Positions 1 to 64,000 of a stretch of DNA of 64,000 nucleotides are shown piece after piece. Both the position numbers and the translations under genes were made by a program. Source of the DNA: Deltaproteobacteria bacterium (GTDB taxonomy: Bacteria; Desulfobacterota; Desulfobulbia; Desulfobulbales; Desulfurivibrionaceae); assembly GCA_013349285.1 (NCBI GenBank), contig DUZU01000006.1, positions 1 to 64,000 of the forward strand, in the 5' to 3' direction. The notes under the pieces were generated by a model. That model saw only the letters and a program-made list of their open reading frames with translations. It searched no databases and had not been told where the DNA came from. Positions within the stretch are counted from its first letter, which is position 1, and each line of letters starts with the position of its first letter.

Positions 1-297
1 GCCGCTGGCCGTAGGGGTGGCCACCACCACGTTGCCGCCCTGCCGGACAAGATCGATGGCCCGGGCTTGATGGCCATAAAGTTTTTCAACCCCGAGACTG
101 TTCAGGCCGGCAACCAACAAATCGGACCAGGCGGAAGTCGGCTCGCCGTAAACCGGGCTTACGGCCGGGGCAAGATGATGGTAGACCACCTGCCGGCCGA
201 ACCTGGGAGAGGCCTTGAGCGCAGCCCGGTACTCCTCAACCGTGCCGTCGCCAACAAGGCCAAACCCGCCTGTTGTATCGCGCGCCTTTTCAACCAC
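1..297 (-). CDS. DEAD/DEAH-box helicase (possibly DUF1998/MrfA-like), N-terminal part, runs off the window edge
   Basis: Minus-strand frame read by hand from a GTG at 297: VVEKARDTTGGFGLVGDGTVEEYRAAL...VVYHHLAPAVSPVYGEPTSAWSDLLVAGLNSLGVEKLYGHQARAIDLVRQGGNVVVATPTASG. It has a Q-motif-like LYGHQ and a Walker A start ATPTASG. Absent from the ORF track because it is open at the edge. Confidence 0.7.
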   Translation of the reverse strand, partial: MVEKARDTTGGFGLVGDGTVEEYRAALKASPRFGRQVVYHHLAPAVSPVYGEPTSAWSDLLVAGLNSLGVEKLYGHQARAIDLVRQGGNVVVATPTASG

Positions 298-489
298 TTC
301 TCAATTCCATTGCCTGCCGAAGATTTACAAAAAGGGTATTGACCCGCCGCCAAGAAACTACTAAAAGAAGGAAGTTCCCAGTTCCAACTAATTGCATGAA
401 ATTGTAAAGTTTTTCATAAGTTGTCCCTTAAAACGAGACAACCATGCAATTGGTCATACTATAAACCGAAAGAATAAATAGGTCACCCC

Positions 490-2172
490 ATGGTTTCCAT
501 TGCCACCATCGGCCCCCAAGGCTCCCATGCCTGGTTGGCGGCCCGCCAATATAACGCTGAGGCGGAAATAAAACTCTATCCGCATCTTGCCGCGGTCTTT
601 ACGGCCATTGACCACCAAGAGACGGATCTGGCCGTGGTCCCGGTCTACAATACCAGAGAAGGCCTTAACAAAGAATACAGCCGGCTGATCAAGGCCACAG
701 CGAAATGCATCTGGCAGGACAACGTGGTCTTGCCCATCCACCTGTCGCTGGGCTGCCTGGCCCCGGAAGGCCAGCTCAAGGTGATCATCGGCAAAAGCGA
801 TGTTCTGCGCCAGTGCGAGGAATACATCGCCACCTCGTACCCCGAGGCCAACCTGGTGGCAATCCACGACCTGGAGGCGGCGGTTTGCGCAATCAAGGAA
901 AATAACCAAGAAGACCACGGCGTTATCGAATCGGAAGAGGCACTGAAAACCTTGGGTCTCAATATCCGTGAACGGGAAATCGTGCCCCACAACCGGACCA
1001 GATTCGCGGTGCTCGGCCGTGCGTTGCCACCCCGCAGCGGCTATGATGCCACCGCCATTATCACCACCCCGCTCAAAGACCGGGTCGGCATGCTCGGCGA
1101 GATCTTAAACGAGTTCGCCACCCGCGGCATCAATCTGCTGGACATGCAGACCGAAACCGATCCCCAGAGCCAGAAACTCCATTTTGCCATCGAGCTTGAA
1201 GGCCATATCGATGATCCCCACGTCACAGAGGCCCTTGACCGGATCGAAAATCAGGTCATTCAGGAGCCCGGCGCCATAAGGATTCTCGGCAGCTTCCCCC
1301 GGGTCGACATGCGGGTGAAAAGGATCAAGAAAATCGGTTTTATCGGCAGCGGCGAGATGAGCCTCTGGTTTGCCAGACAATTAGAAGGCGAAGGCTATGA
1401 AACCATGATCACCGGCCGCAGTACCGAGTTGCGGCCGGAAGCGATGATCCCGGAGGTAGATCTGCTGGCGATCTGTGTGCCGATCAGCGCCACCCCGGCC
1501 GCCATCGAACAGTTCGGCCCGCAGCTGGCCCCGCATCAGGCCCTGGTTCTGCTGGCGGGCGAGGCGGAAAATGTGCTGAACACCGCCCTGGCCCACACCA
1601 AGGAAGAGGTCGAGGTGATGCTGGTTCACAACCTGTGGGGCCCCCAGGCGGCGAGCATGAAGGATAAAAACGCCTCCGTGGTCCGCACCCGCCGCAGCGG
1701 CGTACTATGCAGCGAATTCGAGGCTTTTCTCTACAAGCACGGCGCCCATATCTCCATTGATTCGGCCCAGCAGCATGACCTGATGATGGGGGTCAGCCAG
1801 AAACTGCCCTCGGCCATTTCCGTGGCCCTGGCCATGGCCCTTAAGGACAACCAAATCAAACCGGAGGATATCGGCAGCCACTCCACCCTGACCTCGCTCT
1901 ACTCCATTCTGTCCATGGCCCGAATCCACGGCCAGAATCCGCGGACCTATGCCGAAATACTGGCAACCAGCGGCAGTGGCCGGCGGATGGTCAGAAGTTT
2001 TGCTAAAAACCTGAATCAGGTAACCGAACTTGCCGAACAAGGCCAGATCCAGGAACTCTGCCGGATAATCGAGGACAACCGCAACTATCTGACCGAGGAG
2101 TTTATCAAAGACCGCATGCAACAATCCCTGGCCGTCGACGAAACATTGGGCCGGGTAATCAGCAAAAAATAA
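490..2172 (+). CDS. Fused prephenate dehydratase-like domain + ACT domain + prephenate/arogenate dehydrogenase domain
   Basis: N-terminal IATIGPQGSHAW and the NRTRF motif (PDT); ACT segment DRVGMLGEILNEFATRGINLLDMQTE; C-terminal Rossmann KKIGFIGSGEMSLWFARQL with TyrA-like helical region. Confidence 0.8.
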   Translation: MVSIATIGPQGSHAWLAARQYNAEAEIKLYPHLAAVFTAIDHQETDLAVVPVYNTREGLNKEYSRLIKATAKCIWQDNVVLPIHLSLGCLAPEGQLKVIIGKSDVLRQCEEYIATSYPEANLVAIHDLEAAVCAIKENNQEDHGVIESEEALKTLGLNIREREIVPHNRTRFAVLGRALPPRSGYDATAIITTPLKDRVGMLGEILNEFATRGINLLDMQTETDPQSQKLHFAIELEGHIDDPHVTEALDRIENQVIQEPGAIRILGSFPRVDMRVKRIKKIGFIGSGEMSLWFARQLEGEGYETMITGRSTELRPEAMIPEVDLLAICVPISATPAAIEQFGPQLAPHQALVLLAGEAENVLNTALAHTKEEVEVMLVHNLWGPQAASMKDKNASVVRTRRSGVLCSEFEAFLYKHGAHISIDSAQQHDLMMGVSQKLPSAISVALAMALKDNQIKPEDIGSHSTLTSLYSILSMARIHGQNPRTYAEILATSGSGRRMVRSFAKNLNQVTELAEQGQIQELCRIIEDNRNYLTEEFIKDRMQQSLAVDETLGRVISKK

Positions 2173-2230
2173 AGATCACACCCCTCTTAAAAAACGATAA
2201 CCAGCCAGCTTTGCGCAACAGGATAACCAG

Positions 2231-3814
2231 ATGAATGCACTGACCTACCTTGCCCCGCCCCTGGTGGGGGCCTTTATCGGCTACACCACCAACTATATCG
2301 CGATCAGGATGCTGTTTAGACCGCTAAAACCTTGGCGCTTCCTGGGCATCCGCGTGCCGATGACCCCGGGGGTTATCCCGGCCAAACGCCACGAACTGGC
2401 CGAAAACATCGGCGAGATGGTGGGCGAACATCTGCTCACCAGCGAAGACGTCAGCCGGGCATTCACCGAAGAACGCTTCCACAACGAGTTGCTGCTGCTC
2501 ATTGAATCAAGGGTGGAGACTTTTCTGTCCAGGGACTTGGGGCCGGTGGCCTCCCTGGTCCCCAATCGCTTTCGCTCTTATTTCGACGTCGGTATCAAGA
2601 TCCTGCGCTGGCGGTTTTTAAAACACCTGCACAACCATCTCGACAGCAGCCAGCTCACCGACAGCCTGGCCGCGACAATCAAAACCCATTTGGATGAGTT
2701 CCTCGCCAGACAAGCCTCCTCCTGCTTTTCACCTCAAAGCCGGGAACATCTGGCCAACACGGTGCGGGAAACCTTCGAGCGTTTCCTTACCAGCCCGGCC
2801 GTGCAAAACTGGGTAAGAGAATTTTTCAGCCGCCAAATCGATGATTTTCTCGCCAAGGATGGCTGCCTGCAGGATCTGCTGCCGGCAACCATCAGCGACC
2901 CGCTCTTGAAAAAGCTTGAAGCCCAGACCCCTGAACTGCTCAAAAAATTCGCGAAGATGCTGGAAGAGCCGGAGATGCAGGACCGGATAGCCGCCGCGAT
3001 TACCGGCGCCATCCAGAACTTAATCAAATCACTGGGCCCGCTGGCGGCCATGATCGGCAACGTTATCTCGCCGGAGCTCATCGACCAGAAAATCCGCGGC
3101 TATCTTGCCGATAAGGGCGATGAAATCGGCCGATTATTGCTGAACGACCAGGTCCAGCAGCGGGTGGCCGGCGTGCTCCGCGACAAAGCGCAACAATTGA
3201 TGACCACCCCCGTCAACCGGTTGCTGGCCGATGTTGAGCCGGCCCAGATCGAGCAAGCCCGAAGCTGGCTGGCCGATCTGGCCATCGCGGTCCTGGCAAA
3301 TCCCGGCACCGCGGCATCAATCAGCAATCTTATCGACCAGGGGCTTGCCAGCCAGGAACAACGACCGGTCAAGGAGATCCTCGCCGATCTCTTCGGCAGC
3401 CAAGGGCTTGACAAGGCGACCAGCTGGACCACCGACGAGATCATCAGCGTCATCCGTTCCCGCCAAACCAAACGGATCCTCGACAATCTGGTGGTGGAAC
3501 TGGTGGAACAGAAACTGCTGAGCAACCCCATCGGCCCCTTGGCCACCTTTCTACCCAAGGAGGTCCAATACGGGATCAGCGATTACCTGCTGCAGCAGAT
3601 CAGCGCCCTGTTAATCAGGGAAGTCCCCGACCTGATCGACGCCTTAAACATCCGCCATCTGGTGGCCCGCAAGGTGGATTCCCTGGACCTGCTCCGGCTC
3701 GAAGGACTGCTGCTCGGGATCATGCAGGAGCAATTCAAATACATCAACCTCTTCGGCGGCCTGCTCGGCTTCATCATCGGCCTGGCTAATCTGCTCTTTT
3801 TTATCGGCCGCTAA
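2231..3814 (+). CDS. DUF445 family membrane-associated protein
   Basis: N-terminal GAFIGYTTNYIAIRMLFRPLKPWRFLGIRVPMTPGVIPAKRHELAENIGEMVGEHLL is the DUF445 signature; C-terminal TM segment. Confidence 0.85.
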   Translation: MNALTYLAPPLVGAFIGYTTNYIAIRMLFRPLKPWRFLGIRVPMTPGVIPAKRHELAENIGEMVGEHLLTSEDVSRAFTEERFHNELLLLIESRVETFLSRDLGPVASLVPNRFRSYFDVGIKILRWRFLKHLHNHLDSSQLTDSLAATIKTHLDEFLARQASSCFSPQSREHLANTVRETFERFLTSPAVQNWVREFFSRQIDDFLAKDGCLQDLLPATISDPLLKKLEAQTPELLKKFAKMLEEPEMQDRIAAAITGAIQNLIKSLGPLAAMIGNVISPELIDQKIRGYLADKGDEIGRLLLNDQVQQRVAGVLRDKAQQLMTTPVNRLLADVEPAQIEQARSWLADLAIAVLANPGTAASISNLIDQGLASQEQRPVKEILADLFGSQGLDKATSWTTDEIISVIRSRQTKRILDNLVVELVEQKLLSNPIGPLATFLPKEVQYGISDYLLQQISALLIREVPDLIDALNIRHLVARKVDSLDLLRLEGLLLGIMQEQFKYINLFGGLLGFIIGLANLLFFIGR

Positions 3815-4007
3815 TAACCAAACTCCTGCCGCCAAAAAACTTTTCACCAAATCTAAACTCAAAAAGAGATGATTATTCACCCCCCCAAAAATGCCATACC
3901 CGCCCTCAATAAGTATTGCTTGACGTTGATCTTGGCATCTACGTTATGATATCTTATTTTTAAGTTCAATTTACAACTCCACGGATTGGATATTTAGGCT
4001 TGTTGAA

Positions 4008-4043
4008 ATGAACAAAACATTACTCATTGGAGGCAAAGCCTGA
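4008..4043 (+). CDS. Possible 11-codon leader peptide (MNKTLLIGGKA) whose stop overlaps the proposed CTG start of the next gene
   Basis: ATG at 4008, TGA at 4041-4043; the downstream frame opens with CTG at 4040-4042 (CTGA overlap). Weak ribosome-binding site for the leader itself. Confidence 0.25.
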   Translation: MNKTLLIGGKA

Positions 4044-5014
4044 AACTCCTTGCTCTCTTTTTTAAAAACAGCAAGCATGAAAATGTTGCGCATCAAACAT
4101 GGCATACCCTGCTGTTTTTCCTTCTCATTCTGCTTACGGTATTCTCATGTGCAGGATGCGGTCAGGACCAGGATGAGCTAAACGTCTACCAGGGGGTAGT
4201 CAATCTTGACAAAAAGGTGGAATTACCTCCTCAACTGTCCCAACTTGAGCAAAACAGTTTCAAGGTGGCGGTGGCGGCGATCATTTCACCCAGGGGAACA
4301 GCTGAATCCTACAACCCCTTGCTGGAATATCTCGGCGAGAAATTAAACAAAAAAATTATCTTGATTCAGCGCAGAACTTACCGGGAGATTAACCAGCTTA
4401 TTATTGAACATAAAGTCGATTTGGCTTTTATCTGTACCGGCGCCTATGTAACTTCGCCGGACAAGAACAGCATGTCGTTGCTGGCCATACCTCAGGTTCA
4501 CGGAAAAACAACTTATCAATCGTACATTATTGTTCCAGAATACTCAGAAGCGAAAAACCTGGATGATCTACAGGGAAAAACTTTTGCCTTTACCGACCCG
4601 ATCTCAAACACCGGGTATCTTTATCCGCTATTCTTACTCCAGACAAGGCAACAAACGCCGGAAACCTTCTTTAAAAGAACCATCTTCACTTACAGTCATG
4701 ATCGATCAATCCAGGCAGTGGTTTCCCGGGTAGCGGACGGCGCTGCAGTTGACAACCTGGTTTACCTTTATGCCATAGCCAACACCCCTGAGGTTAAAGA
4801 AAAAACCAAAATCATTCACACCTCTCAGGAGTTTGGCATGCCTCCGGTGGTAGTGTCTGCTCATACCGATGCAGCCCAAAAAAGATTGTTAAAAACCATC
4901 TTCCTTGACATGCACCAGACGGCAAACGGCATAAAAGCTCTTGAGACTCTTAATATTGATAAATTCGTGGTCCCGAATGAAAATCTGTATAAAAAATTAT
5001 ACAGCCCAAATTGA
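4040..5014 (+). CDS. PhnD/SsuA-type periplasmic oxyanion-binding lipoprotein (AioX/ArrP-like sensor protein)
   Basis: The track begins at an internal GTG (4217), but the frame is open upstream and encodes MKLLALFFKNSKHENVAHQTWHTLLFFLLILLTVFSCAGCGQ (hydrophobic signal + lipobox) if CTG 4040 is used, preceded by GGAGG (4029-4033) with 6-nt spacing. Body: FKVAVAAIISPRGTAESYNPLLEYLGEKLNKKI...DLAFICTGAYV...TFAFTDPISNTGYLYP. Confidence 0.75.
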   Translation: MKLLALFFKNSKHENVAHQTWHTLLFFLLILLTVFSCAGCGQDQDELNVYQGVVNLDKKVELPPQLSQLEQNSFKVAVAAIISPRGTAESYNPLLEYLGEKLNKKIILIQRRTYREINQLIIEHKVDLAFICTGAYVTSPDKNSMSLLAIPQVHGKTTYQSYIIVPEYSEAKNLDDLQGKTFAFTDPISNTGYLYPLFLLQTRQQTPETFFKRTIFTYSHDRSIQAVVSRVADGAAVDNLVYLYAIANTPEVKEKTKIIHTSQEFGMPPVVVSAHTDAAQKRLLKTIFLDMHQTANGIKALETLNIDKFVVPNENLYKKLYSPN

Positions 5015-6513
5015 TGAAACACCTTCGACCTCAGTCAAATAACATAAACCATCCAGGCAATCGCCTGTTCACAAGCAATCTGGTTATGCCGAACATTGAC
5101 CGTTGGTGGAATTGGGCTAACTCCCTTTCCCTTTGGGTAAAAATTATGGGGATTGCCGTGGGTATGGCCATACTGGTTGGCCTGCTATCCTCATTTCAAG
5201 CCTACCATTATGCCTCCAAAAATCTCAACGAACAGCTCAAAGAAAAAAGTCTGGCAATCGCCAGAGAGCAAGCGGCCCATGCCGAGTATTATCTGCTGGT
5301 CAACGACCTGCTTAGCTTGACCGAAAGTTTTAAGAACATAAAAAAAAACCGACCCGATGTCCGATATATAATTATCCAGGGCCAACAAGGAGAAATACTG
5401 GCCCATTCATTTAAAAACGGTTTCCCTGCCGACCTTATCACCAATACTCAAAACGCCACCCCAAATGAAAGCACTGTAATTTTTCAAACCGAGAAAGAAA
5501 TGATATGGGAATCAACGATTCCCGTCATGGGAGGGAAACTCGGTTCCCTGCGGGTGGGAATTACAGATCTCCATGCGCGTCCCCGGGTTTACTCGCTCAT
5601 TCATTCTCTGGCGTTAGGCACCATAGGCGTTATTATCCTGGCTATCTTATTATCCATCATCCTCACCGGCTTAATCACAAAACCTATTGACAGGCTCTCA
5701 AAAGCCACCTGCGCCATTCGCAAGGGCGACTATAACACTATCGTAAATTATTCTTGCCAAGACGAGGTCGGCAACCTCATTGAAGCCTTTAATATCATGG
5801 CCGCCCAGCTAAAACGGGCCGCCAAAGAACGACTGCAAAAGGACCACCTACGCTCTAACTTTATCACCCAGATCATTGCCACCCAGGAAGAAGAACGAAA
5901 GCGCATTGCCAGGGAGTTGCACGACCAAACCGGGCAGGCCCTGGTTTCTTTCATGCTTATGTTAAAGATGTTGGAACAGGCAAATAGTCAAGAAGAAATA
6001 AACAACGGCATTAAGCAACTCAAGGTTGTTCTTTCCGAGGAAATGGAGAATATCCATCACATGGCAATCGAATTACGCCCAAGCGTTCTTGATGATATGG
6101 GGATCGAGGCCGCCATCGGTTTATATGTTGACCAATTCAAACAAAAACATAACATCGATATCAAATTAACGATTATCGGATTTGACGACAATCGACCTGC
6201 ACCCCATGTTGAGATCAGCATCTACCGCATTATCCAGGAAGCCTTAATCAATGTACTGCGCCATGCCAAAGCAAAAAAAATCAAAATCATTCTTGAATGG
6301 AGAGATACCGACATCCGCGGGATTGTGGAAGATGACGGAGTCGGTTTTAACACCGACGGAAGAGACAAAGGCCGACTAGGACTTTATGGTATGGAAGAAA
6401 GGAGTCGCCTGCTCGGAGGAACTTTCCGGATTGAATCCGAACCGGAAGGCGGAACTCTTGTTTTGTTTTCAATCCCATTCGAACAAGATTTAGCTGAGGA
6501 CAAAAAGCCATGA
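5014..6513 (+). CDS. Membrane histidine kinase, HAMP + HisKA_3/HATPase (NarX/LiaS type)
   Basis: Two TM segments, HAMP (LITKPIDRLSKATCAIRKGDY), HisKA_3 (EERKRIARELHDQTGQALVS), ATPase (DDGVGF, GLYGMEERSRLLGG). The ATG at 5014 overlaps the upstream stop (TGATG). Confidence 0.9.
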   Translation: MKHLRPQSNNINHPGNRLFTSNLVMPNIDRWWNWANSLSLWVKIMGIAVGMAILVGLLSSFQAYHYASKNLNEQLKEKSLAIAREQAAHAEYYLLVNDLLSLTESFKNIKKNRPDVRYIIIQGQQGEILAHSFKNGFPADLITNTQNATPNESTVIFQTEKEMIWESTIPVMGGKLGSLRVGITDLHARPRVYSLIHSLALGTIGVIILAILLSIILTGLITKPIDRLSKATCAIRKGDYNTIVNYSCQDEVGNLIEAFNIMAAQLKRAAKERLQKDHLRSNFITQIIATQEEERKRIARELHDQTGQALVSFMLMLKMLEQANSQEEINNGIKQLKVVLSEEMENIHHMAIELRPSVLDDMGIEAAIGLYVDQFKQKHNIDIKLTIIGFDDNRPAPHVEISIYRIIQEALINVLRHAKAKKIKIILEWRDTDIRGIVEDDGVGFNTDGRDKGRLGLYGMEERSRLLGGTFRIESEPEGGTLVLFSIPFEQDLAEDKKP

Positions 6514-7178
6514 ATCAGGCAAGAATTGTAATTATTGACGACCACCTTCTACTTCTTTCCGGCTTATGCTTGCTATTAAACGGCCAAGAAGACATGACGG
6601 TTGTCGGCCAGGCCGATACCATTGAAAAGGCAAAAGAGACCGTCCAAGAGCTTTCTCCGGATATTATCCTGCTTGACATCACTATCAACGACGACAGCGG
6701 CTTACACCTGCTCCCCAACCTCAAAGCAATGTCGCCCGATTCAAAAATCATCATTTTAACCATGCATGAAGACCAACAATACTTGCAAAAGGCGATGCAA
6801 CTCGGAGCGGCGGGATTCGTCTTAAAAAAAGGGTTGGATGTCGATCTGCTTTATGCTATCCGCTCGGTGATGCGCGGCGAAGCATACATTCAGCCCGCCA
6901 TGTTAAAAACCTACATCTCCGGCGAAGTAGAAGAACGAGCGGCAGCAAAGCCGAAAGAAAAAGAGTTGATTCTTTGGGAGTCGCTGAGCGCACGGGAAAA
7001 AGAAGTCATGCTGGCGGTGGCCCATGGCCATACCAGCAAGGAAATAGCGGAAAAAAATTTTCTCAGCGAGAAAACAGTAGCGACCTATCGTTCGCGGGCA
7101 ATGTTAAAACTTGGCATTGAAACAAGAGCGGATTTGGTTGGCCTTACCTTACGCCTTGGTTTTCTTCTCAATGAGTAA
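6510..7178 (+). CDS. NarL/FixJ family response regulator (REC + LuxR-type HTH)
   Basis: REC: IVIIDDHLLLLSGL...DIILLDITI; HTH: LSAREKEVMLAVAHGHTSKEIAEKNFLSEKTVATYRSRAMLKLG. 4-bp overlap with the kinase gene. Confidence 0.93.
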   Translation: MNQARIVIIDDHLLLLSGLCLLLNGQEDMTVVGQADTIEKAKETVQELSPDIILLDITINDDSGLHLLPNLKAMSPDSKIIILTMHEDQQYLQKAMQLGAAGFVLKKGLDVDLLYAIRSVMRGEAYIQPAMLKTYISGEVEERAAAKPKEKELILWESLSAREKEVMLAVAHGHTSKEIAEKNFLSEKTVATYRSRAMLKLGIETRADLVGLTLRLGFLLNE

Positions 7179-7370
7179 TAACACCACCTCACCATGTAAG
7201 CATTTCCCCTACAGGTAGTTTTCATTGTCCTCCTAATCCCCACACCGAATTCCAACTTTCCCTGATTTTCTTATTACCCAATCATCGCTATTGTAAATTA
7301 GAAGATATAGGAAAAGGATGCCCCACAGCTCCAACTAGGAGCTAGACAAAATATAAAAAGGGAGGATGAG

Positions 7371-9950
7371 ATGAAGATTAAACGCCGAGATTTTTTAAAA
7401 ATCAGCGCCGCAGCAGGTGCTGCTACGGCCCTGATGGGTCCCAAGCTCAACGCCTTTGCCCTTAGCAGTAAAAAAGAAATAGGTGGTGAACTTCCCGGAG
7501 AATGGAAAGCATCAACCTGCCAGGGATGCACGACCTGGTGTCCAGTTGAAATCTTTGTCCAAGACGGTCGAGCCGTGAAAGTCCGCGGCAATCGTCATTC
7601 GAAACAGAATGATGGCTTTATCTGTCCCCGGGGCCATCTTGCACTTCAACAAGTTTATGACCCGGACCGGGTTAAGGTTCCGATGAAGCGCACCAATCCC
7701 AAGAAGGGACGCGGCATTGATCCCAAATTTGTTCCCATTTCCTGGGATGAGGCATTCAATACCATCGCCGACAAAATGATGGAACTCCGGAAAGCCGGTG
7801 AGCCTGAAAAATACCTGCTGATGCGCGGCAGATACACCTACATGCGTGATCTAATCTATGACGGCGTGACCAAAATCTTCGGCTCCCCGAACAATATATC
7901 CCACAGCGCCATCTGCGCCGAGGCTGAAAACTTTGGAGCCATGTTTACCGAAGGAACGTGGGGATACCGCGATTATGATATCAGCAACTCCAAATATCTC
8001 CTGGTCTGGGGCTGTGATCCGGTTAGCAGCAACCGGATGATCCCGGCCACCATCAAGAGACTGGGCGATGTTCTCGACAATGCCACAGTAGCGGTGGTTG
8101 ACCCGAAACTCAACAATACCGCGGCTAAAGCCCAGGAATGGCTCCCTCTGCTGCCCGGCACCGATGGCGCTCTGGCCCTGGCCATTGCCCATGTCCTGCT
8201 TTCAGAAGGGCTCTGGTATAAAGATTTTGTCGGCGATTTTAACGATGGCAAAAATCGCTTCAAAGCCGGGACGAAAGTTGACGAATCCACCTTTACCGAG
8301 AAAGAATCCCATGGTGTGGTCAAATGGTGGAATATCGCGGTCAAGGACATGACCCCGGCTAAAGCCGCTGAAATCACCCTGGTCCCTGCCGAACAGATTA
8401 TCCGGGTCGCCCGCGGCATGGCTAAAGCGGCACCAAATGTTGCGATATGGATGGGGCCGGGAGCGGCCATGCACGTCCGGGGCTCTTACTCTGCCATGGC
8501 GGTCAACGCCTTGAACGGCCTGGTCGGCGGCATTGACAATGTGGGCGGCACCCTGCCATCGAATAAAGTACCGGTCCGCAAGATGCCGGAACTTAATGCC
8601 TACCAAGATGATCTGGCCAAAAAACACGCCAAAATGAAAAAGATAGACCAGCGCGGCAGCAAAGCCTTTCCCGCCCTCAAAGAGGGCAAATCCGGCAAAG
8701 GCGTTGTCACCAACAACACGGCCACCGGCATCCTCAATGCCGATCCCTATGAGATCAAAGTGGCGGTGGGTTACATGAACAACTTCGTCTTTTCCTGCAC
8801 CGGGGCTGAGAGGTGGGAAAAGGCCATGGAGAAAATTCCATTTTTTGCCCATATTACCACCCATGCCTCGGAAATGACTCAATATGCCGATATCGTCCTG
8901 CCCGGCGCCACATCCATGTTCGAGAAGCTTTGCTGGGTAAAACAGAAACAAAACCGTTACGCTCAATGCACCCTGCTGCAACCGGTAATAGAACCCATGT
9001 GGGATGTGATCAATGATGAAACCGAGTTCCCATGGCTGCTTGGCGAAAAATTTGCCGAACGCGGGTTTCCGAACCTTATTAATTTCCTAAAAAAAGAATT
9101 TAAAGATCCGGAAACCGGCAAGGAGGCGACTAATTCCAAGGAGTTTACTGAGTATGCAGTGAAGTATTACACTCAGGATATGTGGAACGGCAAGGATGTT
9201 GGTGGCGACAAAATCAACGGCTGGGCCGATATGAAAAAACGCGGCATGTGGAACTCAGACGCGCAGCCTTATAAAAAACGATGGGGCGGCCATTTCGGCA
9301 AAACCACGGTAGACAAGAAAACCGGCAAAGAACAGCATAAAGGCACCTACTCGCACAAGTTCGAGTTCTATAGCGAAACCCTCAAACATGCCTTAGAGAA
9401 GCACGCAAAAAAACATGAGACAACCGTTGATGACATCCTGGCGACCTGCAACTATACCGCCAGGGGAGAACAGGCTTTCGTGCCCCATTACGAGCCGCCT
9501 TTCCGCTATGGAAGTTTTAAGGAATTCCCCTTCACCTTCATCGACTACAAGTCACGTTTAAACCGCGAGGGTCGTAGCGCCAACAGCCCATGGTATAATG
9601 AATTCAAGCATGTTGACCCGGGCGATGTGGGCCATCAGGACGTACTCAAGATCAACCCTGCCGATGCCCAAAAACTCGGGATCAAGGATGGCGATGCCAT
9701 TCGCGCAATTTCAGTAGCCGGCACTATCGAGTGCACCGCCCATCTCTGGGAAGGGGTTCGACCAGGCACCGTGGCCAAGGCATATGGCCAGGGCCATTGG
9801 GCTTACGGCAAAGTAGCCGCAAAGAATTATGGCAAGGCCGTGCCCCATGGCGGCAACAACAACACCCTTATGCCATTTGATACGGATCGGCTCAGTGGCG
9901 GCAATGTGCGAAACGGCGGATTCACCGGAGTTAAAATTAAAAAAATCTAA
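7371..9950 (+). CDS. arrA: Tat-exported molybdopterin oxidoreductase, respiratory arsenate reductase catalytic subunit-like
   Basis: Tat signal KRRDFLKISAAAGAATALMG; 4Fe-4S CQGCTTWC...CPRGH; RGRY motif (MRGRYTYMRDLIYD), SPNNISHSAICAEA, KIDQRG, KSRLNREGRSANSPWY, LWEGVRPGTVAKAYGQGHWAYG. These resemble remembered Shewanella ArrA. Substrate not proven. Confidence 0.75.
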   Translation: MKIKRRDFLKISAAAGAATALMGPKLNAFALSSKKEIGGELPGEWKASTCQGCTTWCPVEIFVQDGRAVKVRGNRHSKQNDGFICPRGHLALQQVYDPDRVKVPMKRTNPKKGRGIDPKFVPISWDEAFNTIADKMMELRKAGEPEKYLLMRGRYTYMRDLIYDGVTKIFGSPNNISHSAICAEAENFGAMFTEGTWGYRDYDISNSKYLLVWGCDPVSSNRMIPATIKRLGDVLDNATVAVVDPKLNNTAAKAQEWLPLLPGTDGALALAIAHVLLSEGLWYKDFVGDFNDGKNRFKAGTKVDESTFTEKESHGVVKWWNIAVKDMTPAKAAEITLVPAEQIIRVARGMAKAAPNVAIWMGPGAAMHVRGSYSAMAVNALNGLVGGIDNVGGTLPSNKVPVRKMPELNAYQDDLAKKHAKMKKIDQRGSKAFPALKEGKSGKGVVTNNTATGILNADPYEIKVAVGYMNNFVFSCTGAERWEKAMEKIPFFAHITTHASEMTQYADIVLPGATSMFEKLCWVKQKQNRYAQCTLLQPVIEPMWDVINDETEFPWLLGEKFAERGFPNLINFLKKEFKDPETGKEATNSKEFTEYAVKYYTQDMWNGKDVGGDKINGWADMKKRGMWNSDAQPYKKRWGGHFGKTTVDKKTGKEQHKGTYSHKFEFYSETLKHALEKHAKKHETTVDDILATCNYTARGEQAFVPHYEPPFRYGSFKEFPFTFIDYKSRLNREGRSANSPWYNEFKHVDPGDVGHQDVLKINPADAQKLGIKDGDAIRAISVAGTIECTAHLWEGVRPGTVAKAYGQGHWAYGKVAAKNYGKAVPHGGNNNTLMPFDTDRLSGGNVRNGGFTGVKIKKI

Positions 9951-9980
9951 AATGCCACGAACTGCTAGGAGGATATAAAA

Positions 9981-10742
9981 ATGACGCAATACGCGATGGT
10001 AATAGATCTTCAAAAATGTGTGGGCTGCGGGGCTTGTGCCCTGGCCTGCAAAACGGAAAACAATACCGCCCTCAGACGCAACGGTCAAACCCATAACTGG
10101 GCTGACTATATCCATGAAACAACGGAAAAGTTCCCTAACACCCGTTACCAAACAACGCCCGTCCTCTGCAATCACTGTTCGAACGCGGCCTGTGTCAAGG
10201 CTTGTCCGGTAGAGCCAAAGGCCATGTATAAGACTAAAGACGGGATCACCATGCATAATAATGAAAGATGCATAGGCTGCCGATCCTGCCAGGAGGCCTG
10301 CCCATACAGCCGCATGGAAGTTGAACGAGACGGAGCGTACGGCGAATACAGCGTAATCAGCTACAATGATGAAGGCGAAACCGTCCACCCATTTTACAGG
10401 GACAAAAAAGCGCTCATCCCTGGCTGTACATCATCTGGCGCTGAAATATCAAAACTCGCGGGGGATACACCTCCTTCTCGCACCAGATACGACCACCCGG
10501 ATTATGATGATGTGCGCCGGGACGGTATTGTCGAAAAATGCACCTTCTGTGAGCACCGGGTCAAAAAAGGAAAACTTCCATACTGTGCCGAAAGCTGCCC
10601 ATCCGGGGCCAGAGTCTTTGGCGATCGCTCCGACCCCAACAGCGAGGTCTCAAAACTACTCAAGAAGCATAAAGAGCATGTTCTTAAACCGGAAGCCGGC
10701 ACCAAGCCTAATGTCTTTTACATCAGAAACTACAAAAAATAA
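9981..10742 (+). CDS. arrB: 4Fe-4S electron-transfer subunit, ArrB-like
   Basis: MVIDLQKCVGCGACALACKTENNT...CNHCSNAACVKACP...CIGCRSCQEACPY...CTFCEHRV...CAESCPSGARVFGD; C-terminal LKPEAGTKPNVFYIRNY resembles ArrB. Confidence 0.78.
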   Translation: MTQYAMVIDLQKCVGCGACALACKTENNTALRRNGQTHNWADYIHETTEKFPNTRYQTTPVLCNHCSNAACVKACPVEPKAMYKTKDGITMHNNERCIGCRSCQEACPYSRMEVERDGAYGEYSVISYNDEGETVHPFYRDKKALIPGCTSSGAEISKLAGDTPPSRTRYDHPDYDDVRRDGIVEKCTFCEHRVKKGKLPYCAESCPSGARVFGDRSDPNSEVSKLLKKHKEHVLKPEAGTKPNVFYIRNYKK

Positions 10743-10746
10743 CATC

Positions 10747-10785
10747 AAGCTCCGGGCAGGGATACTTACTCCCTGCCCGGAGCTT
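10747..10785 (+). terminator. Perfect 16-bp stem / 7-nt loop hairpin inside the operon (attenuator or processing/stability element)
   Basis: AAGCTCCGGGCAGGGA (10747-10762) - TACTTAC - TCCCTGCCCGGAGCTT (10770-10785); no extended U-tract follows. Confidence 0.7.
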
Positions 10786-10813
10786 TCTGAGATATAAAAA
10801 AGTGGAGAATAAA

Positions 10814-11476
10814 ATGGATCATATAGGCATTGCGAGCCGGGAACAAAGGCGTAGCGACTGTTACCGCTTTTTAGCAGCCTGCTTTTATCCTCCGGCGGAG
10901 TTCCTACTTACGGACAAAGATTTTATCGATAATTTAGCAAGACTACTATCCGTCCAATCTCCCAAAACCGCAACACATTGCGCCAGCCTTAAAAAATCTT
11001 TAACGAACATGAACATGTCGGATCTTGCGGTTGAACATGCCGCTCTTTTTGTTGGACCTTTTCAACTTAAAGCCCCTCCATACGGCTCGGTTTACCTAGA
11101 AGAAGGCCAAGGAATAATGGGTAAAACAACCATGGCCGTGCAAAGTATCTACCAGAGTGCCGGCTTGGAGGTTGTCTGCAAGGAGGTCCCTGACCACATA
11201 ATTTTCGAACTTGAATTCATGAGTTATTTATGCGGCAGGACAGCCGAATTATTACTGGCTAACGAGGAAACTGAAACAGTAACCTTGCTTATCCGACAAC
11301 AGCGCGATTTCCTGACCCGTTTTCTGACAAAATGGGTACCGCAATTTTGCGAGGCGATCAAAACGGAATCGAGCAACCTTTTTTATAACGGCGTGGCAGA
11401 TTGCCTAAATACATTTATCGCTTTCGAAACATATGATTATCCCTGTGACTCACTCAAAAGAACAGTGGCAGCCTGA
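10814..11476 (+). CDS. TorD/DmsD-family molybdoenzyme chaperone (ArrD-like)
   Basis: Alpha-helical protein with EHAALFVGPFQLKAPPYGSVYLEEGQGIMGKTT...VPDHIIFELEFMSYL, the typical TorD signature. ATG at 10814 preferred over the upstream GTG (10802), which sits at the GGAG site. Confidence 0.85.
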   Translation: MDHIGIASREQRRSDCYRFLAACFYPPAEFLLTDKDFIDNLARLLSVQSPKTATHCASLKKSLTNMNMSDLAVEHAALFVGPFQLKAPPYGSVYLEEGQGIMGKTTMAVQSIYQSAGLEVVCKEVPDHIIFELEFMSYLCGRTAELLLANEETETVTLLIRQQRDFLTRFLTKWVPQFCEAIKTESSNLFYNGVADCLNTFIAFETYDYPCDSLKRTVAA

Positions 11477-12459
11477 TGCTTTCTTCTCTTGTCAGCACTG
11501 ATAATAACCAAAGGGGCAACCTTCCCCGGCTGGACCTATCCAGATGTTTGCGAACCAGAAACAGAAACAGCAACTGCACGAAATGTCAGATTCTTTGTCA
11601 AAAGAAGGCGATATCTTTTGAACAAAAAAAGCTCACGCTCGAAGAAGACGTCTGTAATGGCTGCCTGCTTTGTACCGGTGGATGCAAAACCGGGGCATTG
11701 ACCATCCCTTTTGATGGGTTAGGTGATATATTCTTATCCCTATGCAAAAGTGACCTTATTGTCATCTCATGTGAAAAAAATCTAATTAACGAATCCCATA
11801 TCAAGCTTTCGTGCCTTGGTGGCTTATCTGAAGAATTATTGGTTTCATTACTGACAGCCACCAATGCCAAGATAAAAATAGACCTATCAAACTGCCCTCA
11901 ATGTGAAAAAGAAAATGTTTCGTCAATTATAGCGGAAAAGATTCACAAGGTAATGGTCATCTTCCCTGATAAATTATCATCACGGATAGATATAGTTTCA
12001 AAAACCAAATCCTATTACACGAACTTTCAGGAAAGAAGAGCCTTTTTTCGTGCCCTTCGCGATGTTGCTTACAAGAGTACGCAAGCTATTTGGACAAACA
12101 ATAAGCCAACTTCAAAAAAATCTTATTCCAACAAAAAAATCCCGGAGAACCGACAATTACTGCGTCATGCCATTGTTAACGCCCATGATAGTACCGGGGC
12201 AACAATTGCTGAAAATTATTTTTTCTCAATGACAATTGACGCATCCTGTAACTTTTGCGGTATGTGTATCGGCGTCTGCCCGACAGGCGCTCTTAAAATT
12301 TCCAGAGAAGATAAAACCAAGTCATTAATTTTTCAGCCACATATTTGCACTGGATGTGACGCCTGCCATGAAATATGCAAACAAAGGGCAATAGTGCTTA
12401 CAAAAGGAATAGATTTAAAAAAATTAACAGGTTACACCGCCCATATAATGGGCCAATAA
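11476..12459 (+). CDS. Polyferredoxin-like 4Fe-4S protein
   Basis: Multiple Cys clusters: CTKCQILC, CNGCLLCTGGC, CNFCGMCIGVCPTGAL, CTGCDACHEIC. Start overlaps the torD-like stop (TGATG). Confidence 0.8.
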   Translation: MLSSLVSTDNNQRGNLPRLDLSRCLRTRNRNSNCTKCQILCQKKAISFEQKKLTLEEDVCNGCLLCTGGCKTGALTIPFDGLGDIFLSLCKSDLIVISCEKNLINESHIKLSCLGGLSEELLVSLLTATNAKIKIDLSNCPQCEKENVSSIIAEKIHKVMVIFPDKLSSRIDIVSKTKSYYTNFQERRAFFRALRDVAYKSTQAIWTNNKPTSKKSYSNKKIPENRQLLRHAIVNAHDSTGATIAENYFFSMTIDASCNFCGMCIGVCPTGALKISREDKTKSLIFQPHICTGCDACHEICKQRAIVLTKGIDLKKLTGYTAHIMGQ

Positions 12460-12679
12460 TTGCGTGATATTGCCAAGAATATATTGGTGTTGACAATACC
12501 GCATCAGGCTACAAGCCAAAGTGGAATAAAAAAAATAAAAAAAAATGGAACCTTTTCAGAACTTGGGCAGTCTTAATATTAAATACTGAGTTTAAACAGC
12601 ATACGCCCCCAAACGTTGTTGTTTGTTTTACCTCCGTGTTTTCCCTCTTCTTCTTTTTTTGCCGAACAGGCAAAAAAGT

Positions 12680-12717
12680 AAAGGCCATTTCCTCCCTCAA
12701 GGAAATGGCCTTTTTTT
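12680..12717. terminator. Rho-independent terminator at a convergent junction
   Basis: AAAGGCCATTTCC - TCCCTCAA - GGAAATGGCCTTTTTTT. Confidence 0.85.
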
Positions 12718-12781
12718 ATGAATATTTCCACCGACTGCTTAACGCAGACTCGGGATATCGCCTTTTATCGGCCTGACCAAC

Positions 12782-13183
12782 TCAGCCGCCTTGCACCTCG
12801 ATCTTGCGGGGGGCGGCCGGAACAAGTTTGGGCAACACCAGGGTCAACAGCCCGTCCGCCATTTTGGCGTCGATCTTGGCCTGATCGATGGTCTCGGCCA
12901 CCGTGAACTTCCTGAGATAATGGCCGGTTTCAAATTCCTGGAGGAGAATGGTCTCGTCGCCGAACTCCTGGGGGCCCATCTTGCCGCGAATGGTCAAGGT
13001 ATCATCTTCGAGATCAACCTCAACCCCTTCTTTTGAAACCCCGGGCATTTCCGCAAGCACCGTTACCGCCTCCGCTGTTTCATAGATATCAACGGCAGGC
13101 ACATAAAACTTGTCCGGCTTGGTGGCCTCCCCGGCTTGCTGCAACTCTTGTTTCTGTTTCAACTGCATTTCCTTTTCCGTCAT
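12782..13183 (-). CDS. Hsp20/alpha-crystallin family small heat-shock protein
   Basis: PAVDIYETAEAVTVLAEMPGVSKEGVEVDLEDDTLTIRGK...LPKLVPAAPRKIEVQ; AGGAGG upstream. Confidence 0.92.
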   Translation of the reverse strand: MTEKEMQLKQKQELQQAGEATKPDKFYVPAVDIYETAEAVTVLAEMPGVSKEGVEVDLEDDTLTIRGKMGPQEFGDETILLQEFETGHYLRKFTVAETIDQAKIDAKMADGLLTLVLPKLVPAAPRKIEVQGG

Positions 13184-13207
13184 CGCAAATACCTCCTCAA
13201 CAAGTAC

Positions 13208-13666
13208 TTATCCCACATTGACCTTGATCTGCTTGGGTTTAACCACTTCGGCCTTGGGCAGGGTAATGGTGACGATACCGTCAATCGCCTTGGCCTGGAC
13301 CTTGTCAACCTGCACCTTGGTCGGCAGGGTAACGGCCCGGCTGAAATTACCGCACTCAAGCTCCCGCCGATGGTAGGAAAGCTTGTCGTCTGCTGAACAG
13401 GTCTCCCGCTCACCCTTGATGGTCAAGGTGTCGCCTTCAATGGCAATGTCGAGCAAATTGGCAGACACCCCGGGGATCTCGGCCCGCACATAAATATTAT
13501 TGCCGTCTGCCGAGACATTCAAGGCGGGAAAAACCGTAGCGCCGGTCTGGCCGCCATGCTGTGGAACGCCTCCCTGAAACAGGGCATCAAGCTCCCGGCG
13601 CATTCTGTCAAAATCACTCCATGGATTCCTGAAAAAAGGTCGGTCACCAAATCGTATAATTGCCAT
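13208..13666 (-). CDS. Hsp20/alpha-crystallin family small heat-shock protein (second copy)
   Basis: FPALNVSADGNNIYVRAEIPGVSANLLDIAIEGDTLTIKGER...LPKAEVVKPKQIKV; GGAGG before ATG at 13666 (MAIIRFGDRPF). Confidence 0.92.
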   Translation of the reverse strand: MAIIRFGDRPFFRNPWSDFDRMRRELDALFQGGVPQHGGQTGATVFPALNVSADGNNIYVRAEIPGVSANLLDIAIEGDTLTIKGERETCSADDKLSYHRRELECGNFSRAVTLPTKVQVDKVQAKAIDGIVTITLPKAEVVKPKQIKVNVG

Positions 13667-14060
13667 AACAACCTCCATAAAAAAGATTATAATTACTTGA
13701 TATGATGAAACTAATCTGCCTGACAAACACAACACTAAGCATATTTTTTGGCTTGTCAATATTTGCTGAAATTTCTTTCAACCATTACCAACGCTCGTTT
13801 CAACGGCAACAACGTAAAGAAGTTCCGCCTCCATGGATATCTTTGCAGAACAAGGACGATTTACGCTATCATCAAAGGGAAAAATCGGGTATATTTATCG
13901 CCCTACTTACATCAATAACAAGATAGCCATGACGTTTCTCTTTATCAGTATGCCATATCCACTGGAGAAAACGTCATTTTTACTTGTTATTAGAGGATAT
14001 TTTGGTGGCGGGATTCGCTACCTGCTTTGAATTATTCATACATTTTACCAGGAGAAAAAA

Positions 14061-14708
14061 ATGAAACTTATTCTTTTAGGCGCCCCGGGCGCCGGAAAAG
14101 GTACTGTTGCCAAATTACTGACCGCCATCGACGGATCCGTCCAGATTTCCACCGGCGACATTCTGCGTGGTGCGGTTCAGGCCGGCACCGAGCTCGGCAA
14201 AGAAGCCAACGGCTACATGACCCGCGGCGATCTGGTTCCCGACTCGCTGATCATGGGCATCATGGAAAAACGCCTCCAGGAAGCCGATTGCCAAAAGGGT
14301 TTTTTGCTGGACGGTTTTCCCCGCACCATTCCCCAGGCCGAAGCCCTTACCGAACTGCTGGCTAAACTGAACATCAAGCTTGATATGGTTGCCGACATCG
14401 ATGTGCCCCGCGATGTTATCTTTGACCGGCTCTGCACCAGAAGAACCTGCTCCAACACCGACTGCCAGGCCATCTACAATATCAAAAGCAACCCGACCAA
14501 GGTTGAAGGCATCTGCGACAAGTGCGGCAGTCCGGCAATCCAGCGGGCCGACGAAACCGAGGAGGCCATCGGCCACCGGCTTGACACCTACAACGAAAAA
14601 ACCGCTCCCGTGGCCGGTTTTTACGAAAAGAAAGGCTTGCTCAAAAAAATCACCGGCACCTCCAGTGACGTTGTGGTCGCGGCCATCAAAAAGCAACTCG
14701 GCCTGTAA
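14061..14708 (+). CDS. adk: Adenylate kinase with Cys-containing (zinc-type) LID
   Basis: LLGAPGAGKGT P-loop; ISTGDILR; GFPRTIPQAEAL; LID CTRRTCSNTDC...CDKCG. Confidence 0.95.
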   Translation: MKLILLGAPGAGKGTVAKLLTAIDGSVQISTGDILRGAVQAGTELGKEANGYMTRGDLVPDSLIMGIMEKRLQEADCQKGFLLDGFPRTIPQAEALTELLAKLNIKLDMVADIDVPRDVIFDRLCTRRTCSNTDCQAIYNIKSNPTKVEGICDKCGSPAIQRADETEEAIGHRLDTYNEKTAPVAGFYEKKGLLKKITGTSSDVVVAAIKKQLGL

Positions 14709-14728
14709 GGTTCACCGGGTTTCTTAAC

Positions 14729-14803
14729 TGTTGAATGTTGGGAATGGAACATTTCGCCCCCTGGGGTGTCTTTACCTTAATGGCCATCTCCCAACATTCA
14801 ACA
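14729..14803. repeat. Long imperfect inverted repeat between adk and trmFO
   Basis: TGTTGAATGTTGGGA (14729-14743) and TCCCAACATTCAACA (14789-14803) are a perfect 15-bp inverted repeat. The stem extends as ATGG/CCAT past a 1-nt bulge; an inner CCCC-CT-GGGG mini-hairpin is also present. Confidence 0.8.
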
Positions 14804-14836
14804 ATCATCTCTACCAATAACTAAGCCGAGCCCATT

Positions 14837-16171
14837 GTGAGCAACCCTGACATTACCATTATCGGCGGCGGCCTTGCCGGCTGCGAGGCGGCCTGGCAGG
14901 CGGCCCGCCGCGGCGCCACGGCCAAGATTTACGAAATGAAGCCGGTCAAGTTCAGCCCGGCCCATGAATCGACCCTGCTTGCCGAGCTGGTCTGCAGCAA
15001 TTCCCTGCGCTCCGACGCCATCAACTCGGCGGTCGGCCTGCTAAAAGAAGAGATGCGGCGACTGGGCTCGCTGATCATGATGGCCGCCGAAGAAACCAAG
15101 GTGCCGGCCGGCAAGGCCCTGGCCGTTGACCGGGGCAAGTTTGCCGCGTTCATCACCCAACAGATCGAAGATAATCCGCGCATTGAAATCATCCGCCAAG
15201 AGGTAACCGAGCTGCCCGACCCCGCCGCTTCGCCCCTGATCATGGCCACCGGCCCCTTGACCAGCAGCCCGCTGGCCGCCTCCCTTGCCGAGATCACCGG
15301 CCAGGACCAACTCTCTTTCTATGATGCCATCGCGCCGATCGTCCATGCCGACTCCCTGGACCGCGCCATCATCTTTCAGGCCTCCCGCTACGACGAGGGC
15401 CCCGGCGACTACCTGAACTGCCCGATGAGCGAAGAGGAATACCTCACCTTTCTCACCGCCTTGAAAGAGGCGGACAAGGTGGAGCTCAAGGATTTCGAGG
15501 AAAAAAAATATTTTGAAGGCTGCCTGCCCATTGAGGTCATGGCCGAGCGGGGCGACGAAACCCTGCGCTTCGGGCCGATGAAGCCGGTAGGCCTGCCCGA
15601 CCCCAGGACCGGCCAAGACGCCCACGCCGTGGTCCAGCTCAGGATGGAAAACATCGAGGGTATCCTCTACAACATGGTGGGCTTTCAGACCAAGCTGACC
15701 TATGCCGCCCAAAAACGGGTATTCCGCCTGATTCCGGGCATGGAGCATGCCGAATTCGCCAGACTGGGCAGCATCCATCGCAACACCTTTGTCTGTGCCC
15801 CGAAAGTATTACACCCCACCCTGCAGCTTAACGAGCGGCCCGATCTGTTCCTGGCCGGTCAGCTCTCCGGGGTGGAAGGCTATCTCGAATCTACGGCCAT
15901 GGGCTTACTGGCCGGGATCAATGCGGCGCGGATGACCCTGGGCCAATCATTGCTGGTGCCGCCCAAGGAAACCGCCCTCGGCGCCCTGATCACCCACCTG
16001 AGCCTCACCGACCCGAAACATTTTCAGCCCTCGAACGTCAATTTCGGTCTGTTCCCTGCCTTTAACAAAAAAATGCCAAAAAAATTGCGAGGCCAATACC
16101 GTGCAGATAACGCTCTTGAGTCCCTTGAAAAATGGTGCGCCGCAGAACATGTGCAGCCGGCGGCCGAATAG
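14837..16171 (+). CDS. trmFO: Methylenetetrahydrofolate-tRNA-(uracil-5-)-methyltransferase
   Basis: [84 protein letters not shown] start. Confidence 0.95.
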
Positions 16172-19100
16172 CGCTGGCTTTGCGCCGCTCACCTGGTTTC
16201 TGGCCTTGGTCATGCTGACGTTTTCCGCCACCTCAGCCCTGGCCGCGGCCGAACTGCCCCGCCAGAGTCTGGCGGTTGATTTCGACCTTGGCCGCCAAAG
16301 TCTTACCGCAACATCCGCCATTGAGATCCCGGCGCAAACCGAGGTGGTCGTCAACTTCGAAGGCCTTGAGATCACCCGGCTCATCCATAACGGCGAAGCC
16401 ATTGCCGCCCAGACTGTCTTGACGATTCCGGCCGCAGCCGAAACTCAGCGACTCAGCATCGATTACCGCCTGACCATCCCGGCCGAGGCCCATGCCGCCG
16501 CCGGGCTGATCAACGCTCAAGGGATCAGCCTCACCGGCCACTGGTATCCCCGGCTCAACACCGAATCTTTCTATGCGCTCACCGCCGTGGTTCCCAATGA
16601 TTTTTCCGCGATCTCCGAAGCCGAGGAGATTACCACCACCCCGGAGGCGGACGGCAGGCAGCGGATAAGCTTTCATTATCCCCATCCCCTGGGCTCGCTC
16701 AACTTTATCGCCGGCCCCTATGTGGTTGAGAAAGAACCCTTCGGCAACAACCAGACCCTCTACTCATATTTTTTCAAGGAAGACCAGGAACTGGCCGCCG
16801 ACTACCGGCAAAAAACCCTGGCCTACCTGGCCCGTTATGAAAAGCTGATCGGCCCCTACCCCTTCAAACGCTTTGCCATTGTTGAAAATCGGTTGCCCAC
16901 CGGCTATGCCATGGCCACCTTCACCCTGCTCGGCCAGGCCGTGGTGCGCCTCCCCTTTATCACCGAAACCTCCCTCGGCCATGAGGTGTTACACGGCTGG
17001 TTCGGCAACGCGGTGCGCATGGACCTGAGCCAGGGCAACTGGTGCGAAGGGCTGACCACCTACCTGGCGGACCACGCCTTTGCCCAGGATCGCAATGAGG
17101 CCGCCGATTTCCGCAAACAACAACAGCTGGGTTTCCAAAGCTATGTAAACAACCATAACGTCATCTCCCTGCAAAACTTTTCAGGCGGCGTCAGCCATCT
17201 TAATGCAGTCGACCAGGGACAACGAACGGTCGGCTATGCCAAGGGCAGCATGGTTTTCCACATGTTGCGCCAAAGCATAGGCGATGCGGCCTTTTATAAC
17301 GGGCTGAAGGATTTTTACCTGTTGATGCGCTACAGTCAGGCTAATTGGCAGGATCTGGCGGCAAGCTTTGAAAAAACCTCGGGCAAACCGCTTGCGCCTT
17401 TTTTCAGCCAGTGGCTGACCAGAAAAGATCTCCCCATTATTGCCGCAACCAATATCTGGCTGCTCGAGGAAAACGGCAAACCGAAACTCTCTTTTACCAT
17501 CCAGCAACTCCAGGACCACCCCTACCAGCTGACCGTCCCGGTTAAGGTGGTGACCGCAAGCGGCGAACATCGCCATTTTATTGCCGTTACCGAAAAAGAA
17601 ACCCAGGCGGAAATCATCCTTGACTCCTACCCGAGCAAGATGGTTATTGACCCGGACTATGATCTGATGCGGGGTCTGCGGGATGACGAGGTGCCGCCCA
17701 CCTGGTCCGTTTTTGCCGGGGACCACAAAAAGCTGGTTGTTCTGCCCGAGCCAAAAGATGAGGCCATCTACGCCCCCCTGCTAAAAATCCTTACCGAGCA
17801 GGACTGCCCGACCAAAACGGCCAGCGAGGTGACCGATGGTGATGTGGCCGACCGCTCGGTTCTATTCCTGGGCACCGACAGCAGGATTGTCCGCGCACTC
17901 TTTGCCTCCCCTGCTCTGCCGACCACCGGCTTTACGATTGAGGCGAAAAGCAATCCCTTGGCCGCCGGCCATGTCGCCATCTTAGTGGCCGCCGCAGATG
18001 CCGACCAAACCGCGGCGGCCGGCCGCAAACTCCGCCACTACGGCAAATACGGTTATCTTCATTTTGAGATGGGCCGCATTACGGAAAAGAAAACCGCGCC
18101 AAGCAACAACGGCCTCTATTATGAACTGGACCAGCCGCCAGCCGGGATTGCCCTGCAAAAAAAACTCAGCTTTGCCGACATTATCAGCGATCTGGCCGAC
18201 AAAAGGGTGGTCTATGTCGGCGAAACCCATACCCGGGTTGAAGATCACCTGCTCCAACTCCGGGTTATCCGCAGCCTGTATGAAAAAAACAAAAACCTGG
18301 TCATCGGCATGGAAATGTTCAACCGCTCAGCCCAGGATATCCTCGACCGCTACACCAACCAGGAAATCGACGAGTGGGAGTTTTTAAAAAAATCCCATTA
18401 TTTTGAAAAATGGGGTTACGATTACCGCCTTTACCGCGACATCATCAACTTTGCCCGCCAGAACAAGATAACCATCGTGGCCTTGAACCTTGAAAAAGAT
18501 CTGGTCAGCAAGGTGTTCAAGCAAGGAGGCATCCAAGCACTGAGCGAAGATGAACAGGCCCTGATTCCCATTGATCGCGATCTTGATCTGCCCGGCTATC
18601 GGGAGAGAATCACCGAGGTCTTTAACATGCACGGCAAACACGGCGCCACCCCTGAGCAGGTAAACGATTTTCTCCAAGCCCAGGCCCTGTGGGATGAAAC
18701 CATGGCCCAATCGATAACCGATTACCTGACCGCCAATCCGGCTAAAAACATGGTGGTGGTGGTCGGCAACGGCCATACCGTAAAAAACACCGCCATCCCC
18801 CCCCGGGTGAGCCGCCGGGCCGCCGCTCTAACCCAGGCCGTCATCCTCAATGACCAGAACCACAACATCAGCCCGGCAGAAGCCGACTACCTGCTCTTTT
18901 CGCCCCCGGCCCAACTGCCACCCGCCCCCCTGTTGGGAGTCATGCTGACCGAGAATAAGGAAGGGGTGCTGGTGGCCGAATTATCTAAAAACAGCAAGGC
19001 CATGAAGGCGGGCATCAAGGCCAAAGACATCCTGCTCGCCATTGACGATGAGCCGATCTCCGCGGTGGAAGATCTCAAGATCATCTTGCTTTACAAAAAG

Positions 19101-19190
19101 ATAGGCGACACCATTGAGGTCAGGATCAAACGCAATGCCGGATTATGGGACAATGAAGACGGGGTGCAGACCATTACCGTCACCCTGTAG
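16149..19190 (+). CDS. Exported fusion: M1-like gluzincin domain + ChaN-family domain + C-terminal PDZ
   Basis: Signal peptide; [10 protein letters not shown]...NWCEG zinc-site-like motif; ChaN motifs [21 protein letters not shown]...[14 protein letters not shown]...[55 protein letters not shown]. Start 16149 preferred (the track starts at 16101). Confidence 0.85.
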
Positions 19191-19195
19191 AAAGG

Positions 19196-19621
19196 CTATT
19201 TAAGGCTGAACCCCATGAACGAAACCAGATTATTTTCCTTGAACTTGTCAAGACTCCAGGGCTGATCGGACAAACCCGGTACATGGGCAGGGGCGATCAC
19301 ATAGGCGAAGGCCCGATGCTTGCGGCCTTCGCGGTCAATAACCGTGACCATTCGCCGCTCATACTGATCCCCCTCGAAACTGTCCATGCTGCTCAAGGAC
19401 TCCGGGTCCACATCTTTATACAGGATGCCGGCGGTTAGCGCCCCGGCCTCTTCCCTTATGCCCGGATATGATTCGCCGGTCACGCAAAATCGCGCAAACC
19501 CCTGCAGCACGGCATCCTCCGCCGCAAAAACCCTACCGGTCACCGCCTGCAAGATCTTGGGGATCATCAAGGTTCCATAGGTGAAAACATTACACTTTTC
19601 AACCACTTGCCAAACTCCCAT
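19196..19621 (-). CDS. Gamma-glutamylcyclotransferase (GGCT/AIG2-like) family protein
   Basis: NVFTYGTLMIPKILQAVTG...YPGI...GILYKDVDPESLSSMDSFEGDQYERRMVTV. Confidence 0.88.
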   Translation of the reverse strand: MGVWQVVEKCNVFTYGTLMIPKILQAVTGRVFAAEDAVLQGFARFCVTGESYPGIREEAGALTAGILYKDVDPESLSSMDSFEGDQYERRMVTVIDREGRKHRAFAYVIAPAHVPGLSDQPWSLDKFKENNLVSFMGFSLK

Positions 19622-19642
19622 GTCAAAGTTAAAAACATCCGT

Positions 19643-20248
19643 TCAGGTGAAACGGTCAACCACCACCACCTCATCCATGGTCAACTGGCCGCCCCTTGGC
19701 CAGGCCGGCTTGAGCCCCTTGCCGATCGCGACAAACATGGCAATGACATGGTCAGACGGCAGGTTGATGAGCTTGGCCACTTCAGCAAAATCAAAGCCAT
19801 CCATGGGGCATGACTGATAGCCCATGGCGGTGGCGGCCAGCATCAGGGTCTGGGCGGCAATCCCGCAGGAGCGCATGGCCTCGTCCCGCTGCACCTGATC
19901 CTTGCCGCGATAATAGGCATCAATGGCCGGCACAATAAAATCACCCACTTCCTTGGGGGCGTTTCGCCAATAACGAGCAGGCTGCTGTTCCCAGCTTTTC
20001 AGATTGGCGCAAAGCACGATCAGCAGCGAGGCATCGGTAACCTGGGCCTGATCCCAGGCCGCCTTGCGCACCGCCTGCCGCTGGCCGGGATCACGGAGCA
20101 GGACAAAACGCCAGTTCTGCAGATTGAAAGCGGTCGGCGCCAGCAAGGCCATCCTCATCAATTGCTCCACCTCATCATCCCGCAGCCGGTGCTTGGCATC
20201 AAAATCCTTTACCGCCCGCCGCCTCTCGATTGCCGCCATGGTCTCCAT
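19643..20248 (-). CDS. Nitroreductase family protein
   Basis: IERRRAVKDFD...LMRMALLAPTAFNLQNWRFVLLRD...SCGIAAQTLMLAATAMGYQSCPMDGFD. Confidence 0.9.
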   Translation of the reverse strand: METMAAIERRRAVKDFDAKHRLRDDEVEQLMRMALLAPTAFNLQNWRFVLLRDPGQRQAVRKAAWDQAQVTDASLLIVLCANLKSWEQQPARYWRNAPKEVGDFIVPAIDAYYRGKDQVQRDEAMRSCGIAAQTLMLAATAMGYQSCPMDGFDFAEVAKLINLPSDHVIAMFVAIGKGLKPAWPRGGQLTMDEVVVVDRFT

Positions 20249-20433
20249 CCGCTCGCCTCTTCTTTATGATTATTAAACTGCCGCTACTTTTCAGTGTAGT
20301 GAATAATGAATGAATCCACAAGTCAGGATTTGAAATTGGGGCACCTCCTTTTTTAGTTTCGCCTTTTGGGTTGAACTGGTTATGATGATAAAGATAATAG
20401 TCAATCATCAATAATAGTATTAAAAGCAAAGAT

Positions 20434-21240
20434 ATGAACCCGGAAAAGCCAACCCCCCAGATACCGACCGCCGAGCAACCAAAAGTCTCGGCCCATGCGC
20501 TGTTCACCCTGCTCCATGAAGCAAGAAAAAATATCAAGCTGCAACAAACCCTGGGCATCAACGAATATCCCGCATCGCCCGGCCTCAATAGCTTTCTGCA
20601 ACACCGGTCCGCTCAGCCGAAAACTTTACCCAAAACCCCAGCGCCGATCTTAGAAAAAGACCTGCGCCCGCAACCGCCGCCCGCCGTGCCGGCAACCGCC
20701 CTGGCCGACCTTGAAGAAGAATTACATCGTTGCCGCCGTTGCCAACTAGGCCAAGCGCGAGACCAGCTGGTATTCGGCCATGGCAACAGCGGCAACCAGC
20801 TTATGATTATCGGCGACAATCCGAGCCGGGAGGACAACAACAGCGGATCGCCCTTTAGCGGTGAAGCGGGTACGCTTCTCGATAAAATGCTGGCAGCCAT
20901 CGGCTTAAGCAGGAATGATGTCTACCTGACCAACCTGACCAAGTGTTATGCGCAGCCCGCGCCAAGCCCTGATTCGATAACAGCTTGTTTCCCATTCCTG
21001 CTGCGGCAGATCGAAGCGGTCGCCCCGAAAGTCATCTGCACCATGGGGCCGCTCGCCTCCCAGAAAATGCTCAACGCCAGTGAGCCGCTCATCCGGTTAC
21101 GGGGCAAATTCCACAAGGTAAAAGATATCCCATTGATGGCGACCTTTCACCCTGAATTCCTCATCAAAAACCAGGAAATGAAAAAAGCTGTCTGGCATGA
21201 TCTTCAGTTAATCCAGAAAAAACTGGAGAAGCCCAATTGA
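20434..21240 (+). CDS. Uracil-DNA glycosylase superfamily protein (family 4-like, divergent motifs)
   Basis: CRRCQLGQARDQLVFGHG...LMIIGDNPSREDNNSGSPFSGEAGTLLDKMLAAIGLSRNDVYLTNLTKCYA...ICTMGPLASQKML...FHPEFLI. Confidence 0.82.
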   Translation: MNPEKPTPQIPTAEQPKVSAHALFTLLHEARKNIKLQQTLGINEYPASPGLNSFLQHRSAQPKTLPKTPAPILEKDLRPQPPPAVPATALADLEEELHRCRRCQLGQARDQLVFGHGNSGNQLMIIGDNPSREDNNSGSPFSGEAGTLLDKMLAAIGLSRNDVYLTNLTKCYAQPAPSPDSITACFPFLLRQIEAVAPKVICTMGPLASQKMLNASEPLIRLRGKFHKVKDIPLMATFHPEFLIKNQEMKKAVWHDLQLIQKKLEKPN

Positions 21241-23282
21241 TCTACCAGCCCCATCGACAACACTCTGCCGACAAGAATAACCTGCTGCGGAGATTCATTA
21301 CCCTGTTTTTGCCCATTTCCCTGATGGGCATCACCCTCTCCCTGGCTTTCTATTTCATCGACAGCGAATCTCGCCGCACCTCAATAATGAGACAGGAAAC
21401 CTTTAATATCTCGCAACTTGAAAAGGTGGTGCAGAACGATATCCGCTCAATTGTATCCGACCTCATGGTCCTGGCCAACCACCAACATCTCCACGATTTT
21501 TTATCCGACGAACAGGAATCATCCCGAAAAATTCTAAACCAGGAATTCCTCTCCTTTGCCGAGCATAAAAAACTATATGACCAGGTGCGCTTTATTAATA
21601 TGGAAGGCAAAGAAATAATTAGGATCAACAACGAAAACGGTAAACCCAAAGTTGTTTCACGCTGGAAACTTCAAGACAAGAAAACCCGTTATTATTTCCA
21701 GGATGCTTATGCCTTAAAACATGGGGAAGTCTACATCTCCCCCTTTGACCTCAACATTGAGCATGACGTCATAGAGCAACCGATCAAACCCATGATCCGC
21801 TTGGCGACCCCGGTTTGCGGCCCGAACGGCAACCAAGCCGGCCTGCTGGTTCTTAATTTCCGCGGACAGGCGATAATCAATGACATCGAAGAGCTGTCCC
21901 GGACCAGCCTGGCCACCCCGATGCTGCTCAATAAAGACGGCTACTGGCTGCATGGCGCTGACCCCGGCAAGAATTGGGCCTTCATGTTTCCCGGCAAAGA
22001 ACAAGACGCATTCACGGTCGAATATCCCGAGGCCTGGAAAATTATTGCCCATGAAGACAACGGCCAGTTTATCAACCAAGACGGCCTGTTCACTTTTTCC
22101 ACCATCCACCCCCTGGCCGAAGGACTAAAATCAAATACCAACGCCCCAATCAAATTTGTCCAAAAAGACAAAGAACTCCGCCGCCTTGATTATTACTGGA
22201 AAATTGTAACTTTTGTTCCCAAGCACATGCTCCATGAAATCATGCATCCTTTTTTGTTCCCCCATATTCTGGTGAACATCATTCTCGCCCTGATGACCGG
22301 GTTTGCCTGCTGGCTGGTAGCCCACAGCAATAACAAACAGAAGCAAACGGAACTGATCATCAAGGAAAGCGAACAACTATTCCGGACCATGGCCGACTTT
22401 ACCTACGACTGGGAGTACTGGCTGGGAACCGACGGCGAATTTATCTACACCTCGCCGTCCTGCAAACGGATAACCGGTTATCCGCCGGAAAAATTCTATG
22501 CCGAGCCCGACACCTACCTCGACATTATCCATCCCGATGACCGGGAGATGATGCGAAAACACCTGGAAGAAGAGATGCCGTCACACCAGGCCCACCAAAT
22601 GGATTTTCGGCTGATCACCGCCTATGGTGAGGAAAAATGGATCATGCACAGCTGCCAGCTGGTCCATGATGAGGAGGGCCAACCCCTTGGCCGCCGGGCC
22701 AGCAACCGGGACATAACCCAGCGCAAAATGGCGGAACAGCATCTCAAGGAAATAGCCACCCACGACCCCCTCACCAGACTCCCCAACCGGAACCTGCTGA
22801 TGGACCGGCTTATCCAGGTCCTGGCCCGAAGCAAACGCAACCAAAAAAAAGCTGCGGTGCTGTTCATCGATCTGGACCATTTTAAGGAGATAAATGACAC
22901 CTTGGGCCATGAGGCGGGAGACAAGGTGCTGATCGAATGCGCCAAAAGAATGACCAAGATGCTCCGCGAAGAAGATACGGTGGCCAGGATGGGCGGCGAT
23001 GAATTTGTCATCATCCTGCAGGATATCAATGACATCAATGACGCGGAAATCATCGCGGAAAAAATTATCAACTCCATCGACAACCCGATTTGGATAGACG
23101 AGGATGAAAACCTGAAATGCACGGTCGGGGCAAGTATCGGGATCAGCATCTTCCCGGAGGACGGCAATGACGCCGGCACCATGATCAGCCGGGCCGATTC
23201 CGCGATGTACGAGGCAAAAAACTCAGGCAAGAATCAATACGCGGTTTCCAGCTGCCCCTTGGATGAAACGCCCTCCGCCTAA
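21237..23282 (+). CDS. Membrane sensor diguanylate cyclase (Cache-type periplasmic domain, PAS, GGDEF)
   Basis: TM-flanked periplasmic region; PAS/PAC; ATHDPLTRLPNRNLLMDRL...ARMGGDEF with an RxxD I-site (REED) five residues upstream. TTG start overlaps the UDG stop. Confidence 0.92.
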   Translation: MIYQPHRQHSADKNNLLRRFITLFLPISLMGITLSLAFYFIDSESRRTSIMRQETFNISQLEKVVQNDIRSIVSDLMVLANHQHLHDFLSDEQESSRKILNQEFLSFAEHKKLYDQVRFINMEGKEIIRINNENGKPKVVSRWKLQDKKTRYYFQDAYALKHGEVYISPFDLNIEHDVIEQPIKPMIRLATPVCGPNGNQAGLLVLNFRGQAIINDIEELSRTSLATPMLLNKDGYWLHGADPGKNWAFMFPGKEQDAFTVEYPEAWKIIAHEDNGQFINQDGLFTFSTIHPLAEGLKSNTNAPIKFVQKDKELRRLDYYWKIVTFVPKHMLHEIMHPFLFPHILVNIILALMTGFACWLVAHSNNKQKQTELIIKESEQLFRTMADFTYDWEYWLGTDGEFIYTSPSCKRITGYPPEKFYAEPDTYLDIIHPDDREMMRKHLEEEMPSHQAHQMDFRLITAYGEEKWIMHSCQLVHDEEGQPLGRRASNRDITQRKMAEQHLKEIATHDPLTRLPNRNLLMDRLIQVLARSKRNQKKAAVLFIDLDHFKEINDTLGHEAGDKVLIECAKRMTKMLREEDTVARMGGDEFVIILQDINDINDAEIIAEKIINSIDNPIWIDEDENLKCTVGASIGISIFPEDGNDAGTMISRADSAMYEAKNSGKNQYAVSSCPLDETPSA

Positions 23283-24205
23283 AGCTCCTCAGGCACAAAG
23301 GCCACCACCCTGTCGATCTCTGCGCCATCGGCAAAGATCATGGCCAACCGGTCAACGCCCAGGGCAATGCCGGCCGCCTCGGGCATGGCGGGCAGATCCC
23401 GCAAAAACGATTCCGGCATGGGGCCGGGCTTCAGCCCCCGGGCCGCCATCCCTTCAAGGTCTTTTTCAAATCGGCGCCGCTGCTCAATCGGATCGGTCAG
23501 CTCGGAAAAACCGTTGGCCAACTCCAACCCGTTGATATACAGCTCAAAACGTTCGGCCAGCGTGGAATCACTCTTTTTCCGCCGGGCCAGGGCGCCAAGT
23601 GGGGCCGGGTAATCATAGAGAAAGGTGGGGCAAGCGCGGCCGAGATGGGGTTCAATATGGACAACCATGTCCTCGTCGAACATATCATCGGCCAGGGCCT
23701 CGTCCACACTGCGGGGCGCGTAACGGGCAAAGGCTTCCGCCACGCTGAGCCGCTCCCAACTGCCGGCAAGATCAAGCTGCCCCCCGCCGACCTTCAGCAC
23801 GGAACCCCGGCCAAGGGCCTGACCGACGAATCGAAGCAGGGCCTCACAATCATCCATCAAATCCAGGTAATTACGACCGGCGGCGTACCACTCCAGCATG
23901 GTGAATTCCGGCAAATGCCGGCCGCCCCGTTCACCCTTGCGAAAACATTTACAGATCTGGAAAATTTTAGGGATGCCCGCGGCCAGCAGGCGTTTCATGC
24001 AGAGTTCGGGAGAGGTTTGCAGATACCAATCTTCACTGGCAAAGGGCTGGATATGCAGTTCCGGAGCCGGCGCCGGAATCCGCAGGGGGGTGTCGACTTC
24101 GAGATAGCCGCGTCCGATAAAAAACGAACGAAGGGCCTGAATAAAAACGGCCCGCAATTGCAGGCCGCTCACATCAATCATCTGTTGAATTTCCTTTGCC
24201 GTCAA
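23279..24205 (-). CDS. epmA: EF-P-lysine ligase (GenX/PoxA), class II LysRS-like
   Basis: RSFFIGRGYLEVDTPLRIPAPAPELHIQPFAS...LQTSPELCMKRLLAAG...ERGGRHLPEFTMLEWY...GIALGVDRLAMIFADG. Confidence 0.92.
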   Translation of the reverse strand: MTAKEIQQMIDVSGLQLRAVFIQALRSFFIGRGYLEVDTPLRIPAPAPELHIQPFASEDWYLQTSPELCMKRLLAAGIPKIFQICKCFRKGERGGRHLPEFTMLEWYAAGRNYLDLMDDCEALLRFVGQALGRGSVLKVGGGQLDLAGSWERLSVAEAFARYAPRSVDEALADDMFDEDMVVHIEPHLGRACPTFLYDYPAPLGALARRKKSDSTLAERFELYINGLELANGFSELTDPIEQRRRFEKDLEGMAARGLKPGPMPESFLRDLPAMPEAAGIALGVDRLAMIFADGAEIDRVVAFVPEEL

Positions 24206-24233
24206 AAGGGGGGCGGGAGAAAAACGACAAAAA

Positions 24234-24797
24234 TTATTCCTTAACCCGGGTCACATACTGCCCGGTCCTGGTATCGATCTGAATCTTGTCACCCTCCTCG
24301 ACAAAGGGCGGAACCTGGAGGACAAAACCGGTTTCCACGGTAACCGGCTTGGTGTCGCTGCCGCTGGTATCGCCTTTAACCCACGGATCGGCCTGGGTGA
24401 CCACCAGGTTAACGAAATTGGGCAGGGTCACCCCGATGGGCCGACCGTTAAAAAGCAGCACCTCGACATCCATGTTGTCCATCAGAAAATAGACATCATT
24501 GCCAAGCTGCGCCTTGGCAATTTCAAGCTGCTCATAGGAGGTGTTGTCCATGAAGACATACTCATCACCCTGGGCATAAAGATACTGCATGGTCCGCTCT
24601 TCCAGTGCAGCCTTCTCGAGCTTATCATTGGAGCGGAAAGTCCTCTCAAAGGCATTGCCGGTGATCAGATTGCGCAGGCGACAACGGTAGAGGGCCTGGC
24701 CCTTGCCCGGTTTGGAAAATTCAAAGTCGGTCATAATATAAGGATCACCGTCGATCTGAACCTTAAGACCTTTACGAAAATCAGAAGCAGAGAACAT
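24234..24797 (-). CDS. efp: Elongation factor P with lysine in the modification loop
   Basis: ASDFRKGLKVQIDGDPYIMTDFEFSKPGKGQAL...RNLITGNAFERTFRSNDKLE...GFVLQVPPFVEEGDKIQIDTRTGQYVTRV. Confidence 0.97.
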   Translation of the reverse strand: MFSASDFRKGLKVQIDGDPYIMTDFEFSKPGKGQALYRCRLRNLITGNAFERTFRSNDKLEKAALEERTMQYLYAQGDEYVFMDNTSYEQLEIAKAQLGNDVYFLMDNMDVEVLLFNGRPIGVTLPNFVNLVVTQADPWVKGDTSGSDTKPVTVETGFVLQVPPFVEEGDKIQIDTRTGQYVTRVKE

Positions 24798-24947
24798 AAT
24801 AGTCTTCTCCTAAAATCAATTAAATCAAAAAAAGTGCCAACATGCGGCCCTTTAGTAATCGGAAACGCTCAATTTTGCAACAACGAACTTAACCACCAGC
24901 CCATTTTCTTAACCGGCCGGATACCAGCTAAGCCATAACGCCGTCAC

Positions 24948-27593
24948 TTAAAATGCGGCCAGACTTTTCGAGGCGATCTCATAGACATCACTGGAAAGCT
25001 GATCCTTGGCCAGAATACGCTCAAGCTGCAAGCGCATCATCTGCTGCCGTGCTTGATCATAACGTTGCCAACGGCTGAATCTCGCGGTGAGCCGGGAGGC
25101 AATCTGAGGATTGATCCCGTCAAGTAAGATGATCCGGTCGGCCAAAAACCGATAGCCGGCTCCGGTCGCATCATGAAAACAGATGGGATTACCGGCGGCA
25201 AAACTACCGATCAGAGCCCGCACCTTGTTGGGGTTTTTCATCTGAAAGGCCGGGTGCTCCAGCAACCTTACAACCGTGCCCAAGGTGGTGGGCTGCGGCG
25301 CGGTGGCCTGCACCGCAAACCACTTATCAAGGACCAGAGCGTCGCTTTGCCATTGCTCATAGAACCGGGCCACCACCTCATGCCGCTCCGGCCTGGCCGA
25401 ATGGGCAAGGCCGCTGAAGGCGGCAAGCTGATCCGTCATATTGTCGGTAGTATCAAACTGGGCCAGACAAAGTTTGGTTGCCGCATCATTCTCCATGGTC
25501 ATCAGGTAGGCCAAACAAAGATTTTTAATGGCCCGCTCCCCGGCGGAACCTGGATCGTAACGGTAGGGCTCTTTAAAATGATTGGCGTGATAAAGCGAGG
25601 TGAATTCATCCTCCAGGGAAGTAGCCAGGGATTGTCGAACAAAACGACGCACCGCATGGATGGCATCCACATCGACCACCGCCATCTGTTCCCCCAGGTA
25701 TTCCTCCGAGGGCAGGGTGATCATCTGGGCGAAAAAAGCCTTGTCGCTCACATTGCTCTCGACCAGCAGCCCCTTGAAAACCTCGACATAATCATCCCGC
25801 AGGCTTAATTCGCGCTGTTGCTGAAAATCAGCGATCAGCTCCAGACAGAGCCGCACCGAAAATCGCTGCGCCGCCTCCCACCGGTTAAAGAGATCATGGT
25901 CATTGGTCATCAACAGCAACAGCTCTTCATCACGGTATTGATAATCCAGCTTGACCGGCGCGGAAAAATTACGAAGCAAGGAGACCACCGGTTCCTCGGG
26001 CACATTGATAAAACGAAAAACTTCCTCTTCCCCATAAAGCTCCAGCAGGCCGGGCTGCTCAGGATTCTGGCCCTGACGCTGCAAAAGAATCTCGCCCCCG
26101 TCCGCGGCCAATAGCCCGATGGCCACCGGGATATGATAGTGGTCTTTTTCGGACTGGCCTGGCGAGGCGGCGGACTCCTGGCGAATGGTGAGAGTATAGA
26201 TCTGCCGGGCGGCGTCATATTCGCCGGCCACGAAGAGCTGCGGGGTGCCGGCCTGATTATACCAATTCTTAAAACGGGTCAGATCACGGCCCGACACCTC
26301 GGCCATGGCCCGGACAAAATCATCACAGGTAGCCGCCCGGCCGTCATGCCTGCCCAGATAGAGGGCCAGCCCTTTTTTAAATAGCTCCGCCCCGAGCAGG
26401 GTGTGGAGCATCCTGACCACCTCGGCCCCCTTCTCGTAGACGGTAACCGTATAGAAATTATTGATCTCGATATAGGATGCGGGCCGCACCGGATGGGCCA
26501 TGGGGCCGTTATCCTCTGGGAACTGCAGGTTTCTGAGCATCCTGACATCATGAATCCGCTTCACGGCCGGGGAGATCATGTCGGCGGTGAACAGCTGATC
26601 CCGGAAAACGGTGAGCCCCTCCTTGAGGCTCAACTGAAACCAGTCGCGACAGGTTACCCGATTGCCGGTCCAGTTATGAAAATATTCATGGGCGATCACC
26701 GCCTCGATGCCCTCATAATCGCTGTCCGTGGCCGTATCCGGCTTGGCCAGCACATACTTGGAGTTGAAGACATTAAGCCCCTTGTTCTCCATGGCGCCCA
26801 TATTGAAATCATCAACCGCAACGATCATGTATTGATCAAGATCATACTCAAGCTCAAAGGTCTCCTCGTCCCAGGCCATCGCCTTTTTAAGCGAGGCCAT
26901 GGCATGGTCGCACTTATCGCGATTATGGGGCTCCACATAAATCTCCAGGGCAATATTACGCCCGGAACCGGTGACAAAGTTATCCCCGATCTTCACCAAC
27001 CGGCCCGCCACCAGGGCGAACAGGTAGGAAGGCTTGGGGAAGGGATCGAGCCAGCTGGCGAAATGCCGACCCTGCGCAAGCTCACCGCTGTCAATCAGGT
27101 TGCCGTTGGCTAGCAGGACGGGATATTGCTCCCGGTCCGCCGTGATCCGCACCGTGTAGCGGGCCAACACATCAGGCCGGTCCTGGAAATAGGTGATCTT
27201 GCGAAAGCCCTCGGCCTCGCACTGGGTGCAGAAATTGCCGCTTGATTTATACAACCCCTCGAGCGCCGTATTTTTCTGGGGATAGATTTCGGTTTTTATT
27301 TCCAGGACAAACTCTTCCGGAACCGCGTGAAGGGTAAGCGTTGCTGCGTCCCGCACATAGTCGCCCTCAACAAGAATTTTGCCGTCAAGGCTGATTTCTT
27401 TCAGCAGGAGATCCTGACCGTAAAGCACCAACCCCTCGTTGACGGCGCCCCTCTCTTTATTACGACCACAAACCAGGCGGGAGGCGACCTCGACCCGATC
27501 TTCATAGAGATCAAAGTTCAACTCCACCTCGATGACCAGATAGGCGGGCGGCAGATAATCTTTTAAATAAATGGGGTCAGGGCTTGTCTTCAT
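24948..27593 (-). CDS. pepN: Aminopeptidase N (M1 family)
   Basis: GAMENKGLNVFNSKYVLA, HEYFHNWTGNRVTCRDWFQLSLKEGLTVFRDQ (HEXXH-X18-E). Confidence 0.95.
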   Translation of the reverse strand: MKTSPDPIYLKDYLPPAYLVIEVELNFDLYEDRVEVASRLVCGRNKERGAVNEGLVLYGQDLLLKEISLDGKILVEGDYVRDAATLTLHAVPEEFVLEIKTEIYPQKNTALEGLYKSSGNFCTQCEAEGFRKITYFQDRPDVLARYTVRITADREQYPVLLANGNLIDSGELAQGRHFASWLDPFPKPSYLFALVAGRLVKIGDNFVTGSGRNIALEIYVEPHNRDKCDHAMASLKKAMAWDEETFELEYDLDQYMIVAVDDFNMGAMENKGLNVFNSKYVLAKPDTATDSDYEGIEAVIAHEYFHNWTGNRVTCRDWFQLSLKEGLTVFRDQLFTADMISPAVKRIHDVRMLRNLQFPEDNGPMAHPVRPASYIEINNFYTVTVYEKGAEVVRMLHTLLGAELFKKGLALYLGRHDGRAATCDDFVRAMAEVSGRDLTRFKNWYNQAGTPQLFVAGEYDAARQIYTLTIRQESAASPGQSEKDHYHIPVAIGLLAADGGEILLQRQGQNPEQPGLLELYGEEEVFRFINVPEEPVVSLLRNFSAPVKLDYQYRDEELLLLMTNDHDLFNRWEAAQRFSVRLCLELIADFQQQRELSLRDDYVEVFKGLLVESNVSDKAFFAQMITLPSEEYLGEQMAVVDVDAIHAVRRFVRQSLATSLEDEFTSLYHANHFKEPYRYDPGSAGERAIKNLCLAYLMTMENDAATKLCLAQFDTTDNMTDQLAAFSGLAHSARPERHEVVARFYEQWQSDALVLDKWFAVQATAPQPTTLGTVVRLLEHPAFQMKNPNKVRALIGSFAAGNPICFHDATGAGYRFLADRIILLDGINPQIASRLTARFSRWQRYDQARQQMMRLQLERILAKDQLSSDVYEIASKSLAAF

Positions 27594-27620
27594 GGATTAT
27601 TTCTCGAAAAAAAATGAAAA

Positions 27621-29786
27621 TCAGCTGATACTCTCAACCAGGGGCACAACCACTTGCTGCTCCGGCTTAAGAAGGTTGAAATCAAGATCGGCGTTATATT
27701 TTTTAATCAGCCAGAAAGGAACCTCGAACTCGCCCTGGCAGAGCGCCCAGATATTGTCGCCCCGTTTAACCTTGTAACGACGGACACCATCCACCCGGTA
27801 AGCACCGAAGAAATCCTCTTCCATCTCCTTGTGATACTCGTAGCGCTGCTCCTCAAAACGGTCCTTGTCCACCTTGCCTAAGGGAATTTCAAGCTGCTGG
27901 TCAATCATAATGGCCTGCCGGTATTTAAAACCGTTCAGCCGCCGCAGGTCCCGGGCCCTTACCCCGAGCCACTCGGCATAATGGCCCAAGGTTTCTTCCG
28001 CCTCAACCTGAATGAGCCCGTAACTTTTCCCCTGCCGGGTGACAACCCGCGCCACCTTGATCTTACCCATGACCACATCGGGGTTGGCCAGCATGACCGC
28101 CTTATCCGCCGCCGCATCTTGAGGTTGCCCGGAAGCCTTTTCGTCATGGGCGCTGTACATGGCAAACTGATCGTACTTAACCGCTGCCGTATTTGCCGCT
28201 CCGGCGGACGTTAAGATTTCCGCGGTTCGCGTCCGCGCCGTTTCCAGCCCCTGAGGCACATTAATCACCTCGGTCTCCGGTTCCTTAACCGCCGCGGCGG
28301 TCTCGACCTTAACCGGGGATGGCGCCGGCGGAGCAGGTTGCTCGGGCTTGACCTTTTTCAGCGGGGCGGGCAGGGACACCGGCGGGCCCAGACTGGCCAA
28401 ACGCTGGGGCAAAGACGCAACCTTTTGCTTTTTGGCCACAGCCGCCAACTGGACCACCTGCTCGTCCGGTTGCGGAATCCGCAGGTTCTGCCCCTCATAA
28501 ATCTTGGCCCGCGAATCAAGATTATTGGCCAACAGCATGTCCTGTAATTTAACCCCATGCCGCCTGGCGATTACCCCGACGGTATCGCCGCGCTGGACCA
28601 GGTAAAAGCTGCTGCGCTTTTGAGCTGTTTTGATAATATTGGCGGGAAGGTTGGCGGCCAGCCGTAACACCTGACTCTGTTCGGGCAGTCGCAGATGATA
28701 GCCCTTGGGGATATACTTCTGGCCGCTGTACACCGGCTCACGCAGGGCGGGGTTGAGCTCCCGGAAGGTGGCCATGTCCACCTTTAGATGCTTAACCAGT
28801 TCATCCACCCTTACATAACCGGGCATGATGATTTCACGACCATGGAGCGGCGACATAATGCGTAAGCTACCGAAATGTTTTTTGTAATCCTTGGCAACCT
28901 CCCGGGCCGCCAGAAATTCGGAATAAAAATTTCTTGAGGCAAAGCCAAAGCGTTGGCCGTCGTAATCGTTGAAAATCCTCTCATAATCACCATGGGCGTT
29001 TTTTGCCTTCTGCATGCCGGTGGCGCCGTGGTTATAAGCGGTAATCGCCAGGGGCCAGCTGCCCAGCTTCTCAAAATTGCCCTTGAGCAGACGGGCCGCG
29101 CCATGGGCGGCGCGAATGGGATCCCGCCGCTCATCAAGGGCATAATCAACCACCATAAACCGCTTGCCGGTTGATCTGGTGAATTGCCAGATCCCGGCCG
29201 CCCCGAACTTGCTGTATGCCTTATAGTTGAATGATGACTCCACATGGGGCAGGTAAGCAAGATCATCCGGCACCCTATGTTCTTTAAAAATCTCCTTTAT
29301 TTCCGAGAGATAGGCGCCGGAACGAATAATCCCGGCCTGAAAAAGATCCTTCTGCCCCAGCTGAAAACGGATATTATTCCGGGCCGCCCTGAACCTTTTG
29401 GCGGTTGTCCCCGGCCCGAACAATGCCGCAACCCGCTTCTCTTCCTCGGTTTTGGCCGGCCCCTTGGCCAGGTGCAGTAAAATCTGCTCATATTTCTCTT
29501 TGATTTTTTTAATCTTGTTCCGGTTGGCCTTGCTCGACCAGCTCCGATCGCCATCCCCGAAGGAAACCACCTCATAGACAATGGCAAGATCCTGGTTATC
29601 ATGGATCAAACCCTTCGAGGATGGATATTTGGCATAAATGTCGCGCCAGAATGCGACATTGGGCTCAATACTTTTATAGACCGGGAAAGGCTCCTGCCCC
29701 GCCTGCGAGAAAGAAGGCAGCCAAAACAAAAACACTCCCATCAGCACTGCGGCAACCCGAATCCGACTACCAATACGAAGCAACAT
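27621..29786 (-). CDS. MltD-like membrane-bound lytic murein transglycosylase with several LysM-type repeats
   Basis: Signal peptide; SLT domain VPDDLAYLPHVESSFNYKAYSKFGAAGIWQFTRSTGKRF; LysM YLVQRGDTVGVIARRHGV and YKVKRGDNIWALCQGEFEVP plus degenerate repeats. Internal Met preferred over the track start. Confidence 0.88.
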   Translation of the reverse strand: MLLRIGSRIRVAAVLMGVFLFWLPSFSQAGQEPFPVYKSIEPNVAFWRDIYAKYPSSKGLIHDNQDLAIVYEVVSFGDGDRSWSSKANRNKIKKIKEKYEQILLHLAKGPAKTEEEKRVAALFGPGTTAKRFRAARNNIRFQLGQKDLFQAGIIRSGAYLSEIKEIFKEHRVPDDLAYLPHVESSFNYKAYSKFGAAGIWQFTRSTGKRFMVVDYALDERRDPIRAAHGAARLLKGNFEKLGSWPLAITAYNHGATGMQKAKNAHGDYERIFNDYDGQRFGFASRNFYSEFLAAREVAKDYKKHFGSLRIMSPLHGREIIMPGYVRVDELVKHLKVDMATFRELNPALREPVYSGQKYIPKGYHLRLPEQSQVLRLAANLPANIIKTAQKRSSFYLVQRGDTVGVIARRHGVKLQDMLLANNLDSRAKIYEGQNLRIPQPDEQVVQLAAVAKKQKVASLPQRLASLGPPVSLPAPLKKVKPEQPAPPAPSPVKVETAAAVKEPETEVINVPQGLETARTRTAEILTSAGAANTAAVKYDQFAMYSAHDEKASGQPQDAAADKAVMLANPDVVMGKIKVARVVTRQGKSYGLIQVEAEETLGHYAEWLGVRARDLRRLNGFKYRQAIMIDQQLEIPLGKVDKDRFEEQRYEYHKEMEEDFFGAYRVDGVRRYKVKRGDNIWALCQGEFEVPFWLIKKYNADLDFNLLKPEQQVVVPLVESIS

Positions 29787-30009
29787 TAACAAGCACCTAT
29801 CGAGTTCCTTTTTCACTCCGGACAATCCACAACCGAGAAATACCGGAGCATACATCCCTGGCAAAAAGGCAACCTAATAATTTTTATCCCACAGAACCGC
29901 GGATTATCCCGCCGATTCCAAAATTAATACCCAAACATTATAACATTATTTGCAATCCGGTTGATTAAAATAACAAGCTAAAGCCCGGCAGCATACCGGC
30001 GAGCGTAAC

Positions 30010-31497
30010 TTAGCCGGCAATACCTGAAATTTTATCATCAAGATATTCAAGAAAATATTTCGAATCCAGCGGTTGGCCGGTCACCTTTTCAAGCAACTCA
30101 GTCGGCGGATAAACACTGCCGTGGCGATAAAGCTGCTCGGTCAGCCACTGCCTGATCTTAAAAAAATCGCCGGTGCCAATCGTCTGCTCATAATCGGAAT
30201 CAACCTTTTTATATTGCGCCCAGATCTGGGCGGCGGCCAGGTTGCCGATGGTATAGGTCGGAAAATAACCGAAACTGCCGTGGGACCAATGAATATCCTG
30301 GAGCACGCCGACCTCGTCCGAGCCGACCTTCACCCCGAGGTATTCATCATACTTTTCATTCCAGGCAACCGGCAGATCGGCCACCGCCAACGCTCCTTCC
30401 AACAAGGCTTTTTCCAACTCGAAACGGATCAACACATGAAGATTATAGCAGACCTCATCACTGTCCACCCTGATCAGGCCGGGCTCGACCCGGTTGATCC
30501 CCTGAATGAAACTCTCAAAATCAACCCCGGCAAACTGCGCGGGGAAAAAAGTCTGCAACTCAGGAAAAAACCGCTCCCAAAAAGGTCGGCTGCGGCCAAT
30601 GATATTTTCCCACAGCCGGGATTGAGACTCGTGAATCCCCAAAGACACGCCGTCATCGAGATGACTGTGGGCCAACTCGTCGCTGATCCCCTGCTCGTAA
30701 AGGGCATGGCCTCCCTCATGGAGGGCGCCGAAAACAAAATCCAGACCATGGGGCGAATAGCGATTGGTGACCCGCCGGTCATGATGGCCCAAGGTGGTGG
30801 AAAAAGGATGAATGGAGCGGGCAAGGCTGCCCCGATCAAAATCAAAGCCCATCGCCGCAAGCAGTCGCGCGGCAAAACGCTCCTGATCGGCCCCGGCAAA
30901 GGGCTCGGCAAACCTCAACCCGGGAGTACGCCCCTGCCATTTATGCACCCGGGCGATAAGCGGCTCTTTCAGCCGGGCAAACATCTGCTCGGTGGCGGCG
31001 GTGGTCAGCCCCTCTTCATAAATATCCAGCAAGGCATCATAGGGATGATCGGCATAGCCGAAATAATCCGCCTGCCGGCGGCTCATTACCACCAGCTTTT
31101 CGAGCAGAGGCCTAAACAGAGCAAAATCGGAGCGTTGCCGGGCCTCGACCCAGCAGGCCTGGGCCTCAGAGGTAAGTTGGGCAAATTCGGTGACAAAAGC
31201 CTCGGGCAGCTTGGTATTACGGTTATAACTTCGCCGCAACACCCGGACCAGGGCCTGCTCTACGCCGGAGAGCTCCGGTTGCTCCCCGGCCCGGGCAAGC
31301 AACTCCCCGAGCTTAGGATCAGTTTCCTGCCGATGCAGCAAACCGCTCAAGGTGGCGAACTGCCCGGCCCGGCCCGCCGCGGCCCGACGAGGCATCCCCA
31401 CCTCCTGATCCCACTGCATCAGGGCCATGATATGATGAAGATCAACAAGTTGCGCCGATCTTGCTTTCAAGGCTGCCATGGTATCCATAATACCCAC
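30010..31497 (-). CDS. Carboxypeptidase Taq (M32) metallopeptidase
   Basis: HHIMALMQWDQEVGMPRRAAAGRA...FVFGALHEGGHALYEQGI (HEXXH)...LGIHESQSRLWENIIGRS. Confidence 0.93.
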   Translation of the reverse strand: MGIMDTMAALKARSAQLVDLHHIMALMQWDQEVGMPRRAAAGRAGQFATLSGLLHRQETDPKLGELLARAGEQPELSGVEQALVRVLRRSYNRNTKLPEAFVTEFAQLTSEAQACWVEARQRSDFALFRPLLEKLVVMSRRQADYFGYADHPYDALLDIYEEGLTTAATEQMFARLKEPLIARVHKWQGRTPGLRFAEPFAGADQERFAARLLAAMGFDFDRGSLARSIHPFSTTLGHHDRRVTNRYSPHGLDFVFGALHEGGHALYEQGISDELAHSHLDDGVSLGIHESQSRLWENIIGRSRPFWERFFPELQTFFPAQFAGVDFESFIQGINRVEPGLIRVDSDEVCYNLHVLIRFELEKALLEGALAVADLPVAWNEKYDEYLGVKVGSDEVGVLQDIHWSHGSFGYFPTYTIGNLAAAQIWAQYKKVDSDYEQTIGTGDFFKIRQWLTEQLYRHGSVYPPTELLEKVTGQPLDSKYFLEYLDDKISGIAG

Positions 31498-31544
31498 CTG
31501 CTTTGCTTAAAACATATTTTTCAAGTTGGAGAATGATTGCAAAC

Positions 31545-31603
31545 GGAAAAAAACGACAGGCCCGACTCAAACATTCGCTCTTTAACACAAAGAGCCGGGC
31601 CCT
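31545..31603 (-). terminator. Probable rho-independent terminator for the REC-GGDEF gene
   Basis: Read on the minus strand: GGCCCG-GCTCTTT-GTGTT-AAAGAGC...CGGGCC followed shortly by TTTTTTT. Confidence 0.6.
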
Positions 31604-31676
31604 CATAAGGCTAAAACCGACACGAAAAAAGATCCGCCGCAACACGCCAGGCGGTGCGACCCTTTATCCTTATTGC

Positions 31677-32666
31677 TCAACTGCAATCAAGAGATACTCT
31701 GATCTGATTGGCCCCTTCGTTTTTGGCAAGATAGGCCGCCCCATCCGCCGCCGCAATCAAACCTTTCACATCATTGCCCTTGGCCGGTTGGGCCGTGGCC
31801 AACCCGATGCTGACGGTTAGAATTCCGTTTTTCTTCGAGCCCGCATGTTCAAGATGAGCGTCTTCAATCCTGTCCTGTATCTCCTGAGCCAGGGCCAAGA
31901 CATCATCACCCGGGGTATTGGGTAGAATAATCGCAAACTCATCGCCGCCGTAACGCACGATACTGTCGCCGGCCCGCTTGATGATGGCATTCAAAATCCC
32001 GGCAACCTTCTTCAGACAATTATCACCCGCTTCCCGGCCATACAATTCATTAAACGATGCAAAATCATCCAGGTCAATCATGACCAGAGAGATGGTGAGC
32101 CCTTCGCGCCTGGCCCGGTTCCACTCTTTTTCCAGGATTCGTGAAAAATACCGCCCGCTGCCGAGTTCGGTAAGGTTGTCGACCTGGGCCATCCCCATCA
32201 GCCGCTTGTTAATGGTATCGAGCTGATCGGTCAACTCCACCAACTCTTTTTCACGTCTTACCCGGCGGTCGATCTCCTCCTTCAGCTTCAGGGCGGAACG
32301 CACCCTGGCCAACAATTCCACCTCTTTTACCGGCTTGACGATATAGTCGATGGCGCCCGCGTTAAAGGCCTGCTCAAGGGCCTCGTCATCATCACGGACC
32401 GTGACCATGATCACCGGAATATGACTTAAATCCTTGACCGCCTTCAACCGGCGGCAGGTTTCGATGCCGTCCAGGCCGGGCATCATGACGTCAAGGAGCA
32501 CCAGATCAATCATTTTCTGCTCTTTGCTGTCGCGCATATCAGCCAACAGATCCAAAGCCTCCAAGCCGGAGCGGGCACAGTGAATATCATCATAGCCTTC
32601 CTGCTCAAGAATCTCCTCAAGGAGCATCAGATTGACCGGAGTATCATCTACTATTAAAATTGACAT
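31677..32666 (-). CDS. Response regulator with GGDEF diguanylate cyclase output (REC-GGDEF)
   Basis: ILIVDDTPVNLMLLEEIL...LVLLDVMMPGLDG...VRYGGDEFAIILPN with RAGD I-site. Confidence 0.95.
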   Translation of the reverse strand: MSILIVDDTPVNLMLLEEILEQEGYDDIHCARSGLEALDLLADMRDSKEQKMIDLVLLDVMMPGLDGIETCRRLKAVKDLSHIPVIMVTVRDDDEALEQAFNAGAIDYIVKPVKEVELLARVRSALKLKEEIDRRVRREKELVELTDQLDTINKRLMGMAQVDNLTELGSGRYFSRILEKEWNRARREGLTISLVMIDLDDFASFNELYGREAGDNCLKKVAGILNAIIKRAGDSIVRYGGDEFAIILPNTPGDDVLALAQEIQDRIEDAHLEHAGSKKNGILTVSIGLATAQPAKGNDVKGLIAAADGAAYLAKNEGANQIRVSLDCS

Positions 32667-32855
32667 ATTTCCCTCAAAAACATATTTATCTTTCCTTTGC
32701 CGTCACCCCGAACCCTTGCTCCGTAACCGCGAACCAACTAAGCCCGAAGGATCGGACACCCCCAGTGAAAGAAGTCCACCCACAATTTTATCTTACAAAA
32801 TTAAAATCAGTATTGTATACATTTTAAAACATCAATCCAGCAAAAAGGAAAATCG

Positions 32856-33341
32856 GTGTATACCCCCATTATCGGCAGCCTGGCATATGTTGTGTCCCCG
32901 GACGGCAAGCAAACCCTTCTTGTCCATCGTAATGCCCGAAGCCACGATACCCATCTCAACAAATACAACGGTCTCGGCGGCAAAATGCGGGCCGATGAAG
33001 ATGTAGTTACCTGCATCAAAAGGGAAATCCGGGAAGAAGCCGGAATAGAATGCGACTCAATTATGTTGCGGGGCACCATCAATTGGACCGGATTCGGACC
33101 CCAAGGAGAAAACTGGCTCGGCTTTATTTTCCGCATCGATCGTTTCAGCGGAACCCCTTACCAGGCGAATAATGAAGGAACCCTCGCCTGGCACCCCATC
33201 GACCGCCTCCACGAGCTCCCCATGTGGGAAGGCGACCGATTCTTTCTGCCCCTGGTCTTCGACCATGACCAGCGGATCTTCCACGGTCACATGCCATATA
33301 GTGACGGCAAGCCCATCAGCTGGACCTATACCAGAATCTAG
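32856..33341 (+). CDS. NUDIX hydrolase (MutT/8-oxo-dGTPase-like)
   Basis: GLGGKMRADEDVVTCIKREIREEAGIECDSI matches the Nudix box; GTG start. Confidence 0.92.
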   Translation: MYTPIIGSLAYVVSPDGKQTLLVHRNARSHDTHLNKYNGLGGKMRADEDVVTCIKREIREEAGIECDSIMLRGTINWTGFGPQGENWLGFIFRIDRFSGTPYQANNEGTLAWHPIDRLHELPMWEGDRFFLPLVFDHDQRIFHGHMPYSDGKPISWTYTRI

Positions 33342-33547
33342 CTCAACCTAAAAAACCATCCGCCGATTTTCCCCATTAACCGACAAGCCTGGTTCATGCA
33401 TAACTCGCCTATCACCTACCGGCCGACTTTATTACCAGAAAAACCCAAAACCGGCAATAACAGCCAAACCACATTATTCCGCCAAGTTACCCAACTACCC
33501 AACCAACTCTCGTCACAAAAAAAATGCCCACGGCAACCGAGAACCAC

Positions 33548-33563
33548 TACATAGGCCTATGTA
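33548..33563. promoter_or_regulatory. 16-bp perfect palindrome, candidate operator upstream of the hybrid kinase/fad cluster
   Basis: TACATAGGCCTATGTA, ~120 bp upstream of the kinase start; AT-rich TTGTATAGTATG follows. Confidence 0.4.
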
Positions 33564-33683
33564 TTAGGGTGGACAACGATTTTATTATTGTATAGTATGT
33601 GATTAAATATTTTTTTGGGGGGGAGGATTGCACATAGGGAAAAAAAACAATTCGTCATAGCGCTTACACACTTGTGAGACCAC

Positions 33684-36600
33684 ATGATAACGCTTAACAC
33701 AGCCGCCAAGTGCTACAACCGCGTTGCAGAAACATGTTTTTCTGCGCCCGATGCTTGCTTGATCAAGCTCATCCTTTTCATCCTCTTTTTTATCGCACAA
33801 CCGGTTGCCGCCGCCCCAAGCATTTTGCAGATAACCCAGGACCGCAATGAATATTCGCTGGGCCGCCATCTTGATCTCTTGGAAGACGTGGGCAGGCAGT
33901 TGACCATCGAGGAGATAACTTCTCCGCTGCACCGGGCGAACTTCAGCCCTTCCTCCTGGGAAACCCCTAACTTCGGCTTCACCTCCTCCGCAATCTGGGC
34001 CAGATTCACCTTGGCCAACAATCAGGCCGAGGCCATTGATTACTTTCTGGAAATAAAATACCCACTGCTCGACCATATCGACCTCTACACCCCTGACAAC
34101 TCCGGTAACTTTATAGTTACCAAGGGCGGCGACTATGCGCCGTTTGGGGAGAGAATGATCAGTTATCGCAATATCATTTTCCCGATCCAGCTCGATGCGG
34201 GACAACAAAAAACCTTTTACCTGCGTTGCGAAACCAGCAGCACCCTCAACCTGCCGCTCAGTCTCCATTCACCCGCGGGCCTCGTCAAGAAAATAAACCT
34301 GGAACAGACATTGCTCGGGCTTTATTACGGCATTCTGCTGGTGATGATGATCTACAATCTTTTCATCTATCTAGGCCTGCGCGACACGAGTTATCTCTAT
34401 TACGTACTGTTTGTTTTCAGCTATATGCTGTTCCAACTCAGCCTCAACGGCATGGCTTTCGAATATTTCTGGCCCAACCTGATCTGGTGGGCAAACAGCA
34501 GCACCCCCTTACTTATTTTCATCGCCTATATTTTTGCAACCCAGTTCGCCCGCACCATCCTGGATACGGAAAAAAATGTCCCCACCATCGACAAAATACT
34601 GCAGAACTGCATCGTGCTTGCCGTTACCGGCTCACTGGCCAGCCTCGTTTTCGATTATGCCACGAGCATTCGCCTGGCGACAATGTTCAGCCTCACGGTT
34701 TTTATTCACATCTTCGCCGGGTTCAAATGCATGGTACAGGGGTATCACCCGGCCCGTTATTACTTTTGCGCCTGGTCGATCTCTCTAATGGGGGTTACCT
34801 GTTACGCCCTGAAAAGTCTGGGTATTTTACCATATACCTTCCTCACCCAATGGGGAATGCAGATCGGCTCGGCCTGGGAAGTAATATTACTCTCCATGGC
34901 CCTGGCCAATCGCTTCCATTTGACCAACAATGAAAACAAAGAAATACTGCTGTCATATTCTTCCCGCCTTGAGGAAACACACCGTAAACTTGAAGAATCA
35001 TATATCAAACTAGAAGATTTCAATGCCGAGCTTGAAAACATTGTTCGGGAACGAACCGCCGACCTCACCAGCCTCAATGAAAACCTGGCCCACGAAGTTG
35101 AAAAAAGAAAAATCGCTGAAGAAAAAGCGGAGGCGGCCAGCAGAGCAAAATCGCAGTTTCTCGCCTCAATGAGCCACGAAATCAGAACGCCGATGAATGC
35201 AATCCTCGGCATGGCAAACCTTGCCGCCAAAACAGCCAACACCCCAAAGCTGCAGCAGTACATCAACATAATTATGGAATCGGGGAACTCGCTTTTAAAT
35301 CTGATCAACGACATCCTCGATTTCTCAAAAATCGAGGCGGGCCGTCTGGACATCGAGCGAATCAACTTCGACCTGTTCGAGACCCTTGATAGCTTAGCCG
35401 ACATGTTCAGTCGACAAATTTACCAGAAAGGCTTGGAACTGATCGTCATCGTGGAGCCCAATGTGCCAGGCGCCGTTATCGGCGATCCCCTGAGGTTACG
35501 CCAGGTACTCGTCAACCTGATAAACAATGCGATCAAATTTACCGACAAAGGTGAGATCGTCATCAAGGTTTCCGAGGTGGGGGGCAATCCCAACAAAACC
35601 CTCCTCAATTTTTCCGTGCATGACACGGGCAGCGGCATCAATCATAAACAGATCAAAAAACTCTTCGGCGAATACGTCCAGGCCGACAGTTCCGTCACCC
35701 GCGTTTATGGCGGAACCGGGCTGGGACTCGCCATCAGCCGACAGATCGTCAACCTGATGGGTGGCGATATTACGGCGGAAAGTATTGAAGGCCGGGGCAG
35801 CACTTTCCGGTTTACAATCAAACTCTCTGTCCAACCCACGGAAAGGCAACAGCAATTCAGGTTACCCGCCGCTTACTCAGACACCGAAATCATCTTGGCG
35901 GAAAACCATCCCGCTCTCCGCCAAGCCATAACCAAGATGCTCGCCGGGTTCGGTTGCCGGATCAAAGAAATTACCGGCAAGGAAGAACTTGACACCAGCC
36001 TGTCCTCCCCTGCTTTGCCGCTGGTCATCATAGATTTAGATCACATGCTCCCCTTGGTTGACAAGGCCCGGATTATGGCAACATTACAACTCCGGCAAGC
36101 ACAACAACAGCAAACAAACATCATTGTCCTCTCAGCCCCGACCACCGATATTTCACTTAAAAAAATGGCCCTGCCCCAATCTATCGAGCTGCTCAGCAAG
36201 CCGATCAAGCAATCGGAACTGTTCACCCTGCTCTGCTCAAAAATCACCGGCGCATCACCCGAAAAAAACAGCTCCCCCACCCGTTCGACGCAACCAATAA
36301 GCCTATCAGACCTGGGCCGGGGCCTTGCCAACAAAAAGATCCTGATCGTGGAAGATGATGAAGTAAATCAACAAGTTTCATCTCACCTCTTGACAAACAT
36401 GGGCATATTAGTTGATATAACCAACAATGGTCAAGAGGCGCTCGATATCCTCAAAACCAAAAGTTATGATGCAATAATCATGGACATCTACATGCCGGTG
36501 ATGGATGGTTTGGATGCGACCCGCGCCATCAGAAACACATTATCGCTGGATATTCCCGTCATTGCCCTGACCGCCAACGCAATGAAAGAAGACAAAGAAA

Positions 36601-36710
36601 AATATATGGCCGCCGGGATGACCGACTACCTGACCAAGCCCATCGACATTGATAAGCTTTGTGCTTGTTTAAGGAAATGGACCATACAGGAGAACGCGGC
36701 AAATGAATAA
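33684..36710 (+). CDS. Hybrid sensor kinase: 7TMR-DISM sensor, HisKA, HATPase, degenerate REC, canonical REC
   Basis: Seven-TM block after a periplasmic DISMED2-like domain; SHEIRTPMNAILGMANLA; GGTGLGLAISRQIVNLMGG; KILIVEDDEVNQQVSSHLL...DAIIMDIYMPVMDG. Confidence 0.93.
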   Translation: MITLNTAAKCYNRVAETCFSAPDACLIKLILFILFFIAQPVAAAPSILQITQDRNEYSLGRHLDLLEDVGRQLTIEEITSPLHRANFSPSSWETPNFGFTSSAIWARFTLANNQAEAIDYFLEIKYPLLDHIDLYTPDNSGNFIVTKGGDYAPFGERMISYRNIIFPIQLDAGQQKTFYLRCETSSTLNLPLSLHSPAGLVKKINLEQTLLGLYYGILLVMMIYNLFIYLGLRDTSYLYYVLFVFSYMLFQLSLNGMAFEYFWPNLIWWANSSTPLLIFIAYIFATQFARTILDTEKNVPTIDKILQNCIVLAVTGSLASLVFDYATSIRLATMFSLTVFIHIFAGFKCMVQGYHPARYYFCAWSISLMGVTCYALKSLGILPYTFLTQWGMQIGSAWEVILLSMALANRFHLTNNENKEILLSYSSRLEETHRKLEESYIKLEDFNAELENIVRERTADLTSLNENLAHEVEKRKIAEEKAEAASRAKSQFLASMSHEIRTPMNAILGMANLAAKTANTPKLQQYINIIMESGNSLLNLINDILDFSKIEAGRLDIERINFDLFETLDSLADMFSRQIYQKGLELIVIVEPNVPGAVIGDPLRLRQVLVNLINNAIKFTDKGEIVIKVSEVGGNPNKTLLNFSVHDTGSGINHKQIKKLFGEYVQADSSVTRVYGGTGLGLAISRQIVNLMGGDITAESIEGRGSTFRFTIKLSVQPTERQQQFRLPAAYSDTEIILAENHPALRQAITKMLAGFGCRIKEITGKEELDTSLSSPALPLVIIDLDHMLPLVDKARIMATLQLRQAQQQQTNIIVLSAPTTDISLKKMALPQSIELLSKPIKQSELFTLLCSKITGASPEKNSSPTRSTQPISLSDLGRGLANKKILIVEDDEVNQQVSSHLLTNMGILVDITNNGQEALDILKTKSYDAIIMDIYMPVMDGLDATRAIRNTLSLDIPVIALTANAMKEDKEKYMAAGMTDYLTKPIDIDKLCACLRKWTIQENAANE

Positions 36711-36716
36711 ATCGAC

Positions 36717-38396
36717 ATGCAAAAATACGCCCACCCCACACTGAACCGACTCATAGACCAAAGCGCCGAGGCTTACCCTGAGCTGCCCGCCGTCGGCTTT
36801 GCCTTTGAAACAGCCTTAACCTATCAAGAATTTCACCAAAAAATCCTGTTAACCGCGGCCCAGTTAAAAAAAATAGGCATTAAAAAGGGGGACAGACTCG
36901 CCATCCTGGCGGAGAACTCACCCCAATGGGGAATCGCCTATTTCGCCATTGTCCGCCTGGGCGCCGTCGCGGTACCGATTCTCCCCGATTTTACGGAGTC
37001 GGACGTAAAACACATTATTAATGAAGCAAAAATTAAAATCCTGTTCACCACCCAAAAACAATTTGAAAAACTCTACGAACTTAACCTAACCGGTTTAAAG
37101 TCCGTAATCGCCCTGGACGATGCCCCGGACCAAAACAGAATTATTACGCCGACCCCTTTTTCCAAATTCCTGGCCGAACCCCTGCCGGAGCAGGCCGCTG
37201 ACAACAATGACGATGCCCTGCTAACAGCAGAAGATACAGCCTCGATTATTTACACCTCCGGAACCTCGGGCCACTCAAAGGCCGTCATCTTGACCCACAA
37301 TAATTTCACCAACAACGTCAGATCAACCGAAGCAATCTTTGCCGGCGAATCAATAGACAACTGGACCTTTCTTTCCATCCTCCCCATGTCCCACGCCTAT
37401 GAGTTCACCATCAGCTTCCTGACCCCATTAGCCAACGGCTGCCGGATTGTGTACGCGGGACAAACCCCGACCCCAACCATTCTTGAAAAAATCTGCAAAA
37501 CCGAGCAACCGAACATCATGTGCATGGTACCCATGGTCATAGAAAAGATCTACAAGAAGAAAATCCTGCCGGCAATCAACAACAGCATCATATTAAAAAC
37601 AGCAATCAAGATTCCTTTGCTTCGCAAAAAAGTCCTAAGAAAAATAGGCAAAAATCTCTGTAATTTTTTCGGCGGCAAGTTAAAAATTGCCGCCATCGGC
37701 GGAGCGCCCTTGAATATTGAGGTTGAACATTTCCTTAAAGATGCCGGCTTTCCTTATCTGGTCGGGTACGGACTCACCGAAGCATCCCCCTTAATCAGCG
37801 CCGGCCCCTATGGCGACGATATTCCCGTCGGGTCATGCGGCAAACCGATCCTGAACCTAGAGGTGAAAATCGTACACCCCAACCCTAAAACCGGCGTTGG
37901 CGAGGTTTATGCCAGGGGGCAAAATATCATGGCCGGCTATATGAACAACCAAGAAGCCACCGCGGAAACCATTACCGCCGATGGCTGGCTTGCCACCGGC
38001 GACCTCGGATTTATCGACCAGGCCGGCTACCTCTTCCTCAAGGGCCGAAGCAAAAGTGTTATCGTGCTTTCCCACGGAGAAAACATTTACCCGGAAACCA
38101 TTGAGGACAAAATAAACTCTTTCCAGCAGGTGGTTGAATCTCTGGTTGTTGAATGCAACAACCGACTTGAAGCTCGGGTCTTTCTCGATTATGATCTGAT
38201 CGATCAAAAAACCAAAGGCAAAAACCAGCAGGAGAAGCTGAGCTATATTAATGAAATTCTCGCCGACATCAAAAAAAACGTGAACGACAACCTGCCCCAA
38301 TACTCCAAAATCAGTGAAATTATGGAACACCAGGAACCGTTTATCAAAACAGCCACGCATAAAATAAAGCGCTACCTGTATTACGGTGCAAACTAA
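36717..38396 (+). CDS. AMP-dependent acyl-CoA synthetase/ligase (FadD-like)
   Basis: IIYTSGTSGHSKAVILTHNNF; GYGLTEASPLIS; WLATGDLGFIDQAGYLFLKGRSKSVIVLSHGENIYPETIE. Confidence 0.93.
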   Translation: MQKYAHPTLNRLIDQSAEAYPELPAVGFAFETALTYQEFHQKILLTAAQLKKIGIKKGDRLAILAENSPQWGIAYFAIVRLGAVAVPILPDFTESDVKHIINEAKIKILFTTQKQFEKLYELNLTGLKSVIALDDAPDQNRIITPTPFSKFLAEPLPEQAADNNDDALLTAEDTASIIYTSGTSGHSKAVILTHNNFTNNVRSTEAIFAGESIDNWTFLSILPMSHAYEFTISFLTPLANGCRIVYAGQTPTPTILEKICKTEQPNIMCMVPMVIEKIYKKKILPAINNSIILKTAIKIPLLRKKVLRKIGKNLCNFFGGKLKIAAIGGAPLNIEVEHFLKDAGFPYLVGYGLTEASPLISAGPYGDDIPVGSCGKPILNLEVKIVHPNPKTGVGEVYARGQNIMAGYMNNQEATAETITADGWLATGDLGFIDQAGYLFLKGRSKSVIVLSHGENIYPETIEDKINSFQQVVESLVVECNNRLEARVFLDYDLIDQKTKGKNQQEKLSYINEILADIKKNVNDNLPQYSKISEIMEHQEPFIKTATHKIKRYLYYGAN

Positions 38397-38425
38397 TTAT
38401 TTTTGCAATTAAAGATGGGGGAAAG

Positions 38426-39688
38426 ATGAAAAAGAAAATCACAGTTATAACCTTGGCCACAATTATTGCCGCCACCGGCACCGCATTCGGCTCCGGCTAC
38501 CGGATTCCTGAACAATCAATGAACTCGGTGGCCTTGAGCGGCGCCTATGTCGCCAACACCCAAGGCGCCGATACCAGCTACTTCAACCCGGCCAACATGG
38601 GTTGGCTGGCTGATGGCTGGCATAGCGAGGCAAACCTCGGCTACATCCACCTGACAAGCATCGATTACGCAGACAACGACACCCCGGCTAAAAACGGCAG
38701 CTCAAAAAAGGAAGATTTCCTTCTGCCGCAACTGCACCTCGTCTCACCCGCTTTTGGCAATTTCCGGTTCGGCCTTTCCGTCACCTACCCGGCCGGCCTG
38801 TCAAAACGATGGGAGGCGGCCTTTCCGAAATCTTCGGCAGAAGACTTCACCCTGAAAACCTATGAGTTCAACCCCACTGTTTCATATAAAATTTCCGACC
38901 GGATCGCAATCGGCGGCGGCGCTCGAATCATCCACAGCACCGGTAAGGTCAAAAGCACCGCGGTAGATCCAATCCCAGGGACAGTCTCGCTTTTAATCAG
39001 AGACATGAAAGGCGACACCACCGAGTATGGCTACAACCTGGCTCTTACGATTAAACCTGTAACAAACCTCACCTTGGCAGCAACCTATCGCTCCAAGGTC
39101 GACCTCGATGAAGAAGGAGACGCCACCTTGCTGGCGATGAGCCCTGCTGGAGGCGGAACCGTGATCGGCACTTATTCCGGGGGGGCCAGCGTGTCCGTAC
39201 CAGTACCGGCAGTGCTTACCTTTGGTGCAGCCTACACCTTTGACCGGACCACGGTGGAGCTCACCTATGACAAAACATACTGGAATGCCTATGAGCAACT
39301 CGATTTCAATTACACCGGCGCCTTAACCGACCCATTCAATATCCTCACCCCGGCCTTTGATACTCCCCGGGCCAGAAACTGGACCAACTCCGAAGCCTAC
39401 CGGATCGGGGTCACCCACCAATTTAACGAACAATGGACCATGATGGCCGCATTTGCCATTGACAAAAACCCGGTGCCCGACAATACTCTCGCCTTTGAAT
39501 TACCGGATTCCGATGCCAAGATTTATTCCATCGGCGCAAGGTATCAGTACAACGACAAACTGCTGGTCGGCCTGGCTTACCTGTATGACGACAAGGAAAG
39601 CCGCACCGTTACCAACTCCTCGGTGGACGGCACCTTTGACAACGCGGCAGCCCATCTTGTTTCGGCAAATCTCCAATACCGGTTTTAA
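38426..39688 (+). CDS. OmpP1/FadL/TodX family outer-membrane transporter
   Basis: Signal peptide; GSGYRIPEQSMNSVALSGAYVANTQGADTSYFNPANMGWL; beta-barrel C-terminus ending in LQYRF. Confidence 0.92.
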   Translation: MKKKITVITLATIIAATGTAFGSGYRIPEQSMNSVALSGAYVANTQGADTSYFNPANMGWLADGWHSEANLGYIHLTSIDYADNDTPAKNGSSKKEDFLLPQLHLVSPAFGNFRFGLSVTYPAGLSKRWEAAFPKSSAEDFTLKTYEFNPTVSYKISDRIAIGGGARIIHSTGKVKSTAVDPIPGTVSLLIRDMKGDTTEYGYNLALTIKPVTNLTLAATYRSKVDLDEEGDATLLAMSPAGGGTVIGTYSGGASVSVPVPAVLTFGAAYTFDRTTVELTYDKTYWNAYEQLDFNYTGALTDPFNILTPAFDTPRARNWTNSEAYRIGVTHQFNEQWTMMAAFAIDKNPVPDNTLAFELPDSDAKIYSIGARYQYNDKLLVGLAYLYDDKESRTVTNSSVDGTFDNAAAHLVSANLQYRF

Positions 39689-39700
39689 TATTTATCCATC

Positions 39701-40897
39701 ATGACCCAACAACAACCAGCTACTGTTGACCAATACTCCCCGGACGTCCACCTCATCAACCAGGACGGCCGGGAGTTTTTTTTGGTCGGCACCGCCCATA
39801 TCTCCCGGGAATCGGTGGATCTGGTCCGCGAGGTGATCAACGCCGAACAACCGGACTGCGTCTGCGTTGAGCTCGATGAAAAACGCTACGAGGCCCTGGC
39901 CAAGCGCAAAAAATGGGAACTGCTCGATCTCAAGGAGATCATCCGCAAAAAACAGCTCAGCACCCTGTTGGTCAATATGATGCTGGCCTCTTATCAGAAA
40001 AAGCTGGGCGACCAGATGGGGGTCCAACCCGGCACCGAACTGCTGGAAGCAACCCTAGAGGCCGACAAAAACAAGATTCCGGTTGCGCTCTGCGACCGGG
40101 ATGTCAGGGTTACCCTGCGCCGGGCCTGGAAATCCACCTCGTTTTTCAGAAAAAACTATCTGCTGGCCAGCATCATGGCCAGCATGTTTGACGATACCGA
40201 GATCAGTGAAGATAAACTCCGCGAACTCAAAGAAAGCGACATGCTTTCCGAACTGATGAACGAGCTTGGCGAGGTCATGCCCGAGCTTAAAAAAGTGCTG
40301 ATCGATGAGCGCGACACCTATCTCACCGAAAAGATAAAAGCGGCCCCCGGCAAAAAAATAGTGGCCGTGGTGGGCGCTGGCCATGTGGCAGGCATCAAGA
40401 AGGCCTTTGGCGAAGACCGCAGCGACCAGATGGAAAGAATCAGCCAGATCCCACCGGCTTCTTCCATCTGGAAGATCGTGGGCTGGGCCATCCCTCTCTG
40501 CATCCTCGCCTCCTTAGGCTACATCTTTATCAACAAAGGGGCCGCGGTAGCCGGCGACAATCTGCTCTACTGGATCCTGGCCAACGGCATCCCCTCTTCC
40601 ATCGGGGCAACGCTGGCCCTGGCCCACCCCTTCACCATCATCGGCGCCTTTGTCGCCGCGCCGATCACCAGTCTCACCCCGGTAATCGGCGCGGGCTATG
40701 TCACCGCCTTTATCCAGGTAATGCTCAAACCGCCGCTGGTTTATGAGTTTGAAAACGTCCTGGCGGATATGACCACCTTCAGCGGCTGGTGGAAAAATCG
40801 ACTGCTCCGGGTATTTCTCGCCTTTATTTTACCGGGCTTTGGCAGTATGATCGGAACCTACATCGGCGGCTATGAAATTATCTCAAACCTCTTTTAA
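39701..40897 (+). CDS. TraB/GumN family protein (pheromone-shutdown TraB type) with C-terminal TM segments
   Basis: FFLVGTAHISRESVDLVREVINAEQPDCVCVELDEKRYEAL...VVAVVGAGHVAGI. Confidence 0.93.
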   Translation: MTQQQPATVDQYSPDVHLINQDGREFFLVGTAHISRESVDLVREVINAEQPDCVCVELDEKRYEALAKRKKWELLDLKEIIRKKQLSTLLVNMMLASYQKKLGDQMGVQPGTELLEATLEADKNKIPVALCDRDVRVTLRRAWKSTSFFRKNYLLASIMASMFDDTEISEDKLRELKESDMLSELMNELGEVMPELKKVLIDERDTYLTEKIKAAPGKKIVAVVGAGHVAGIKKAFGEDRSDQMERISQIPPASSIWKIVGWAIPLCILASLGYIFINKGAAVAGDNLLYWILANGIPSSIGATLALAHPFTIIGAFVAAPITSLTPVIGAGYVTAFIQVMLKPPLVYEFENVLADMTTFSGWWKNRLLRVFLAFILPGFGSMIGTYIGGYEIISNLF

Positions 40898-40910
40898 GAG
40901 CTGACACCAA

Positions 40911-41231
40911 ATGAGCAAAAAAATATATCTTATCGGCAAACCGGCCAAATACCTCCGCGGGCTCGGCCACCATCTTTCCCCCATGGCCATGATCGGCAAA
41001 GAGGGCATTACCGACAACCTGGTGGCTGCGGTCGATAACGTGCTGAACGCCCACGAACTGGTCAAGGTCAAACTGCAGGACGGCTGCCCGTACGAAAAAA
41101 AAGAAGCCGCGGAACTGCTCGCCCAAAAAACCAAGAGCGCCATTGCCCAGATTATCGGCAAGACCTTTCTGCTCTACCGGGAAAACAAGAAACTCAAAGA
41201 CGATAAAAAGATTTCAGTGCCTAAAAAATAA
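40911..41231 (+). CDS. YhbY/CRS1-CRM family RNA-binding protein
   Basis: RGLGHHLSPMAMIGKEGITDNLVAAVDNVLNAHELVKVKLQ...GKTFLLYREN. Confidence 0.92.
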   Translation: MSKKIYLIGKPAKYLRGLGHHLSPMAMIGKEGITDNLVAAVDNVLNAHELVKVKLQDGCPYEKKEAAELLAQKTKSAIAQIIGKTFLLYRENKKLKDDKKISVPKK

Positions 41232-41290
41232 GCGACCTGAACTCTCCTGCGCCTCCCCTGCGAAACAGGCAAGGATGCCCAAAACCGCCA

Positions 41291-42157
41291 ATGAACTCAC
41301 CTGCCGCCAAACTCAGAGAAATTCTGGCCAGACCGGGCCTGCACCTGATGCCCTGCTGCTTTGACGCGCTTTCCGCCAAATTGATAGAACAGGCCGGGTT
41401 CGACCTCACCTTCATGAGCGGCTTTGCGGTGTCGGCCACCCGGCTCGGGCTTCCCGACACCGGGTTGATCTCCTACGGCGAGATGGTGAACCATGGCCGC
41501 AATATCACCGCCGCCGTCTCCATTCCAGTGCTCGGGGACGGCGACACCGGCTACGGCAACGCCCTCAATGTCAAGCGAACGGTGCACGGATACGCCCAGG
41601 CCGGTTTCGCCTGCGTGATGATCGAAGACCAGGTCGCCCCAAAGCGCTGCGGCCATACCGAAGGCAAAGAGGTGGTGGACCGGCAAGAGGCCCGGCAACG
41701 GGTTCGGGCGGCGGTCGATGCGCGGGAGGAAGGGGCGGATATTCTGATCATGGCCCGCACCGATGCCCGGGCCGGCCATGGCTTTGCCGAGGCCCTGACC
41801 CGAGCCCAAGAATTCGCCGAGACAGGGGCGGATATTGTATTTCTGGAGGCTCCCCAAAGCGAAGAGGAGCTGCGCACCTTCTGCCATAAAACCCCGGCGC
41901 CCACCATGGCCAACATGCTGGAGAACGGCAAAACCCCGCTGCTGCCGCCGGAGACCCTTGCCCAGATGGGCTTTAAGATCGCGGCCTACCCTTTAACCCT
42001 GCTCAACGCGTCCATCTTTGCCATGCAACAGGCCCTGGCCGCACTCAAACAAGGGGGCTCCCCGGAGCTGGGACTCGACTTTAAAGAACTGCGCCGCATT
42101 GTCGGCTTTGAAGAGTATTACGCCGAAGAAAAAAGATACAAAAAAGGTTCTCAATAA
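41291..42157 (+). CDS. Isocitrate lyase/PEP mutase superfamily protein (methylisocitrate-lyase- or oxaloacetate-decarboxylase-like)
   Basis: CCFDALSAKLIEQAGFDLTFMSGFAVSATRLGLPDTGLIS...DGDTGYGNALNVKRTV...IEDQVAPKRCGH...IMARTDARAGHGF. Confidence 0.9.
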   Translation: MNSPAAKLREILARPGLHLMPCCFDALSAKLIEQAGFDLTFMSGFAVSATRLGLPDTGLISYGEMVNHGRNITAAVSIPVLGDGDTGYGNALNVKRTVHGYAQAGFACVMIEDQVAPKRCGHTEGKEVVDRQEARQRVRAAVDAREEGADILIMARTDARAGHGFAEALTRAQEFAETGADIVFLEAPQSEEELRTFCHKTPAPTMANMLENGKTPLLPPETLAQMGFKIAAYPLTLLNASIFAMQQALAALKQGGSPELGLDFKELRRIVGFEEYYAEEKRYKKGSQ

Positions 42158-42209
42158 CCGGCGCCCAGCTCAGGTAATACTGCCGCTAACAAAGATTCTT
42201 TTAAGAAAA

Positions 42210-42935
42210 ATGGCCAAAGACGAAATTTTTAAATCAGAAAAAAGCATTGCTGAAGACTTCCGCTTTACCGCCCAGGTGGCCGAGGTCTTTGACGACATGC
42301 TGGCCCGCTCGGTTCCCAACTACCAGCAAGTTATCTCCATGAGCGCCCAGATCTTGAGCAAATTCCTCAAGCCGGGCGACACGGTCTATGACCTGGGCTG
42401 CTCAACCGGCGCCACCCTGCTGGAGCTGGCCAGGCAGCTGGGCGAACTTGATCTCAAATTCTGCGGCATCGATAATTCGCCGGCCATGATCAGCAAGGCC
42501 GTTCTCAAGGCGGAGATCTACTCGAAAAAAGAGCAGGTCCGTTTTATGGAGCAGGACATCACCGAGGCGGACATCAGCGGCGCCGGGGCGATCATCCTCA
42601 ACTATACCCTGCAGTTCATCCGGCCCATGCTCCGCCTTGAATTTCTCAAAAAAGTCCACCGCGCCCTCAAACCGGGGGGGGTCCTCATCCTGAGCGAAAA
42701 GATCATCTCCCACGACCCGCAACTCAACCGGGCTTTTATTGATTTCTATTATAAGTTCAAACGAGAACAGGGCTATTCGGAAATCGAGATCAGCAAAAAA
42801 CGCGAGGCCCTAGAAAACGTCCTGATCCCATTTTCCAGTGCCGAAAACCGCAAACTGCTTAAAGAGGCGGGTTTCTCAAGCATTGAGCCTTTTTTTCAAT
42901 GGTTCAACTTCTCCTCTTTTGTGGCGGTAAAATAA
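42210..42935 (+). CDS. cmoA: Carboxy-S-adenosyl-L-methionine synthase
   Basis: MAKDEIFKSEKSIAEDFRFTAQVAEVFDDMLARSVPNY...VYDLGCSTGATLLELARQL...GIDNSPAMISKA. Internal ATG at 42210 preferred over the track start at 42018. Confidence 0.93.
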   Translation: MAKDEIFKSEKSIAEDFRFTAQVAEVFDDMLARSVPNYQQVISMSAQILSKFLKPGDTVYDLGCSTGATLLELARQLGELDLKFCGIDNSPAMISKAVLKAEIYSKKEQVRFMEQDITEADISGAGAIILNYTLQFIRPMLRLEFLKKVHRALKPGGVLILSEKIISHDPQLNRAFIDFYYKFKREQGYSEIEISKKREALENVLIPFSSAENRKLLKEAGFSSIEPFFQWFNFSSFVAVK

Positions 42936-43077
42936 CCATCACCAGTCCGCCCTTTCCTCTTTCCGGCAATCCCGCAAAAAAAACCTTATCTTTGCCGACC
43001 TCTCGTTATAGAATGAAGTTGACAAAGCCAGAAACCCTATTGCGCAAGGTGGACAACTTACTTGGAAACCGAAAGCC

Positions 43078-43974
43078 ATGGCCCATAAAATTCTCTGGAT
43101 AGACGATGTCCCGGACCAGGTCAAAGAACCAGCCGAACAACTCCGCGATGCCGGCTACGAAGTAGTCCTGGTCGATACCATTACCGAGGGTGCGGAACTG
43201 ATCGCCACGAGCCCGGACCGGTTCCTGGCCGTTATTGTCGATTTGTTGATGCCCGGAGAAAGTTTCTGGGTTCAGAGCCCCAAGGGCCGTGAAATTTTGG
43301 AGACCCAACACGGCCTTAATGTCGGCATGGTTTTCGGCCGCTGGCTGCTCAGACATTGGCCGGAGCTCAAGGTGATCGGCGTTTCAATCAAGCTGGATCG
43401 CCATGACCAGCAAGTGGAGTGTTTCAAGAAAACCGGGGCCGGCTATTTTGACAAATACAGCCTTTACAACTCGCCCAACGACCTGCTGCTCCGCTTAAGC
43501 AGCCTGGCCGCCGCGGCGACCCCGCCCGGACTGCCCCTGCAAACCGTTATCATCCATGGCCGGGACCAAGGGGCCATAGCCGAATTGAGCAAGTTTCTCC
43601 AGACCCGACTCCACCTGCCCGCCCCACGGATTTTTCAGCAACAGCCAGAACAGGGCCAGCTGGACCATGAGTGGCCGCCGACAGCGGTGGAAACTCGCCC
43701 CCTGATCTTTGTCCTCCTGACCCGGGCCGACTTGGGATCGCCGCCAGCCGCCGGGGCTGAGGGGCCGGTGACAACTCTTCTGCCATTAATCTTTGCAGCA
43801 GGCTTCTGGGCCAGCCAGTGCCGCCCGAACAACGGCAGGGTGGTCGTTCTCCACCAAAACCTGGCGGAACAGCTGCCGGCCAAACTGCCCGGGGTGGAGC
43901 TGATCGATATCAGCCCGGGCCTTGACGCGGCCTTTGATCAACTCAACGAGGCCATAGCGCCCTCTCTGCGCTAA
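43078..43974 (+). CDS. Receiver (REC) domain fused to a CAP12/PF10137-like TIR-type domain
   Basis: REC: KILWIDDVPDQ...AVIVDLLMPG...GVSIK...GYFDKYS. C-terminal: TVIIHGRDQGAIAELSKFLQTRLHLPAPRIFQQQPEQGQ...PLIFVLLTRADLG...LIFAAGFWASQ, matching the remembered layout HGHD...LHEQPNQG...VVLLTPDDVG...FELGYF. Confidence 0.7.
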   Translation: MAHKILWIDDVPDQVKEPAEQLRDAGYEVVLVDTITEGAELIATSPDRFLAVIVDLLMPGESFWVQSPKGREILETQHGLNVGMVFGRWLLRHWPELKVIGVSIKLDRHDQQVECFKKTGAGYFDKYSLYNSPNDLLLRLSSLAAAATPPGLPLQTVIIHGRDQGAIAELSKFLQTRLHLPAPRIFQQQPEQGQLDHEWPPTAVETRPLIFVLLTRADLGSPPAAGAEGPVTTLLPLIFAAGFWASQCRPNNGRVVVLHQNLAEQLPAKLPGVELIDISPGLDAAFDQLNEAIAPSLR

Positions 43975-44033
43975 CGGCGCCGCGGTTAACCGACCACCCG
44001 GGCGCATCCTCTTTTCGCTGCCGGAGACGATTA

Positions 44034-44741
44034 ATGTTCAACCGGGTTCAACCATCACGGGTCTCCTTGCTGCTGCTCTTGCTGGTGGCGCTTGGTTGGC
44101 AGAGCGCTGAGGCAGACAACCAGGCGGCCCGCCGCCAGGCCATGGTCGCCGGGATTAGGGATGAAGTCCGAGCCACCAGCCGCTACCTCGGCAGCAGAAC
44201 CCTGACCCCACAAGTGCTGGAGGCCATGCCACCGTTCCCCGCCATCAATTTGTAGCCGCCAACCTGCAGGCCTTAGCCTACCTCAACCAGCCCCTGCCCA
44301 TCGGCTACGGCCAGACCATTTCCCAGCCCTACATCGTAGCAATAATGACCAACCTCTTGCAGCTAGACCCTAAAGATACCGTCTTGGAAATCGGTACCGG
44401 CTCAGGCTATCAGGCCGCCATTCTCGGGGAAATAGCCGGCCGGGTTGATACCATGGAAATCATCGCCCCCCTGGCCAACCAGGCCAAAACCCGCCTGCAA
44501 CAGCTGCATTATACCAATATTGAGGTCCATATTGGTGACGGCCGCCGCCGATCACATCCTGCCACCACTGCTCATGCAGCTCAAGCCAGGCTGGCGGATG
44601 ATCATCCCGGTGGGCAGCCGCTTTATGGTCCAGCAACTCACCATGATCCAAAAAGACCAAGCGGGCAAGATCAGCAGTCGCAAGCTGCTGCCGGTCCGCT
44701 TCGTGCCGCTCACCGGCGATGCGTCGGCTGGTGCGCCATGA
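44034..44741 (+). pseudogene. pcm: Decayed protein-L-isoaspartate O-methyltransferase (frameshift + internal deletion)
   Basis: Three frames join into one PCMT: ...LGSRTLTPQVLEAM / VPRHQFVAANLQALAYLNQPLPIGYGQTISQPYIVAIMTNLLQLDPKDTVLEIGTGSGYQAAILGEIAGRVDTMEI...NIEVHIGDG / VTAAADHILPPLLMQLKPGWRMIIPVGSRFMVQQL...FVPLTGD. Confidence 0.88.
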
Positions 44742-44925
44742 GAAACCTCCCGTGCCCCCTCCCAGCCTGGCGGTGGCCCTGGTTTCCGCTACTGCCCTGG
44801 CCTTCGAGATATTACTGGTCCGCCTGTTTGCCATCATCCAATGTCACCATTTCGCCTACATGGTCATCAGCCTGGCCCTCTACAGCGCTGCCGCCTTCTG
44901 CTTTCCCACTCAAAAAAACGATTGA
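44719..44925 (+). pseudogene. Truncated N-terminal fragment of a polytopic membrane protein (fused MFS/spermidine-synthase-like)
   Basis: SLAVALVSATALAFEILLVRLFAIIQCHHFAYMVISLAL resembles the N-terminus of large SpeE-like membrane proteins, then stops after ~15 unrelated residues. Confidence 0.55.
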
Positions 44926-45012
44926 GCGCTAAGGCTGTTCATCCCCATTTTTTTGCCGCAGGGCCGTTGCTTTTCCTTTTTTATTTTGCCTGAATCCTGT
45001 AGGTTAGCGGCC

Positions 45013-45972
45013 ATGGATTATCTTGACTTTCTTCATAGCGCAAACCGGCCGGCCATCAGACAACTGCGCCAGGAAACAGAAAGCCGCCTCGCGCAACCCA
45101 AGAAGGGCTTTCTGCGCTTCCGTGAGCCTTACGAGGCCATCCAGCACCTCCGGGCCAAATTCACCGACTTCTCCTCCGATGCGGTAACCATCGGCCAGGC
45201 CGACGAACTGAACCAAGCAGACCGGCAGCTGGTCTACGAGGCCATGCGCGCCTTCATGCCCTGGCGAAAAGGGCCCTTTAATATCTTCGGCATTGAGATC
45301 GATTCCGAATGGCAAAGCCAGCGCAAATGGAACCGAATCGCGCCGATGCTGCCCGATCTCTCCGGCAAGGTGATTGCCGACATCGGCTGCAACAACGGCT
45401 ATTACATGTTCCGCACCATCCCCCATCAGCCCAAAGCGGTGATCGGCTTTGAACCATTTCTCCAACATTACTACTGTTTCAACACCCTCAACCAGCTGGC
45501 CGGGGTCGACAACCTATTCATGGAAATGATGGGGGTAGAGCAGATCAATCTTTTCCCGGACTGCTTTGACCTGATCCTGTTGATGGGGATCATCTATCAC
45601 CGAATCTCGCCGGTGGAGATGCTGCGCGAGATCCGCGCGGCCCTGCGGCCCGGCGGCACCCTGATCCTCGAGAGCCAGGCCATCCCGGGCGATGAACCGG
45701 TGGCCCTCTTTCCGGAAAGCAGATACGCCAAGGTGCCGGGCACCTATTTTGTCCCCACCGCCGCCTGCCTTAAAAACTGGCTGACCAGGGTCGGCTTTGC
45801 AGAGGTGGAAATTTTCTGCTGCCACCCGATGAGCAACGAAGAACAGCGGCGCACCGACTGGATGACCTTCGAATCATACAGCGACTTTATCGATCCCACC
45901 AACCCGAGCCTGACCGTGGAAGGCTATCCCGCCCCTCTGCGCGTTTTTCTCAAGGCAACAAATCCCGGATGA
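45013..45972 (+). CDS. cmoB: tRNA U34 carboxymethyltransferase
   Basis: RKGPFNIFGIEIDSEWQSQRKWNRIAPMLPDLSGKVIADIGCNNGYYMFR...FEPFLQHYYCFN...MGIIYHRISPVEMLREI. Start MDYLDF at 45013. Confidence 0.94.
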   Translation: MDYLDFLHSANRPAIRQLRQETESRLAQPKKGFLRFREPYEAIQHLRAKFTDFSSDAVTIGQADELNQADRQLVYEAMRAFMPWRKGPFNIFGIEIDSEWQSQRKWNRIAPMLPDLSGKVIADIGCNNGYYMFRTIPHQPKAVIGFEPFLQHYYCFNTLNQLAGVDNLFMEMMGVEQINLFPDCFDLILLMGIIYHRISPVEMLREIRAALRPGGTLILESQAIPGDEPVALFPESRYAKVPGTYFVPTAACLKNWLTRVGFAEVEIFCCHPMSNEEQRRTDWMTFESYSDFIDPTNPSLTVEGYPAPLRVFLKATNPG

Positions 45973-46130
45973 ACCTGGCCAGTCCCGCAGCAACAATCAA
46001 ATATCTTATATATTCAGAGCTGTTAGACATATTCAAGTCAATTAAAAATTGATGACCATCACTCTAACTTTTATGGTAAAAAAATAAACATTAAGCATTA
46101 ATATCAGGTGGGGAAGAAAGCGGGGGGCAA

Positions 46131-48338
46131 ATGAATAAAAGATACGGATACAACACTATATTTCCCCAAGTATCGGCATCCGCCGTTTTGCTGCTGGCTC
46201 TTTCGTTATCGACCGGCACCGCACTGGCCAACCTGGATGCGGACGAGGCCAGCCGCATGACGCAACTGCTGGCCATGGACCTAAACGAACTGGTCAACAT
46301 GGAGGTGAGCATTGCCACCGGCACCGCCAAACCACTCAAACTGGCCCCGGCCATTGCCACGGTGATCACGGCGGAAGACATCAAAAAAATGGGGGCCACC
46401 ACTTTGGAAGAGGCCCTGGCTACAGTGCCGGGATTACATGTATCCCAGTCAAACACCCTGGGAATGATGATTTACTCCATTCGCGGTCTCCATACCACCC
46501 TCTCCTCCCAGGTGCTGTTCCAAATCAATGGCCTGCCCATTAAATACAACTATACCTCGATTGTGTCCCATGACCTGCGGATACCGATGACAACCATCTC
46601 CAGGATTGAGGTCATCCGCGGCCCCGGCTCTGCAGTCCATGGCGCCGATGCCTTTGCCGGCACCATCAACATCATCACCAAAAAAGGGGCAGAGATAGAC
46701 GGTACCCAAACCAACCTACGCTACGGCTCCTTTGACACCAAAAGCGGCGGTATCCAGCATGGCGGAATATACAATGAATGGGACCTGATGACCAGCTTCG
46801 ACTACTATAAAACCAATGGCGATCATGACCGCATCATCGAGCGCGATCTGCAAACAACTCTGGACACAATCATGGGGACCTCGGCCAGCCTTACCCCTGG
46901 CTCGACTGCCGACGAAACGGAACACTATGACCTGCGGCTCACCGCGACTAAGGAAAATTGGAGCCTTAACCTGTGGGGATCTATCGCCGAAAACCAGCAT
47001 GTGGTAGGCGTAAGCCCGGTCCTTGACACTGAGGGATATGAAGAACGGTCCATATACCAGGCCGATCTTGCCTATACCAACAACACCCTGCTCGATAACT
47101 TGGAGCTCGACGCCAGGCTCAGCTACCTATATCAGTATAGCGACTCATTTTGTCGGATATTCCCACCGGGGGTGCTGTTGCCAGTCGGCGCCGACGGCAA
47201 TCTGTTGACCGCCCCCACCGCTGGGTTAGTCCTTTTCAGCGACGGAGTTTTCGGCCAACCCATAATTGAAGAAGAACAGACCGCCGTGGACCTGAGCGGC
47301 CGGTATAACGGGATCGATAACCATAAGGTTCGCTTGGGCGCCGGCGGCCGACACATTACGGAAAAAACAGACAACTACAAAAACTTCGGGCCCGGGGTAC
47401 TAGACCCCGCCACCCTGCTGGCCCCGCCTGCCATCAATGTGATTGACGGCAACCTTACCCATCTGACCAGCGACAGTCCCTACATCTTCATGAACAACCA
47501 CAGCCGAACCATCGTCTATGCATCCCTCCAGGATGAATGGTCCTTTGCCAAAAAATGGGAACTAACCGCCGGAATCCGCTACGACCATTACTCTGATTTC
47601 GGCAGCACCACCAACCCCAGAGCCGCTCTGGTCTGGGAGACCACTGACACCATCACCTCAAAGCTTCTTTATGGCAAGGCCTTCAGGCCGCCCTCCTTTG
47701 GCGAATTTTACCTGATCAACAATCCCGTGGCCCTCGGCAACCCAGACCTGAAGCCGGAAACCATCGAAACCTATGAACTGGTCTTCGACCTGCAGCCTCG
47801 AAAAAATATCCACTATGTCTTCAACGCCTTTTATTATCAGGCCGAGGATCTGATAGAACTGGCCAACGATCCGGCTCCGGCCATTACCCTGTCCTCCCAA
47901 AATATCCGTAACCAAAAAGGCCACGGCTTTGAATTTGAGGCAACCTGGCAGGCCACAAAAAACTTGCGCTTACGTGGCAATGTTGCCCACCAGCGAGCCA
48001 AAGATAAGCAAACCGGCGAAATCGTGCCCAATGCGCCGGCCTGGCAGCTATACGCCAATGCCCATTGGCAATTTATACCGGACTGGTCCTTGGACGGCCA
48101 ATATTTCCTGATCGCTGAACGACACCGGGCAGCCGGCGACAGCCGAGCGGAGATCAAGAATAACGACATCGTCAATCTCACTCTGCGCCGGACCAATATT
48201 GCCGGCCACTGGGAGGCAACCTTGTCGGGGCGCAATGTCTTTGATGAAGATATCAGGGAACCAACGCCAAGCACCATTGCCAACGATCTGCCTATGCCGG
48301 GGCGAAATATCTGGGCAGAGCTTGCATATAGGTTCTAG
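46131..48338 (+). CDS. TonB-dependent outer-membrane receptor
   Basis: Signal peptide; plug domain ATVITAEDIKKMGATTLEEALATVPGLHV...IEVIRGPGSAVHGADAFAGTINIITKKG; C-terminal LAYRF. Confidence 0.94.
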   Translation: MNKRYGYNTIFPQVSASAVLLLALSLSTGTALANLDADEASRMTQLLAMDLNELVNMEVSIATGTAKPLKLAPAIATVITAEDIKKMGATTLEEALATVPGLHVSQSNTLGMMIYSIRGLHTTLSSQVLFQINGLPIKYNYTSIVSHDLRIPMTTISRIEVIRGPGSAVHGADAFAGTINIITKKGAEIDGTQTNLRYGSFDTKSGGIQHGGIYNEWDLMTSFDYYKTNGDHDRIIERDLQTTLDTIMGTSASLTPGSTADETEHYDLRLTATKENWSLNLWGSIAENQHVVGVSPVLDTEGYEERSIYQADLAYTNNTLLDNLELDARLSYLYQYSDSFCRIFPPGVLLPVGADGNLLTAPTAGLVLFSDGVFGQPIIEEEQTAVDLSGRYNGIDNHKVRLGAGGRHITEKTDNYKNFGPGVLDPATLLAPPAINVIDGNLTHLTSDSPYIFMNNHSRTIVYASLQDEWSFAKKWELTAGIRYDHYSDFGSTTNPRAALVWETTDTITSKLLYGKAFRPPSFGEFYLINNPVALGNPDLKPETIETYELVFDLQPRKNIHYVFNAFYYQAEDLIELANDPAPAITLSSQNIRNQKGHGFEFEATWQATKNLRLRGNVAHQRAKDKQTGEIVPNAPAWQLYANAHWQFIPDWSLDGQYFLIAERHRAAGDSRAEIKNNDIVNLTLRRTNIAGHWEATLSGRNVFDEDIREPTPSTIANDLPMPGRNIWAELAYRF

Positions 48339-48439
48339 GCAACAGGAAGAAAAATTGTTACATATAAGACGTTGCCTCATCAAGGCTGAGCAACACCGCT
48401 AACCTTAATTTTCAGGGTACTCAAAAAAGCATAACTTAA

Positions 48440-49084
48440 GTGAAATATCACAATTCAACATATCAAACTTCTTTAACAAAATTCCCCAAAAGACTCAAAA
48501 GGCGACCGGGTAAAATTGTTATACTGGCCATTGTCACCCTGTTGCTCAGTTACCCAGCCGGCTCTTGGGCTGCGCCGGTACAGCATATCGCCTTTAATCA
48601 GGAGCAACAGATCCAGGAATATGAGCTCAAGGCGGTTTACCTCTACAACTTTCTTAATTTCATCCATTGGCCGACTTCTCCCGGCAGCGAAGATCTTGGG
48701 CCGATGGTCATCGGCATCGTCGGCAAATCGCCCTTCGGCAATGCGCTTGAAGCCTTGAAAGTCAGCCTCGAAGTCGCCGGCAAACCCACTATCGCGATCA
48801 AAGAATTCGGCCCCTACCGCTCCGGCATGAACCTCACCGCCTGCAACCTTCTTTTCATAAGCGCTTCCGAAACACAAAATTTTAAAAATATTATCGAAGA
48901 GTTACAACAATCACCGGTCCTTACCGTTGCCGATACCCAGGATTTCATTAAAGCCGGCGGCATGATCAACATGATCAAACACGAAGGAAAGATCAGGTGG
49001 GAAATAAACAGGGCGGCAACCAATAATGCCAACCTTAGGGTTTCCAGCCAATTACTAAAAATCGCCATAAAAACATTTGAATAG
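48440..49084 (+). CDS. YfiR (DUF4154) family periplasmic protein
   Basis: EYELKAVYLYNFLNFIHWP...MVIGIVGKSPFG...CNLLFISASE...LTVADTQDFIKAGGMINMIKHEGKIRWEINRAA. Confidence 0.92.
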   Translation: MKYHNSTYQTSLTKFPKRLKRRPGKIVILAIVTLLLSYPAGSWAAPVQHIAFNQEQQIQEYELKAVYLYNFLNFIHWPTSPGSEDLGPMVIGIVGKSPFGNALEALKVSLEVAGKPTIAIKEFGPYRSGMNLTACNLLFISASETQNFKNIIEELQQSPVLTVADTQDFIKAGGMINMIKHEGKIRWEINRAATNNANLRVSSQLLKIAIKTFE

Positions 49085-49257
49085 CGCCTGCCCGGCGATG
49101 ATACTTTTTTGTTACCGGAAGACCAGGAGTAAAATAAAAAAAAGCGCAGCAGACAAGATAAGTAAGCACCATCAATAAACGAGGCGATGAAGTTCAGGCG
49201 AAAAGAGCAGATATGGGCAGGCATAGCTAACCTGCCGACAAAGGATCCATTATTTTA

Positions 49258-51450
49258 ATGAATTTTAAAGATCTGACCATCAGAAAAAAACTCATCACGG
49301 CGCTGCTGCTCACCAGTGCAACCGCGGTCCTGATGTCCAGCCTTACCTTTTATCTGTTCATGATCGACCGGATCCAGAGCTCCTACCAGGAAAACTTGAC
49401 CAGTCTCACTAAGATTGTCAGCCATAATTGCCAGGCCGCCCTTGCCTTTAATATTCCGGAAGATGCGGAAATCGCCCTTCAATCTTTGCAAAACCGCACC
49501 TCCATCGCCTATGCCGCTATCCACGATAACCACGGCAAGCTGTTTACCGAATACCGCCAAGATAATCACCTGAAACCAGATCTAGACAACATGCTTCTCC
49601 TGCAACAAAACATCCTGCTTAACAACAGTGTGATCGGCACCCTTGCCATTTACGACACCATGCAGCCGATCAACGATACCCGGAAAATGATGATCACCAT
49701 CCAATTCATTGTCACTATCGTGGTCTTGGTTGCCGTTTATTTCTTGTCGGCCCTTCTGCAAAAATTGATTTCCGACCCCATCATCTCCCTGGCCGAGACA
49801 ACCAGGGTCATTACCGAAAACCATGACTATTCCGTGCGCGCCATCAAGGTGAGTAAAGATGAAGTCGGGGTTCTGGTTGATTCGTTTAATGCCATGCTCG
49901 TTCAAATTGAAAAAAGCGACTCTGCCCTTCGCTCCAGCGAAAGCCGTTTCCGCAATCTGGTGGACCAGGCGGTTGACTCTTTCTTCCTGCTCGATATGGC
50001 GGGCAATGTCCTGGACGTTAACCAGCGGGCCAGCGACAGTTTGGGATATCCGCGCAACGCCTTGCTCAACCTTACTTTTCGGGATTTCGACAATCTGGCC
50101 GCGGTTTCAGTGGAACGCGCAAAACCCTGGACCAACTCCCTGCCCGATCACCCGCTCACCCAGGAAAGTGAGTTCAGACGCAAGGACGGCATGTTCTTCC
50201 CCGTGGAACTGCGGATGGGGCTATTGGACATTGACGGCGAACAGACCGTCATGGTCCTGGCCCGCGATATTTCGGAACGGAAAGAGGAACAGGCGGAAAA
50301 ACGCAAACTGGAAAATCAGCTGATCCAGTCCCAGAAGATGGAATCCATCGGCACCCTGGCCGGAGGAATAGCCCACGACTTCAACAATATCCTGACCGCG
50401 ATTCTCGGCTATGCGGAACTTGCCAAGCAGCAGGCCAACAGCGAAGGGCTGACCGTTAAGATTGACGCGATTACCAAAGCCGGCTGGCGAGCCCGGGAAC
50501 TGGTCAAACAGATCCTCACCTTTTCCCGGCAAACGGTAACGGAAAAAAGTGCCGTGGAAATCGGGCCGATCATCAAGGAAGCCCTGAAACTGCTCAGGGC
50601 ATCAATTCCGACGACCATTGAAATCAGAGAACATATCGATTCGCAATGCGGCACCGTTTTTGCCAACCCCACCCAGGTCCACCAGATATTGATGAACCTC
50701 TGCACCAACTCCTACCATGCCATGCGGGAAAAAGGCGGCGTGCTCGGCGTCACCCTCGACACCATGGAAATCAACACCATGGAAAAAGCAGCCTTTAACC
50801 TGGTGCCGGGACATTACCTGCGATTGATTGTCAGCGATAACGGTTCCGGCATGGATACCGCCACCCAGGAACGGGCGATGGACCCATATTTCACCACCAA
50901 ACCCAAGGGCGAAGGCACCGGCATGGGCCTGGCCATTGTCCACGGGATCGTCAAAAGCCTGGACGGCCACCTCTCCATCTACAGCGAGCCGGGCAAAGGA
51001 ACCACGGTCAAGGTCTACCTGCCAATCGTAAAAAAAGCAGAATCAGTCAGCGACCAATGGGAAGAACTCCCCATCCAGGGCGGCAATGAACATATCCTCA
51101 TCGTGGACGATGAATTGACCATCACCAACCTGGAAAAGGAAATGCTGGAGACGCTCGGTTATAAAATTTCGGTCTGCAACAACCCGAACGAGGCGTTGAG
51201 CAAATACCGGCAACAACCACAAGATTATGACCTGATAATCACCGACATGACCATGCCCCACATGACCGGGGCCGAGCTGGCCAAGGCAATTTTGGCGATT
51301 GAGCCCCACCAGCCCATTATCCTCTGCACCGGCTTCAGTGACATTATTGATGAAACAATTGCCCTCAAGCTCGGCATTAGAAAGTTCCTCACCAAACCGG
51401 TAACCATGGGGGAATTTTCCACCGCCATCAGGGCCGCTTTGCAAAAATAG
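49258..51450 (+). CDS. Hybrid histidine kinase (CHASE8-like periplasmic domain, HAMP, PAS, HisKA, HATPase, REC)
   Basis: SYQENLTSLTKIVSHNCQAALAFNIPEDAEIALQSL; GGIAHDFNNILTAILGYAEL; GEGTGMGLAIVHGIV; ILIVDDELTITNLEKEML...DLIITDMTMPHMTG. Confidence 0.93.
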   Translation: MNFKDLTIRKKLITALLLTSATAVLMSSLTFYLFMIDRIQSSYQENLTSLTKIVSHNCQAALAFNIPEDAEIALQSLQNRTSIAYAAIHDNHGKLFTEYRQDNHLKPDLDNMLLLQQNILLNNSVIGTLAIYDTMQPINDTRKMMITIQFIVTIVVLVAVYFLSALLQKLISDPIISLAETTRVITENHDYSVRAIKVSKDEVGVLVDSFNAMLVQIEKSDSALRSSESRFRNLVDQAVDSFFLLDMAGNVLDVNQRASDSLGYPRNALLNLTFRDFDNLAAVSVERAKPWTNSLPDHPLTQESEFRRKDGMFFPVELRMGLLDIDGEQTVMVLARDISERKEEQAEKRKLENQLIQSQKMESIGTLAGGIAHDFNNILTAILGYAELAKQQANSEGLTVKIDAITKAGWRARELVKQILTFSRQTVTEKSAVEIGPIIKEALKLLRASIPTTIEIREHIDSQCGTVFANPTQVHQILMNLCTNSYHAMREKGGVLGVTLDTMEINTMEKAAFNLVPGHYLRLIVSDNGSGMDTATQERAMDPYFTTKPKGEGTGMGLAIVHGIVKSLDGHLSIYSEPGKGTTVKVYLPIVKKAESVSDQWEELPIQGGNEHILIVDDELTITNLEKEMLETLGYKISVCNNPNEALSKYRQQPQDYDLIITDMTMPHMTGAELAKAILAIEPHQPIILCTGFSDIIDETIALKLGIRKFLTKPVTMGEFSTAIRAALQK

Positions 51451-51624
51451 CTCCCGGCCTTTAAACTTAAATTCCCACCGCCAAACAGATACCGGGCCAT
51501 CCGGCCGCCTTGCCTTTCCGCACGATCACGCCGCAACTATCCCCCCACCGACATGACTTTCGCCCCACATTACCGGCAAACCTCGAAACAGCTATCAGCC
51601 CGAAATCACGTCACAATCAAAGAC

Positions 51625-51658
51625 TAAACCTTGACTTCCCGCGCCGGATAGATATATT
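51625..51658 (+). promoter_or_regulatory. Overlapping sigma-28-like (TAAA-N14-GCCGGATA) and sigma-70-like (TTGACT-N16-TATATT) elements upstream of flagellin
   Basis: TAAA 51625-51628, GCCGGATA 51643-51650; TTGACT 51631-51636, TATATT 51653-51658; strong SD AAGGAGG follows. Confidence 0.45.
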
Positions 51659-51682
51659 ATAAAAAACACAAGGAGGTGCATT

Positions 51683-52522
51683 ATGGCTATCACGATCAAT
51701 AATACAAATACGTCTTTTGCGCTCAATCAGTTAAGTCAAGGATCCCAGGGCATCAACTCTTCCTTGGAAAGACTTGCCAGTGGTCGGCGGATCAACAAGG
51801 CCGCCGATGACGCCTCGGGCATGACCATTGCCAACCAGCTCCTTTCCCAGGCCCGGGGCGCAAGCCAGGCCATGCGCAACGCCAACGATGCCATTGCCAT
51901 TACCCAGGTGGCGGACGGCGCCCTGAGCGAGACCGCCTCCCTTATTCAGGGAATCCGGGAAAAAGCCTTGCAGGCAGCCAATGCCAGCCAGAGCGATGAA
52001 ACACGCCGGGCCCTGCAGGCCGACATCGACAAGTCCCTGGAACAAATCAACAATATTGCCCAAACCACCACCTACAACGGCCAACAGCTGTTGACCGGCA
52101 ATTTTACCAATAAATCGTTCCAGGTTGGCGCGAATAGCGGGGAAACCATCAATATCTCCATCGGCGCAACCCAGGCCGATAAGCTTGGCGATCAAAACCT
52201 CGGCATGCTTTCCGACATCAACGTCACCACCCAGGAAGGGGCGCAAAGCGCGATCAAGATCGCCGATGAGGCCATGGCTCAACTCGATACGGTAAGGGGG
52301 GAAATAGGATCATCGCAAAACCAGCTTACGTCGTCCCTCAATACCCTTGCCACCACCCAAGTCAACCTGATGGCCGCCCAATCAAACATCCAGGACGTCG
52401 ATTATGCCGAGGAGGCCATGAATTTTGCAAAAATGAAAGTCCTTACCGAGGCCAAGGCCTTTGCCCTCAGCCAGGCCAAAAATATCAATAAGGAGAATGT
52501 CCTGGGATTGCTGCAGGGCTAA
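51683..52522 (+). CDS. Flagellin (short)
   Basis: N-terminal ITINNTNTSFALNQLSQGSQGINSSLERLASGRRINKAADDASGMTIANQLLSQARG; C-terminal QSNIQDVDYAEEAMNFAKMKVLTEAKAFALSQAKNINKENVLGLLQG. Confidence 0.96.
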   Translation: MAITINNTNTSFALNQLSQGSQGINSSLERLASGRRINKAADDASGMTIANQLLSQARGASQAMRNANDAIAITQVADGALSETASLIQGIREKALQAANASQSDETRRALQADIDKSLEQINNIAQTTTYNGQQLLTGNFTNKSFQVGANSGETINISIGATQADKLGDQNLGMLSDINVTTQEGAQSAIKIADEAMAQLDTVRGEIGSSQNQLTSSLNTLATTQVNLMAAQSNIQDVDYAEEAMNFAKMKVLTEAKAFALSQAKNINKENVLGLLQG

Positions 52523-52547
52523 TCACTCGATAAGAAAAACGTAAAAA

Positions 52548-52576
52548 AAAAAGGCCGGGAAAGTTCCCGGCCTTTT
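52548..52576. terminator. Rho-independent terminator after flagellin
   Basis: AAAAAGGCCGGGAAAGTTCCCGGCCTTTTT. Confidence 0.85.
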
Positions 52577-52622
52577 TAATGCTAAGCTTACCACCCAACA
52601 AAACGCTTATGACCCTGAACAA

Positions 52623-53246
52623 TCATACCGCATCTTTATATGGAAATTCGGGATGCTCCAGCAGCTTGAACATCCGCTGTTTTTTCGGGGTATGGGCGTC
52701 ATGGAACTCGACGAGCTCGCCAATGACCTTGAGCATGGTCTGCTCGTCCGTATCCCGAACAATCCGCCGGGCGACATTGGGATGGGGGCCTCCTTTACCA
52801 CCGACATAGATATCCAGCCCCTTCCTGGTGGCAACGATCCCGATATCGGTGGTCATGACCCCGGCACAGGATAAAATACAGCCGGCAACGGCAATCTTGA
52901 ACTTGGGCTTGGTCATGGGCCGGCTGCCGAACTTATCGAGAATCAGCCGAGAAATCCGTTCGGGATCGCCGACCCCCATGGTGCAATCACGCTTGCCGAT
53001 GCAAACCCGGGGAACCGGAAATTTGCCCGGCGCCTTGAATTCGGCCCCGACCGCGGCCAGCGCGGCCTTGATGTCCGCGACGTCTTCTTCCTTAATCCCC
53101 ATCAGGCGAAGATTCTGGGCCGTACTCAGATATACTTCCAGATTATACTGCTGGGCCACTTCATTCGCTTTAGCCATAACCGGCAACAACAAACGGCCGG
53201 CCGGCAGCAGAATCGTCAGCCGGGTAGTTTCAAATTTATTAACCAA
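52623..53246 (-). CDS. Small siroheme/4Fe-4S nitrite/sulfite reductase-like protein (low-molecular-mass type)
   Basis: CIGKRDCTMGV (C-X5-C) and GCILSCAGV (C-X3-C) with flanking NiR/SiR half-domain (LSTAQNLRLMGI). Confidence 0.82.
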   Translation of the reverse strand: MVNKFETTRLTILLPAGRLLLPVMAKANEVAQQYNLEVYLSTAQNLRLMGIKEEDVADIKAALAAVGAEFKAPGKFPVPRVCIGKRDCTMGVGDPERISRLILDKFGSRPMTKPKFKIAVAGCILSCAGVMTTDIGIVATRKGLDIYVGGKGGPHPNVARRIVRDTDEQTMLKVIGELVEFHDAHTPKKQRMFKLLEHPEFPYKDAV

Positions 53247-53460
53247 CCTGTCACCTCTTTTTAAGAAAAAAATTAATTATATCAAAGCGTTAAAACGCAA
53301 AAAACAGACAAACCCCGTAAGCTCGATATTTTTTTTTATAAATCATTTTTTAAGGAATAGAATTTATCGATGATTTCTTCTTTCCCTTTATCTAATTTTC
53401 CGTTATCTATCAAAGGAAATAAATTAACATCAAGCTTAGCAAGCGCAGGAGTTTCATATT

Positions 53461-53880
53461 ATGGGCAGTCACAGCAGACCTTTTAGCGATAAAACCGGCG
53501 GAGCAATTGACCGTAAAAGAGAAAGGGAACGTCGGCAGATGTTGCAGTTGCTCTATAAAAATGCAGCGGATCTTTCAACTAAACTTGTTCAGCGCTTGCT
53601 GGATAATAAAATAATTGAAACAACCGATGTCGAGGCGATTCGCACCATATTCACCAACCTCTCGGAAAAACTCTCCAACATGGAAGAGTTCGACATCCAA
53701 TATAAGATAGCACCGCTGAGGCAACTGGTGGTGGATCCGAACTTTATCAGCCTTTACCTGACCCAGTACGTCATTGAAGAGCTTGTTGAGAACGACAAAA
53801 TCCAAGACGTCTATGGTGACGATCTCGAAATCTACCGGGTCATCGACTCGGTGATGGGAGTTATCAGGCCGCAAAACTAA
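53461..53880 (+). CDS. Hypothetical protein, 139 aa, no family recognised
   Basis: Complete ORF (MGSHSRPFSDKTGGAIDRKRERERRQMLQLLYKNA...), terminator directly downstream, no overlapping gene. Confidence 0.7.
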   Translation: MGSHSRPFSDKTGGAIDRKRERERRQMLQLLYKNAADLSTKLVQRLLDNKIIETTDVEAIRTIFTNLSEKLSNMEEFDIQYKIAPLRQLVVDPNFISLYLTQYVIEELVENDKIQDVYGDDLEIYRVIDSVMGVIRPQN

Positions 53881-53883
53881 AAA

Positions 53884-53924
53884 AAAATAGCCGGAGCTTA
53901 CAATGATAAGCCCCGGCTATTTTT
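53884..53924. terminator. Terminator hairpin at a convergent junction
   Basis: AAAATAGCCGGAGCTTA-CAATGA-TAAGCCCCGGCTATTTTT (one mismatch in the stem). Confidence 0.8.
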
Positions 53925-53937
53925 ATCAATTCCCCAC

Positions 53938-55866
53938 TTACAGGTTCAGATAAGTGTAACCTTTAAGTCCTTTTTCGTATTCAGCCAGTAAACGCATCCC
54001 CTCATTGGGCTTGAGCCTCTCCTGTTTAATCGCCCGGTCAAACTGTTTCTTCATCTTCCGGGCCAGATCGGTTTCGGTATACTGAACCAGCGACAAGACC
54101 TTCTCCATGGTGGTCCCTTCGATGGTCTCTTCGATATAGTAACCAGAGTCTTCGCCTTCATCCAGAAAGACATGGGCCTCGTTGACCCTGCCAAACAGAT
54201 TGTGCAGATCGCCCATGATATCCTGATAGGCGCCGGTCATGAAGATGCCGAGATAATAAGGGCTGCCGTTAAGATCATGGAGGGGCAGGGTCGGCACCCC
54301 CTCTTCATAGAGGTTGATGAACTTGGAAACCATCCCGTCGGAGTCACAGGTTATATCGGCAAGAATCCCCTTGCGCTGCGGCTCTTCGTCCAGTCGGTGC
54401 AGGGGCATGATCGGAAAGAGCTGGCCATAGCCCCAGTGATCGAGCAGTGATTGAAACACACTGAAATTACAGTGGTATTGATCGCTGAACTTGCTCTCGA
54501 GCTCGACGATCTCGTCGGGAATATACTCCTCCCCCTTGTAAAACTCCAGGATGCGCGAACAGGTCCGCCAGAAAAGATTTTCGACCACCGCCTTGACCTC
54601 AAGATCGATCAGGCCCAGCTCAAATCGGGTCTGGGTCTCTTCCCGGTAATGCATGGCATCGTGGTAGGCTTCCAGGGGATTTTCCGCATTGATATTGGTA
54701 TAGGTATACCAGGCTTCATCCACCAGTTTATGCGTCTTCTCCGGCTCGATCAACTCACCTTCGTAAGGCATCTTCTTGATCTGACCGAAGACATTCACCA
54801 CCAATACCGAATGATGGGCGACCAGAGCCCGGCCCGATTCACTGATGATCACCGGATGGGCAACCCCCTGCGAATCGCAGACATCCATGATATTGTAAAC
54901 GATGTCCCTGGCATATTCGTTAAGGGAATAGTTGATCGACGAATGAAAAGTTGTCCGGCTGCCGTCATAATCCACACCAAGGCCGCCGCCCACGTCGATA
55001 TACTCCAGCTCATGGCCGAGTTTATGCATCTTGGCAAAAAACATCGCCCCTTCCCGCACCGCTTTTTTAATGGTCAGAATATCGGGAACCTGGGAGCCGA
55101 CATGGAAATGAATCATCTTCAGGGAGGCGGCAAGGCCTGCCTCCTTCAACATATTTGAGGCGGAGATAATCTCCTGGGTGCTCAAGCCGAATTTCGCATC
55201 CTCGCCGCTCGACTTTTCCCATTTGCCCTTGCCGCCGGACATCAGTTTAACCCTGATCCCGACCAGGGGATCGACCTGCAACTCCCGGGCAACCTGAATA
55301 ACATTGGCCACCTCTTCAAGTTTTTCGATGACCAGGATAATCTTCTTCCCGAGTTTGCGCCCCAAGAGGGCGGTCCTGATATATTGCTGATCCTTGTAGC
55401 CGTTGCAGATGATCAGACTCTCCAGATCATTATGAAAGGCAAGCGCCGCATAGAGCTCCGGTTTTGAACCAACCTCAAGCCCGTGATGAAAAGGCTTGCC
55501 GGCGTCCAGAATTTCCTCGACCACCTCCCGCAACTGATTAACCTTGATCGGATACACCCCACGGTAGACCGATCTGTACTCAAACTTTTCAATGGCCTCG
55601 GAAAAAGCCGCATTGATACGCTCGACCCGATTGCGCAACAGATCATGAAAACGGATGAGCATGGGAAAATGCAACCCCTGCTCCACCGCCTCATTAACAA
55701 CGTCCAAGATGGCCACGGTTCCGCCCTGCTCCTTTAACGGCGCCACCACCACCTGGCCTTTGGCGTTCACATCAAAATAACGCATTCCCCACCGGGAAAT
55801 ACCGTATAATTCCTTGGCCTCATCCACCGACCACTCTGTTGGCTCTGTCGCCTGTTGCACCGGCAA
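53938..55866 (-). CDS. speA: Biosynthetic arginine decarboxylase
   Basis: YGISRWGMRYFDVNAKGQVVV...VYPIKVNQLREVVEEIL...GLEVGSKPEL...IDVGGGLGVDYDGSRT...NFSVFQSLLDHWGYGQLFPIMPLHRL. Confidence 0.96.
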   Translation of the reverse strand: MPVQQATEPTEWSVDEAKELYGISRWGMRYFDVNAKGQVVVAPLKEQGGTVAILDVVNEAVEQGLHFPMLIRFHDLLRNRVERINAAFSEAIEKFEYRSVYRGVYPIKVNQLREVVEEILDAGKPFHHGLEVGSKPELYAALAFHNDLESLIICNGYKDQQYIRTALLGRKLGKKIILVIEKLEEVANVIQVARELQVDPLVGIRVKLMSGGKGKWEKSSGEDAKFGLSTQEIISASNMLKEAGLAASLKMIHFHVGSQVPDILTIKKAVREGAMFFAKMHKLGHELEYIDVGGGLGVDYDGSRTTFHSSINYSLNEYARDIVYNIMDVCDSQGVAHPVIISESGRALVAHHSVLVVNVFGQIKKMPYEGELIEPEKTHKLVDEAWYTYTNINAENPLEAYHDAMHYREETQTRFELGLIDLEVKAVVENLFWRTCSRILEFYKGEEYIPDEIVELESKFSDQYHCNFSVFQSLLDHWGYGQLFPIMPLHRLDEEPQRKGILADITCDSDGMVSKFINLYEEGVPTLPLHDLNGSPYYLGIFMTGAYQDIMGDLHNLFGRVNEAHVFLDEGEDSGYYIEETIEGTTMEKVLSLVQYTETDLARKMKKQFDRAIKQERLKPNEGMRLLAEYEKGLKGYTYLNL

Positions 55867-56218
55867 TCCTCCGCACTCAAATTAAATCATAACTAATCAG
55901 CGCAACGCTGAAATAATGCCGTAAACAAATATACTGCCACCATCCAACAAAAAAAGGCTTTAAATACACTATTCGCCGAGAAAAGAAAACATATCTTTAT
56001 TCCGCTATTTTCAGGCAGTTAGATGTAACTTACCCTATTAACCGACTCTTTATCAATCAACGAATGCTTGTTGACCCGTAAAAACTCATTTAGGATAAGA
56101 AAATTAAGCAACAACTTATGGCCTGCTTCTGGAACAAGCCCGGCGTTAGCCGGAGACGATCTTAACCAAGCGTAAAAATAAAGCCGTCAACCCACTATAC
56201 CCCAATATTCAAGGAACA

Positions 56219-57511
56219 ATGAAAATACAACACCCAGACGCCATGCCGAGCCTGGTTTACGCCAACAGCGCCGGCGAGATAAAAGACTGCCCTGATCTTG
56301 ATATGGCAGGCCGGAGCGCTTATCACTTTTTTCGGCCCGACCTGGCCGAGCTTATCCCCATGCCCGAGGGCAGCGACCTTTTTGTGTTGCCGGGCCGCAA
56401 CCCGGTGGGGGTTGACCCGCAAACCGGGGAGCCGCTCCTGGTCGATCAAAACCCGGAAAATCCCGAGGAAGGCATCCAAGCAGTGGCCGCATTTATCTCG
56501 CCGGCCCATACCGCCTATCACTGGGCCGCCTTTGAAAAAATAATGCAGGACATCCCCCACCTGCCCTTGTTTGCCTATACGGCCGTGGGTTGGCACGACG
56601 AGAGGTTCTGGGTCAGCGCCTTTCGCAGCGACCCGGACAAAAGACAGGAGACTAACCGCTACCGGCTGGACAAACTTACCAGCCGCACCGAAGCCAGGCT
56701 TTTAGAGAACAAACAAAACCGGCTGGTTCAGCACCTGGGCAAATGCTGCCTCACCTATCGCTGTCCGGCGGCGATCAACTTCTTTCTCGAACAGTTTGAA
56801 GCGCCCCTGCCCACCTCGCCGGCCTGCAATGCCCAATGTGTCGGCTGCATCTCCCTGCAGCCGTCAGGCTGTTGCCCCTCCACCCAGGATCGGATCAAAT
56901 TTGTGCCCACCGCCAAAGAGATCGCGGAGATAGCCGTACCCCATCTCAATCAGGTCAAAAACGGGGTGGCCAGCTTCGGCCAGGGCTGCGAAGGCGAGCC
57001 CCTGCTCCAGGCCCAGACCATTGAAGAGGCCATTTCCCTGATCCGCCGCCAGACCGCCAAGGGCACCATCAACCTCAACAGCAATGCCAGCCTGCCGGAA
57101 GCGGTTGCCAACCTGGCCCATGCCGGACTGGACAGCATGCGGGTCAGCATGAACAGCGCCCAGCCCCACTACCACCTGCGCTACTACCGCCCCACCAAAT
57201 GGAGCCTTGATGAGGTGAAACAATCCATTAAAATAATGAAAGGCCATGGCCGGTTTGTCTCGCTCAACTACTTTATCCTGCCCGGTTTCACCGATGATCC
57301 GGACGAGTTTGCGGCACTGAGCAGCCTGATCAAGGAATGCAATCCCGATTTTATCCAGCTGCGCAACCTGAACATGGATCCGGACTGGTATCTCGAATCG
57401 ATCAAGTTTGTAAGCGACAAGAAACCGATGGGCATCCGCACCTGGCTGAAACGATTAAAAAATGATTTCCCCAGGCTGCGCTACGGCTACTTCAACCCGC
57501 CGCTGCGCTGA
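56219..57511 (+). CDS. Radical SAM domain protein
   Basis: CNAQCVGCIS (C-X3-C-X2-C), FGQGCEGEPLLQ, INLNSNASLPEAVANLAHAGLDSMRVSMNSA. Confidence 0.9.
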   Translation: MKIQHPDAMPSLVYANSAGEIKDCPDLDMAGRSAYHFFRPDLAELIPMPEGSDLFVLPGRNPVGVDPQTGEPLLVDQNPENPEEGIQAVAAFISPAHTAYHWAAFEKIMQDIPHLPLFAYTAVGWHDERFWVSAFRSDPDKRQETNRYRLDKLTSRTEARLLENKQNRLVQHLGKCCLTYRCPAAINFFLEQFEAPLPTSPACNAQCVGCISLQPSGCCPSTQDRIKFVPTAKEIAEIAVPHLNQVKNGVASFGQGCEGEPLLQAQTIEEAISLIRRQTAKGTINLNSNASLPEAVANLAHAGLDSMRVSMNSAQPHYHLRYYRPTKWSLDEVKQSIKIMKGHGRFVSLNYFILPGFTDDPDEFAALSSLIKECNPDFIQLRNLNMDPDWYLESIKFVSDKKPMGIRTWLKRLKNDFPRLRYGYFNPPLR

Positions 57512-57538
57512 TCAACCCGAGCTCTAATCGAGGGAAAA

Positions 57539-58939
57539 ATGGCAGATGCGCTCAAGGTGCTCGCTTTTCTGTTCTGGGGCAACTTCTTGCCCCCCATTGC
57601 AGCCATGCTGCTGGAAGATCGCTTCAATCGCCCCCTGGATAACGGACGCACCTTTTTCGACAACAAGCCCCTGTTCGGCCCCCACAAAACCATGCGGGGC
57701 ATTATAGCCTGCCTGGTCGGCGGCACCGCGGCGTTTCCACTGCTTGGCCTCCCCTGGCAGACCGCCGCCACCGCCGCAGCCTGGCTCATGGCCGGCGATC
57801 TGCTCTCCAGCTTCATCAAACGTCGGCTTAGCCTTGAAAGCGGCGATTCGGTCTGCGGGCTTGATCAATTCTTTGAAGGCCTTTTTCCCGGGCTATACCT
57901 GGCCCATCATCTTAACCTGCCTTTCTGGCAACTGGCCGGCGCGTTAATCATCTTTGTCCCGGTGGCCCATGGCGGCGCCCTTTTCTGGAAGATGATGCTG
58001 TTTCGCCCGCCGGTTGAAAATTACCCGAGAATCGTCCGTTCCCGGGTCAGGCTCCGCGAGTGGCGCTCTTGCCACCAACCAATAATGCGCTGGCACACCT
58101 ACCTCAACCTCTCCAGTTTCCTCTACAACCGGGTGGTGGTTTCAACTTTTTTCAAACTGGTCGGCCTCCATGACCAGGGCTTGACCAACGCCAGGCAAAT
58201 CGAAGTGGTGGAACAGGTTCTTTTTTTTACCAAGCTGCCCAAGGCCTTTGACGGATTCAAAATTTTATTGCTCACCGACCTGCATCTGGACGGAGTTGCC
58301 GATATCGTCGACACCATCCTGGAAAAAATAAAGGGCCGCCACTTCGACCTCTGCCTGGTCGGCGGCGACATCCGCATGGAAACCTACGGCCCCATCGCCC
58401 CCTGCCTGCGGGAACTCAAACGGCTGTTTACCGATGTTAAAAGCAAGGAGGGCGCCTACGGGGTACTCGGCAACCATGACTGCATTGAAATGGCCCCGGA
58501 TTTTGAAGAGGCCGGTCTGTTGATGCTGATCAACGATGCCGAGCAAATCGAACGAGCCAACGAATCGATCTGGCTGGCCGGGATCGACGATCCCCACTAT
58601 TACCAGACCCACGACGTGGCCAAGGCGTACGCCAAGATCCCGACCGGCGCATTCTCGATCTGCCTGGCCCATTCCCCGGAAGCATATCAAGAAGCGGCGC
58701 GGCAGGAGGCCGACCTCTACCTCTGCGGCCACACCCATGGCGGCCAGATCTGCCTGCCCGACCGGACGCCGATCTACACCAACAGCCGGGCGCCCCGTTA
58801 TACGGCAAAAGGCAAATGGGAGTTTTTAAAAATGCAGGGCTATACCAGCTGCGGGGTGGGCGCGTCCGGGGCGCCCCTGCGCTTTAACTGTCCAGGGGAA
58901 ATCTGCCTTATCACCCTGGCCTGCGCAACCTCGGATTAA
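57539..58939 (+). CDS. Fusion of CarS-like (PF01864) CDP-alcohol synthase membrane domain with a metallophosphoesterase domain
   Basis: N-terminal FFDNKPLFGPHKTMRGIIA, GDLLSSFIKRRLSLESGDSVCGLDQFFEGLFP; C-terminal KILLLTDLHLDG, LVGGDIRMETYG, GVLGNHDCIE, LYLCGHTHGGQICLP. Confidence 0.85.
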   Translation: MADALKVLAFLFWGNFLPPIAAMLLEDRFNRPLDNGRTFFDNKPLFGPHKTMRGIIACLVGGTAAFPLLGLPWQTAATAAAWLMAGDLLSSFIKRRLSLESGDSVCGLDQFFEGLFPGLYLAHHLNLPFWQLAGALIIFVPVAHGGALFWKMMLFRPPVENYPRIVRSRVRLREWRSCHQPIMRWHTYLNLSSFLYNRVVVSTFFKLVGLHDQGLTNARQIEVVEQVLFFTKLPKAFDGFKILLLTDLHLDGVADIVDTILEKIKGRHFDLCLVGGDIRMETYGPIAPCLRELKRLFTDVKSKEGAYGVLGNHDCIEMAPDFEEAGLLMLINDAEQIERANESIWLAGIDDPHYYQTHDVAKAYAKIPTGAFSICLAHSPEAYQEAARQEADLYLCGHTHGGQICLPDRTPIYTNSRAPRYTAKGKWEFLKMQGYTSCGVGASGAPLRFNCPGEICLITLACATSD

Positions 58940-59031
58940 ACAAGAAAAAGTATTTGTTTTGCAGCTTGACCGACTGCCGTGCTAGGTTGTTGATCATAAA
59001 AAAAAATCAATCACAATAGAGAACCCAAAAA

Positions 59032-59349
59032 ATGACGCCCGCCCCGGAAGTATTTATCAAAAACCTGAACAAACGGATCACCATCAACCCGGCCTTCAGC
59101 CTGCTCAACAACTTCCTGATGCAGCAAATCCCGATCCAGACGCTATGCGGCGGCAAGGCCCAGTGCGGCAGATGCCGAATCAAAATCATTGAAGGCGGTG
59201 AGTTTCTCACCCCGATGCGCGATCCGGAAAAAAAACGCCTCGGCGAAGAGCTGATCAAACAAAATTGGCGGCTCTCCTGCCAAAACCACACCTTGAGAAA
59301 TCTGGTGATAGAAATCCCCGCCCTTGACGAGGACCTCGCGTTACCTTAG
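59032..59349 (+). CDS. 2Fe-2S ferredoxin
   Basis: LCGGKAQCGRCRIKIIEGGEFLTPM...WRLSCQNH. Confidence 0.88.
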   Translation: MTPAPEVFIKNLNKRITINPAFSLLNNFLMQQIPIQTLCGGKAQCGRCRIKIIEGGEFLTPMRDPEKKRLGEELIKQNWRLSCQNHTLRNLVIEIPALDEDLALP

Positions 59350-59388
59350 ACACTCGGCCAAAGCGGCCCCAACCACAGGTCTTCGATC

Positions 59389-61260
59389 TCACATTTTACC
59401 GCTGAGCAACAGGGAATAATCGTCTGTTTCAAAAAGACTCACACAGGCATCCACCACCTCGGGGTCATAATATTTGCCCCGGTTGAGCTTGATTTCCTCA
59501 AGCGCCCGCTCAATCCCCAAGGCCGGCCGGTAGGGCCGGTGGGAAGACATGGCCTCCACCACATCGGCCACTGCAATTATCTTGGCCTTAAAAACAATAT
59601 GCTCGCTCTTTAGCCCCTGGGGATATCCGGAGCCGTCCAGCCGCTCGTGATGCTGACGGACGATATCGGCCAGCGGCCATGGAAAGGCGATGCCTTTAAG
59701 GATATTATAGCCGATCTCCGGATGGGGCTTGATAATGGCATGTTCGGCCTCCGACAGCTTGTCAGGATAACAGAGGATACCGGAAGGGACCTTGATCTTC
59801 CCTATGTCATGAACCAGGCCCGCCATGTAAACCCCTTCAACCTGCTCGCCGGGGAGCCCAAGTTTCCGGGCAATCACCGCGGCCAGATCTGCTACCCGGC
59901 GCTGGTGGCCCGAGGTGTAAGGATCCCTCATTTCAACGGTCAGGGCAATGGCTTCAATGGCGCCGGTCGTGGCTTTTTTAAGCTCCCGGGTCCGCTCCTC
60001 CACCCGCTGTTCCAAGACGTCATTGGCCTTTCTCAGCGCCTCTTCAGCCTGCTTGCGCTTGGTGATATCGCTGATCATCAAGAAATAACCGCCAAGATTT
60101 TTCTGCTTATCGATGATAGCGGAGGCTTGGGCGCTGAGATACTGCGTTGCCTGGTTCTCCTCGCGCTCAATAATAAAGGAGGCCCGCTCGCCTTTGCTGA
60201 TGGCGTCAAGCACCTCGCGCACCCGCCCCAGCAGGCCATGATCATGATCATGCAGGGCCCGCACATCGCGGCCCATCACCGTCTCGGACCTGATACTGAA
60301 AATTTGCTCCGCGCCGGAATTAAAGTAAATCACCTGATATTCAAGATTGATGGCAATAATGCCGTACTCAATGGCCGAATCAAGAATATTGTCGAGGTAT
60401 ATTGTTTTTTCGGCAAGATCCCTGGAGGTGGTCTGGATAACGGAATCCTTTTCCTTGATAATATCATTGAGGGCCTGGATATATTTACCCTCCAGCCCCT
60501 TGATTATGTCGGATTGGGTGACCACCCCCTCGATCCCGCCCTCATCATCGATCACCACCAGTCGCCGCAGATGATAACGCTTCATGATGTCGATGGCCAC
60601 CGGCAGAACCGTATCTCGGGCTACGGCCTGGACCGAGGGGCTCATAAAATCGACCACCGGCAAATGGGAAAGATCGGCGTCCGGGTAATCAATAAGCAGC
60701 CGCGAAACATCCCGTTCGGTAATAATGCCAACCGGCTGACTGCCATCCACCACCACGATACAGCTGATGGCTTTGTCGGCCATCTCCACCAGAACCTGCC
60801 TGACCCCGACATCACGGGAAACGGTGCAGACCCCATGGGTCATGACCTGACTCACCCGCTTCATATCCACAAAGGATTCATAGGTGAGTTTTTCAACAAT
60901 ATTCGACAAGGTCACGACCCCGATCAGACATTTTTCCTCGTCGACCACGGCCAGATGACGCATATTGTTCATGGACAAAACATTATACGCCTCAAAGATA
61001 TCCATGCCGCTGCCTGCCGTAATCACCGGCGAACTCATCACCTCACGAATTGCGCAATCAGCGGCACCACTCAATGATTGCGCCACAAATTTAACGACAT
61101 TTCTTTCGGTAATAATCCCAACCGGCTTAGCTTGATGCGCAACAATAATACAGCTGATACTGTTATTGCGCATCAAGAGCAGGGCCTCGGAAACCAAGGT
61201 GTCGGGTTGAACGGTGATGACCTCGGGTGTTAAAATTTCGGCCAGTTGTATTCTTTTCAT
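59389..61260 (-). CDS. Tandem CBS domains + PAS + HD-GYP phosphodiesterase
   Basis: Repeated CBS units (IIVAHQAKPVGIITERNVVKF; IVVVDGSQPVGIITERDVSRL); PAS; HD-GYP GLVHDIGKIKVPSGIL...HHERLDGSGYPQGLK. Confidence 0.94.
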   Translation of the reverse strand: MKRIQLAEILTPEVITVQPDTLVSEALLLMRNNSISCIIVAHQAKPVGIITERNVVKFVAQSLSGAADCAIREVMSSPVITAGSGMDIFEAYNVLSMNNMRHLAVVDEEKCLIGVVTLSNIVEKLTYESFVDMKRVSQVMTHGVCTVSRDVGVRQVLVEMADKAISCIVVVDGSQPVGIITERDVSRLLIDYPDADLSHLPVVDFMSPSVQAVARDTVLPVAIDIMKRYHLRRLVVIDDEGGIEGVVTQSDIIKGLEGKYIQALNDIIKEKDSVIQTTSRDLAEKTIYLDNILDSAIEYGIIAINLEYQVIYFNSGAEQIFSIRSETVMGRDVRALHDHDHGLLGRVREVLDAISKGERASFIIEREENQATQYLSAQASAIIDKQKNLGGYFLMISDITKRKQAEEALRKANDVLEQRVEERTRELKKATTGAIEAIALTVEMRDPYTSGHQRRVADLAAVIARKLGLPGEQVEGVYMAGLVHDIGKIKVPSGILCYPDKLSEAEHAIIKPHPEIGYNILKGIAFPWPLADIVRQHHERLDGSGYPQGLKSEHIVFKAKIIAVADVVEAMSSHRPYRPALGIERALEEIKLNRGKYYDPEVVDACVSLFETDDYSLLLSGKM

Positions 61261-61477
61261 TTTATGTAATCCAGCTCCGGGATAGGTCCCCTCATCCAGC
61301 CTGTAGACATGATGACCAACAGATAATAATTGACCGGCCGACGGACAAATGCTCCCCCATTTCTGCCGCCGTAAAAAACCGATAAGGCCTACTATTCTTT
61401 ATTATCTGAAAAATACAAGGGGAAATTACGACAACTCACCTTATTCATATGGAAAATTTAGTCGCAAATAAGATAGA

Positions 61478-61497
61478 ATCTTAATACGATCTTAATA
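61478..61497. promoter_or_regulatory. Direct repeat ATCTTAATA x2 at an 11-bp period, candidate regulator site
   Basis: ATCTTAATA (61478-61486) CG ATCTTAATA (61489-61497), ~57 bp upstream of the small CDS at 61554. Confidence 0.35.
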
Positions 61498-61553
61498 AGA
61501 GATCGCCCTTGACAGCAAAACGGCATTTTTTTTTATCATCCAGGAGGAAGTTA

Positions 61554-61799
61554 ATGTCCAAACCAAACTGTAAGTTGCTGGAAGGATGTAAATTCTTCAG
61601 CAACGAGCTGGAACACATGCCCGCGTTTGCGGACAAAATCAAAGAACAAATTTGCCTGGGAGATTTTTCGGAATGCGCCAGGTTGGCAGTGGTTAATATT
61701 CTTGGTGATCGTAAATACGTGCCGAACGACCTATTCCCTAATCAAATTTCCAAGGTGAAATTTATTGTGGCCGAAATCGTAAAAAGAGAAGAACCTTGA
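61554..61799 (+). CDS. Small Cys-containing protein (81 aa), unknown function
   Basis: AGGAGG immediately upstream of the ATG at 61554; MSKPNCKLLEGCKFFSNELEHMPAFADKIKEQICLGDFSECARLAVVNILG. Confidence 0.75.
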   Translation: MSKPNCKLLEGCKFFSNELEHMPAFADKIKEQICLGDFSECARLAVVNILGDRKYVPNDLFPNQISKVKFIVAEIVKREEP

Positions 61800-61933
61800 C
61801 CTGCCCTGGGCAACAAAAATAACTATCGGAAAGAAAGAAAACCAACTACGGATGAATTGTATTTTAAAGAGAGGAGTGTTATATTTAAAATATATCAGAA
61901 ACTCGGCAGGATACAGGGAAAGGTTAGGTAGAA

Positions 61934-63439
61934 ATGGCCAGAAAACAACACCATCTTTTTTTTGATAACCCACCCCAACCCAAATTATTTTTTTTAACCA
62001 TTATCGCGACTTTCTTCTTTGCCTGCACCATCATCACATCCACCAGCTTAGCCGCCCCACCTCCCCAGACCGACATTGACAAAACAGACGTCCTGGGGCG
62101 GGAGAATTTGCCGGAGCCCCCCCAAAAACACCCGAGCCGACCAACCGCCACTCAAGTTAATGAAATAGCAAACTGGGAGGCCATGACTACTGTCGCCGAA
62201 AACAGCCGACCCCAAAAAATTCACTGGTTAACCTTTCCCGCCTGGCAAGAAAAAATACAATCCCCGCAACAAACCCAGGAATCGAACCCCGAACGCTATC
62301 AATTCGACCTCAATTCGTATCAACCTCAGGAATGCGTCCGTTGCCATAAAAACTCCTATGACAAAAACATGGAAAAGGATTTTATCCATCTCCCCTTTGC
62401 CAAAAAGGATTGCCCGATCTGCCATGTTTCTCTTGATCTGCGAAGAAGATACCGAGTTCAGGTTAATTATCCGTATAAGTTTGTTGTTGCTCAACAAATC
62501 CCCGTAACCAAAATCAACCGGCCAATTCCGAGCGAAACCGACAATTCCGGGCAAGGGGCGACAACACCACAGGCAAACAACCAAAGAGAATCACAATCTT
62601 TTGTCTACCTGCGGACTCAAACCGAAAATGGTAATTCACTCATGGAAGAGATTCCCCTGCCCCCCTTAGAAACACTGCCCGCGCTCGATCCGCTAAATTC
62701 CGCTCAACCCTTTGCCATCAGTGACCTAAAGGTTACGCGGATCACCAAGGCGCTTTTCATCTCGGCCACCATTACCTTTAATACCAACCGACTGGCAAAG
62801 GCGGAAATCCGCAACGTTGAGCCGGAAAATGATTTTCAAACCGATAAGATAAATTCCCCGGCTTACATCCACACCAGAACCTTAACCGGCCTCAAGGCTG
62901 ATGCGGATTACCTCTTTGACATAATCTGCACCGACCTTGCCGGCAACAAAGTGCAGTTGACCAGACAGACCCTGTCCGTCAAAGGTTTCACCCCGGAACC
63001 CAACGAGAATCCCGACGATTCCCCGTTGGCGACAACCAATAATTTCTACAAAAACGGGGACAATTATATTGTGCAAGTTACGACCAATAAAAAGACAAAA
63101 GTAAGTCTCAAAAAAATACCGCCCAACGTGAAAGGGGACGGCTGGGAACTACCGGGCGACCATCCGACCATAACCACTCGCCGCGAAATGAACATTGATA
63201 TCTGTCATATCTGCCACGAGTATCCGGGCGGTCACCCGGTCAACAAAACCCCGCCGCAAGACATGACGATTCCCACAGAATATCCCACCCTCAGTGATGG
63301 CCGGATCACCTGCATGAGTTGCCACATCGGCCACTCGGCAAACATCCCCTATCGAGCCCGCAAAAAAAACAACCGAGAACTCTGCCTCGGATGCCACAAA
63401 AGCAAACAACAGGGAAAAACACGGCCATTGCCTTTTTAA
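61934..63439 (+). CDS. Exported multiheme c-type cytochrome, five CXXCH motifs
   Basis: N-terminal signal anchor; CVRCH, CPICH, CHICH, CMSCH, CLGCH; long non-heme middle region. Confidence 0.9.
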   Translation: MARKQHHLFFDNPPQPKLFFLTIIATFFFACTIITSTSLAAPPPQTDIDKTDVLGRENLPEPPQKHPSRPTATQVNEIANWEAMTTVAENSRPQKIHWLTFPAWQEKIQSPQQTQESNPERYQFDLNSYQPQECVRCHKNSYDKNMEKDFIHLPFAKKDCPICHVSLDLRRRYRVQVNYPYKFVVAQQIPVTKINRPIPSETDNSGQGATTPQANNQRESQSFVYLRTQTENGNSLMEEIPLPPLETLPALDPLNSAQPFAISDLKVTRITKALFISATITFNTNRLAKAEIRNVEPENDFQTDKINSPAYIHTRTLTGLKADADYLFDIICTDLAGNKVQLTRQTLSVKGFTPEPNENPDDSPLATTNNFYKNGDNYIVQVTTNKKTKVSLKKIPPNVKGDGWELPGDHPTITTRREMNIDICHICHEYPGGHPVNKTPPQDMTIPTEYPTLSDGRITCMSCHIGHSANIPYRARKKNNRELCLGCHKSKQQGKTRPLPF

Positions 63440-63969
63440 GCTTTCTGATCCCTAAACCCTTCACGAACCACCCGGTATTCACCGGTTTTGATATCCAGGT
63501 CATAGATATTAAAATTGGTGCGCATATCAAGTCCTTGATGATGAACGGCAAAATTTAACGAGGCAGAACCTTCCGGCCCGCTGGTGATCCGGTGGAAGAC
63601 ATAACAGGGCCAGACCAACATGGCCGGGCCGTCAAAAAGCACCTCCCCTCCCTGCATGATCCGGTTAGGTGAAACGACAAAACTCTCCATACCGTTCTCC
63701 TTGGTGTAAATATCCACACTCCTGACGCCGAAAAGCACAATGAGATTATCATCCTGGGACGGATGCATGTACCAGGGCCGGCTCACCTCGCCCACCGGCC
63801 CGGGGGAAACCGCGCTTTCAGCATGGATCACCCGGTCGATGGCATCGATTCTCGGCAGGCAGGCCATGGGCACATTATCAAAAAAGACCCCGGGCGTACG
63901 CCGTAGGCTTTCAAGGGGGATAATTCTGTAAAAATCTTTAACCTCTTTAAAAATCTCAAAATCAGCCAT
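63436..63969 (-). CDS. Cupin-like protein
   Basis: SRPWYMHPSQDDNLIVLFGVRSVDIYTKEN...VLFDGPAMLVWPCYVFHRITSGPEGSASLNFAVHHQG. Confidence 0.65.
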   Translation of the reverse strand: MADFEIFKEVKDFYRIIPLESLRRTPGVFFDNVPMACLPRIDAIDRVIHAESAVSPGPVGEVSRPWYMHPSQDDNLIVLFGVRSVDIYTKENGMESFVVSPNRIMQGGEVLFDGPAMLVWPCYVFHRITSGPEGSASLNFAVHHQGLDMRTNFNIYDLDIKTGEYRVVREGFRDQKA

Positions 63970-64000
63970 GGTCTTCTCCTTGTCTTGCTTGACATTGGGG

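Follow-up and report, generated by a model that had tools for sequence, protein, structure and literature searches.

A receiver–TIR fusion with a degenerate NAD pocket in a Desulfurivibrionaceae genome, and its kinase-linked relatives

Results

A REC-TIR Gene between cmoA and cmoB

The analysed window, a stretch of 64,000 nucleotides (positions 1 to 64,000 of contig DUZU01000006.1, assembly GCA_013349285.1, family Desulfurivibrionaceae), carries on its forward strand an open reading frame of 298 amino acids (43078..43974) whose coordinates and translation are exactly those of the first-pass annotation. It encodes a receiver (REC) domain (residues 1-143, 43078..43506) fused to a degenerate TIR domain of the CAP12/PF10137 type (residues 154-285, 43537..43932), the latter assigned by homology searches and an AF2 model. 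Full-length relatives with 40-42% identity were found in three genomes (G071, G049, and G039). The gene lies between a cmoA-like methyltransferase gene (42240..42935) and cmoB (45013..45972), both also on the forward strand. These two genes are separated by ~2 kb that hold the REC-TIR gene, a remnant of pcm (protein-L-isoaspartate methyltransferase; 44034..44741, forward strand) and a truncated fragment. In seven family relatives with cmoA at this position cmoA nearly abuts cmoB, and in most others yhbY adjoins cmoB, so the block in the window is specific to its lineage among the sampled relatives. The pcm remnant, recognised by reading of the sequence, is broken by at least two frame changes and represents either a pseudogene or assembly indels, and the truncated fragment (44740-44925) looks like the N-terminal piece of a membrane spermidine-synthase-like protein. 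An isocitrate lyase/PEP-mutase-like gene (41291-42157) is located between yhbY and cmoA, which are close to each other in seven relatives.

The nearest kinase genes end at position 36710 (6.4 kb upstream) and start at position 49258 (5.3 kb downstream) and both have receivers of their own, and no cyclase was recognised by reading among the neighbouring open reading frames; the earlier remark that neither a kinase nor a cyclase is adjacent is therefore right for the window. With no adjacent cyclase and a REC domain at its N-terminus, the gene lacks the arrangement of a CBASS or Pycsar effector. No Rfam match was found near the gene.

The Receiver Domain Retains the Response-Regulator Residues

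All key residues of a response regulator are present in the window protein: the acidic pair D9-D10 (43102..43107; D-N in G071, G049, and G039), the phospho-acceptor D55 (43240..43242), the switch residue Ser103 (43384..43386) and Lys126 (43453..43455), the last three being invariant in six out of six REC-TIR proteins. The domain is 49-50% identical to the other receivers of its clade. The description of the receiver as intact thus holds for these residues but not for the Pfam score, since the match to PF00072 (E 2e-4, 22 bits) stays below the gathering score of 30.2 and the domain contains a divergent insertion at about residues 61-82. The receivers of the kinase-linked REC-TIR proteins described below score above this cut-off.

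The Second Domain Is a TIR Domain with a Replaced NAD Pocket

The second domain can be assigned to the CAP12/PF10137-type TIR domains on the basis of its relatives and profiles, although Pfam itself is silent: PF10137 gave no hit in the window protein. When plasmids were searched by tblastn with the complete protein, Rhizobium/Sinorhizobium genes annotated as encoding a nucleotide-binding protein were identified at E 1e-6, with 33% identity across residues 155-281, and two of these rhizobial plasmid TIR proteins match PF10137 at about 1e-40 in full length. Among full-length relatives the closest is that of G071, a genome of the same order (41% identity over the whole length); it matches PF10137 at 4e-18 (65.9 bits). 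In addition, a profile built only from degenerate members (window, G049, and G039) was aligned by hhalign to seven intact TIR domains from viral contigs (97.7% probability, E 1.7e-12). An AF2 model of the TIR domain from a 40-row alignment, which excluded the relatives retrieved by genome search, reached a pLDDT of 83.6 (78 in an earlier model with eight sequences), and its best match among 350,542 PDB chains was the TIR-STING chain 9lmq_B (E 1.3e-3, probability 1.00, TM 0.53), a result that is supportive only because no fold match reached E 0.001 and a TIR-rich alignment biases the modelling. An alignment that mixed REC with TIR sequences was left out because its REC rows had been placed on the TIR domain. 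Genome contigs yielded no relatives in two scans that used the complete protein and its TIR half as queries, and searches of viral contigs with the window-clade alignment or a single intact TIR as query returned nothing or one locus. The proposed PF10137-like TIR fold is thereby borne out, and the C-terminal motifs quoted for it (IIHGRDQ, FVLLTRADLG, and LIFAAGFW) are all found in the protein, which keeps the HGxD motif and the overall fold.

The NAD pocket of SfSTING is formed by S10, R78, N80, the catalytic E84 and D110 of the dimer mate (PMC9402430). These positions were mapped by a HMMER alignment of an intact REC-TIR protein to SfSTING (7un8), in which R-D-N-V-V-F-E is placed against R-Q-N-V-I-F-E and D110 is reached through TDLDG (TDLSG in SfSTING). 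L234 and P236 (43777..43785) take the places of the Arg and Asn that correspond to R78 and N80, A240 (43795..43797) that of the catalytic Glu of the R-x-N-x-x-x-E motif, and K269 (43882..43884) that of the dimer-mate Asp, so that all four pocket residues R78, N80, E84, and D110 are replaced in the window. Among intact TIR domains from viral contigs, 39 out of 39 have R, N, and E, a count that the search pattern partly builds in, while the fourth position is D in 37 out of 39 and N in the other two. The reading of FELG as FAAG in the first-pass annotation is correct in that Ala240 occupies the Glu position and aligns with E84. A displaced catalytic Glu was sought in the modelled helix alpha-C (residues 234-251), which contains no acidic residue at all and therefore has none to offer. 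NAD cleavage by the window copy is unlikely; the suggestion that the domain is non-catalytic is strengthened by the loss of four pocket residues instead of one. Since the ribose- and phosphate-binding R78 and N80 are also gone, nothing here favours the suggestion of a nucleotide sensor.

Pocket Residues in the Window Clade

REC-TIR architectures were surveyed in the order for the window clade and in a phylum sample for more distant fusions. Among the 258 genomes of the order, full-length REC-TIR proteins of the window clade are present in four (the window genome, G071, G049, and G039) and a fifth genome (G064) contains the gene as two fragments at contig ends. No other genome of the window's family has a REC-TIR gene. 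The four pocket positions read R N E D in G071, R A E K in G049, R A Q R in G039, and L P A K in the window, and in the G064 fragment the first three positions are R A E. The change from Glu to Ala is consequently not a fixed trait of the family, as E is present in G071, G049, and G064 and Q in G039. The series looks like a graded loss of the pocket with the window as its most extreme member.

None of the four full-length members (window, G071, G049, and G039) has a kinase gene beside the REC-TIR gene or a dedicated two-component arrangement. In genus g19 the REC-TIR gene overlaps a REC-REC-GGDEF diguanylate cyclase gene tail to tail (L033:5169-7380, L034:6406-8554). This cyclase was rejected as a general partner since the orientation is convergent and neither the window genome nor G071 contains a match at E 1e-60. 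Four TIR_2 matches are located within 12 kb in G039 (C138:37699-49613; L196, L198, L199, and L200), possibly a defence island.

Intact REC-TIR Proteins Encoded with a Histidine Kinase

Across 395 sampled genomes from the phylum, PF10137 has 28 matches in 27 genomes, and the only REC fusions recognised among them (a few open reading frames being misread) are two more distant REC-TIR proteins, in G471 and G479. Both match PF10137 strongly (6e-31 and 9e-32) and keep all four pocket residues. In both genomes a HisKA-HATPase histidine kinase, a free-standing receiver and the REC-TIR protein are encoded in overlapping open reading frames (L052:1769-3805, L053:4227-6343), a dedicated two-component arrangement, and the two kinases are 44% identical to each other. 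The absence of an adjacent kinase is thus true of the window clade but specific to it. No close relative of these kinases was found in the window genome or the clade, where the best matches have E values of 3e-24 to 2e-20 (true ones ≤1e-150); judged by its score, the best match in the window genome (E 3e-24) is no more than a generic kinase.

The surroundings of the G471 operon include a gene of the AbiV abortive-infection family (PF18728, 4e-19; L053:991-1743) and transposase-like open reading frames, and the intact REC-TIR proteins match the PADLOC model PDC-S35, a candidate defence family, over the TIR part (3e-46). The intact members would most likely be kinase-gated TIR effectors, with a putative role in defence. 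No description of REC-TIR or kinase-linked TIR systems was found in the open-access literature. The intact pocket and the shared operon of histidine kinase, receiver and REC-TIR protein suggest a class of TIR systems under kinase control that has been little described. The earlier proposal of a disarmed effector fits such a family history, because intact REC-TIR proteins with a kinase of their own exist.

Selection, Rates, and the Possibility of Decay

Within the window clade the receivers are 43-50% identical and the TIR domains 31-38% (with the exception of the close pair G049/G039, 73% and 69%), whereas the pattern is inverted in the G471/G479 pair (REC 24%, TIR 55%), whose receivers are 19-25% identical to that of the window. 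Branch lengths under LG+G4 are 0.42 (REC) and 1.8 (TIR) for the window and 0.65 (REC) and 0.89 (TIR) for G071, and the TIR half of the window protein thus appears strongly accelerated, by relaxation or by a new role. In genus g19 purifying selection acts on the degenerate TIR domain (dN/dS about 0.17), a measurement made in that genus only, the window copy being without a close relative: 127 codons compared between G049 and G064 gave a dN of 0.055 and a dS of 0.33 (ratio 0.17, Fisher p 7e-8), and the G049/G039 pair gave ratios of 0.14 (TIR) and 0.19 (REC). The 63-codon N-terminal piece of G064, with a dN/dS of 1.2 from very few changes, was left out. A TIR domain without N80 and D110 is therefore maintained in g19, and a pseudo-TIR can be functional. 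In this genus R78 persists, as does E84 in G049 and G064, and what selection preserves may therefore be in part a residual activity.

These data bear on a serious, if somewhat unlikely, rival explanation, according to which decay is in progress and the window holds an orphaned REC-TIR gene that has lost kinase and activity and is no longer selected here, its reading frame not yet broken. The length of the TIR branch relative to the REC branch, the loss of all four pocket residues, the restriction of the gene to a single genome of its family and its position in the cmoA-cmoB block alongside a truncated fragment and a disrupted pcm are consistent with decay. However, the frame is open across 298 codons, the key receiver residues are all kept on a REC branch that is shorter than that of G071, the codon-position GC of the TIR half resembles that of the neighbouring genes, and degenerate TIR domains are under purifying selection in g19. 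We lean towards reading the window gene as an orphan response regulator with a pseudo-TIR output, which would act by assembly or binding and not by NAD cleavage.

Discussion

The known triggers of TIR immune effectors are cyclic nucleotides or direct sensors. If the kinase-linked state came first, REC-TIR proteins probably originated as effectors under the control of a dedicated histidine kinase. Phosphorylation of the receiver would alter its dimer state and bring the TIR domains together, which would make them NADases in the manner of other CAP12-type TIR domains, whose NADase activity is turned on by assembly (PMC9402430). The window clade would then have been left without a dedicated kinase, and its TIR pocket would have eroded in grades while the receiver was conserved: complete in G071, partial in G049 and G064, without the Glu in G039 and without all four residues in the window. 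Since the receiver chemistry is kept and the TIR chemistry is lost, any output of the window protein must consist in assembly or binding. Phosphorylation, by other kinases of the cell or by a small phosphodonor, most likely still elicits a response from the protein, whose pseudo-TIR domain would then engage in regulated self-association or the binding of a partner.

A different role for the receiver, in which it would serve a conflict system as a switch responding to nucleotides or ligands and not as a phospho-acceptor, is improbable. Receivers independent of histidine kinases have been proposed for some MoxR-vWA ternary systems (PMC8195603) and would agree with the missing adjacent kinase in four out of four full-length clade members, but D55, S103, and K126 are invariant in all six REC-TIR proteins, the distant members are tied to a kinase, and about 20 other kinase matches in the window genome could serve. 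It is very improbable that a rearranged active site still makes the window protein a NADase or a related glycosidase: the conserved HGxD motif and fold would permit this, but helix alpha-C has no acids and the counterparts of R78, N80, and D110 are replaced as well as the Glu. Least credible is a dominant-negative effect on a second TIR protein of the cell: CAP12 TIR domains do act as assemblies that a dead subunit could poison (PMC9402430), but in the window genome (89% complete) neither a PF10137 protein nor an above-threshold TIR_2 match is present.

The reading of the window gene as a phosphorylation-responsive regulator with a pseudo-TIR output can be extended, tentatively, to the whole family. 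REC-TIR proteins could represent an immune-type class in which a two-component phosphorelay takes the place of a cyclic nucleotide in gating a CAP12-type TIR NADase, with one branch, to which the window protein belongs, that has kept the pseudoenzyme for signalling by assembly only. If true, the operon of histidine kinase, receiver and REC-TIR protein would tie NAD-depleting immunity to two-component signalling. The stepwise erosion of the active site, together with a conserved receiver and the selection seen in g19, provides a natural series on TIR function without catalysis.

The closest known systems share parts of this architecture. The CAP12/TIR-STING proteins (SfSTING, 7un8; 9lmq) have the PF10137-type TIR fold and motif order in common with the window protein, which differs in having an N-terminal receiver in place of the STING domain, a replaced pocket and no CD-NTase beside it. 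The Pycsar effector PycTIR belongs to the same Pfam TIR family and its PADLOC model is matched by the intact REC-TIR proteins, but no cyclase is located beside the window gene and the receiver sits where PycTIR has its sensor. PDC-S35 matches the window protein only at E 0.027, and its match to the intact REC-TIR proteins leaves the receiver uncovered. The operons of G471 and G479 share the domain order and the residues D55, S103, and K126 with the window gene, but they encode an intact TIR pocket and, in overlapping open reading frames, a dedicated kinase and receiver.
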